IMG/VR virus record: IMGVR_UViG_3300027969_002234
Coordinates: 1 to 34,160 of that record
Direction: 5' to 3' (one strand)
Source of the DNA: a virus
Length of the DNA stretch: 34,160 nucleotides
Shown here: positions 1 through 34,160 of the stretch, in pieces
How positions within the stretch are numbered: position 1 is the stretch's first letter
Layout of the letters: every line of letters begins with the position of its first letter
The notes under the pieces: generated by a model
The model's input: only the letters and a program-made list of their open reading frames with translations
Told to the model about the DNA's origin: nothing
Database searches by the model: none
Position numbers and translations under genes: made by a program

Positions 1-267
1 CCTGGCCTTACAGTCCCTCTTTAGGGGATCCTGAAAACTGCCTAGGGTGGAGAACTACACTCCTTCCAGAAGACAAAAACGTGTGGACAGGGTAACAACT
101 CAGTCTAGGGCTCATGTGGTGTGAGTAGCTAGACACTTTATACGTGCTTTCTGAGTAGCTACAGTGGAACACCGAAATACCGGTCAATGTCGACCATGTA
201 CCGGGACCGGCCATGAAGAGTTGGGCTACCGTGGATTCAAGCGCCACAGAGAGCACCTATAAAGTAT
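1..267. ncRNA. Structured, apparently non-coding region upstream of the tRNA cluster (possible 3' part of a large phage RNA)
   Basis: No convincing coding frame is present and the stretch is visibly richer in G and C than the genes that follow. It holds several self-complementary segments. GTCTAG (103-108) pairs with CTAGAC (129-134) around an inner CTCA/TGAG stem (111-114 with 122-125). CCGGTC near 180 pairs with GACCGG near 205. CCCT/AGGG pairs at 15-26, and GGAG/CTCC at 49-63. The octamer GAGTAGCT occurs twice (123-130 and about 153-160). Large ornate RNAs such as GOLLD and ROOL are known next to phage tRNA genes, so a member or relative of such a class is possible, but I cannot match a consensus. 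The region may begin before the window. The strand is assumed from the downstream tRNAs. Confidence 0.4.
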
Positions 268-341
268 GCGGGGTTCGTATAGTGGTAATACCTTAGCCTT
301 CCAAGCTAATGCTGAGAGTTCGATTCTCTTACCCCGCTCCA
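268..341 (+). tRNA. tRNA-Gly (anticodon TCC)
   Basis: Cloverleaf: acceptor GCGGGGT (268-274) pairs with ACCCCGC (331-337). The anticodon stem TTAGC/GCTAA encloses loop CTTCCAA with anticodon TCC at 300-302. The T arm is GAGAG-TTCGATT-CTCTT. Discriminator T338 is followed by an encoded CCA (339-341). It decodes GGA/GGG. A coding gene starts 14 bases after the CCA. Confidence 0.95.
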
Positions 342-355
342 TTATAAAGGTTAGT

Positions 356-1114
356 ATGTTTATTTTTAAAAAATCAAAAGTTACTGTAGACTGTTTTATT
401 GACAGACAAGTGGTCTTTGATCTGTTTAAAATTGATCATGCTATTAAATTTATTCCAGACGAGTTTAAGGCATTAAAGCCAACTTGGGATATTCCTGTTG
501 AACCTGGCAATCCTAAATCAAAGTTAACAGTGCCTGCGACAACAATTAAACGGTGTCCCGGATTCAGCAACTTGTTTAATACAGGATTTATAATTCCGTC
601 GTGGACGGACTTTGGAATCGAAATGTTTGAGGACGAGAAGTTTAACAGACATGATCCTATGAATAATTTACATATGGATAATCATCCTCGTCCAATGTTA
701 TGGAGCAATTTGTACAAAGATTACGGACATGTTAAAATTAACAGTCCGTGGATTATACAAGAAAAGTCAGGAGTTCAGTTTAGCTGGAACCGTTGTGATT
801 GGCATAATACAGAACGTGCTGATAAATTTCAAGTCATGTCCGGTGTTGTAGATTTTAAGGCTCAACACGGCAGTCATATAAATGTGTTTGTTAAGAAAAA
901 TAGTGTATTACAAATAAAGGCAGGCGAGCCGTTAGTACACGTTACACCATTAACAGAAAAAGAATTAGTGTTAAAGTGCCATGTACTAAGCCCAATGGAG
1001 TATAGAAAGATTTGGGCTACCTATGCCGACAGGGCAATGTACGCAGGACAACATAAAGCATTGCTAAAAGCAAAAGAAGATAGCAAATGCCCTTTTAGAA
1101 TATTCGGAGTGTAG
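356..1114 (+). CDS. Conserved-looking phage protein of unknown function (252 aa)
   Basis: The start chosen is the ATG at 356, because the longer frame runs back through the tRNA-Gly gene. The protein is soluble and rich in aromatic residues, with no signal peptide or membrane segment. Notable stretches are CPGFSNLFNTGFIIPSW (about residues 67-83), a His/Asp-rich segment HMDNHPRP (106-113) and a C-terminal part resembling a beta-barrel, IKAGEPLVHVTPL (187-199). I associate this pattern with uncharacterised phage proteins but cannot assign a reaction. The stop codon lies inside the following tRNA-Pro gene, so message and tRNA share ten bases. There is no clear Shine-Dalgarno; a TATAAA (343-348) sits just upstream. 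Confidence 0.8.
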   Translation: MFIFKKSKVTVDCFIDRQVVFDLFKIDHAIKFIPDEFKALKPTWDIPVEPGNPKSKLTVPATTIKRCPGFSNLFNTGFIIPSWTDFGIEMFEDEKFNRHDPMNNLHMDNHPRPMLWSNLYKDYGHVKINSPWIIQEKSGVQFSWNRCDWHNTERADKFQVMSGVVDFKAQHGSHINVFVKKNSVLQIKAGEPLVHVTPLTEKELVLKCHVLSPMEYRKIWATYADRAMYAGQHKALLKAKEDSKCPFRIFGV

Positions 1115-1181
1115 CGCAGTCTGGTAGCGCACCTGGTTTGGGACCAGGGGGTCCAAGGTTCGAATCCTTGTACTCCGACCA
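1105..1181 (+). tRNA. tRNA-Pro (anticodon TGG)
   Basis: Acceptor CGGAGTG (1105-1111) pairs with TACTCCG (1171-1177). Anticodon stem CCTGG/CCAGG encloses loop TTTGGGA with TGG at 1139-1141. T arm CAAGG-TTCGAAT-CCTTG; discriminator A1178; CCA encoded (1179-1181). The first ten bases overlap the 3' end and stop codon of the preceding coding gene. Confidence 0.95.
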
Positions 1182-1188
1182 TAGTTAT

Positions 1189-1267
1189 CGCGGAGTAGGG
1201 GAGTCTAGCCGTCCCCGGTAGTCTCATAAGCTACAGATCGCAGGTGCGAATCCTGCCTCCGCAACCA
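1189..1267 (+). tRNA. tRNA-fMet (initiator-type, anticodon CAT)
   Basis: The sequence folds as a tRNA with six acceptor pairs GCGGAG/CTCCGC, while the first position is an unpaired C1189 opposite A1263. The C1-A72 mismatch is the hallmark of bacterial initiator tRNA and blocks use as an elongator. Anticodon CAT is at 1225-1227 in loop CTCATAA. T arm GCAGG-TGCGAAT-CCTGC; CCA encoded (1265-1267). It lacks the three G-C pairs normally found in the initiator anticodon stem (here GTAGT/GCTAC), and its D loop is unusual. Confidence 0.85.
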
Positions 1268-1271
1268 ATTT

Positions 1272-1372
1272 AGGATGATTACAGCAAACTCTTTACTGCA
1301 GCCATTTTTTGCAGGCCGGCCCGCTTGGGGGTGTGTCGTGGGTTCGAGTCCCGGTCTTAGACACAGCATCCT
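1272..1372 (+). ncRNA. tRNA-like structured element with T-arm motif (isotype not resolvable)
   Basis: About 100 bases closed by a perfect stem AGGATG (1272-1277) with CATCCT (1367-1372). It contains a tRNA-like T-loop core GGGTTCGAGTCCC, an inner stem TGTGTC/GACACA flanking that core, and a hairpin CTGCA/TGCAG. No standard D arm or seven-base anticodon loop can be drawn. A short T run follows the closing stem. It lies directly after tRNA-Pro and tRNA-fMet, so it may be a decayed tRNA with an insertion or a separate tRNA-like RNA. Confidence 0.45.
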
Positions 1373-1396
1373 GTTTTTTAATCAACAACTCAGTGC

Positions 1397-1403
1397 TTAA
1401 ATA
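1397..1403 (+). promoter_or_regulatory. Late-promoter-like TTAAATA just upstream of the 1408 start
   Basis: TTAAATA is followed by CTTT and then the ATG. T4-type late promoters are TATAAATA with transcription starting roughly six bases later, which here would fall on or next to the start codon. The same arrangement occurs at 25344 and several other starts in the window. Confidence 0.4.
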
Positions 1404-1407
1404 CTTT

Positions 1408-1659
1408 ATGAAATGGTATTGTATTGATGAAAACTTAAAATTCGCTCAGGAAATTTTAAGTCATTCTGATCACGGTAAAGTTACATATATGTATATCAGT
1501 GGACCTTTCGGTACAGTTAAAGCATACGACATAGGTTATATTGACGATGGATACTATGAGCAGTATCCCGATAGATTATGGGATCTATATAAATCTATTC
1601 TGCTGGTGCTAGACGGGCACTATCATTGTTGCTTGTCGGGCAAGGTTTGGAATCTTTGA
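1408..1659 (+). CDS. Small unknown protein (83 aa)
   Basis: The ATG at 1408 is chosen because the in-frame upstream extension reads through the tRNA-like element. The protein is acidic and aromatic-rich with no recognised domain. Its C-terminal 12 codons overlap, tail to tail, the end of the reverse-strand gene 1623-1844. No ribosome-binding site is visible; a TTAAATA box lies four bases before the ATG, suggesting a leaderless message. Confidence 0.6.
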   Translation: MKWYCIDENLKFAQEILSHSDHGKVTYMYISGPFGTVKAYDIGYIDDGYYEQYPDRLWDLYKSILLVLDGHYHCCLSGKVWNL

Positions 1660-1844
1660 AATTTTCTCTGTTGCCACCACATGAGCCACGGGCTAACATG
1701 AGCCATACTCATAACTAACCACATGATTGGCATTTCTAAAGGCAGGCCGCCGCAAAGGCTGGGCATGTAGATATAACTTAATACCGCACCTAAGAAAAAT
1801 ATTGGTGCTGGCGATAAACTAAAAAAGAGATTGATTTTCCTCAT
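1623..1844 (-). CDS. Small integral membrane protein, unknown function (73 aa)
   Basis: One of only two credible reverse-strand genes here. Two hydrophobic segments are visible: about residues 8-28, beginning FFSLSPAPIFFLGAVLSYIY, and about 38-56, MPIMWLVMSMAHVSPWLMWW. They are followed by a basic tail. The SPAPxxxxG and MWLxMxxAHxxPW pattern resembles a small membrane family found in proteobacterial chromosomes, suggesting acquisition from a host. On the reverse strand the start is preceded by ATAAATA-CTGT-ATG, the same TAAATA-to-start spacing seen at forward genes, and no Shine-Dalgarno is visible. Confidence 0.7.
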   Translation of the reverse strand: MRKINLFFSLSPAPIFFLGAVLSYIYMPSLCGGLPLEMPIMWLVMSMAHVSPWLMWWQQRKFQRFQTLPDKQQ

Positions 1845-1867
1845 ACAGTATTTATTGTAGATTTAAT

Positions 1868-1959
1868 GCCAGCGAGACTTGGAAGTCAGAGAGGTCTTAT
1901 AAGCCTTTTAGCGCCAGATTAGCGTTCTTGAGAGGGTTCGATCCCCTCCGCTGGTACCA
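1868..1959 (+). tRNA. tRNA with long variable arm, isotype uncertain (loop reads TAT)
   Basis: Acceptor GCCAGCG (1868-1874) pairs with CGCTGGT (1949-1955). T arm GAGGG-TTCGATC-CCCTC; discriminator A1956; CCA encoded. The best anticodon arm is GAGGT-CTTATAA-GCCTT, giving anticodon TAT (Ile). However, the D arm is very short and a 5-bp variable-arm hairpin AGCGC/GCGTT (about 1910-1925) is present, as expected for Leu or Ser tRNAs and not for Ile. It may be a divergent type II tRNA or a decayed one. Confidence 0.75.
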
Positions 1960-1965
1960 TAAATA
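1960..1965 (+). promoter_or_regulatory. TAAATA box upstream of the halogenase-like gene
   Basis: TAAATA begins at the base after the tRNA CCA and is followed by five bases and the ATG at 1971. It matches the recurring TAAATA-N4/5-start arrangement. Because it abuts a tRNA 3' end, the mRNA could equally be produced by tRNA processing. Confidence 0.35.
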
Positions 1966-1970
1966 AATTT

Positions 1971-3482
1971 ATGAACAAACCATTTAAAGTAGCCATTGTA
2001 GGAGCAGGTGCCGCAGGTATTTTTACTGCGGCCGCAATTAAAAGAAACATTCCAAATGTAGAAGTTGAGATTGTATTTGATCCTAAACTTAAACATATTG
2101 GTGTGGGCGAATCCTTGGGATTCAGTGCCCGAAGTTTTTTTAGAGAAGTACTGGGATTATCAAACGAAAAAGACTGGCTTGATCAAAGTCAGTCAACACG
2201 CAAATTTGGCATTAGATTCCTAGGTTGGGATAACACTACTACTCCTAGTTTTTGGGGTCCGGGCGCAAGTCAATCTGTAGGATTTAACGGACCCAATAGT
2301 ACAGAATCATTAGAAGAGATTTGGCTTGATTTATACAAGCGAGGATTACGTACCGCTGATGACTTTCAGTACGACTTTCCGTTTGCTAGATTCTGTACAA
2401 ACACAATGTCTTTAGATAGAATAAAGTATACGTACCATATCAATGCTGAATACATCAAAGACATAGTACACTCAAAAGTAGGATTACCATCGGGCGTCAA
2501 AGAACGCCCAGTTCCCGTTAGAGAAGTTGTTGTTAATGACAACGGTGTTGATCATCTGATACTAGAAGATGGAACTACTGTTCATGCCGATTTGTTTATT
2601 GACAGCACAGGGTTTGGAAAGCTAATTGTAAAAAAGTTACCATTTGAATTTGAACCTGCGGACGAGTCGTTTAATGATACAGCAATCGTTGGTCCGTATC
2701 GTTATCAAGACGATAGTGAACGCAATAGAGTGTTTACTGATCACGTGTGTATGGATTGGGGATGGCGCTTTAGTGTTCCCCTAACTGAACGCACAGGCGA
2801 AGGCTACATTTCAAACAGTAGAATATTTTCCAATCACGATCAACTTATCTCTGAGTGGGAAAAGAGCGCAGGAAAGAAAGGCGTCATTGGTCGTGTACTA
2901 AAATGGGAGCCTGGATACTTAAAAGATGTATTTGTTAAGAACTGTATTGTAATTGGACTAGGTCATGGAATGATTGAACCGTATGACGCAAATGTTTTTA
3001 CTACATCTCTTAAAGTTATTCGAGAATTAGTTGACCTGTTGAAAGCAGACACTGAGTATAACTTAGACTGGAAGGCAGAATTTAACAAGCGTACTACATC
3101 GTATGTCAATGATGTTAAGTTAAGGATTAGTACAGCAATGCACTTATCCCCAAGAAAAGGCGAGTATTGGGATATCATGCGAGAAGTTGGACGTAAAAAT
3201 AATACACTGGAAAAGTTAACAGAGACTATTTTTTATAGTCCTCCAGAGTTTGGTATTTGGAATAGACCAATTGGACAACACTCATATCTTGAAATGCTAC
3301 AGTATTACGGCTATGATCTAAAAACTGTAAAGACAAGAGAGCTAGTGTTAAATCCTTTCAAAGAGAAAAAAGCGTTAGAAGTCTTTAAAAGTATCAACAA
3401 CTATCAACGTCAACTAGATTTGTCGGAGTGCCACAGATTGATGCCTCGCCGTAGTTCAATGGATAGAACGATTCTCTCCTAA
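1971..3482 (+). CDS. Flavin-dependent tryptophan-halogenase-like protein
   Basis: A 503-aa protein of the tryptophan 7-halogenase family, which uses FADH2, O2 and halide to halogenate aromatic substrates. The N-terminal FAD motif GAGAAG is at 11-16, and GVGES at 44-48. K78 in STRKFGIRFLGW aligns with the catalytic lysine of PrnA (K79). The WxWxIP signature appears as W265-R-F-S-V-P270, with the second Trp replaced by Phe. The catalytic glutamate of PrnA (E346, in EPLEST) aligns with D339 in IEPYDAN. The intact FAD fold and Lys favour a redox enzyme, but halogenation is not certain. Such genes occur in phages with unknown substrates. The last 12 codons overlap tRNA-Arg(CCT), and the stop codon falls in the tRNA anticodon loop. 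Confidence 0.85.
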   Translation: MNKPFKVAIVGAGAAGIFTAAAIKRNIPNVEVEIVFDPKLKHIGVGESLGFSARSFFREVLGLSNEKDWLDQSQSTRKFGIRFLGWDNTTTPSFWGPGASQSVGFNGPNSTESLEEIWLDLYKRGLRTADDFQYDFPFARFCTNTMSLDRIKYTYHINAEYIKDIVHSKVGLPSGVKERPVPVREVVVNDNGVDHLILEDGTTVHADLFIDSTGFGKLIVKKLPFEFEPADESFNDTAIVGPYRYQDDSERNRVFTDHVCMDWGWRFSVPLTERTGEGYISNSRIFSNHDQLISEWEKSAGKKGVIGRVLKWEPGYLKDVFVKNCIVIGLGHGMIEPYDANVFTTSLKVIRELVDLLKADTEYNLDWKAEFNKRTTSYVNDVKLRISTAMHLSPRKGEYWDIMREVGRKNNTLEKLTETIFYSPPEFGIWNRPIGQHSYLEMLQYYGYDLKTVKTRELVLNPFKEKKALEVFKSINNYQRQLDLSECHRLMPRRSSMDRTILS

Positions 3483-3519
3483 AGAATAGATATAGGTTCG
3501 ATTCCTATTGGGGAGGCCA
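3445..3519 (+). tRNA. tRNA-Arg (anticodon CCT)
   Basis: Acceptor CTCGCCG (3445-3451) pairs with TGGGGAG (3509-3515), with one G-G mismatch at position 4. D arm GTTC/GAAC. Anticodon arm ATTCT-CTCCTAA-AGAAT gives anticodon CCT. T arm ATAGG-TTCGATT-CCTAT; discriminator G3516; CCA encoded. The 5' half overlaps the end of the halogenase-like gene. Confidence 0.88.
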
Positions 3520-3522
3520 AAT

Positions 3523-4086
3523 ATGTTTATAGAAATTCCAAACTACCTAACGCAAGAAGACACTAAGTTTATTAGCGATACTTTTAAGCAGTACACAACC
3601 AATGATCCTAAAGATCTAATGTACAATCGAATGGGCAAGAGTGTAGGGTTTGATGATATCAAAACGTACAACACACCAGATTTACAAGAATTAGACGCCA
3701 GGATGTTTCCTATATTTTATGACATTGTTAAAAACATAGTTATACCAAATTTTGAACCTGAGTTTGAAGTAGAGGACTCTGGAATAGAATATCATTGGTA
3801 TAAGCCCGGAGACATTTGTAAACCACACATAGACGGCGCGGCCCCCATTAGGGATAAAAATAATTCTGTACTTAGATTTGCTTCAGTTATTTTACATCTA
3901 ACTACTAATACTGACGGTGGAGACATTGTATTCCCCAAACAAGATAAAAGATTTAAAACTGAGGCAGGAAAGCTATTAGTGTTTCCGCCGCACTCTTACT
4001 ATCCACATTACACAACTCCGTCAAATCAAGACAGAGAAATATTAATGACATGGATGGTATACAGAGGCCTTACTGTAATCAAATGA
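3523..4086 (+). CDS. 2OG-Fe(II) oxygenase, prolyl-4-hydroxylase-like
   Basis: A 187-aa protein with the double-stranded beta-helix iron site of 2-oxoglutarate dioxygenases. H102 and D104 form the HxD motif (PHIDG), H162 is the distal ligand (YPHYTTP), and R171 (DREI) is positioned to bind 2-oxoglutarate. Length and motif spacing fit P4H-type oxygenases. Likely chemistry is hydroxylation; the substrate is unknown. The ATG lies three bases after the tRNA-Arg CCA with no Shine-Dalgarno, so the mRNA 5' end could be made by tRNA processing. One of six such oxygenase-like proteins in the window. Confidence 0.85.
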   Translation: MFIEIPNYLTQEDTKFISDTFKQYTTNDPKDLMYNRMGKSVGFDDIKTYNTPDLQELDARMFPIFYDIVKNIVIPNFEPEFEVEDSGIEYHWYKPGDICKPHIDGAAPIRDKNNSVLRFASVILHLTTNTDGGDIVFPKQDKRFKTEAGKLLVFPPHSYYPHYTTPSNQDREILMTWMVYRGLTVIK

Positions 4087-4088
4087 TT

Positions 4089-4162
4089 GCTCCTGTAGTA
4101 TAAAGGCATTACACTTCCTTGGTAAGGACGAAACTCTGGATCGTTCCCAGACTGGAGCACCA
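4089..4162 (+). tRNA. tRNA-Thr (anticodon GGT)
   Basis: Acceptor GCTCCTG (4089-4095) pairs with CTGGAGC (4152-4158), with one T-T mismatch. The anticodon loop TTGGTAA sits between CTTCC and GGACG (one mismatch) and gives anticodon GGT. The T arm TCTGG-ATCGTTC-CCAGA has an atypical loop. Discriminator A; CCA encoded. It starts two bases after the preceding stop codon. The mismatches make function slightly less certain. Confidence 0.8.
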
Positions 4163-4188
4163 AAAGTAAATATAACAAATTAAAGTTG

Positions 4189-4217
4189 TTGACAAGTTGT
4201 TGAATTTGCTATATAAT
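4189..4217 (+). promoter_or_regulatory. Sigma70-type promoter for the Leu/Ile2-Met/Gly tRNA block
   Basis: Perfect consensus TTGACA (4189-4194), 17-bp spacer, TATAAT (4212-4217). The first tRNA base is 22 bases after the -10 box, leaving a short leader. Confidence 0.92.
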
Positions 4218-4239
4218 AATAGCATAGGTTAAGTTAATT

Positions 4240-4323
4240 GCCCGGGTGGTGAAATGGTATACACAGGAGACTTAAAATCTCCCGTCGAAAGGCATGCCGG
4301 TTCGAGTCCGGCCCCGGGCACCA
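4240..4323 (+). tRNA. tRNA-Leu (anticodon TAA)
   Basis: Acceptor GCCCGGG (4240-4246) pairs with CCCGGGC (4313-4319). Anticodon arm GGAGA-CTTAAAA-TCTCC gives TAA. A long type II variable arm is present. T arm GCCGG-TTCGAGT-CCGGC; discriminator A; CCA encoded. Confidence 0.97.
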
Positions 4324-4326
4324 TAT

Positions 4327-4403
4327 GGGCCGTTAGCTCATTAGGTTAGAGCAGTGGACTCATAATCCATTGGTGGAGTGTTCGAATCACTCACGGCCCA
4401 CCA
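4327..4403 (+). tRNA. tRNA with anticodon CAT (probably Ile2, possibly elongator Met)
   Basis: Acceptor GGGCCGT (4327-4333) pairs with ACGGCCC (4393-4399). The anticodon loop CTCATAA gives CAT. D arm AGCTC/GAGC is canonical; T arm GAGTG-TTCGAAT-CACTC; CCA encoded. Full pairing at position 1 rules out the initiator type. The sequence around the loop (GGACTCATAATCC followed by TTGGT) looks like bacterial tRNA-Ile2, whose CAT is converted by TilS to read ATA. Confidence 0.95.
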
Positions 4404-4411
4404 AATATAAT

Positions 4412-4485
4412 GCGGGATTAGTTTAATGGTCAAACGAAACCTTGCCAAGGTTTAGTCAGGAGTTCGATTCTCCTATCCCGCTCCA
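4412..4485 (+). tRNA. tRNA-Gly (anticodon GCC)
   Basis: Acceptor GCGGGAT (4412-4418) pairs with ATCCCGC (4475-4481). Anticodon arm AAACC-TTGCCAA-GGTTT gives GCC. T arm with TTCGATT loop; discriminator T; CCA encoded. It complements the TCC-anticodon Gly tRNA at 268. Confidence 0.96.
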
Positions 4486-4499
4486 TTTTACAAAATCAT

Positions 4500-4507
4500 T
4501 ATAAATA
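4500..4507 (+). promoter_or_regulatory. T4-late-type promoter motif TATAAATA
   Basis: An exact TATAAATA, the T4 late-promoter consensus, lies between the tRNA block and the 4532 gene. The gene itself has a strong Shine-Dalgarno GGGAGG about six bases before the ATG. Confidence 0.5.
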
Positions 4508-4531
4508 TACTTAATTAAAGGGAGGTCAATC

Positions 4532-4969
4532 ATGCTGTCATTCATTACAGATCTAACAGATCCATTGTTAGAATATATAAAAGATGATCCAGTTCGACCG
4601 GACATCCCAAAAGACTTTCGAGTAGGTCCTGGCCGTTTTGTCAGTGCGCTAGTCGACGGTGAAATACCATCAGCGATGGTATGCGTTAACCTCCTAGACT
4701 TTGTTCCTAGTTCTGTAGAAGAATTGGGTAAAGATGTTGAGGACGCAACTACAGCAGTATTCTACACAATTTGGAGTTATGCCCCAGGCGCAGGCGCAGA
4801 CTTATTGTTTAGAACTGTAGCACAAATACGCGAACAGTTTCCTAATGTAAGTAACTTTGTTACACTTAGTCCGAAAACTGAAATGGCTAGAAAGTTCCAT
4901 CTAAAGAACGGCGCTAGTGTATTCCGCGACAATTCCGATACGGTAAATTACCAATATACAGTAAAGTAA
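4532..4969 (+). CDS. GNAT-like acetyltransferase-fold protein, function unknown (145 aa)
   Basis: Strong Shine-Dalgarno (GGGAGG) before the ATG. The C-terminal half reads GAGADLLFRTVAQIREQFP, then a strand with VTLSPKTEMARKFHLKNGA. This resembles the alpha3-beta-alpha4 part of N-acetyltransferases, in which an FHLKNGA-type segment follows a short strand. The canonical acetyl-CoA loop R/Q-x-x-G-x-G/A is only approximately present (APGAGAD), so catalytic activity is uncertain. The gene closes its own unit; the next gene has a separate consensus promoter. Confidence 0.6.
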   Translation: MLSFITDLTDPLLEYIKDDPVRPDIPKDFRVGPGRFVSALVDGEIPSAMVCVNLLDFVPSSVEELGKDVEDATTAVFYTIWSYAPGAGADLLFRTVAQIREQFPNVSNFVTLSPKTEMARKFHLKNGASVFRDNSDTVNYQYTVK

Positions 4970-4975
4970 AAACGG

Positions 4976-5004
4976 TTGACAAACTGGTAAACTTCTGTTA
5001 TAAT
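4976..5004 (+). promoter_or_regulatory. Sigma70-type promoter for the phosphatase/kinase operon
   Basis: Perfect TTGACA (4976-4981), 17-bp spacer, TATAAT (4999-5004). It is followed by Shine-Dalgarno AAAGGAG and the ATG at 5027, an ordinary leader. Confidence 0.93.
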
Positions 5005-5026
5005 TGTATTATAAAAGGAGAATAAC

Positions 5027-5566
5027 ATGCCATGGATTCAAAATGTATCATTAGCTGATGTACGCAGAGGGTTTCACTTTGACCCGGGCGTTAATGCCAT
5101 GCTGATTCAAATTGTGGATCCGCCCGGCGACTTTCCAACTCCGTTGTACATGTTCAAGGAAGTTCATCAATTTCAATTTTTGGATGTAGAAGAACGCGAT
5201 CAAGTAGACGACGAAGAAATGCGATGTAGTCAAGAGCAAGCCAATGAGTTAGTTCGCTTACTACAACACGCAATGGCTAACCGTATGAACGTTGTTGTTC
5301 ATTGTGTAGCAGGTGTATGTCGTAGCGGAGCAGTTTGTGAAGTTGGCGTAATGTTGGGCTTTAATGACACTGAGGTCTTCCGTAGTCCTAACCTGCTGGT
5401 CAAGCATCGCATGATGAAGTCGTTAGGGTGGACTTATGACGCACAGGAGCCTCATACAATTAACGGGGCTCCTGTTGACGAAGATTGGACTAACGATAAC
5501 GAAAAAGTGTTTACACTTGCACACGCAAAGCGTAAGTACAGAGAAAACTACGAAGGTGATATATGA
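5027..5566 (+). CDS. Tyrosine/dual-specificity protein phosphatase-like protein
   Basis: A 179-aa protein containing the Cys-based phosphatase P-loop HCVAGVCRSG: nucleophile C93, arginine R99 and serine S100 (HCx5RS signature), followed by a helix. A region rich in Asp (D53-D62) upstream could supply the general acid. A second cysteine, C98, sits inside the P-loop. The protein is expected to hydrolyse phosphotyrosine/serine or another phosphoester in the cytoplasm. It is first in a tightly coupled operon (5027-6738) with an 84-aa unknown, a PNK-like kinase and a DUF2061 membrane protein. The target is unknown. Confidence 0.85.
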   Translation: MPWIQNVSLADVRRGFHFDPGVNAMLIQIVDPPGDFPTPLYMFKEVHQFQFLDVEERDQVDDEEMRCSQEQANELVRLLQHAMANRMNVVVHCVAGVCRSGAVCEVGVMLGFNDTEVFRSPNLLVKHRMMKSLGWTYDAQEPHTINGAPVDEDWTNDNEKVFTLAHAKRKYRENYEGDI

Positions 5567-5817
5567 GCAAAGCAAAACATAAACCCTACCAATGGATTGA
5601 TGGTGAAACTGCTGATCGCATTACTAGTCTTAACCTAAAAGACTATCGTGCTTATTTGAAGAAAGAATTAAAGCAGTGGAAGAAGAATCCAAAGAGTGAT
5701 AGCAACCCAGACGGATATTGGATGCATCCCGAAGATGTAGGCATTAACATGCAGACTATTGCGGCACTGGATTTGATTATTAGTCACTTTCCGGAAACTT
5801 CAGATGATACAAAATAA
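5563..5817 (+). CDS. Small charged unknown protein (84 aa)
   Basis: It starts at an ATGA overlap with the phosphatase stop. The protein is Lys/Asp-rich with a helical middle (DYRAYLKKELKQWKKN, residues 22-37) and a hydrophobic C-terminal helix. No domain was recognised. Its position between the phosphatase and the kinase-like gene implies co-translation with both. Confidence 0.75.
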   Translation: MSKAKHKPYQWIDGETADRITSLNLKDYRAYLKKELKQWKKNPKSDSNPDGYWMHPEDVGINMQTIAALDLIISHFPETSDDTK

Positions 5818-6284
5818 TGCCTAAATGTTATCAACTAATTGGAATTCCAGGGTCTGGTAAGTCAACTTGGATCAAGAATCAAACATGGGCATTGGGGCTA
5901 ACTGTAGTTTCAACTGATGCGTTTGTGGAAGACTATGCTAGAGAGCAAGGTAAAACTTATTCAGAAGTGTTTAAGGATTACATGCCCACAGCAGTTAACC
6001 TAATGGCCGAACAAGTTGTAAGAGCACGTGAGCTAGGTCATACAATAATTTGGGATCAAACTAGTACCACAGTAGCAAGCCGTACTCGTAAATTCCGTAT
6101 GTTGCCCGACTATGAACATATTGCTGTTGTATTCAGGCCTCCATATCCTCCGGAACTAAGTCGTAGGTTAGCAAGTCGTCCGGGCAAAATTATCCCTGTT
6201 GATGTGATTGAGGATATGATAAAGAATTTTGAAGTACCATCAGAGGAAGAAGGCTTTAAAGAAATTTGGGTAGTCAATCAATAA
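5817..6284 (+). CDS. P-loop kinase, T4 polynucleotide-kinase-like 5'-kinase domain
   Basis: A 155-aa protein with Walker A GIPGSGKST at 9-17, D34 after the second strand (STDAF), a D80-Q-T strand end with R89 (as in T4 Pnk DTN...R), and an arginine-rich lid LSRRLASRPGK (114-124). The region VDVIEDMIKNFEVP matches the end of the kinase domain in T4 Pnk. The C-terminal 3'-phosphatase domain of T4 Pnk is absent. Likely ATP-dependent phosphorylation of RNA/DNA 5' ends or of a small molecule. In T4, Pnk repairs cleaved tRNA, which would suit this tRNA-rich genome, but no RNA ligase gene is seen here. The ATG overlaps the preceding stop by one base. Confidence 0.8.
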   Translation: MPKCYQLIGIPGSGKSTWIKNQTWALGLTVVSTDAFVEDYAREQGKTYSEVFKDYMPTAVNLMAEQVVRARELGHTIIWDQTSTTVASRTRKFRMLPDYEHIAVVFRPPYPPELSRRLASRPGKIIPVDVIEDMIKNFEVPSEEEGFKEIWVVNQ

Positions 6285-6294
6285 GGAAAATACA

Positions 6295-6738
6295 ATGACT
6301 GTTGTAAGTGAAACACATGGAAGAACTTTAGCAAAAACTGTAGCATATCGAATTTTATCTGTAATCATTACAATGCTAATGACTATGGCGTTTGGTGGAA
6401 GTGGTAGCCAAATGGTAGCATTTGGAATAGCCGCATTTGTTATAGGGTCAACTACCTACTATCTACATGATAGAGTTTGGCTAAGGTTTGGATGGAATAG
6501 AGACGAAGTAGGAGTTGATTCTACCAAACGAAGTATTATTAAAACAATAGTATATAGAATTATTATTTTGGTATGTACCTTTATTACTGCTAAAATTATA
6601 TTCTCAGGTGACAGTAACGGATCTAACCAAATGGCCGCAACTTTTGCCATTGCTATGATGGTCGCAAATGCCCTTGGGTACTTTATTTTGGAGAAAGTAT
6701 CTAACTATATTAACTGGGGTAAGAAATTATCTACTTGA
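6295..6738 (+). CDS. DUF2061-type membrane protein with two repeated domains
   Basis: A 147-aa integral membrane protein built from two similar halves. The first is about residues 8-70, KTVAYRILSVIITMLM, ending STTYYLHDRVWLRFGW. The second is about 78-143, KTIVYRIIILVCTFITAKI, ending GYFILEKVSNYINWG. Each half has two hydrophobic segments. DUF2061 proteins carry the KTxxYRI and YYLHxRxW signatures seen in the first half; the second has lost the YLHxRxW core. Function unknown. The stop codon lies within the -35 box of the next promoter. Confidence 0.82.
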   Translation: MTVVSETHGRTLAKTVAYRILSVIITMLMTMAFGGSGSQMVAFGIAAFVIGSTTYYLHDRVWLRFGWNRDEVGVDSTKRSIIKTIVYRIIILVCTFITAKIIFSGDSNGSNQMAATFAIAMMVANALGYFILEKVSNYINWGKKLST

Positions 6739-6763
6739 CAAAACTGGTAAAAGGTAGTATAAT
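6735..6763 (+). promoter_or_regulatory. Sigma70-type promoter
   Basis: TTGACA (6735-6740), 17-bp spacer, TATAAT (6758-6763). The -35 overlaps the last codons of the DUF2061 gene. It drives the small gene at 6789 and probably those downstream. Confidence 0.92.
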
Positions 6764-6788
6764 TAGTACTTAAACAAAAGGGGATCAA

Positions 6789-6962
6789 ATGGCAGGAACA
6801 GCAAAGTCGGTATATCTGACTATAAGCAAACGAGGATCGTTCAAAACAGAATTCAGCAAAAAGTTTTTCAATGCTAAAGACTACAATGATTATGTTAAGA
6901 CGGAAGAGTTCAAAGCCAAATGGCCCAAAGAAGAATACGAAATTGTAAAAGAAGTTTATTAA
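6789..6962 (+). CDS. Small basic unknown protein (57 aa)
   Basis: An ATG 25 bases downstream of a consensus -10 box, preceded by a purine-rich AAAAGGGG. The product starts MAGTAKSVYLTISKRGSF and is rich in Lys, Phe and Glu, with no hydrophobic segment. The strong promoter and placement immediately before the metallophosphoesterase support it as a real gene, perhaps an early host-takeover protein. Confidence 0.75.
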   Translation: MAGTAKSVYLTISKRGSFKTEFSKKFFNAKDYNDYVKTEEFKAKWPKEEYEIVKEVY

Positions 6963-6977
6963 AGAAAGGAGGCGAAT

Positions 6978-7586
6978 ATGCCAAGTGTATTTTTGGTAAG
7001 TGATACACACTTTGGTCACACAGGTGTATGTCGCTTCACACGAAACGATGGTGTGACAAAGTTGCGTCCGTGGGACGACCCTGCGGAAATGGACGAGGCA
7101 ATGATCAAGGCTTGGAACGAACGTGTCAAGCCTACTGATAAGGTCTACCATTTGGGTGACGTTGTTATTAACCGCAAGGCTTTGCCAACATTGGCCAGGT
7201 TGAACGGCGATAAGGTATTGATCCGCGGTAACCACGATATCTTTCCTGATGTTGAATACCGTCAATACTTTCGAGAGTTGAGAGCGTATCATGTAATGGA
7301 CGGGATGATTTTGAGTCACATTCCATTGCACTCAGATTCAATGGGGCGCTTTGGTACAAACATTCATGGCCATACTCACGCAAATCGTGTGCGTAAGGCC
7401 CGCGGTGTTGATGCCCGTACAGGAGAAGTTTTGTACAGCGACGAAAACGATGTTAGGTATCATTGTGTTTGCGTTGAACAAACGCCGGACTTTGCGCCTA
7501 TCTTGTTTGAAGATGTAAAGAAGCGTATCATTGCCGAAGGCGGCGCAATCGAAATGCGTAACGGCAACTTTGCTAAGGCAATGTAA
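6978..7586 (+). CDS. Calcineurin-like metallophosphoesterase
   Basis: A 202-aa protein with all motifs of the family: D9-T-H11 (SDTHFGH), G60-D61, G84-N-H-D87, H114 (SHIPLH) and G131-H-T-H134. These bind two metals for phosphomonoester or diester hydrolysis. Length and motif spacing match small cytosolic phosphoesterases of phages and bacteria. Strong Shine-Dalgarno AAAGGAGG. The next gene starts at its stop codon. Substrate unknown. Confidence 0.92.
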   Translation: MPSVFLVSDTHFGHTGVCRFTRNDGVTKLRPWDDPAEMDEAMIKAWNERVKPTDKVYHLGDVVINRKALPTLARLNGDKVLIRGNHDIFPDVEYRQYFRELRAYHVMDGMILSHIPLHSDSMGRFGTNIHGHTHANRVRKARGVDARTGEVLYSDENDVRYHCVCVEQTPDFAPILFEDVKKRIIAEGGAIEMRNGNFAKAM

Positions 7587-8167
7587 TGAAGTTACACAGT
7601 CTAGGCGTTCGGGTTTATCAATCTACTATTAAGAAGGAATTTTATAATTTCTTACTTAACGAGTACGAGAATAATCTGGACGCCTACCCTAAACTATTTC
7701 AGAATCAGAATTATTGGGGTGGTGGCGATTATGCTTTTGTAAAGGACGATACTAGAGAGTATATTCAATCTAGTCTAATTCCGCACGTTAAAGAATATCT
7801 CGGTACTGATAAAATGACCCTACGAGATCAGTGGATTAATGTACAAGCTCACGAAGGGTTTGTTCCGTTACACACTCACTCTGGTAATTTAAGTTATGTA
7901 ATTTATTTGAAAGTGCCAAGGTATTTGTTAAACTATTACGGCAAGAGACGTAATGATATACAGTACGCAGAAGGAGCCATTGATTTTATTTACGGACACA
8001 AGACAAGTTTGTTTCCAGACGATCTTACTCTGTATCCAGAAGAAGGAATGGTATTAATGTTTCCTAGTGAGTTGCGACACTATGTTTTTCCGTTCAAAGA
8101 CAAAGAGTCACAACGTGTAAGCATTAGTGGAAACTTTGACTTTATTAAACAAGATGTCCAGACGTAA
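7586..8167 (+). CDS. 2OG-Fe(II) oxygenase (PF13759-like)
   Basis: A 193-aa protein. H96-T-H98 precedes the strand NLSYVIYLKVP, the distal ligand is H165 (LRHYVFPF), and R177 lies in QRVSISGNF. This HxH-type site with a C-terminal RxSISxNF strand is characteristic of the putative 2OG-Fe(II) oxygenase family PF13759, common in marine phages. Substrate unknown. The ATG overlaps the phosphoesterase stop by one base, indicating translational coupling. Confidence 0.85.
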   Translation: MKLHSLGVRVYQSTIKKEFYNFLLNEYENNLDAYPKLFQNQNYWGGGDYAFVKDDTREYIQSSLIPHVKEYLGTDKMTLRDQWINVQAHEGFVPLHTHSGNLSYVIYLKVPRYLLNYYGKRRNDIQYAEGAIDFIYGHKTSLFPDDLTLYPEEGMVLMFPSELRHYVFPFKDKESQRVSISGNFDFIKQDVQT

Positions 8168-8516
8168 ATGGCCTGTGGATAAATGGGGTAACGAGTACGG
8201 ATATATGGGCAAGCCACCTGAACAAGAACTACAATATGAGGTTGTCCTAATGGAAGGCAAATACGTCCGAATTAAAGAATTTGTTGCTCATACGTTTACC
8301 ATGGGTGATGTTGAAGATCCTGATCTGTATGCGGCACAGCCTCTGTGGACGTGGCAGAATACTGAAGAAGGTAAATGGGTAATGGAAAACGCAATAGAAA
8401 CGCCTAGTTGGCATAGGCATGCTGATCCAATTACTTATGGATATCGTTACGCAATTAAAGCAAAGTTGAAAGATGTTGATTATACATTTTGGTGTTTGAA
8501 ATGGGGTACTAAATGA
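8154..8516 (+). CDS. Unknown protein with C-terminal LKW signature (120 aa)
   Basis: I prefer the ATG at 8154 (14-base overlap with the oxygenase gene); an in-frame ATG at 8127 would add nine residues. It is rich in Trp and Tyr and ends DYTFWCLKWGTK. This ending resembles the array of small proteins at 25001-27492, which finish in hydrophobic-x-L-K-W/Y. The middle part (VRIKEFVAHTF, then TEEGKWVMEN) resembles the 26676 protein (WRVIEKWAIQTYG, then QRWYMNN). Function unknown. Confidence 0.75.
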   Translation: MSRRKWPVDKWGNEYGYMGKPPEQELQYEVVLMEGKYVRIKEFVAHTFTMGDVEDPDLYAAQPLWTWQNTEEGKWVMENAIETPSWHRHADPITYGYRYAIKAKLKDVDYTFWCLKWGTK

Positions 8517-8980
8517 AAAAGATCTATTACGAAAAGAAAGGGCGTAGGTATGTGCCCGTGTCTGAATATGACAGTGAGTATCTAGACAGTTTCTCTAAAG
8601 GTACTCATATTGTTATGTGTTATCCCGGCGGCCAAAGCCGTCGTTATAATATTGACCCTGCCTACGCTCCTATGATAGCCGCAGGACGTATTGCTGAGGA
8701 TGCTATATGTGATGCCCTACGTAAGGCCAGTGAAATGAAACCACAGCGCACTCCTATTACAGAAGGCCAACGCAAAGCATGGGATAAGCTAGCCAAAGAG
8801 TTCGGTGATGACTTGGCCACATTGAGTTTAGGTTGTGCTCGAGACGTTGCCGAAGCGGGTATTAACGCCCAAATAGCCGAAGCAGAGAAGCTTATGACGC
8901 ATGCCTCCGTTCGTAAGGCATATGATCATTTTATGTTAATTTGCCAATTAGTTAAAGATAACAACAAAGAGAGTGTATAA
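8513..8980 (+). CDS. Unknown phage protein (155 aa)
   Basis: Coupled to the previous gene by an ATGA overlap. The first 55 residues are probably beta-rich (YYEKKGRRYVPVSEYD, HIVMCYPGGQSRRYNIDP). The rest is predicted helical, with a charged C-terminal helix. No catalytic motif was recognised. It closes the 6789-8980 unit. Confidence 0.75.
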   Translation: MKKIYYEKKGRRYVPVSEYDSEYLDSFSKGTHIVMCYPGGQSRRYNIDPAYAPMIAAGRIAEDAICDALRKASEMKPQRTPITEGQRKAWDKLAKEFGDDLATLSLGCARDVAEAGINAQIAEAEKLMTHASVRKAYDHFMLICQLVKDNNKESV

Positions 8981-8981
8981 T
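8976..8981 (+). promoter_or_regulatory. -10-like TATAAT before the structured RNA region
   Basis: An exact TATAAT overlaps the stop of the preceding gene. The -35 is poor (about TTAAAG, 18 bp upstream). By the spacing seen elsewhere, transcription would begin near 8988. Confidence 0.4.
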
Positions 8982-8987
8982 AAGTCA

Positions 8988-9100
8988 TCGGGCCTGTAGA
9001 TCAATTAAAAATTGACCCGTGTCCGCGATACACGAAAACAGGATGGGCTGTGTATCCGGGGTTTGCTAGTTTTCCTGACACAAAAATAACTAGCAAGAAT
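8988..9100 (+). ncRNA. Candidate structured non-coding RNA
   Basis: A gap of about 120 bases before tRNA-Arg is packed with inverted repeats: TCAATT/AATTGA (9001-9006 with 9010-9015), CGTGT/ACACG (9018-9022 with 9030-9034), the competing GATACAC/GTGTATC (9027-9033 with 9050-9056), and a perfect 9-bp stem TTGCTAGTT/AACTAGCAA (9063-9071 with 9088-9096). The two mutually exclusive pairings in the middle hint at a switch. No coding frame fits. It could be a small RNA, a leader, or a tRNA remnant. Confidence 0.45.
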
Positions 9101-9102
9101 AA

Positions 9103-9177
9103 CTGGCGTTCGTTCAATGGATAGGACATGATTCTTCTAAAGTCATTATAGAGGTTCGATTCCTCTACGCCGGACCA
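9103..9177 (+). tRNA. tRNA-Arg (anticodon TCT)
   Basis: Acceptor CTGGCGT (9103-9109) pairs with ACGCCGG (9167-9173). Anticodon arm TGATT-CTTCTAA-AGTCA gives TCT. T arm AGAGG-TTCGATT-CCTCT; discriminator A; CCA encoded. The CCA runs into AAGGAT, which serves as the ribosome-binding site of the next gene. Confidence 0.94.
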
Positions 9178-9185
9178 AGGATATA

Positions 9186-9701
9186 ATGAAAGATAAGTTT
9201 GTTAATTTGTATATGGATTGGGCCAAACGTGCTAGCGAGTTGAGTTACGCTAGACGTTTAAAAGTTGGTGCTGTTATTGTAAAAGACGATACTGTTATCA
9301 GCTATGGCTACAATGGAATGCCAGCAGGCTGGGACAACAACTGTGAAGACATTTCATGGGATAAGGGTGCCGGCGGCTGGATCGATCCAGAAGAGTTCGA
9401 TGCCAAGTATCCTTACGAAGGATGGCACGAAGAGGCAGGTCGTGATGTACGTTATGGACTAAAAACTAAACCGGAGGTATTACATGCTGAATCAAACGCT
9501 ATTGCAAAATTGGCGAAGTCTAGTAACTCTGGGGATAGGGCTAGTTTATTTGTTACTCACAGTCCTTGTATCGAGTGTGCCAAGCTCATACTTCAGTCAG
9601 GTATTGGTCGTGTTTACTATGGTGAAAACTATAGAGATGATGCGGGAATTAAATTTCTAGAACAGTCAAACGTACAGGTAACAAAGTTAAATAAATTATG
9701 A
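9186..9701 (+). CDS. Deoxycytidylate (dCMP) deaminase
   Basis: A 171-aa zinc-dependent deaminase converting dCMP to dUMP for dTTP synthesis. The catalytic motif H100-A-E102 and the second motif P-C128-x-x-C131-A are present. The N-terminal AxRLKVGAVIVKDD and NGMPAGWDNNCED segments are typical of phage and bacterial dCMP deaminases. It starts eight bases after the tRNA-Arg CCA, with an AAGGA sequence three bases upstream. Confidence 0.95.
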   Translation: MKDKFVNLYMDWAKRASELSYARRLKVGAVIVKDDTVISYGYNGMPAGWDNNCEDISWDKGAGGWIDPEEFDAKYPYEGWHEEAGRDVRYGLKTKPEVLHAESNAIAKLAKSSNSGDRASLFVTHSPCIECAKLILQSGIGRVYYGENYRDDAGIKFLEQSNVQVTKLNKL

Positions 9702-9940
9702 AAACAAACGAAACACCTATTTCAAATACAGACATTGAGAGACATTCTAATAACAGATTTGAAACTGTTATTGCTGGAGCAATTCGAGCAAGAGAATTAC
9801 ACAGAGGTCATCTGCCGTTGGTCAATACCAAGTCAGTTACTAATGTAGTAAAGGCTCTAGAAGAAATTGCTGACGGTAAGATTAATATCAAAGAATACCT
9901 AGAAAAATTAAAAAAACCAAAGGACAAAAATGCACATTAA
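9698..9940 (+). CDS. RNA polymerase omega-subunit-like protein
   Basis: An 80-aa protein resembling bacterial RpoZ. N19-R-F21 is followed by a helix with A-x-RARELHRG (29-37), then a loop LVNTKSVTNVVKALEEIADGKI corresponding to the omega segment with conserved ALxEIxxGxI. Omega binds the beta' subunit and helps assemble RNA polymerase. A phage copy could replace or compete with host omega and remodel host polymerase. The similarity is short, so a fold-level resemblance only is possible. ATGA overlap with dCMP deaminase. Confidence 0.7.
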   Translation: MKTNETPISNTDIERHSNNRFETVIAGAIRARELHRGHLPLVNTKSVTNVVKALEEIADGKINIKEYLEKLKKPKDKNAH

Positions 9941-10130
9941 ACCAGGCCCTAACTTTAAGTTAAGCAAACAAGCAAAGAAATTTGCGGCGTCAATTCTTGA
10001 TTCGCATAAGCGTGGAGAGTTTCTTCGTTCACAAGTACAAGCAGAGCTTGCCGCGGCCATTCAACCAAAGCGTGAAAAGCGCACTGACCGCCCACAGGGC
10101 AATTACGTAGCACCTACTACAGATGAGTGA
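9930..10130 (+). CDS. Small basic unknown protein (66 aa)
   Basis: It overlaps the omega-like gene by 11 bases. Many Lys, Arg and Gln residues, with a helical stretch KLSKQAKKFAASILDSHKRG (residues 10-29) and a disordered basic tail. No domain recognised; nucleic-acid binding is possible from charge alone. Confidence 0.7.
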   Translation: MHIKPGPNFKLSKQAKKFAASILDSHKRGEFLRSQVQAELAAAIQPKREKRTDRPQGNYVAPTTDE

Positions 10131-10860
10131 AGCACTGAACAATCATGTTCAATGGGGCTGGCAACGTAAAGCAGAGTTGCTCCCTGTAGTTATTAAAAGG
10201 ACCAGTGGTGAAGTTTACCAAGGGCCTTTTAAGGGCATGAAAATTCTCCCAATATACAGTTGGGGTGACGGAGATACTTGCGGTAAGTTATTAGGCCTAT
10301 ATGAAAATGAATTACACGGAGCAATTGAATTTGTTTTAAAAGAATCAAATCCAGACCTGTGTATTAACATAGGGTGTGCTGAGGGGTACTACGGTCTAGG
10401 TATGGCTTTAAGAAATCCAGACATGTTGTCTGTGCTAATGGATATCAATCCAGAAGCAATTAGGATTACAAGAGAAAATGCCAAAGCCAATAGTATTAAC
10501 AATGTACATTTTAGTACAGACTGTAGTGCTGAAAATCTTCGTAGCTACTTGACAAAGTACAAACGACCATGTATAATAATGGATATAGAAGGGCACGAAA
10601 AAGTCTTGCTTGATTTGAATGTTATTCCCGAGTTAAATAAATGTTCAGTAATTGTTGAAAGTCATGATTGTATTACAGCAGGTATGACTACCCTAATTGC
10701 CGATCGCTTTAAGGAGACGCATGATGTTCACATACTCAATCAAGGTTCCAAAAACCCTTATATTGATATTCTTCATGATTTGTGCGATAGTGATAAAATG
10801 TTGCTATGCTGTGAATCAAGACCGAGCACGATGAGTTGGATCTATTTAGATCCAAAATAA
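10123..10860 (+). CDS. FkbM-like SAM-dependent methyltransferase
   Basis: A 245-aa protein with SAM-binding motif I INIGCAEGYYGLG (81-93), the motif II acidic end D107 (LMDINPEA), and MDIEGHEKV (153-161), the D-x-E-G-x-E block typical of FkbM-family O-methyltransferases. It probably methylates a sugar or other small molecule and may belong with the window's glycosyltransferases. A perfect sigma70 promoter is embedded at codons 143-152. The start overlaps the preceding stop. Confidence 0.8.
   Translation: MSEALNNHVQWGWQRKAELLPVVIKRTSGEVYQGPFKGMKILPIYSWGDGDTCGKLLGLYENELHGAIEFVLKESNPDLCINIGCAEGYYGLGMALRNPDMLSVLMDINPEAIRITRENAKANSINNVHFSTDCSAENLRSYLTKYKRPCIIMDIEGHEKVLLDLNVIPELNKCSVIVESHDCITAGMTTLIADRFKETHDVHILNQGSKNPYIDILHDLCDSDKMLLCCESRPSTMSWIYLDPK
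10549..10577 (+). promoter_or_regulatory. Consensus promoter inside the methyltransferase gene
   Basis: TTGACA (10549-10554), 17-bp spacer, TATAAT (10572-10577), within the coding frame. It would supply transcripts for tRNA-Val and the two downstream oxygenase genes. It matches every intergenic promoter here in spacer and hexamers, but coding constraint could produce it by chance. Confidence 0.6.
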
Positions 10861-10865
10861 TAATT

Positions 10866-10940
10866 GCCTTGTTAACTCAGCGGTAGAGTAGCGCCTTTAC
10901 ACGGCGAATGTCGGCGGTTCGATCCCGTCACAAGGTACCA
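10866..10940 (+). tRNA. tRNA-Val (anticodon TAC)
   Basis: Acceptor GCCTTGT (10866-10872) pairs with ACAAGGT (10930-10936). D arm ACTC...GAGT. The anticodon loop TTTACAC between CGCC and GGCG gives TAC. The T arm has a TTCGATC loop; discriminator A; CCA encoded. The next ATG is five bases after the CCA. Confidence 0.94.
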
Positions 10941-10945
10941 AATTT

Positions 10946-11599
10946 ATGAACGATGATATTAAGATATTCGATAACATAATCCCCAAAGGGTATCAAGATG
11001 CTCTAGAGGAATTAACCACAGACGAATTATTTGACTGGGGATATGCTAACGATGTTGTCTGGGATCAAAGTTCTTTAAGAAAAGGGCGATCCCTTAAACA
11101 GATAAATGACGGGTTTGGTCATATGCTATGTGTTCCAAAACATGAAAGCAACCATTGGCCTTTTATTAAACCTCTCATTTATCATATCAATGAAGCATTG
11201 GGAGAAGATGCTAAACATATTTTTAGAGTCCGTGTAAACTTATTGCTAAGAGCATATCCAGAAGACATGCCTTGGAATAATGAGCACGTAGACAGCACCA
11301 CTCCTCACTATACAGGTATCTACTACGTAAACGACACTGACGGTCCTACATACATATTTGACCAAAAAGTCACAGATATCCAGCACAAAAATTGGACACA
11401 AGATGTGATCCTTAACTATATCAACAACACAGAATTTACAGTAGCACAAGCAGTTGAACCTAAAAAAGGTAGACTAGTAGTGTTTAACGGACAGAGATTT
11501 CACGCCAGTAGCAAGCCAAGAGACAATCAAAATAGAATTGTAATTGCCTTTAACTGGCAAACAGAAAAACATTTGAGGCAACATGGGACAACTATTTAG
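10946..11599 (+). CDS. 2OG-Fe(II) oxygenase
   Basis: A 217-aa protein. The iron site is H114-V-D116 (NNEHVDSTTPHYTGIYYVND) with distal H186 (RFHASSKP); R197 (NRIVIAFN) is in place to bind 2-oxoglutarate. The pattern is that of phage P4H-like oxygenases. There is no Shine-Dalgarno; the start is five bases after tRNA-Val, consistent with an mRNA end made by tRNA processing. It overlaps the next oxygenase gene by 17 bases. Substrate unknown. Confidence 0.85.
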   Translation: MNDDIKIFDNIIPKGYQDALEELTTDELFDWGYANDVVWDQSSLRKGRSLKQINDGFGHMLCVPKHESNHWPFIKPLIYHINEALGEDAKHIFRVRVNLLLRAYPEDMPWNNEHVDSTTPHYTGIYYVNDTDGPTYIFDQKVTDIQHKNWTQDVILNYINNTEFTVAQAVEPKKGRLVVFNGQRFHASSKPRDNQNRIVIAFNWQTEKHLRQHGTTI

Positions 11600-12218
11600 A
11601 CCGTTCGGGGATAGCATTTATATAGGCAATGATCGTGTAGAATCTCACGAGTCTATTCGAGAACTACTTAAAACAGTATATGAAAAACACAAAGCCAATA
11701 CAAAGTTTGACAGCTTCTATGCCACAGCATTTACCAGTTATGGAAAAGAACATGAAGACTTTGATCTACTAAGTTACAAAGAACTTCAGACACTACAAGA
11801 AAAAATATTCAGTAGAGCTAAACAGGTTGTGTTTGAGCAATTTGAATATAATCAAGATCTAAGGGCAAGTAAGTTTAGTAATAGGCCGTTAGAATTTAAA
11901 GAAATTTGGTTTAACTTTAATCCCCCAATGGGATATCAAGGTAAACATCATCATGCTGATTTCTTGTTTGCTGGGACGTACTATGTACAAGTTCCTCCAG
12001 AGTCGGGAGATATTCGATTCTTTAATCCCAATAACTTTGCCATGTATAAATTGTACTCTGAAAATCGAAATCATTTAATGAAATTACAAACAGCAAGGTT
12101 TCCAGCAGAAGGTGAGTTGTATATTTGGCCTGGATTTATAGAACACGAAGTTACTACAAATTTAACTGACGATCAAAACCGTATCAGTATTAGTTTCTGC
12201 TTAGACTGGGCAGATTAA
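11583..12218 (+). CDS. 2OG-Fe(II) oxygenase (PF13759-like)
   Basis: A 211-aa protein. The cluster KHHHADFLFAGTYYVQVP contains H122, H124 and D126; the distal ligand is H188 (FIEHEVTTN) and the conserved arginine R200 (NRISISFCLDW). The order and the RISIS strand match PF13759, as in the 7586 protein, although the two are quite diverged. Translational overlap with the previous oxygenase suggests paired function. Confidence 0.85.
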   Translation: MGQLFRPFGDSIYIGNDRVESHESIRELLKTVYEKHKANTKFDSFYATAFTSYGKEHEDFDLLSYKELQTLQEKIFSRAKQVVFEQFEYNQDLRASKFSNRPLEFKEIWFNFNPPMGYQGKHHHADFLFAGTYYVQVPPESGDIRFFNPNNFAMYKLYSENRNHLMKLQTARFPAEGELYIWPGFIEHEVTTNLTDDQNRISISFCLDWAD

Positions 12219-12224
12219 ATATTT

Positions 12225-12299
12225 GCCTCTTTAGTTCAACGGATAGAATACGAGTCTTCGAAACTTGCGATAGTGGTTCGATTCCACTAAGGGGCGCCA
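12225..12299 (+). tRNA. tRNA-Arg (anticodon TCG)
   Basis: Acceptor GCCTCTT (12225-12231) pairs with AAGGGGC (12289-12295). Anticodon arm CGAGT-CTTCGAA-ACTTG gives TCG. T arm AGTGG-TTCGATT-CCACT; discriminator G; CCA encoded. A TAAATA box (12216-12221) lies four bases upstream. Confidence 0.95.
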
Positions 12300-12320
12300 A
12301 ATCATTTTAAAAGGAAAACC

Positions 12321-13280
12321 ATGTTAAAGAAAGTAATAGCAATTATGACACTAGTATTAGCAAGTCACGCACACGCTTGGGAACCAAACGGTCCAGTTAA
12401 AGCGTTTATCGGCTTTGGGCCAGGATCGGGAAATGAAATTGCATTTCGCGGTGTTGCCGCCGAAGTTGAAAGAAACAATCCTAAGGTAAATTTTGTTATT
12501 CAAACAATGCCAGGTGCAGGTGGCAATATTGCCCTAGCACATGCGGTAAAGTTGCCGGCAGACGGAATGACATTTACTGTGTCTGGTCTAAGTACTTACG
12601 CATTTGATCCAGTGTTCTATCCAGAGCTAATGAAATTTACGCAAGGAGATTTATATCCTGTACTAGGAATTGCACGTAGTCCATTTGTTATCGTTGCTCG
12701 TCCCTCGAGCAAAGTGAACACAGTAAAAGAACTTGCGGCCCATTTAAAATCAGGTGAACAAGTCTTTATTGGAATTAGCGGGGCTGCTCCGTTCCTTGTA
12801 CATAGTATGTTAATGGAAAAGGCTGGTGGAAACTATGATACTGTACAAACTGTTATGTATAAAGGTCCACAAGAATCTGCTATGGCCGCTGCAACCGGCG
12901 AAGTTGAGTTTTCTATTATGCCAGTAACTGTGAGCGCACCTTTAATCGCAGGAGGAAAAGTTAAACTAATCGGCCTAGTAGGGGACAAGAAAATGCCACA
13001 GTTTCCAAATGCTGAACTTGTTAAAGATACACTACCAGGTGTAGTGTTTAATGCCATGTGGAATATTACTCTACCTAAGGATACGCCCAAGGATGTAGTT
13101 GACTGGTATGTAGCAGAATTTGGCAAGGCAATACATAGTGAAAATGTTAAAAAATACTTTGATCAAAATTATATGTACGCAGATCCTTTTAACGAACCAG
13201 TAAGTCACGCAAAATGGATTGCTACATTTAAAAGTCAAATTATGCCAGTCGCTGAAAAAGCCAAACCTCGATTCCGCTAA
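12321..13280 (+). CDS. TctC/Bug-family periplasmic solute-binding protein
   Basis: A 319-aa protein with a Sec signal peptide (basic MLKK, hydrophobic core, cleavage after A19 in HAHA|W). The mature part has family features: PGSGNEIAFR near the N terminus, MPGAGGNIA (about 63-71), and VMYKGPQESAMAAATGEVEF, the YKG...A..L.GEV-type segment. TctC proteins bind tri- and dicarboxylates or related acids for the tripartite tricarboxylate transporters TctABC. No TctA/TctB gene is present, so the phage protein would feed host membrane components. Shine-Dalgarno AAGGAAA. Probably acquired from a proteobacterial host. Confidence 0.9.
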   Translation: MLKKVIAIMTLVLASHAHAWEPNGPVKAFIGFGPGSGNEIAFRGVAAEVERNNPKVNFVIQTMPGAGGNIALAHAVKLPADGMTFTVSGLSTYAFDPVFYPELMKFTQGDLYPVLGIARSPFVIVARPSSKVNTVKELAAHLKSGEQVFIGISGAAPFLVHSMLMEKAGGNYDTVQTVMYKGPQESAMAAATGEVEFSIMPVTVSAPLIAGGKVKLIGLVGDKKMPQFPNAELVKDTLPGVVFNAMWNITLPKDTPKDVVDWYVAEFGKAIHSENVKKYFDQNYMYADPFNEPVSHAKWIATFKSQIMPVAEKAKPRFR

Positions 13281-13302
13281 ATATTGCTTATTGGAGAGCG
13301 AT

Positions 13303-14061
13303 ATGAAAGACCCTGTAGAATTTGTAGAAGAAATTTGGGAAGAAAACGAAGCCTTGTATAAGGCAAGTGAACTTCAGATTAAGGCGTTTTATGATAGTAA
13401 GCCATCTAAAGAAAAATTGATTGCTAACTTTACTAGACGTATGGTAAATGAAAGAATGAATTTAACTGAGATTTCTAAATCAATTGCCAGTGCTGATTAT
13501 TCTATGGATCCAAAAGAATTAATGTCGCTTGCCAAGCAAGCTCTTGATGAAGCCAATCACTACCGCATTGTAAAAGATGTGGTAGAATATCTAAGTGGTG
13601 AACCAGTAGATATTGAAAAAGCAGTAACTGAAGAATTATCCGATATCAATGTCAAGGGAGCTAAACTGTTAACCAAGTACAACTGCGAGACAGATCCTAT
13701 TGCTCTAGCATTGTATCAAACTATTGTAGAGGGTCATGCTAGCCGCAATTGGCAAATGATGGCTGATTGCTTAGATGATAAATTCCTATCTACTTCTTAT
13801 GCTAAAATTGCCAGCGATGAAAGATTTCACAGTAAATTAGGTCGTAGCCAATTAGTTAAGTTGTTAGATACGGCTGAGAAACAAGAGTATGCTCGTGTGC
13901 TAGCTGATAAAATTCGCAAGGATCTTTATTGGTTAAACTGTAGCGGAGGATTGGCTCTACAAGAGTCTAGAGATATCATGGATGCGTATTATGGAAAAGA
14001 TTGGGTAACTGAATCTATCGGAGATATGCCAACGGTATCTGCTAGTGAAATCTATAAATGA
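13303..14061 (+). CDS. Ferritin-like diiron-carboxylate protein
   Basis: A 252-aa, mostly helical protein with the ligand set of a four-helix diiron site: E50 (VNERMN), E83-x-x-H86 (DEANHYR), E143 (VEGHAS) and E173-x-x-H176 (DERFH). This EExxH-type pairing is that of ferritin-like oxygenases and oxidases. It could hydroxylate or desaturate a substrate, or act as a helper oxygenase. The start is the ATG at 13303 after GGAGAG; the longer frame overlaps TctC. A GATase and a 2OG oxygenase follow in tight overlap, suggesting one pathway. Confidence 0.8.
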   Translation: MKDPVEFVEEIWEENEALYKASELQIKAFYDSKPSKEKLIANFTRRMVNERMNLTEISKSIASADYSMDPKELMSLAKQALDEANHYRIVKDVVEYLSGEPVDIEKAVTEELSDINVKGAKLLTKYNCETDPIALALYQTIVEGHASRNWQMMADCLDDKFLSTSYAKIASDERFHSKLGRSQLVKLLDTAEKQEYARVLADKIRKDLYWLNCSGGLALQESRDIMDAYYGKDWVTESIGDMPTVSASEIYK

Positions 14062-14651
14062 AAATAGCAATTAGTCAACGAGAAGAAATTATAGGACAAA
14101 GCGAGCAGTCTTATGACTGCTTGGCTAAAGTCTGGTACACATTTTTAAACAAACACGAAATTATTCCCATCCCTAATGTTGTAGTAGATCGAGACTACGA
14201 CTTTGATATGCTCATCTTAAGTGGAGGTAACGCAAGCCTGGCTCGCTTACACACTGAACTAAAACTTTATAACTACGCACTAGATAACAATAAACCTATA
14301 TTAGGTGTTTGTCACGGTGCGTTTTTTCTTTGCGAAATTACCGGAGGAACTTGCGGTGATATTGAAGGTCATCGAGGTGAAGAACATGTTGTTAGAATGG
14401 AAGGACACAACACCATTGTTAACAGCTGGCATGGTTCTAATATAATTACTGTTGGTACAGAGTATACATCTATTGCTACTGACTTGGACGGTAATATAGA
14501 AGGATTCAAACACAATACTAAACCAATTTGGGGATTAGTATGGCATCCTGAAATGATGGAAGTACCTGTACTACCAGAAGAACTTAATACATTGTTAGGC
14601 ATAAACAAAAATGTCTTTAACCATAACGCAGACTGGATTGAAAATTTATGA
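14058..14651 (+). CDS. Class I glutamine amidotransferase-like protein
   Basis: A 197-aa protein with the GATase1 triad: nucleophile C85 in LGVCHGAFF, H163 and E165 in WHPEM. Length and a stand-alone domain resemble gamma-glutamyl hydrolases such as PuuD, or amidotransferase subunits that release ammonia from glutamine. Coupled on both sides by ATGA overlaps with the diiron protein and an oxygenase, it may supply nitrogen for, or trim, a modified small molecule made by that cluster. Confidence 0.85.
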   Translation: MKIAISQREEIIGQSEQSYDCLAKVWYTFLNKHEIIPIPNVVVDRDYDFDMLILSGGNASLARLHTELKLYNYALDNNKPILGVCHGAFFLCEITGGTCGDIEGHRGEEHVVRMEGHNTIVNSWHGSNIITVGTEYTSIATDLDGNIEGFKHNTKPIWGLVWHPEMMEVPVLPEELNTLLGINKNVFNHNADWIENL

Positions 14652-15385
14652 ACTTACTAGAAGAATCTGCATCATTAAGTGCTTATCATTTTGACCCAAC
14701 GCGAATAGATCCGAGATTCGATGCCGTTACTGGACTAGGACAATTTAAAGGCGACTGGAGCGCGGACATGACAGACGCTATTGCTAATTCTAAACCAGTA
14801 TCGATGGCAACTCGAACTCACAACACTCTCGGACTGTCCACAGGACCGTTTAATAAAGTATCTGTCAAGCCAGTAGGTGCTGATCTAAAAGAAGTCTATT
14901 ATAATCAAGAAAAAGAATTCTTTGACACAACTGACCTAAGTTACGAAGAATACGAGATCATAAACAAATCTGATGTGTTAGGTCCCACACTAACAAAAAT
15001 GGTCACAGCATTTAAACTCGAAACTCCACTAAGCTGTGCGTTTCATGTACAGTTTACTGGGCAAGTATTTCCTTACCATATAGATTTCTTTCATAGAAGA
15101 AACGACTATGCTAACTTTCCTCCAGAAAGAATAGCACGGTACATGGTTATGTTAACAGATTGGGAACCTGGTCACATGTTCGGATACGGAAATTTTCAGT
15201 ATACAGGATGGAAGGCTGGGGACTTTAGCACATTACTACATGCTCACACTCCCCACTATTCAGCCAACGGCGCATACAATCCGAGATGTATGTTGCTTAT
15301 TACGGGACTGAAAACTCCAGACACAGAAAAGTTTCTTTGGGAAGCGGCGAACAATAAAACCATTAGGGTTGACGACCTTAAATAA
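14648..15385 (+). CDS. 2OG-Fe(II) oxygenase-like protein
   Basis: A 245-aa protein. The double-stranded beta-helix pattern is visible: H144-I-D146 (PYHIDFF), a histidine-rich distal segment LLHAHTPHYSANG (H198, H200, H203) and R213 (NPRCMLLITG). The spacing resembles aspartyl-beta-hydroxylase or cupin-like oxygenases more than the P4H type. It ends the coupled 13303-15385 unit. The -35 of the following tRNA-like gene's promoter lies in its last codons. Confidence 0.78.
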   Translation: MNLLEESASLSAYHFDPTRIDPRFDAVTGLGQFKGDWSADMTDAIANSKPVSMATRTHNTLGLSTGPFNKVSVKPVGADLKEVYYNQEKEFFDTTDLSYEEYEIINKSDVLGPTLTKMVTAFKLETPLSCAFHVQFTGQVFPYHIDFFHRRNDYANFPPERIARYMVMLTDWEPGHMFGYGNFQYTGWKAGDFSTLLHAHTPHYSANGAYNPRCMLLITGLKTPDTEKFLWEAANNKTIRVDDLK

Positions 15386-15397
15386 AGAAGTTATACT
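15369..15397 (+). promoter_or_regulatory. Promoter placing +1 at the first base of the tRNA-like gene
   Basis: TTGACG (15369-15374), 17-bp spacer, TATACT (15392-15397). Six bases separate the -10 from G15404, the first base of the acceptor stem, the same spacing as at the four leaderless ATG promoters. Confidence 0.75.
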
Positions 15398-15403
15398 GTA
15401 AAT

Positions 15404-15515
15404 GTGGTCGTGACGGGAAATTGGCAGACCTCCGTTTTGTTGCAACATACAGAATTGGGATGGGGCAACGTCTTAGACAACGCCTTTGTAGGTTCGAGAC
15501 CTACCGACCACACCA
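15404..15515 (+). tRNA. Aberrant tRNA (Leu-like 5' half) with oversized central region
   Basis: Acceptor GTGGTCG (15404-15410) pairs perfectly with CGACCAC (15505-15511). T arm GTAGG-TTCGAGA-CCTAC; discriminator A; CCA encoded. The D-arm region GGGAAATTGGCAGACC is Leu-like. At 112 bases it is about 25 longer than a type II tRNA. The central part can pair CGTT with AACG and GTTGC with GCAAC, so an insert of about 35 bases could interrupt the anticodon loop; removing it would leave TTTAGAC (anticodon TAG, Leu) with a short variable loop. No standard anticodon arm can be drawn in the unspliced form. Confidence 0.65.
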
Positions 15516-15524
15516 ATTATAACT

Positions 15525-16145
15525 ATGAACTATAAAATATATAGAGACCCTTTTACATTTATTGTAATAGAAAATTGGTCTATACATCCAGAAAGGTATT
15601 ACTCCAATACCATAGAACTTATGCCGTTAATGAAACCTAGTGTAGTTTACGGTAACAATACACAAGTTCTTAACACCAAATACAAAAGCAGTCACAACCT
15701 ATGGCTTTACAATACTCCAGAAGGTAATAACCTCGCAAAAAAGTTTGAGAAAGACTTATGGACTGCGGAGTTTAAACAGATATTGTTTGAAACAAACGAC
15801 TCACTATTTCAAAGCGCCTGCTATACTGACAGCAGTCAAGTGTTGTTAAGTAGATACGAAGAAGATGATCATTACGCTTGGCACCGAGACTACAATGATA
15901 CCATTACAATTAACTATCTAATTGGTAAAGAGCCCCTAGGGTTCAAAGGTGGTGACTTTATATTTGGTGGATGGAATGACGAAGATCCTCGACATACCAT
16001 AACGTTCAAACCAAATACATTAATTGTATTTCCCAGTAGAGTTAAACATCGTGTAACTCCTGTTACAAATTTTACAGGCAATCCCGACGATGCTCGATTC
16101 ACCTTACAGTATTGGGGCAAACTCAAATACGTTGTCGAGCAGTAA
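15525..16145 (+). CDS. 2OG-Fe(II) oxygenase, P4H-like
   Basis: A 206-aa protein. Iron ligands H120-R-D122 (YAWHRDYND) and H175 (RVKHRVTPV), with R191 (ARFTLQYW) for 2-oxoglutarate. The sequence GGDFIFGGW between them is typical of phage P4H-like proteins. It starts nine bases after the tRNA-like CCA without a Shine-Dalgarno. Sixth and last oxygenase-like gene of the window. Confidence 0.85.
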   Translation: MNYKIYRDPFTFIVIENWSIHPERYYSNTIELMPLMKPSVVYGNNTQVLNTKYKSSHNLWLYNTPEGNNLAKKFEKDLWTAEFKQILFETNDSLFQSACYTDSSQVLLSRYEEDDHYAWHRDYNDTITINYLIGKEPLGFKGGDFIFGGWNDEDPRHTITFKPNTLIVFPSRVKHRVTPVTNFTGNPDDARFTLQYWGKLKYVVEQ

Positions 16146-16181
16146 TATTAAATTTAAATAAAAGAACAATAAAGGATCAGA

Positions 16182-17327
16182 ATGAGATTTCACATTTTAG
16201 GGTTACCACATACAGTAACCAGCAAAGAGTATAACGCCTGCGCTTACACTCAAAAAGTTTTAAAGTTTGGTAAGATGATGAAAGCCCTCGGGCATACTAT
16301 TATCCACTACGGTCACGAAGACAGTGATCTAGTATGTGACGAACACGTTACAGTTATTACAAACGAAGATTGGAATGTAGCTTACGGTGATCACGATTGG
16401 CGTAAAAACTTCTTTAAGTTTGACGTAAACGATCACGCATATCAAACATTCTATGCTAATGCTATTCGAGAAATTGAAAAGCGTAAGCAACCTCGGGACT
16501 TCTTACTACCATTCTGGGGATACGGAGTTAAACCTATTTGTGACGCACACCAACATGACATGATTGTAGTAGAGCCGGGTATCGGATACGCAGGCGGCCA
16601 TTGGGCACGTTGGAAGATCTTTGAAAGCTATGCTATCTATCACGCATACTACGGATTAGAGGCTGTGGGTAGTTGTAAGCAGGATTGGTATGACGCAGTT
16701 ATTCCCAACTATTTTGATCTAGACGACTTTGAATTTAGTAAAGAAAAAGAAGATTACTTTTTGTACCTCGGTCGTGTGTACTCAGGCAAGGGTACACACA
16801 TTGCTATTGAAGTTACAAGAGAGATTGGTGCCAAGTTAAAGATAGCAGGACAGAACAACTTGAAGGACATGGGATACGATAAGACTCCGGATCACGTTGA
16901 GTTTATTGGTTACGCCGACGTCGAAACTCGCAAGCGCCTAATGAGCCGTGCTAAAGGTGCGTTTGCTCCTAGTCAATATGTAGAGCCGTTTGGTGGCGTA
17001 CAAATTGAAATGTTGTTAAGTGGTACTCCTACTATTACCACTGACTGGGGATCATTTACAGAAAATAATATCCACGGACTGACAGGCTATCGTTGCCGTA
17101 CATTTGATCAGTTTAAATGGGCGGCTGAAAACATTGATAAAATTGATCCACAGGCCTGTAGAGACTTTGCTGAGAAAAACTTTAGCCTAGAGCGTGTTGG
17201 TAAGATGTACGAAGAGTATTTTCAAATGGTCATGGATGTACATACAGGCAATGGTTGGTATGAGCCACACCCAGAACGTACAGATCTAGAATGGCTGAAG
17301 CGTCACTTCCCAGGATCAGCACTATGA
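16182..17327 (+). CDS. GT4-type glycosyltransferase (GT-B fold)
   Basis: A 381-aa protein. The C-terminal domain carries [17 protein letters not shown] (194-210) and the EX7E motif E268-PFGGVQI-E276, followed by [13 protein letters not shown]; these bind the nucleotide-sugar donor in retaining GT4 enzymes. The N-terminal domain is the acceptor side. It forms a coupled pair with the next glycosyltransferase. Possible roles are phage glycan/DNA decoration or host-surface modification. Shine-Dalgarno AAGGA. Confidence 0.9.
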
Positions 17328-18262
17328 AAAAGGTAGTATTCTTCTTTGAACCAGACTGGGCGTTTGGTTCTGTACACTACGAACTCTTTAAGTATCTATG
17401 GCCTGAAGGTTATAACTGTCATTTACTAGCGTGGAATAAGTCTTACACTGTGCCGGAGTTACAAGAGTTAGATAGACACGTTGACTTTTGGGTTACTACA
17501 CCGCACGGATACAGATACTTAGAGTATATCTATAAGGCTGTACCGGCTGAACGAGTAATTGCCATTGCTCACGCACCTTTAGATTTAGAAGAACTTAAAC
17601 ATTATCACGGTTTAAAAGACTTTGATAGATTTAGGGGTTTTGGTGTTGTTAGCGAGTACCTAAAACAGTACAGTAAAGACATGGGCATAACAAGAGAACC
17701 TATTGTATGTCCTGTTGCGCTTAACTATCACACGTACTATAATGAACCCAGCCACGAATTGAAACGTGTAGGCTACGGTGGAACATATCACGAGCGTGAA
17801 GAATTTACTCAAGCAGATATTGATAGTAAACTAGCCCAACCTAAATTTAAAAAGCGTGGTTATTTGGTAAAAGAAATTGCCAAAAAAGCAGGACTTGAAT
17901 TTGTCGTAGCACAACATTACCACAATAGCTTTGTTACAATGGGTGGATTCTATAAAGCCGTTGATTGTGTTATTATGGCTTCAACTGAAGAAGGCGCAGG
18001 TTTACCAGTCTTAGAAGCAGGTGCGGCTGGAAAACTAGTAATTGGGACACCAGTTGGGCATTGGCCACAAAGAGTTGGCGATAAAGGTGGGATCGAAGTT
18101 CCAATTCCAGAAGAAGAATTCGTCCGATCTTGTGTGGAAATTTTAACTTATTATAAAAATCACCCCGCAGAGTACCGTAATCGCTGTCTCCAAATACAAG
18201 AACACGCAAAAACATACGATTGGATCCACTATTTACAACCCTGGATAACTCTGTTACAATAG
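17324..18262 (+). CDS. GT-B glycosyltransferase
   Basis: A 312-aa protein starting at an ATGA overlap with the previous gene; the longer upstream frame is not needed. An N-terminal [16 protein letters not shown] Rossmann start is present, and the C-terminal part contains the EX7E motif E223-GAGLPVL-E231 followed by [14 protein letters not shown]. It is shorter than usual GT4 proteins and its central part is divergent. It probably acts in sequence with the 16182 enzyme. Confidence 0.82.
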
Positions 18263-18269
18263 TTAAACA

Positions 18270-18313
18270 CCTACAAAACTAAAATTTGATTTCAAAATAA
18301 ATAGTTTTGTAGG
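18270..18313 (+). terminator. 12-bp inverted repeat, probable terminator
   Basis: CCTACAAAACTA (18270-18281) pairs perfectly with TAGTTTTGTAGG (18302-18313) across a 20-base A/T-rich loop. It is followed by CAGTTTTTCTT. Rho-independent termination is likely, but the AT-rich stem and position (28 bases before the next start) also allow a 5'-UTR role. The loop contains AATAAATA. Confidence 0.55.
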
Positions 18314-18340
18314 CAGTTTTTCTTATTGGAAGGGGGCGAA

Positions 18341-19069
18341 ATGGCTCGAAGTGCTACATTCAACTGGAGTTTACTCACCAGGAACAATCTCATCAAAATG
18401 ATGAGGGGGTGTAGCTCTCAAGTGGTCGATAAGAAACTGGCTGTAAAGGATCTGCAAAAGATTCTTTCAACACATCTCAAATCAAATCTCCCCGTTAAAG
18501 TAACTCAAGACCGAGACTGGAAAACAGAACCAGGTTGGTGCTATGTTGGCGGATTTTATTACAGTGGAAATGATAAAAAGGGTTACCAAGCTATTGAAAT
18601 ACTCTTCTCATATCATCCATTAGATGAAACACTAACACTAAGTAAAAACAGATTTGAAAGAATTTGTGTAGGAGTTGCGGACACACTACTCCATGAAATT
18701 ATCCACATGCGACAATATAGATCTAGAGAATGGAAAGAGTTGCCCGGATATTCTAGCGTAGCAGAAAAAAGCAGACAACGAAACGAGCAAAATTACCTAG
18801 GGCACCCAGATGAAATAGATGCTTATTCATTTAATATTGCTTGTGGATTAAGAAGTAGATTAGCTTCTTCTACGGAAGTAGCACGTCATTTAAACTTAGA
18901 TCACACAGATAAGCGTCTACGTAAAGATTCTTATTACATGTATCTAAAAACATTTGATCACAAACACAGTCACCCAGTTATCAAAAAACTAAAAAAGAGG
19001 GTAATGTACTATGTTTCTTATGCGGAACTAGGAAAGCCTTACAAAACAACTGATTGGTTAAAACGTTGA
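18341..19069 (+). CDS. HExxH zinc-metalloprotein (putative peptidase), first paralog
   Basis: A 242-aa protein. The start at 18341 is favoured by a strong AGGGGG seven bases upstream. H118-E-I-I-H122 (LLHEIIHMRQYRSR) is a zinc-peptidase motif; the third ligand may be E158 in GHPDEIDAYSFNIA. There is no signal peptide, so it acts inside the cell. A C-terminal HSHPVIKKLKKRV segment is shared with the next protein. Phages carry HExxH proteins of unknown targets, such as host-factor proteolysis or prohead maturation. Confidence 0.8.
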   Translation: MARSATFNWSLLTRNNLIKMMRGCSSQVVDKKLAVKDLQKILSTHLKSNLPVKVTQDRDWKTEPGWCYVGGFYYSGNDKKGYQAIEILFSYHPLDETLTLSKNRFERICVGVADTLLHEIIHMRQYRSREWKELPGYSSVAEKSRQRNEQNYLGHPDEIDAYSFNIACGLRSRLASSTEVARHLNLDHTDKRLRKDSYYMYLKTFDHKHSHPVIKKLKKRVMYYVSYAELGKPYKTTDWLKR

Positions 19070-19788
19070 AAAAAATTAAAAAATTTAATTGTAGTCCTAA
19101 ATTAAACAAGCCCGTAATCATTCCAGATCGAAAAACGATACTGTCAATTCTTAATGAAATGCGAGATGATATAGTCGGGCACTTCCATGATTCTGAAGAA
19201 TTAGTAAATGGAATGGCAGTCTTTGTCGGAGAACGTTTTAAGGTAGATATTAGTCATGCTGAAAGTCCAGAAGTGGAACAGAATGATATTGACTTTAATG
19301 CGTTCTATGACAGCGGACTAGACGAAAATGGTGATGTGCCAATTGAAATATATTTCATTACAAATCCTTCCAACGATTTTATTATATTAGACAGTGAAGG
19401 ATTTGATGTAGTGATACGCCGATTGGCAGATAGCATTATACACGAACTTATCCATATGAAGCAAAGCCGTAGTCGAGACTTTTTAGAAGTCGACGACATG
19501 GCATATACCTGCGTAGAAGATGAACTGTTAGAGGCGCAACTATATTTGGGTAGCACAGACGAAATATATGCCTACGCTTTTAACATTGCTCACGAACTTT
19601 TAGACAAAGCTGACCTCCAAACTTGTTTAAAGAAACTAGAAAGTCCGTCCAAAATTAAAATTGAAGACAGTATTAACTTGTTCTGTTACGTGAATACATT
19701 TGCCAAAGATGTAAGTCATCCTGTTATCAAACGGTTAATCAAAAGAGTCTACAAAACTTTGAACGAAATTGGTAAAAAATCTAATTGA
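19066..19788 (+). CDS. HExxH zinc-metalloprotein (putative peptidase), second paralog
   Basis: A 240-aa protein similar to its upstream neighbour. H126-E-L-I-H130 (IIHELIHMKQSRSRDF), GSTDEIYAYAFNIA with E166, and VSHPVIKRLIKRV near the end line up one to one. I place the start at TTG 19066, which forms a TTGA overlap with the upstream stop; TTG 19054 is an alternative. The insert before the active site is more acidic than in the first copy. The tandem duplication with divergence suggests separate targets or a heterodimer. Confidence 0.78.
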   Translation: MKKIKKFNCSPKLNKPVIIPDRKTILSILNEMRDDIVGHFHDSEELVNGMAVFVGERFKVDISHAESPEVEQNDIDFNAFYDSGLDENGDVPIEIYFITNPSNDFIILDSEGFDVVIRRLADSIIHELIHMKQSRSRDFLEVDDMAYTCVEDELLEAQLYLGSTDEIYAYAFNIAHELLDKADLQTCLKKLESPSKIKIEDSINLFCYVNTFAKDVSHPVIKRLIKRVYKTLNEIGKKSN

Positions 19789-19813
19789 CAAAACCACTTG
19801 AACCTGCTATACT
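19785..19813 (+). promoter_or_regulatory. Promoter for a leaderless gene
   Basis: TTGACA (19785-19790), 17-bp spacer, TATACT (19808-19813), then six bases and the ATG at 19820. The predicted transcript starts at the A of ATG. Confidence 0.85.
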
Positions 19814-19819
19814 AATAGC

Positions 19820-20056
19820 ATGTTTATAGTTAATCAAAACGATCAACCCGCAACAAAGACTGTTAAGTCTGATGATCCAAACTATTTGATTAGTGACGGA
19901 ATCACTGTGTCGCCTCGGGCAGGCATTGAAGTATCACAATCTTGCCCAGAGCAAATTCGTCGAACTATTATTCACGCATACAACGAAGGTTGGATCAAAC
20001 CATTCGCCGTTGTAACTTCAGAAGAATACACTTGGATGTCGTTGAGGCGCAAATGA
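19820..20056 (+). CDS. Small unknown protein from a leaderless transcript (78 aa)
   Basis: The ATG lies at the predicted transcription start, so there is no leader for a ribosome-binding site. The protein is mildly acidic, without recognised domain, and contains EQIRRTIIHAYNEGWIKPF. It precedes and overlaps (ATGA) the first lipoprotein gene and is probably co-expressed with the envelope cluster. Confidence 0.75.
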   Translation: MFIVNQNDQPATKTVKSDDPNYLISDGITVSPRAGIEVSQSCPEQIRRTIIHAYNEGWIKPFAVVTSEEYTWMSLRRK

Positions 20057-20325
20057 ATTCATATCGAGTCAAAGAAATACTCTGGGCAATCATATTTGTA
20101 CTTTACTGTATAATGGCCCTAACGGGATGTTCTACCCAAAGTTATCGTATGATGACTCCGTACGAAGTTTCGAACGTGCCAGTTGATTGCCTTAACCGCT
20201 CGGCTATTACGAACTATTTAGACAGCCAGAAAACTTTTAAACCAACCACAGAAAGAGAACATGAACAAATCAATTCTGTCAAATATAAACTTTGGCAAAT
20301 TCGTGCTGTGTGCCAGTCTATGTAG
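20053..20325 (+). CDS. Small lipoprotein A (90 aa)
   Basis: The start at the ATGA overlap (20053) gives a lipoprotein signal: basic N terminus, hydrophobic core IIFVLYCIMA, lipobox LTGC with lipidated C26. The short mature part (SNVPVDC..., then NYLDSQ) resembles that of the next lipoprotein (STFVPDC..., then WLDSL), so the two look paralogous. Localisation is to the inner or outer membrane of a Gram-negative host. It overlaps the next gene by 65 bases in another frame. Confidence 0.78.
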   Translation: MNSYRVKEILWAIIFVLYCIMALTGCSTQSYRMMTPYEVSNVPVDCLNRSAITNYLDSQKTFKPTTEREHEQINSVKYKLWQIRAVCQSM

Positions 20326-20599
20326 TTTGGTGGGCTGTGGTACAACTCGTTATCAAATGCCCGCAGAGAATTTGAGTACATTTGTACCAGATTGCTCTAA
20401 AGCAGAACAACAAATTGCGTGGCTTGACAGTTTGCGAACCACTAGAGAAGAACAGTTTGCCAGTCAGGTACACATGAAGACTCAAGGATTGTTTACAAAT
20501 GGATATCAGGCACGTAGGGATACTGCTAACGGATTAAACAATTGGTGGATCAATACTAATATCAGAGAGGTTTATAAAAAATGCGCCGTATCGTTCTAG
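20261..20599 (+). CDS. Small lipoprotein B (112 aa)
   Basis: Lipoprotein signal with lipobox LVGC and C26, at the same position as in lipoprotein A. The mature region includes FVPDCSKAEQQIAWLDSL and a basic region with TREEQF. Its first 65 bases lie inside the previous gene in a different frame. A lipoprotein overlapping another gene recalls Rz/Rz1 spanins, but its partner is itself a lipoprotein and not an inner-membrane i-spanin, so a lysis role is not supported. Confidence 0.78.
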   Translation: MNKSILSNINFGKFVLCASLCSLVGCGTTRYQMPAENLSTFVPDCSKAEQQIAWLDSLRTTREEQFASQVHMKTQGLFTNGYQARRDTANGLNNWWINTNIREVYKKCAVSF

Positions 20600-21156
20600 T
20601 ATCAGCTCTAATCTCTTTGAACGTTTTGGCACAAGGACAGGATTGTCTTATGTCCGAACGTATTGTAAGTCGCGAAGCAGGAGTCATTTCCGAAGTTCGC
20701 AACATACAAAGTAACCTAACACCGTGGAAGAATGGTAGCCAGAAGTGTACAGTTACTTTGGAAGGTAAAGTAAATGGACAATGGGCACACGGAACAGGTG
20801 AGTTTATTTGGAATGAAGATGCTAGTCCAAAGCAGGCATGTTCGGGCGCAGTCGAATTGGCAAAAAAGAACTTGCTCAATTCGCTAAAATCAAGTACAAT
20901 TAGTAATGAGAGTGTGGTAGTATGTAAAGAGCAAAGTCCACGGAATGCTCCTTTGATCAATCCTCCGATTGGAACGATCATAGACAATCCAAATAGGTTG
21001 CGTAAGCATCCGGACTTTCCTAAACCATTCGTCCACAACGGAGAGGAATGCAGATGGTACCTGGAAACTGGTTTTAATGGCAAAGACATTAAGCAGTTTA
21101 ACGGTGTTGTTTGTAAGTTGGCGCCCATGAAATGGGTTATTGTAGATAAGTTTTAA
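20581..21156 (+). CDS. Secreted (periplasmic) protein of unknown function (191 aa)
   Basis: The N-terminal signal peptide MRRIVLVSALISLNVLA is probably cleaved after A17. The mature protein has about six cysteines (DCLM, KCTV, QAC, VVC, ECRW, VVC), consistent with periplasmic disulfides, and a proline-rich middle segment. No domain recognised. It overlaps lipoprotein B by 19 bases and continues the envelope-protein run. Confidence 0.8.
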   Translation: MRRIVLVSALISLNVLAQGQDCLMSERIVSREAGVISEVRNIQSNLTPWKNGSQKCTVTLEGKVNGQWAHGTGEFIWNEDASPKQACSGAVELAKKNLLNSLKSSTISNESVVVCKEQSPRNAPLINPPIGTIIDNPNRLRKHPDFPKPFVHNGEECRWYLETGFNGKDIKQFNGVVCKLAPMKWVIVDKF

Positions 21157-21174
21157 CACACACAGGAAAGTTAT

Positions 21175-21774
21175 ATGAAACTTAAATTGCTTGCTCTTGC
21201 TTCAGTAATGGCTTTGACCGCTTGCGGTTCAATGACTGAATTGAAAACCGAAAACGTTGAACGACGTCAAGTGCCTACATGGTACCTAGATCACGATGAC
21301 TTTGGCACCAATGCTAAAGCATGGTGGAAGCCCTGGGACCGCGAAGGTATGTATTACGCCGTGGCAGAAGACGTTAGCCCTAATATGGAATTTGCCATTA
21401 AGAAGGCTACGCTGAAAGCTAAGGCTAAAATCGCTGATCGTGTTAACGGTGAGATGAACAACCGTACTACAATCAAGTATGATGAATCTGGTAGCACTGA
21501 TAAGCCCACTGGCCGTAATCAGTCGCAAGATGTTATTGTTAACTTGATTGCCGAGAACGTACTCCGCACTTATGGTGTTGAGAAGAAGATGGTTATCTTT
21601 AACCCCGAGTTGAATAACTATCGTGTGTTTGTCATGCTGAAGATTAGTCAGAAAGACGTTGCTACTTTGGCAGAAAAGTACGACGAGAACAAGCAGGTTA
21701 AGCTCAAAGGTCGATTCGACGGTAAGACTGTTGACGAGACAGCAACCGAAGTTCTTAAACAGGCTAGACAATAA
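21175..21774 (+). CDS. LPP20-like lipoprotein
   Basis: A 199-aa protein with lipoprotein signal MKLKLLALASVMALTAC, lipidated at C17. The mature part contains VPTWY, the EFAIKKATLKAKAKIADRVNGEM helix and later YRVFVMLKISQKDV, a layout like the LPP20 family of outer-membrane-associated lipoproteins (PWY near the N terminus, A..A...La.....). Shine-Dalgarno ACAGGAA. Last of the exported cluster; possibly alters the host envelope or blocks superinfection. Confidence 0.8.
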   Translation: MKLKLLALASVMALTACGSMTELKTENVERRQVPTWYLDHDDFGTNAKAWWKPWDREGMYYAVAEDVSPNMEFAIKKATLKAKAKIADRVNGEMNNRTTIKYDESGSTDKPTGRNQSQDVIVNLIAENVLRTYGVEKKMVIFNPELNNYRVFVMLKISQKDVATLAEKYDENKQVKLKGRFDGKTVDETATEVLKQARQ

Positions 21775-22241
21775 TGAAACTACTTGATGTTATTCAAGCC
21801 GCAGGAGGGCGTGTCTCCGGAGGAGATCCCTACCTGTGGCAATGCTATGGGGACAATGCCCAGTTCATGGAGTTCCGCGATACAGATGGAAGTGGGTATT
21901 GTCATTGTGTCTTTGATACAAAGACATATGACGTCTATGAAATACACGTTGAAGTACCGCTAATATCTAATGAAGCAGAAAGTCCAGAACAAACATTCCG
22001 TTGGATCTCCGACAATGTTAAACAGGCTTACTATAAAGAATGTGAAGAACGAAACTGTGATCCTGACATTGCTTGGGATGAAGTTAGATACACTCACGTA
22101 GACACAGAAGAACTAATCCTTCAATATGTTAAAGATATTGGAGAAACTTATTACGACGATTTACCGTTAGTTGGCACAAGTCAAGTTATGGAGATGCCTG
22201 GTACTATAGGTGGTGCCAAGATTGTGTTTCCAGAAGAATAA
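21774..22241 (+). CDS. Conserved-looking phage protein of unknown function (155 aa)
   Basis: Starts MKLLDVIQAAGGRVSGGDPY, with YCHCVFDTKTYDVYEIHVEVP in the middle and an acidic C-terminal half. I recognise the GGRVSGGDPY and FDTKTYDVYE pattern as common among uncharacterised phage proteins. The ATG overlaps the lipoprotein stop by one base. Confidence 0.8.
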   Translation: MKLLDVIQAAGGRVSGGDPYLWQCYGDNAQFMEFRDTDGSGYCHCVFDTKTYDVYEIHVEVPLISNEAESPEQTFRWISDNVKQAYYKECEERNCDPDIAWDEVRYTHVDTEELILQYVKDIGETYYDDLPLVGTSQVMEMPGTIGGAKIVFPEE

Positions 22242-22276
22242 AACAGATAATTATAAAAACAAAGTAAAGGACTTTC

Positions 22277-23002
22277 ATGAAAAACAAACCTAAGTTTAAT
22301 GTCAAGCCAACGACAGCTAAACAAGCATTTAATGTGGGACAACAACAAACACAACTTCCACAAGGTAAAGACGGTAAGCCGCCATCAGTAATGATCGCAG
22401 TTCCAGCAATGGAAATGGTCAATGCCGAGTTCGCCCAGCACCTAGCAATGTCAGCGGCCAATATGGTAGCACATGGTATTAAGATTAACTGTGCGTTCAA
22501 CATTGGATCAGTGATCACTATCGCTCGTCGAAACCTAACAGATATCTTTTTGAAGAGTGATTTTGATTACATCTTCTGGGTAGACAGCGACATGAAGTTT
22601 CCGATTGACGCACCGCTACGTTTGCTATCACGCCAGAAGCCAATTGTAGGCGCAAACTATCGTCGTAGACGCTTTCCTAATCCAAACTTTACGGGCATGA
22701 AAGGATCTAGCGGAAACTTTTCAGAATTCAAAACAGAAGATTCAAGTCCAGATATGGAATTGATCGATGTTCTACCACATGGATTAGTAATGGTACATCG
22801 ATCAGTTTATGAAAAAATTCCTCAACCACATTACTTACAAGAGTATATTCCAGAGTTGAATTTGGAAATTGGTGAGGACATTTACTTCTGTCAGCAAGCA
22901 CAGAAGGCAGGGTATGAGATTTGGTGTGATCAAGCTCTAAGTAAAGAGGTTGCTCATATCGGTATCTTCCACTTTAACTATAATCTATCAGTTCCACAAT
23001 AA
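22277..23002 (+). CDS. GT-A-type glycosyltransferase-like protein
   Basis: A 241-aa protein. After a Gln/Lys-rich N terminus, VMIAVPAMEMVNAEFA starts a GT-A Rossmann-type fold, with W101-V-D103-S-D105 (DxD metal and nucleotide-sugar site) and PIVGANYRRR after it. Later ELNLEIGEDIYFCQQAQKAGYEIW is the acceptor-side E-D motif typical of GT2-like proteins. It precedes a GalE-like epimerase, so sugar donor and transferase may be encoded together. Shine-Dalgarno AAAGGA. Confidence 0.82.
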   Translation: MKNKPKFNVKPTTAKQAFNVGQQQTQLPQGKDGKPPSVMIAVPAMEMVNAEFAQHLAMSAANMVAHGIKINCAFNIGSVITIARRNLTDIFLKSDFDYIFWVDSDMKFPIDAPLRLLSRQKPIVGANYRRRRFPNPNFTGMKGSSGNFSEFKTEDSSPDMELIDVLPHGLVMVHRSVYEKIPQPHYLQEYIPELNLEIGEDIYFCQQAQKAGYEIWCDQALSKEVAHIGIFHFNYNLSVPQ

Positions 23003-23017
23003 CCGAAAGGGAAATTT

Positions 23018-23170
23018 ATGTTTGAGAGTATCGAATTACGCAAAGTTGAGAACGGTGTTATTATTGTTCTAAACACTCCGGATGGCGAAAGCAAGGAGTA
23101 TGTTTACGATACTCCACGTAAGGCCCTTCGGTTCGTCAAAGAACTCCTAGAAGGTAAAGAGGGTGTATAA
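23018..23170 (+). CDS. Small unknown protein (50 aa)
   Basis: ATG preceded by GAAAGGGAAA. The product begins MFESIELRKVENGVIIVL and ends with a charged helix KALRFVKELLEGKEGV. It fits exactly between two genes with no gap before the epimerase GTG. Function unknown. Confidence 0.75.
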   Translation: MFESIELRKVENGVIIVLNTPDGESKEYVYDTPRKALRFVKELLEGKEGV

Positions 23171-24169
23171 GTGAGAATTCTTGTAACTGGTGGCAGTGGT
23201 TATGTAGGTAGCCATGTCGCTAGGTTTTTACACGGCGCCGGACATCAAGTATTTGTCATTGATAGAGTAGCTGACCAACGCAAATGGGTTAACCCGGGCA
23301 TCAGTCATTTTACTGGAGATATTGCCGACTATCAAGGCATGGATAAAATCTTTAAAGAATATAACTTTGAAGCTGTTATTCATTTAGCCGCTAGCAGTGA
23401 AGTTGGGGCAAGTGTTAACGACCCGTTATTTTATTATGCTAATAACGTTGCCAACTCTGCGTTGCTACTAAACATCTGCGACAAGCATAATGTTAGAAAA
23501 TTAGTGTTTAGTTCAACCAGTTCAGTGTACGGTGAGGTAGAACCTAGCTTATTGCCCACACAAGAATGGTATGAAAAGAATCCGTTAACTAGTTATGGAT
23601 CAAGTAAGTTATGTGTTGAACACATGCTTCGAGATGTTGATCGTGCTCATAACATACGCTCAGTTAGTTTGAGATATTTTAATGCTAGCGGTGCGTGTCC
23701 AGATGGCGCAATTGGAGAGTTCCGTGAAAAACCGTCACACTTAATTCCTAGTCTAGCCGCAGTAGCACACGGGAAGCAAGAAGAGTTTGTTATTAACGGG
23801 GATGACTACGATACTCCGGACGGAACTGCTGTTAGAGATTACACACACGTTTGGGATATTGCTCGTGCTCATGGCATGGCGTTGGATTACTTAGACAATA
23901 ATGGAAAAACAACTGCTATAAACATAGGCGCAGGGCAAGGCAAAAGTGTATTGGAAGTGTTGAACGAGTTTCAAACTCAATGGGGAACTCCTATCTTTTT
24001 TAGATCAGGACCAAGACGACCCGGAGATATTCCAATTAACTATGCAGATATAAGTAGAGCAAAAGAGTTGTTAGGATGGAAACCAGAACTAAGTTCCACC
24101 GAACAAATTGTTAAAGACGCAATACGTTGGTACAGAAGTGACCTTTATATGAGGCTTATAAATGCTTGA
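23171..24169 (+). CDS. UDP-glucose 4-epimerase-like SDR protein
   Basis: A 332-aa extended SDR with GTG start. NAD-binding G7-G-S-G-Y-V-G13, catalytic Y142-x-x-x-K146 (SYGSSK), SSTSSVYGE upstream, and the GalE-like segment LRYFNASGACPDGAIGE followed by HLIPSLAAVA and GDDYDTPDGTAVRDYTHVWD. These match UDP-hexose 4-epimerases interconverting UDP-Glc and UDP-Gal. It probably supplies a UDP-sugar to the phage glycosyltransferases. Confidence 0.92.
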   Translation: MRILVTGGSGYVGSHVARFLHGAGHQVFVIDRVADQRKWVNPGISHFTGDIADYQGMDKIFKEYNFEAVIHLAASSEVGASVNDPLFYYANNVANSALLLNICDKHNVRKLVFSSTSSVYGEVEPSLLPTQEWYEKNPLTSYGSSKLCVEHMLRDVDRAHNIRSVSLRYFNASGACPDGAIGEFREKPSHLIPSLAAVAHGKQEEFVINGDDYDTPDGTAVRDYTHVWDIARAHGMALDYLDNNGKTTAINIGAGQGKSVLEVLNEFQTQWGTPIFFRSGPRRPGDIPINYADISRAKELLGWKPELSSTEQIVKDAIRWYRSDLYMRLINA

Positions 24170-24527
24170 ATCAGTTTTGGCTCTACTTGTACTACTACAA
24201 ATTAAACATTGGTACATTGACTTTGTTAATCAAACAGATGAAGAAGTAAAGCACAAAGGCATATATTGTGATTGGCGAGGTGTAAAGCACTCACTCAAAC
24301 ACGGTATTGCTACTATGCTTTGTTTAGTATCAATTACAGGATGGGAGTACATTGTATTCTGTTTCGTCCTTGGGCTATTTGATTTTGTTTCCCACTATCA
24401 CATTGATTGGGTTAAAATGAATTACGGTAACAGGGATATTACTACTCCTGCGTTCTGGAATCACTTAGGATTAGACCAGATGGCTCACCAAATAATATAC
24501 ATAGGCATAGCATGGGCTATGATTTAA
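24162..24527 (+). CDS. DUF3307-like membrane protein
   Basis: A 121-aa protein with several hydrophobic helices. The order QIKHWYIDFVNQT, KHSLKHGIATML, DFVSHYHIDWVKMN and FWNHLGLDQMAHQIIY matches DUF3307, a family of small membrane proteins with conserved His and Asp residues in bacteria and phages. Function unknown. It overlaps the end of the epimerase gene by eight bases. Confidence 0.82.
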   Translation: MLESVLALLVLLQIKHWYIDFVNQTDEEVKHKGIYCDWRGVKHSLKHGIATMLCLVSITGWEYIVFCFVLGLFDFVSHYHIDWVKMNYGNRDITTPAFWNHLGLDQMAHQIIYIGIAWAMI

Positions 24528-24528
24528 A

Positions 24529-25038
24529 ATGAAAAAAGAATACAACATTAAAGACAAGGTATGGATTCACTTAGGTGAACGTAATCTTGTAGAAGGTAGA
24601 GTTGTCGAGATTATCGATTTTGCTCACCTAAAAGAAGGGCACAGCCCAGACAGAGAATTTTACGTTATTGAACTTAAGACAGGTATTGATGACGTTTATG
24701 AAATTCGTGACTTTGAACAGATTAGTCCAGACGCAAAAGGGCCAATTAATCTATTTCGTAAGTTAGATATGAAACAAGTTCGTGAGAACAGTCGTTATCT
24801 AAAAAAGGTCGGAATGGCTCTTCCTGTTAATCAGCCAAATCTGCTAGAGGAGATTGCTAAGGAAATTAACGAAGAGTCAGCAGACGATTCAGAACCAACT
24901 GCTGAACAAATACACGCCGCTATCGATAGTGCTACCGCAGTACAACATACGCATATTAGCGATATTATTAAACCAACAAAACCTAAGAGGAAGTTCAATA
25001 ATGCTCGCAAAAGAAAAGTCTCGCCAAAAGCAGCCTAA
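24529..25038 (+). CDS. Unknown protein with SH3-like N-terminal region (169 aa)
   Basis: The N terminus (KDKVWIHLGERNLVEGRVVEIID, then FYVIELKTG...YEIRDFEQI) looks like a small beta-barrel. The second half is acidic helix then a very basic tail (KPKRKFNNARKRK). Suggestive of a nucleic-acid or ribosome-associated protein, but unassigned. Its 3' end overlaps the next gene by 38 bases. Confidence 0.72.
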   Translation: MKKEYNIKDKVWIHLGERNLVEGRVVEIIDFAHLKEGHSPDREFYVIELKTGIDDVYEIRDFEQISPDAKGPINLFRKLDMKQVRENSRYLKKVGMALPVNQPNLLEEIAKEINEESADDSEPTAEQIHAAIDSATAVQHTHISDIIKPTKPKRKFNNARKRKVSPKAA

Positions 25039-25336
25039 GTACGAATGGCAAAGCCTACAGGCTGTCATGAACACATGGATGGGGAAATTGGTCACAATTA
25101 CAGTAGAGCCTAAATTATCTAAAAGAAATAATAAATGGGTACTGATGTTAGAAGAACATTGGCCCGAGGGCACCGCCTTGGGAACAAAAAATCTACTTGA
25201 TGAAAGACTCGAGTGGTGTGTTGAAAAGTTAAAAGACTGGCCTGGTTGTAAGCGTATGGCATATGATCAATTTTGGTTTGATCGCAAAATAGAAGCAGAG
25301 AAATTTGTAACCTTGTATACGCTTAATTGGCGTTAA
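25001..25336 (+). CDS. Unknown protein with C-terminal LNW signature (111 aa)
   Basis: The start at 25001 follows AAGAGGAAG. Tryptophan-rich; it ends FWFDRKIEAEKFVTLYTLNWR. This aromatic strand, short charged stretch, helix and final L-x-W closely resemble the ends of the small proteins at 8154 and 26160-27492, so I place it in the same family. Function unknown. Confidence 0.75.
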   Translation: MLAKEKSRQKQPKYEWQSLQAVMNTWMGKLVTITVEPKLSKRNNKWVLMLEEHWPEGTALGTKNLLDERLEWCVEKLKDWPGCKRMAYDQFWFDRKIEAEKFVTLYTLNWR

Positions 25337-25339
25337 ATA
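25333..25339 (+). promoter_or_regulatory. TTAAATA box before the DD-carboxypeptidase gene
   Basis: TTAAATA-CTTA-ATG: four bases from box to start codon, the same as at 1408. It overlaps the stop codon of the previous gene. Late-promoter-like; no Shine-Dalgarno. Confidence 0.4.
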
Positions 25340-25343
25340 CTTA

Positions 25344-26144
25344 ATGAAGATTTTTATATACCTATTGTTATTGGTATCTAGCGTAGCGTTTTCTAAGACA
25401 AAAGGTCCTGTTCCAAGTGTATCTTTGTACAATATTACCGACAATATAACAGTTGTTAGTGAAAACACTGATGTACAAAGACCTCTTGCCAGTCTTACTA
25501 AAATAATGACCGCAATGATTACGTTAGACCAATGGCAGACTCTCAATGAAACATTGGTACTAGATCGTAAAGTCAAGCCAGTTCTTCCCTCCGGCAAATA
25601 TACTAGACTAGAATTGCTCAATGCTCTATTAGTTAGAAGCGACAATGCCGCAGCCGAAACACTGGCTGTAAATTACCCGGGTGGCCGGAGTGCCTTTTTA
25701 GAGGCAATGAACAATCGTGCTAGAATGTTAGGCATGACACAGACACATTTTGACGACCCCAGTGGTTTGGCTAGCACCAACTTATCAAGCGCACAAGATG
25801 TAAATCGAATGTTAATTGCGTCAATGAACTATCCGTTAATCAAACAGATCAGTATTCAAAAGCAAGCCCAGTTTGATGCTTACTACAAAAAGAAAGTTCG
25901 TAAGGTTGTATTGCCAAACACTAATAGCAAACTACTGTTTGAGTTTGACAACATTGTTATTACTAAAACTGGCTACACTACTCCGGCAGGTTTCTGTTTA
26001 GGACTAGTAGTTGAACAAAATAAGAAATTCTACACCGTTGTTATTATGGGCACACCCAATCCAATGTTCCGTTTAAATCTTGCTCGTCGACTATTAAACA
26101 GTGACATTCATTACAATTCTCTCCTTGACAGTGATTTAAAATAA
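25344..26144 (+). CDS. D-alanyl-D-alanine carboxypeptidase (penicillin-binding, S11-like)
   Basis: A 266-aa protein with a signal peptide (MKIFIYLLLLVSSVAFS). It carries the three penicillin-binding motifs: S50-L-T-K53, S99-D-N101 and K208-T-G210. The peptidase S11 family removes the terminal D-Ala from peptidoglycan stem peptides in the periplasm. The C-terminal membrane anchor domain of host PBP5 is absent. It may modify host wall cross-linking during infection or aid lysis. The TTAAATA box four bases before the ATG suggests late, leaderless expression. Confidence 0.92.
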   Translation: MKIFIYLLLLVSSVAFSKTKGPVPSVSLYNITDNITVVSENTDVQRPLASLTKIMTAMITLDQWQTLNETLVLDRKVKPVLPSGKYTRLELLNALLVRSDNAAAETLAVNYPGGRSAFLEAMNNRARMLGMTQTHFDDPSGLASTNLSSAQDVNRMLIASMNYPLIKQISIQKQAQFDAYYKKKVRKVVLPNTNSKLLFEFDNIVITKTGYTTPAGFCLGLVVEQNKKFYTVVIMGTPNPMFRLNLARRLLNSDIHYNSLLDSDLK

Positions 26145-26153
26145 CTGTATAAT
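26125..26153 (+). promoter_or_regulatory. Promoter for a leaderless gene (LKW-family array)
   Basis: TTGACA (26125-26130), 17-bp spacer, TATAAT (26148-26153), six bases, ATG at 26160. The -35 lies inside the carboxypeptidase coding end. Confidence 0.9.
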
Positions 26154-26159
26154 AACAGT

Positions 26160-26453
26160 ATGTCAAAGGCTGTTAAACTATCGAAAGCCCAGTGGATCAA
26201 ACTGGAGAACAAACTTACGAATACTCATTCGCCCAGCGTCATGATGATTAGATCAAAAATGCGTAAGGTGTTAGGGTTTACACCACGTGAGCACCAAGCA
26301 TGGACTTACGACGGAGAAGATTCTCGAGGAATATATCAAACATTTGTTTACCTCGACTTCTTTGACGACCTTAAGCAGACAATGTTCTGTTTAAAATACT
26401 CTGATTACATTCAAAATAAAAATGAAGACCACAGTACACCATTGGTCATTTGA
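26160..26453 (+). CDS. LKW-family small protein 1 (97 aa)
   Basis: The ATG sits at the predicted transcription start. The N-terminal half is basic (SKAVKLSKAQWIKLENKL). The family signature FVYLDFFDDLKQTMFCLKYSD is followed by an extra 15-residue tail absent in other members. First gene of a tandem array with small overlaps through 27492. Confidence 0.8.
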   Translation: MSKAVKLSKAQWIKLENKLTNTHSPSVMMIRSKMRKVLGFTPREHQAWTYDGEDSRGIYQTFVYLDFFDDLKQTMFCLKYSDYIQNKNEDHSTPLVI

Positions 26454-26685
26454 AACTGGAATTCCGATCCCGGAAAAAATAAAGAGTATAATCCAAATGG
26501 ATACAATGCCCCGAGGATGGTACTGTTGGGTATACCCCGAGGACGATTATAAGTTTGAAGAATGGATGGAACGAATGTGTCCCACCGCAGATGTCACTCA
26601 TCGATTTAACAGTGGTGATCCTATGTACACCGTTTTTATTAGTGACGAAGCTGAAGCAACAACATTTCAATTATCATGGATGTAA
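26422..26685 (+). CDS. LKW-family small protein 2 (87 aa)
   Basis: It overlaps the previous gene by 32 bases. It contains MPRGWYCWVYPEDDYKFEEW and ends VFISDEAEATTFQLSWM, the same beta strand, acidic turn and amphipathic end as its neighbours, with LSW in place of LKW. Function unknown. Confidence 0.78.
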   Translation: MKTTVHHWSFETGIPIPEKIKSIIQMDTMPRGWYCWVYPEDDYKFEEWMERMCPTADVTHRFNSGDPMYTVFISDEAEATTFQLSWM

Positions 26686-26978
26686 ACGCAGTTAATCAAA
26701 CAGTAGCACGGCTTACTGAAGCACTTAATAGTCACCCCTTAGAACAACTAGTGTTAAATGAAGGTACCGTTTACGGCGCAAGATACTACACAGTACAACC
26801 TATGGGTGGCGATTGGCGAGTAATAGAAAAGTGGGCAATTCAAACATACGGTGACCCGGGTGTCCATATGTGGGGTGACGGCATTGTTGACCCCGGTCAA
26901 CGATGGTATATGAACAATCGCAAGTTTTGGTTTCGCAATGAGGCAGACAGAACTTTGTTTTTATTAAAGTGGCAATGA
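26676..26978 (+). CDS. LKW-family small protein 3 (100 aa)
   Basis: Overlaps the previous gene by 10 bases. Rich in Trp and Gly. The core GDWRVIEKWAIQTYGDPG, then QRWYMNNRKFWF and the end NEADRTLFLLKWQ, is the clearest example of the family and closest to the distant member at 8154. No catalytic residues are evident; probably a small alpha/beta protein. Confidence 0.78.
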   Translation: MDVNAVNQTVARLTEALNSHPLEQLVLNEGTVYGARYYTVQPMGGDWRVIEKWAIQTYGDPGVHMWGDGIVDPGQRWYMNNRKFWFRNEADRTLFLLKWQ

Positions 26979-27196
26979 TAGAAGTAAAGTTGCCACATCG
27001 AGATCCAAATGACATAATGGAAATTGTGCGTGTCATTCGCTCTAAAGGATTAGTACATGGGGAAGATTTTGACTTTGCATATCACCCAACGAAGCACGAT
27101 CCTATTAACGGGCATCTTATAACGGACAGATACACATCATTTTATTTTTACGACGAGAAATGGGCAACATGGCTATTACTAAAATACCAAGCATAG
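26975..27196 (+). CDS. LKW-family small protein 4 (73 aa)
   Basis: The ATG at 26975 overlaps the previous stop (ATGA); a GTG at 26969 is an alternative start. HGEDFDFAYHP in the middle; ends SFYFYDEKWATWLLLKYQA. Same signature, with Tyr replacing the final Trp. Confidence 0.75.
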   Translation: MIEVKLPHRDPNDIMEIVRVIRSKGLVHGEDFDFAYHPTKHDPINGHLITDRYTSFYFYDEKWATWLLLKYQA

Positions 27197-27492
27197 AAGA
27201 CGATATAATAAATCGGGCCGCAAAAGAAATTGCCCAAGAAATTAATGCTTCTATTATGGGAGATTTCTATGTAGACAATATTAAGAATCCTGTTCGATTT
27301 ATAATACGTCCAGGATCTGAAACAGAGGTTGAAAAATTCTGTACTACAAAGATATCTCCTAGATCTTATTATCTACACGGTCCAAGGATTGGCGGTGAAG
27401 GTTGGCAAATACGTCCGTTGACTAAAAATGGTATTGAGGTTATAATTAATAATCAGCAACTAGCAACACTTATGATGTTAAAATGGAGTTAA
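27160..27492 (+). CDS. LKW-family small protein 5 (110 aa)
   Basis: Overlaps the previous gene by 37 bases; a second ATG at 27169 is possible. The helical N terminus IINRAAKEIAQEINASIMG leads to FIIRPGSETEVEKFC and the ending GIEVIINNQQLATLMMLKWS. Last member of the array. Confidence 0.75.
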   Translation: MGNMAITKIPSIEDDIINRAAKEIAQEINASIMGDFYVDNIKNPVRFIIRPGSETEVEKFCTTKISPRSYYLHGPRIGGEGWQIRPLTKNGIEVIINNQQLATLMMLKWS

Positions 27493-27493
27493 T

Positions 27494-27748
27494 ATGTTTG
27501 ATTGGTTTGGAAGAAAGCCCGACTACACTAATGTAGTTAAATTCCCGGAACAAGTAAAGGCTCAGGCGCCTTATATAGAGCCGCCTGAAAAACCAGAACA
27601 AGAGTATTACAGCATCGGTATTACTAGTGAAAACCGCATGACTTTTAAAATGGGATACAGTACACTTACTATGAATCGACAAGGTGTAGAACATCTAATC
27701 GAACAACTAGAAGTGTTTCTAAATCAACTACCGGAAGATGAAGAATGA
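27494..27748 (+). CDS. Small unknown protein (84 aa)
   Basis: Starts one base after the preceding stop, with GGAG upstream. A proline/glutamate-rich linker (PYIEPPEKPEQEYY, about residues 26-39) separates a basic N terminus from a C-terminal helix GVEHLIEQLEVFLNQLPEDEE. Function unknown. Confidence 0.78.
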   Translation: MFDWFGRKPDYTNVVKFPEQVKAQAPYIEPPEKPEQEYYSIGITSENRMTFKMGYSTLTMNRQGVEHLIEQLEVFLNQLPEDEE

Positions 27749-28014
27749 TCAATCTACGTTTTAACATCTCACATCCTTTTGATATTAAGTTTAAAAACTT
27801 TTGGTGTAGGTCGTGGTCTACCCCTTTTAAGCATAAGTTTATTGAACTAGAGATTTGCACTACAAATGCATTAATTGAATTTAATTTTTCATTAACTACT
27901 AAACGTGATCACGCAGGACTAGATATTGAATTATCTCTATTTGGAGTGTGTGTACACTTTGACTTCTATGATAACCGTCATTGGGATTACGCAAGGAAAG
28001 AATATGAGCACTGA
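27745..28014 (+). CDS. Small unknown phage protein (89 aa)
   Basis: ATGA overlap with the previous gene. Mostly alternating hydrophobic and polar residues, predicted beta-rich: NLRFNISHPFDIKF, WCRSWSTPFKHKFIELEI, and DHAGLDIELSLFGVCVHFDF ending DNRHWD. This pattern recurs in uncharacterised phage proteins I recognise. Function unknown. Confidence 0.78.
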   Translation: MINLRFNISHPFDIKFKNFWCRSWSTPFKHKFIELEICTTNALIEFNFSLTTKRDHAGLDIELSLFGVCVHFDFYDNRHWDYARKEYEH

Positions 28015-28312
28015 AGAAGATAAATTTAAACATAGCAAACGTCTACTCAAAGATGAGAATGCTATCAAGAAACAGGTAAAGATTGCTAAAGAACATCGAG
28101 TAAGTGAATACAATCCTAAAGAAGTTACTCAACCTAACCGATTAAACAAACGTCATGCTATGGACTGTGGTAATCCAGAATGCTTTATGTGCGGTAATCC
28201 CCGCAAGACACATAAAGATAAATTAACACAGCAAGAGAAAAGGTTGTTCCAGGATGTAGAAAAGTCTACAGATAGAAAGAGTAACGGATTGAAACCAGAT
28301 GAAGAGATCTAA
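28004..28312 (+). CDS. Small Cys-motif protein (102 aa)
   Basis: The start at 28004 follows AAGGAAAG. Highly charged, with HAMDCGNPECFMCGNPRK (51-68). The cysteines C55, C60 and C63 plus neighbouring histidines could bind zinc. DCGNP..C..C.NPRK is a pattern I associate with small phage proteins of unknown role. It converges with the reverse-strand gene, the stops overlapping by four bases. Confidence 0.78.
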   Translation: MSTEEDKFKHSKRLLKDENAIKKQVKIAKEHRVSEYNPKEVTQPNRLNKRHAMDCGNPECFMCGNPRKTHKDKLTQQEKRLFQDVEKSTDRKSNGLKPDEEI

Positions 28313-28953
28313 CGATCCATCAAAGAATTAGCAAAGTCTAGCAATAACAGATAATGACTTCCGTTATGCCAATGCTGTTTCATCCAACTGTATCCATCAT
28401 ACCAGAACTGTTCGCTTTCTGGATGGCAACCTATTAAGCCAATTCTATTTTGAATGATTGCCATAGAGTCCCCGTTGGCATAGGTTGCTACAGTTTTAAA
28501 CTTCTTATGGTTGCCCACTAAGGCGCACCCGTCATAAAAAAACATCCTATCAGGATGTCCGTTCCATTTTATATCTATAGCCTTTGCGTGTGGGCGGCGA
28601 GTATCGGTGTTTGGTTGTGTAATATACTGTACAGCATCTACATCATCTAGGATGTTAAGGTAATTACTTCCTGCCCAATACGCTCCCATACATATTCCAA
28701 GGTAGCGTCCTCCACGTTGTACAAACTTACGAACAGGGTCAGCATTGTATCTAAACAGATTGGAGAAAGAATCAGCATCACCAATACCGCCTGGAACTGC
28801 TATCATATCAACATTGTCAAAAAATACATCTTCTAATTCATTCTTTGAGAATATTTTAAAATTGTAATCCGATGATAACGCATTAATGATTCCATTAGCA
28901 GACTGTACCGAACACTTAGGATCGTGAATGAATAATGCTATTGTTGGTTTCAC
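28309..28953 (-). CDS. Glutamine-amidotransferase-like protein (BPL_N-like)
   Basis: A 214-aa reverse-strand gene with a GTG start. VPGGIGDAD (53-61) and the nucleophile elbow [14 protein letters not shown] with C88 are the GATase1 fold; H177 and E179 lie in [10 protein letters not shown]. The sequence resembles the N-terminal amidotransferase-like domain of eukaryotic and bacterial biotin-protein-ligase-type proteins, whose reaction is unclear. On its own strand the start is preceded by TTAAATA-ACATT-GTG without a Shine-Dalgarno. It is the only reverse gene in the right two-thirds of the window. Confidence 0.82.
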
Positions 28954-28994
28954 AATGTTATTTAACTAAATATATTTCTAGGGAGGACACAACC
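28954..28994. promoter_or_regulatory. Divergent promoter region with TAAATA boxes on both strands
   Basis: The 41 bases between divergent genes hold TTAAATA on the reverse strand (about 28958-28964) for the amidotransferase-like gene, and CTAAATATA on the forward strand (about 28968-28976). The forward copy is followed by Shine-Dalgarno AGGGAGG for the gene at 28995. Confidence 0.5.
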
Positions 28995-29153
28995 ATGAAA
29001 CAGAAAAAGCTATTAGCTAAACTGTACAGGGCTTGCGTCGACCACGATGCCAAAAAGATTGAAGAACTTCGAATAGAAGAATTCCGAAAGATTGCGAAAC
29101 ACAAGGCCGAAGGTAAACCTTTTACACACAAATGGACGTTAGTTAGGATTTAA
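28995..29153 (+). CDS. Small basic unknown protein (52 aa)
   Basis: ATG after a strong AGGGAGG. Almost entirely charged helix ([20 protein letters not shown], then [14 protein letters not shown]). A longer in-frame start exists but lacks a binding site and would run into the divergent promoter. Function unknown. Confidence 0.75.
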
Positions 29154-29165
29154 GTTTGTAATAAA

Positions 29166-29190
29166 ACTGTAATCGATAGAGTGGTAAATA
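29166..29190 (+). promoter_or_regulatory. Repeated motif ACTGTAATCGAT-N7-TAAATA (copy 1)
   Basis: ACTGTAATCGAT (29166-29177), seven bases, TAAATA (29185-29190), five bases, ATG at 29196. A second copy with identical spacing is at 31094-31118. It may be a promoter with an upstream activator box. Confidence 0.55.
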
Positions 29191-29195
29191 CTCGC

Positions 29196-30086
29196 ATGAG
29201 GACATACCGCTCTATTTTTATAAGTGATGTACACCTTGGTACTCGAGATTGTAAGGCTGACCATCTCAATAATTTTCTCAAAAATAACTCGTGCGATACT
29301 CTCTACCTAGTAGGAGACATTATCGACGCATGGCGCATACAACAAAACAAATGGCGTTGGAAACAATCACATACCAACGTTGTAAGACGTATACTTGGAC
29401 ATGCCAAACGTGGCACTAGAGTAATCTACGTAGCAGGTAATCACGATGAATTCTTAAGACCATTAATGCCCTATGACATTAATTTTGGCCTTGTTGAAAT
29501 ACACAATCAAATAGAACACATAGGCGCCGACGGTAAACACTACCTTGTAGTACACGGAGATCTATTTGACGGTATTACTAGATTGGCACCATGGATCGCA
29601 TTCTTAGGCGATAAGGCCTATGATTTTGTACTATCATTAAATGCCAAGTTTAATTGGATTAGACATAAGTTCGGATTTGGTTACTGGTCGTTGAGTCAGT
29701 TCTTAAAGCATCGTGTTAAAAAAGCCGTAGACTTTATGTTCCAGTTTGAAAAGAATTTAGCAGGTTATTGTAAGAAGCGAGGTTTTGATGGTGTTATATG
29801 TGGACACATACACCACGCAGAAATTAAAGAGATCGATGGTGTGACATACATGAATGACGGTGACTGGGTAGAAAGTTGTACAGCCTTGGTAGAACACCAC
29901 AATGGCAAGTGGGAGATAATTACATGGACTAAGGAGAAGGATGATGTGGTTACTGATCCTAATAGCGGTACACGCGAACAATCCCCAAGACCAGCCGGGC
30001 AGGGTAGAACTCGTGTTCCAAGATCAAAAGACTTGCGAGCAAGTCCTAAACACAATGACTTGGCAGTTGAAGTTCAAAAGTTTTAA
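29196..30086 (+). CDS. LpxH-like metallophosphoesterase (UDP-2,3-diacylglucosamine hydrolase family)
   Basis: A 296-aa protein. I chose the ATG at 29196 over an upstream GTG. Motifs: SDVHLG (D11, H13), GD (40-41), GNHDE (81-85), VVHGDLFD (H120), GHIHH near 200. The D-x-H/GD/GNHD/H/GHxH set defines calcineurin-type esterases, and the V-HGD and long helical insert resemble LpxH relatives acting on lipid A precursors. A disordered basic tail of about 50 residues follows. In bacteria, genes of this family often sit next to a GT4 glycosyltransferase, as here with 30099. Confidence 0.88.
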   Translation: MRTYRSIFISDVHLGTRDCKADHLNNFLKNNSCDTLYLVGDIIDAWRIQQNKWRWKQSHTNVVRRILGHAKRGTRVIYVAGNHDEFLRPLMPYDINFGLVEIHNQIEHIGADGKHYLVVHGDLFDGITRLAPWIAFLGDKAYDFVLSLNAKFNWIRHKFGFGYWSLSQFLKHRVKKAVDFMFQFEKNLAGYCKKRGFDGVICGHIHHAEIKEIDGVTYMNDGDWVESCTALVEHHNGKWEIITWTKEKDDVVTDPNSGTREQSPRPAGQGRTRVPRSKDLRASPKHNDLAVEVQKF

Positions 30087-30098
30087 GGTAGTAGGCGA

Positions 30099-31100
30099 AT
30101 GCAAAAAACAATCCTAATTGTTACAGATAACTTACCGGAGCAAATCAATGGCGTGGTTACGACCTACAAAAATATTGAGGAACACGCGGTTCGCGATAAC
30201 TATCGTGTTGTATATATTGATCCCAGGAGGTTCCGCTATGTTGATTGCCCTGGCTACAACGAAGTCAAGATTGCCTTTCCACGGAAGGTGGGCAAGATAC
30301 TTGAGGAGATCAATCCGGATCATATCCACATCGCCACGGAGGGTCCTATTGGTCTGCGTGTTAGACAATATCTTGACAAACACAATTATCGCTACAATAC
30401 TGCTTATCATACTAAGTTTCCAGAAGGACTTAGAAAACTATTTGGCATTCCTGAAGCCCTTACTTGGCCTGTAGTTCGATGGTTCCACAAACACTCGGGC
30501 AAAGTATTAACTACTACAGATTCTATGGTAGCAGAACTTAAAGAACACGGCTTTGATGGAGAACTAGTTTCATGGACTCGAGGAGTTGATCGTAGCATAT
30601 TTTATCCCGGAGAGCGGGCTCCTAGTGTTAATTATATTATGGTTTGTGTTAGTCGTGTTAGCAAAGAAAAGAATTTAGAAGACTTTTTTAACTTAGATTA
30701 TCCTGGCCGTAAAATTATGGTAGGTGACGGCCCTATGTTAGAAGAATATAAAGCCAATTATCCTAGTGTTGAGTTTGTTGGAGCAAAGCGTGGCGTTGAA
30801 CTAGGTGACTACTACCGTATGGCAGATGTATTTGTATTTCCAAGCCGTTGGGAAACATTTGGTATTGTTATGATAGAAGCAATGGCTTGCGGAACTCCAG
30901 TAGCGGCATATCCGGTACAGGGCCCGTTAGATGTAATAGATGAAGGTGTTACAGGTTGTATGAATGATGAACTTAAACAAGCGGTTAAAGATGCTTTAAT
31001 GTTATCTAGGAACTTAGTTTATCAAGGTAGCCAAAAATGGTCTTGGCAAAGAGCTTGGGAAATATTTAAAGATAATTTGGTATTTGTAAAATCACTGTAA
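30099..31100 (+). CDS. GT4 glycosyltransferase (MgtA-like)
   Basis: A 333-aa protein. The N terminus ILIVTDNLPEQINGVVTTYK and EGPIGLRVRQY (81-91) are typical of GT4 enzymes acting on lipids. C-terminal domain: RGVD (161-164), CVSRVSKEKNLEDF, GDGP, and E252-TFGIVMI-E260 (EX7E), then CGTPVAA. The retaining GT-B fold is clear; the acceptor may be a host membrane lipid. It pairs with the LpxH-like gene 12 bases upstream. Its stop codon is inside the second ACTGTAATCGAT repeat. Confidence 0.9.
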   Translation: MQKTILIVTDNLPEQINGVVTTYKNIEEHAVRDNYRVVYIDPRRFRYVDCPGYNEVKIAFPRKVGKILEEINPDHIHIATEGPIGLRVRQYLDKHNYRYNTAYHTKFPEGLRKLFGIPEALTWPVVRWFHKHSGKVLTTTDSMVAELKEHGFDGELVSWTRGVDRSIFYPGERAPSVNYIMVCVSRVSKEKNLEDFFNLDYPGRKIMVGDGPMLEEYKANYPSVEFVGAKRGVELGDYYRMADVFVFPSRWETFGIVMIEAMACGTPVAAYPVQGPLDVIDEGVTGCMNDELKQAVKDALMLSRNLVYQGSQKWSWQRAWEIFKDNLVFVKSL

Positions 31101-31118
31101 TCGATTATCACTTAAATA
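31094..31118 (+). promoter_or_regulatory. Repeated motif ACTGTAATCGAT-N7-TAAATA (copy 2)
   Basis: ACTGTAATCGAT (31094-31105), seven bases, TAAATA (31113-31118). The gene at 31158 follows with an ordinary leader and Shine-Dalgarno. Confidence 0.55.
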
Positions 31119-31157
31119 ATTGTGTGCCACAAGCACACTAACCACAAGGAGCTCAAA

Positions 31158-31475
31158 ATGAAACTTGAAATGACAGTACACGGGTTAAATGTTTTTTTAG
31201 AATTAGATGATGATGCATACAACGGTTTAGAAGTTTTACAACATGTAAAAGATTTAGTTAATGAGTTATCAGCATACGACAAAGTTATGTTGTCAGTAGT
31301 ATCAGTACCAGATGATGAAGACTTTGAACAAACTGAAGAAGAAAATGAAGATTACAAAGAAATGACAGCAGAAACACACGTTGCTCAAGCAACATGGCCT
31401 TTTCCAGAAGGTGGCCTAGATGATCAAGGTGCAGAAGTAATTGCTTTTGTTGAACCAGAACAAAAAGCGGCTTAA
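31158..31475 (+). CDS. Acidic unknown protein (105 aa)
   Basis: The start at 31158 follows AAGGAGCT. A beta-rich N terminus (LEMTVHGLNVFLEL) precedes a long, very acidic stretch (about residues 55-70, DDEDFEQTEEENEDY). Such acidity recalls DNA-mimic or anti-restriction proteins, but no specific match is recognised. It ends before a strong terminator and is likely a single-gene transcript from the upstream motif. Confidence 0.75.
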   Translation: MKLEMTVHGLNVFLELDDDAYNGLEVLQHVKDLVNELSAYDKVMLSVVSVPDDEDFEQTEEENEDYKEMTAETHVAQATWPFPEGGLDDQGAEVIAFVEPEQKAA

Positions 31476-31529
31476 TAGTCAGTTTAAATCGGGTACAAGA
31501 TAAGGTATCGCTGGAATTCGTAACCAGCA

Positions 31530-31557
31530 ATAGGGGCTTGACAGCTCCTATTTTTTT
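31530..31557 (+). terminator. Rho-independent terminator containing the next promoter's -35
   Basis: ATAGGGGCT (31530-31538) pairs with AGCTCCTAT (31543-31551), nine pairs with one G-T, around the loop TGAC. It is followed directly by seven T residues (31551-31557). The bases TTGACA (31538-31543) that close the loop are the -35 box of the next promoter. Confidence 0.9.
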
Positions 31558-31566
31558 CACTATAAT
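31538..31566 (+). promoter_or_regulatory. Promoter nested in the terminator; leaderless gene
   Basis: TTGACA (31538-31543), 17-bp spacer, TATAAT (31561-31566), six bases, ATG at 31573. The spacer contains the terminator's 3' stem and T run. Confidence 0.9.
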
Positions 31567-31572
31567 AAACGC

Positions 31573-31824
31573 ATGAGTACCCTAGCTGAATATTTTGCCG
31601 CTAACCGCCCGGCTCCCAAATGGCAGTTTGGAGATCGTGTCTTTGGAAAATTACACGGAGTTCCGTTTATTGGGACCTGCGGAGGCGAAGGAATGGTAAA
31701 TGAAAAAGAGGGCAGTTTGGTAACTGTATTCTTAGACCTTCCCCTTAAACACGGTAAAGAATGGCATACAACTTTTATAAAAGTTAAGCCAAAAGATTTG
31801 AAACGGTTGACAATTATCCCGTAA
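31573..31824 (+). CDS. Small unknown protein (83 aa)
   Basis: The ATG is at the predicted transcription start. Beta-rich protein with FGDRVFGKLHGVPFIGT and a Gly-rich GGEGMVNEKEG turn, possibly a small SH3/KOW-like barrel. The next promoter's -35 lies within its last codons. Function unknown. Confidence 0.78.
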   Translation: MSTLAEYFAANRPAPKWQFGDRVFGKLHGVPFIGTCGGEGMVNEKEGSLVTVFLDLPLKHGKEWHTTFIKVKPKDLKRLTIIP

Positions 31825-31835
31825 TAGTGTATAAT
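31807..31835 (+). promoter_or_regulatory. Promoter for a leaderless small-membrane-protein gene
   Basis: TTGACA (31807-31812), 17-bp spacer, TATAAT (31830-31835), six bases, ATG at 31842. The -35 overlaps the previous gene. Confidence 0.9.
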
Positions 31836-31841
31836 AAGCAC

Positions 31842-31994
31842 ATGGACGAAATACTAAACACTTTAAATTATTTCCTTATTGGGTTTATACTCGGTTGGGT
31901 ATGGACGCCATTGTGTAAATATGCTAAAATGTTCTACTTTGGATTTAAAGAAATGAAGCATGAATGGAATAACCCTAGAGGAAAAAATGACTAA
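31842..31994 (+). CDS. Small membrane protein (50 aa)
   Basis: A 50-codon frame whose ATG coincides with the predicted transcription start. One transmembrane segment, FLIGFILGWVWTPLC (residues 11-25), then a basic, aromatic tail (KYAKMFYFGFKEMKHEW). It overlaps the MazG-like gene start by eight bases. Function unknown. Confidence 0.75.
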   Translation: MDEILNTLNYFLIGFILGWVWTPLCKYAKMFYFGFKEMKHEWNNPRGKND

Positions 31995-32355
31995 TCCCTT
32001 TCGCGACCAAGAAAAATTTATGAAAGCCTGTGATCAAAGCACAGGTAATTGGAATGTTGAACAATTCAATTTGTATGTTGATTTGATCGAAGAAGAAACT
32101 AACGAACTTGCTGATGCTATTCGAGCGCATGATCAAGTAGAAACACTTGACGCACTAATAGATATTCTAGTTGTTACTATTGGTGCTATTCACAGCATGG
32201 GCAGTGATGCTGAAGGTGCTTGGAAAGAAGTAATGAGTACAAACTTTGCCAAGATCGGCGAAGACGGCAAAGTACGTAAACGTGAAGATGGTAAAGTGTT
32301 GAAACCCGTGGGTTGGGCACCTCCCAATCTTAAACCATTTGTTAAAGGAGATTAA
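31987..32355 (+). CDS. MazG-like NTP pyrophosphohydrolase
   Basis: A 122-aa all-alpha NTP-PPase. E36-E-x-x-E40 (LIEEETNELADAI) and a second acidic helix ETLDALIDILVV (E52, D55, D59) form the metal site. The family hydrolyses (d)NTPs or related nucleotides to the monophosphate plus PPi. Phage MazG-like proteins are thought to adjust nucleotide pools or alarmones. The start at 31987 follows AGAGGA. Confidence 0.85.
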   Translation: MTNPFRDQEKFMKACDQSTGNWNVEQFNLYVDLIEEETNELADAIRAHDQVETLDALIDILVVTIGAIHSMGSDAEGAWKEVMSTNFAKIGEDGKVRKREDGKVLKPVGWAPPNLKPFVKGD

Positions 32356-32356
32356 T

Positions 32357-33052
32357 ATGTTTGGTTCAAATTATATAGATAACGGTATTGTAAACTACCG
32401 TTCGGCAGAAGAAATTAATTCAGCCATGGGCCGTGTTTACGGACACATGAGCCTGGCAGTTGTTGTGTCAATGTTGGTCAGTTACTTTGTGGGCTCTAGT
32501 CCAGAGTTGCTACAATTCTTTTTTACCGGTGTGCTAAAGTGGATTGTGATTTTCGCTCCACTGGCCGCAATATTTGGCGTTGGTTACGTACTAGGTACTA
32601 ATCCTAGTAAGGGTGTAGCACAGTTATGTTTACATGGGTTTGCGGCACTAATGGGATTGAGCTTTGCTACAATCTTTGCTGTATTCACTATGGGGTCGAT
32701 TGTTAGTGCCTTTATGGGTGCGGCAATTTTGTTTGGTACTATGAGCTTTTATGGATACTTTACTAAACGTAGTTTAGAAAGTCTTGGACAGTTTATGTTC
32801 ATTGGTCTAATTGCCATTATCATTGCCAGCATTGTTAACATCTTTATTGGTTCTAGTGTAATGGCAATGGTGATTAGTGCGTTGGCTATTATCATCTTTC
32901 TTGGACTTACTGCTTACGATACACAACGAATTCGTGAGGAGTTAAGCGTAGACACTAGTCCGGCGGCCGAAGTTAGCGGTGCGTTAACTTTGTATATGGA
33001 CTTTATTAACTTGTTTATTAACCTGTTACAGATTTTTGGCGATAGAAAATGA
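32357..33052 (+). CDS. Bax-inhibitor-1 / YccA-like membrane protein
   Basis: A 231-aa polytopic protein with about seven hydrophobic helices, from SLAVVVSMLVSYFVG to MAMVISALAIIIFLGLTAYD. It carries NSAMGRVYGHMSLA near the start, SPSKGVAQL-type loop (NPSKGVAQLCLHGF) and AYDTQRI near the end, hallmarks of the BI-1/YccA family (PF01027). Bacterial YccA interacts with and restrains FtsH protease. A phage copy could protect phage membrane proteins or alter FtsH activity. Shine-Dalgarno AAAGGAGA. Confidence 0.87.
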   Translation: MFGSNYIDNGIVNYRSAEEINSAMGRVYGHMSLAVVVSMLVSYFVGSSPELLQFFFTGVLKWIVIFAPLAAIFGVGYVLGTNPSKGVAQLCLHGFAALMGLSFATIFAVFTMGSIVSAFMGAAILFGTMSFYGYFTKRSLESLGQFMFIGLIAIIIASIVNIFIGSSVMAMVISALAIIIFLGLTAYDTQRIREELSVDTSPAAEVSGALTLYMDFINLFINLLQIFGDRK

Positions 33053-33489
33053 TACGAGAATTTATTAATATTGTAGAAGGCATGCGTATTAATGACAATT
33101 GGTTTATAAAGGACAGTTTTAAAACCTACAAACGTCCAGCCAAAGAACATTATGAAATTGCCAGCGAACCGGGCACTATTGACACCCTTGAAGGACCAGT
33201 TAAATATCCAAAAGGATTCTATATCATGACTGGTCCAAAAGGGGAACAGTATCCCATTAGTCCAGAAAAGTTTTCAGAACTCAAAGATGATCTGGGCAAT
33301 GGCGTTTGCACACCAAAGAAGATTATCAAGTTTGCTAAGTTGGCAGATCACTCCGGATCGGTTGACACATCATGGGGTGAGAAGTTAAACTATAACTCAG
33401 GCGAGGATGTTATTGTTCGCCACGGTAAAAACGACTACGGTGTAGTCAAGAAAGATATCTTTAATCAAACTTACGAGAAAATATTATGA
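33049..33489 (+). CDS. Unknown phage protein (146 aa)
   Basis: ATGA overlap with the BI-1 gene. Starts MIREFINIVEGM, a start I know from phage structural-region unknowns. Contains FYIMTGPKGEQYPISPEKF and CTPKKIIKFAKLADHSG. Soluble, basic and predicted alpha/beta. Function unknown. Confidence 0.78.
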   Translation: MIREFINIVEGMRINDNWFIKDSFKTYKRPAKEHYEIASEPGTIDTLEGPVKYPKGFYIMTGPKGEQYPISPEKFSELKDDLGNGVCTPKKIIKFAKLADHSGSVDTSWGEKLNYNSGEDVIVRHGKNDYGVVKKDIFNQTYEKIL

Positions 33490-34160
33490 GATCAAACTAT
33501 TGGTCATGTAGCAAATTTGCAGATTGGATTCGCGGCACCTCTAAGCTCAAAGTAGGCACGGCTGAAGAATGGGACAGCTGGAATACAACTGCTAAAATGA
33601 AACATAGTCTTCGTTTTTGGTTGGCTGAGGATGGCCTGGACTACGCCCAAAACTTTGTCAACTATATACCTGATCGTTTAAATGATGTACGCTACTATAT
33701 TAATAACCGCTGGGTTTCTCACAGTCATGCTCTTACCGCACATCCTCGAGACATCAAACCGGGTGCTTGGAGTGATGTTGGCAGTCGCTTTCTTCCTTGT
33801 ATGTTCAATGAGCTTGTGGACTTTGTGGAAATAGAACAAGCATGGCATCACTGTATGTGGAGTGATGAAGCCAAGACTCAATTCAATGTACCCTGGTATC
33901 GCAAGGGTTGGCTACGTTGGCGTACATGGCGCAGTCCAGAAGCAGGTATGGCCTACTTGACTTGGGCAAGTGGACTTACTGTAGGCGAAGACATGGGTGC
34001 CGAACCTGGTAGTAAAGGATTCGGAGAGCCTACTTGGCAAGCAAAATCCGCTAAAGAAATTATTGAGCTTTACACTTGGTGGACTGTTACCTATCGCAAC
34101 CGCCCTGATCCATATGACGCCAGTGGCTGGACTGAGTACTGCGAAGCAAGCCGTGCGGCC
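33486..34160 (+). CDS. Conserved phage protein, truncated by the window edge (225+ aa)
   Basis: Starts at an ATGA overlap and stays open to the last base. Extremely rich in Trp: SNYWSCSKFADWIRGTSK, RYYINNRWVSHSHALTAHP, RFLPCMFNELVDFVE, RKGWLRWRTWRSPEAG and IIELYTWWTVTYRNRPDPY. I recognise this set as a widespread uncharacterised phage protein. No function can be assigned. Confidence 0.85.
   Translation, partial: MRSNYWSCSKFADWIRGTSKLKVGTAEEWDSWNTTAKMKHSLRFWLAEDGLDYAQNFVNYIPDRLNDVRYYINNRWVSHSHALTAHPRDIKPGAWSDVGSRFLPCMFNELVDFVEIEQAWHHCMWSDEAKTQFNVPWYRKGWLRWRTWRSPEAGMAYLTWASGLTVGEDMGAEPGSKGFGEPTWQAKSAKEIIELYTWWTVTYRNRPDPYDASGWTEYCEASRAA

Follow-up and report, generated by a model that had tools for sequence, protein, structure and literature searches.

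The tRNA gene at positions 1189 to 1267 of the virus record analyzed here (the window, 34,160 bases) is, by all determinants readable from its sequence, an initiator tRNA gene, except that the run of three G:C base pairs in the anticodon stem (3GC) is missing; its elbow is non-canonical but apparently compensated. Sequence comparison places it in a widespread viral group in which A18 and G55 occupy the elbow, and the virus carrying it is a virus of bacteria. We consider it likely that the gene encodes a functional auxiliary initiator, which would be charged and formylated by the host and whose compensated elbow would do without pseudouridine 55 (Psi55) and Gm18.

The presence of a tRNA at this locus, as originally predicted, is borne out by ARAGORN, which called a tRNA-Met(cat) at exactly these coordinates, and by an Rfam match to RF00005 with 48.6 bits (gathering score 29, E=1.3e-7). 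The cloverleaf can be laid out as CGCGGAG TA GGGG AGTCTAGCCGT CCCC G in its 5' part and GTAGT CTCATAA GCTAC AGATC GCAGG TGCGAAT CCTGC CTCCGCA A CCA in its 3' part (Table 1), and both the C1-A72 mismatch and the CAT anticodon pointed out in the original prediction are found in this layout. The tRNA-Pro(TGG) gene 7 nt upstream is 95-99% identical in most related contigs and is probably located on one transcript with the initiator tRNA.

Table 1. Coordinates of the initiator-type tRNA gene, its arms and two further tRNA genes in the window
Feature	Position	Strand	Basis
Initiator-type tRNA gene, anticodon CAU, encoded CCA end at 1265-1267	1189..1267	+	ARAGORN, Rfam, cloverleaf
Acceptor strand 5', CGCGGAG; C1, G2 and C3 are formylation determinants	1189..1195	+	sequence; list in PMC7949028
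Acceptor strand 3', CTCCGCA and A73; A72 at 1263 mismatched to C1	1257..1264	+	sequence; relatives
D arm, GGGG-AGTCTAGCCGT-CCCC; G11:C24; A18 at 1207 and G19 at 1208 instead of GG	1198..1216	+	sequence; relatives
Anticodon arm, GTAGT-CTCATAA-GCTAC; A29:U41, G30:C40, U31.G39	1218..1234	+	sequence; relatives
T arm, GCAGG-TGCGAAT-CCTGC; G55 at 1246 in place of near-universal U/Psi55; C56 at 1247 retained	1240..1256	+	sequence; comparison
tRNA-Pro(TGG), 7 nt upstream of the initiator tRNA	1105..1181	+	ARAGORN
Second CAU tRNA, G1:C72 and C11:G24, elongator type	4327..4403	+	ARAGORN, sequence layout

In E. coli, formylation is guided by C1xA72, G2:C71, C3:G70 and A11:U24 (PMC7949028). The first three are matched exactly by the window tRNA, and its 11:24 pair is G:C, which differs from a strict A11:U24 but is purine:pyrimidine as in initiators; A73 and a CAU anticodon within a CUCAUAA loop are also present. 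Among 19 distinct viral tRNAs that share its 11-nt D loop (hereafter the relatives), positions 1 and 72 are mismatched in all 19 (CA in 15, AA in three, UA in one), G2:C71, C3:G70, G30:C40, G19:C56, U54-A58 and G15-C48 are each found in 19/19, and 11:24 is GC in 15 and AU in four. Across these relatives, both partners of a base pair have changed in concert in the acceptor, anticodon and T stems, for example at 4-69 (GC/AU/UA/CG) and 27-43 (GC/CG/UA/AU). Every readable formylation determinant and this conservation with compensating stem changes thus uphold the predicted initiator (fMet) type, and the co-varying stem pairs together with the invariant features indicate that the gene has been kept for its structure and is no relic.

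Compared with E. coli tRNAfMet, the window tRNA shares C1xA72, G2:C71, C3:G70, A73, the CUCAUAA loop, a purine11:pyrimidine24 pair, G30:C40 and G19:C56. It differs in the pairs 29-41 (A:U) and 31-39 (U.G), both of which are G:C in E. coli, in having A18.G55 instead of G18.Psi55, and in its 11-nt D loop ending in CGU (U21).

The pairs 29-41, 30-40 and 31-39 of the window tRNA are thus AU/GC/UG; the predicted absence of GGG/CCC from the anticodon stem is correct, though the middle pair, G30:C40, is retained. Reviews describe 3GC as present in all initiators and name 29:41 and 30:40, but not 31:39, as the pairs contacting G1338 and A1339 of 16S rRNA (PMC4611024), and in wild-type E. coli, initiation by tRNAs with engineered 3GC mutations is poor (PMC7949028). 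We collected initiators with a pattern that fixes the CTCATAA loop, the variable loop, part of the T loop and the G70-C71-A72-A73 end and leaves the stems free, which yielded at least 92 viral and at least 115 bacterial initiators (88 and 91 distinct sequences, respectively). Carriage of initiator tRNAs by phages, described as rare in the original prediction, is therefore not exceptional: to these 92 or more initiator-type tRNAs in viral contigs, BLAST adds similar genes in 171-515 annotated phage records. Among the matches listed, full 3GC is found in 17/88 distinct viral and in 71/91 distinct bacterial initiators (Fisher p=1e-15), a contrast between sampled database records that would be shrunk, not created, by viral records that may be integrated or host-derived. 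Broken down by pair, again among the matches listed, G:C occurs at 29-41 in 31/88 viral versus 72/91 bacterial sequences, at 31-39 in 54/88 versus 90/91, and at 30-40 in 84/88 versus 91/91. As judged from these counts, viral initiators as a rule have lost the two outer pairs and kept the middle one. Nor does 3GC strictly define bacterial initiators, since 20 of the 91 distinct sequences among the matches listed lack the full run; an AU/GC/GC stem is frequent there (22/115 among the matches listed). The suggestion that loss of 3GC alters initiation is weakened by this frequency, by the 71 of 88 distinct viral initiators (among the matches listed) that lack 3GC, and by the presence of the ribosome-contacting G30:C40 in 19/19 relatives. 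At the stem-loop junction, a pair other than G31:C39 is found in 34/88 distinct viral initiators versus a single one of 91 bacterial ones (among the matches listed), and base 39 is G, not C, in all 19 relatives of the window tRNA.

The contact between G18 and Psi55 is near-universal and is one of those that hold tRNA in its L shape. In the window tRNA, the D loop has A18 and G19 instead of GG(18,19), and the T loop reads TGCGAAT instead of TTCGAAT, which places G at position 55; the latter feature was absent from the original prediction. Canonical G18 with U/Psi55 is thus missing, and the other canonical elbow elements G19:C56, U54-A58 and G15-C48 are all present. The D loop had been noted as odd, and it is indeed unusual in lacking GG(18,19); however, it is not a lone defect but one half of a coupled A18/G55 swap. 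In a sample of viral initiators chosen for neither base 55 nor the D loop, AG with G55 was found in 9/92 and GG with U55 in 81/92 (among the matches listed), and the mixed combinations GG with G55 or AG with U55 did not occur among the 92 listed initiators of this sample, which is blind to base 55. When viral initiators were selected by G55, AG was found at positions 18-19 in 108 out of 108 readable ones. Scans for combinations of 18 and 55 covered 2.9 million viral contigs and detected A18 with G55 in at least 120 stretches and G18 with G55 in none, neither overall nor in the D-loop type of the window tRNA. A18 with U55 gave 15 pattern matches in these contigs, of which only L384 and L390 are complete tRNAs; the other 13 were rejected as exceptions because they lack the D arm and 5' half, some of them resembling recombined tRNA 3' ends. 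L433, the sole A18 and U55 match in the window's D-loop type, was likewise discarded, as its 5' half is missing. The coupling is also visible in a near-minimal pair, L355 and L097, which, apart from 18 and 55, are distinguished by a single compensated base pair, amounting to 2 of 51 non-loop positions. Given this strict coupling across the viral scans, the simplest reading is that A18.G55 represents a compensated two-site replacement of the G18.Psi55 contact; covariation and the known positions of both bases suggest that A18 and G55 touch physically. Since A18 and G55 make Gm18 and Psi55 impossible, the presence of TrmH and TruB should make no difference to the tRNA at these positions.

The swap is unevenly distributed. 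Among viral contigs picked without regard to G55, this base was found in 9/61 initiators and in none of 241 elongators with a readable T loop, and in contigs chosen for G55 a few elongators also carry it (four Ser records, His, Ala). None of the other 11 tRNAs in the window has G55. It is absent from the 115 bacterial initiators among the matches listed, and the A18/G55 form was not found in 516 bacterial genomes (398 Pseudomonadota and 118 Bacteroidota). Two isolates with A18/G55 are the Brevundimonas phages Kikimora and Gurke, whose tRNA-Met is likewise initiator-like, with a CAU anticodon and positions 1 and 72 mismatched; it differs from the window tRNA in having C1xU72, C11:G24, a GC/GC/AU anticodon stem and a 9-nt D loop. 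Klebsiella phage Sugarland, Pseudomonas phage Milchi and E. coli phage phi92 share the relaxed anticodon stem and long D loop, in Sugarland and phi92 even the same AU/GC/UG stem, but, unlike the window tRNA, all three retain GG(18,19) and U55. Other changed 18/55 contacts are known from staphylococcal cell-wall tRNA-Gly and from selected suppressor tRNAs with altered D and T loops, which differ from the window initiator in isotype and function. A literature search that had most subscription papers outside its reach returned no description of A18-G55 in natural tRNAs or of a relaxed 3GC in phage initiators, a silence that is weak evidence for the novelty of both.

As a working initiator, the tRNA would be transcribed together with the adjacent tRNA-Pro and trimmed by host RNase P, for which the elbow pair G19:C56 would still be available. 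Host MetRS would charge it via the CAU anticodon, and host formyltransferase would formylate it by way of C1xA72, G2:C71, C3:G70 and R11:Y24. IF2 would then deliver it to the 30S P site, where G30:C40 would supply a share of the conserved contact. In general, G30:C40 is known to be contacted in this site, and G19:C56 is known to be used by RNase P and other factors that read the elbow. The elbow would be held by A18.G55 instead of G18.Psi55, and the mature tRNA would receive neither Psi55 from TruB nor Gm18 from TrmH. The virus would thereby add a supply of initiator that is unlike the host's in its elbow and in pair 31-39, where anticodon stem and loop meet. The missing 3GC, with A:U at the ribosome-contacting pair 29:41, speaks against a working initiator.

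Two explanations concern why the tRNA differs and are therefore not exclusive of its being a working initiator. The first, to which we give a little less than an even chance, is that a functional initiator has drifted neutrally or nearly so, with alternative flanking pairs and alternative 18-55 combinations working about equally well and bringing no special advantage. It is consistent with the many different 29-41 and 31-39 pairs seen around a constant G30:C40 among the viral matches listed and with the bacterial tolerance of AU/GC/GC (22/115 among the matches listed). It also agrees with a rough tree of 237 tips built from 51 stem and linker positions, in which base 55 switches state about 30 times versus 72 times with shuffled labels, a number that is trustworthy only as "several" because the tRNAs are too short. 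However, pure drift does not predict that G55 is confined to initiators in the unselected viral sample (9/61 versus 0/241 elongators), that the swap is absent from bacteria (0/115 initiators among the matches listed, 0/516 genomes), or that 39=G is invariant in the family of the window tRNA.

The second explanation, which we regard as unlikely, is escape from host defences that target tRNA: VapC-type nucleases or elbow-reading enzymes would miss the phage initiator, escape would rest on the inverted 31-39 pair and the elbow swap, and translation would continue after the host initiator had been destroyed. We know of nothing that cuts tRNA at the elbow. VapC toxins of several bacteria cleave tRNA at the border of anticodon stem and loop, with tRNAfMet among their targets (PMC8522696); this junction is where viral initiators depart from G31:C39 (34/88 versus 1/91 in bacteria, among the matches listed) and where all 19 relatives have G at 39. 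Phage tRNAs have been proposed to evade anticodon nucleases, but phages are reported to refrain, as a rule, from carrying the very tRNA (fMet) that is attacked at its anticodon (PMC10264068). Moreover, the CTCATAA loop itself is unchanged in the window tRNA; the viral samples were all selected by this loop, which puts loop changes outside their reach. We slightly favor drift with functional constraint over escape.

A bolder proposal, which we hold to be rather improbable, is that of a virus-specific initiator class in which A18.G55 has repeatedly replaced G18.Psi55, rendering the elbow independent of TruB and TrmH and/or unreadable to host factors that target tRNA. If true, viral translation would start with a tRNA that the cell cannot inactivate or regulate as usual. 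Viral initiators break the 3GC and elbow rules in an orderly manner, in that the flanking pairs vary, G30:C40 stays and 18 and 55 switch together. Those with A18/G55 are natural double mutants for the roles of Psi55, of the 18-55 contact and of 3GC in initiation, and with Kikimora and Gurke the old question why phages carry initiator tRNAs becomes testable in cultured phage-host pairs.

Three further readings have very little in their favor. That the gene encodes an elongator Met or Ile2 (lysidine) tRNA with a chance mismatch is highly unlikely: the CAU anticodon is common to all three kinds of tRNA, and an elongator-like C11:G24 occurs in 14/92 viral A72 tRNAs (among the matches listed), but R11:Y24, G2:C71, C3:G70 and A72 in the window tRNA and the unpaired 1-72 in all relatives led us to reject both identities, and the window already encodes a separate elongator-type CAU tRNA (Table 1), which presumably resembles tRNA-Ile2 more than elongator Met. 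A decaying or inactive gene is scarcely credible, as the second-lowest covariance score among 11 Rfam tRNA matches in the window and the non-consensus D and T loops are set against intact stems, an encoded CCA, the compensated changes across the 19 relatives, the strict 18/55 coupling and the near-identical contig L002, in which all 79 nt of the tRNA are unchanged and the adjoining spacer is mutated; given the unchanged copy and the comparison of relatives, a pseudogene was rejected. The originally proposed link to leaderless messages found no support, and an initiator specialized for them is most improbable: a Shine-Dalgarno match precedes only 21/52 chosen starts in the window, so part of its closely packed genes, which lie on one strand, may start without one, but at random positions the share is 15%, well below that of the chosen starts, a missing Shine-Dalgarno sequence does not equal leaderlessness, and the features of the tRNA are common to many unrelated phages, so that nothing ties them to such messages.

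Several other viral tRNAs deviate from canonical forms. A group of viral CAU tRNAs (L011, L013, L042 and L252, for example) combines the initiator-type 1-72 mismatch with C11:G24 in the D stem, as in elongators, and frequently with GC/GC/AU in the anticodon stem; by sequence, they are apparent hybrids of initiator and elongator features. The initiator-like tRNAs of two E. coli phages, phi92 (L359, 1501-1579) and JohannJBalmer (L360, 301-379), have a TTCATAT loop, in which A38, bordering the stem-loop junction cut by VapC, is changed to U, and C1xU72 or C1xC72. In seven viral contigs (L377, L378, L380, L381, L383, L385 and L389) a shared upstream sequence is joined to a canonical tRNAfMet 3' half, as would be expected from integration into the host initiator gene.

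In the window, the stretch directly 3' of the initiator tRNA (1310-1366) resembles a tRNA 3' half (GTGGG TTCGAGT CCCGG) with no 5' half called, and is also present in L002. At 1868-1959, ARAGORN called a tRNA-Ile(TAT) with a long variable arm of class II shape (hairpin GCGC-CAGATTA-GCG), for which Rfam gave only a sub-threshold tRNA-Sec match of 29.5 bits; twelve long tRNA-Ile(TAT) genes like this one are found in the compared viral loci, with variable-arm motifs like CAGATTA, CAGATAA or TAGATAA. Positions 1-262, which contain no called tRNA and no Rfam match at gathering score, are conserved in pieces (75-91%) in about 16 related viral contigs and possibly represent a structured RNA. By eye, the product of 12321-13280 resembles a tricarboxylate-binding (TctC-like) periplasmic protein, and 1971-3482 and 3508-4086 encode a tryptophan-halogenase-family protein and at least one 2OG-Fe(II) oxygenase, which suggests that the phage is a large environmental one, rich in accessory metabolic genes.
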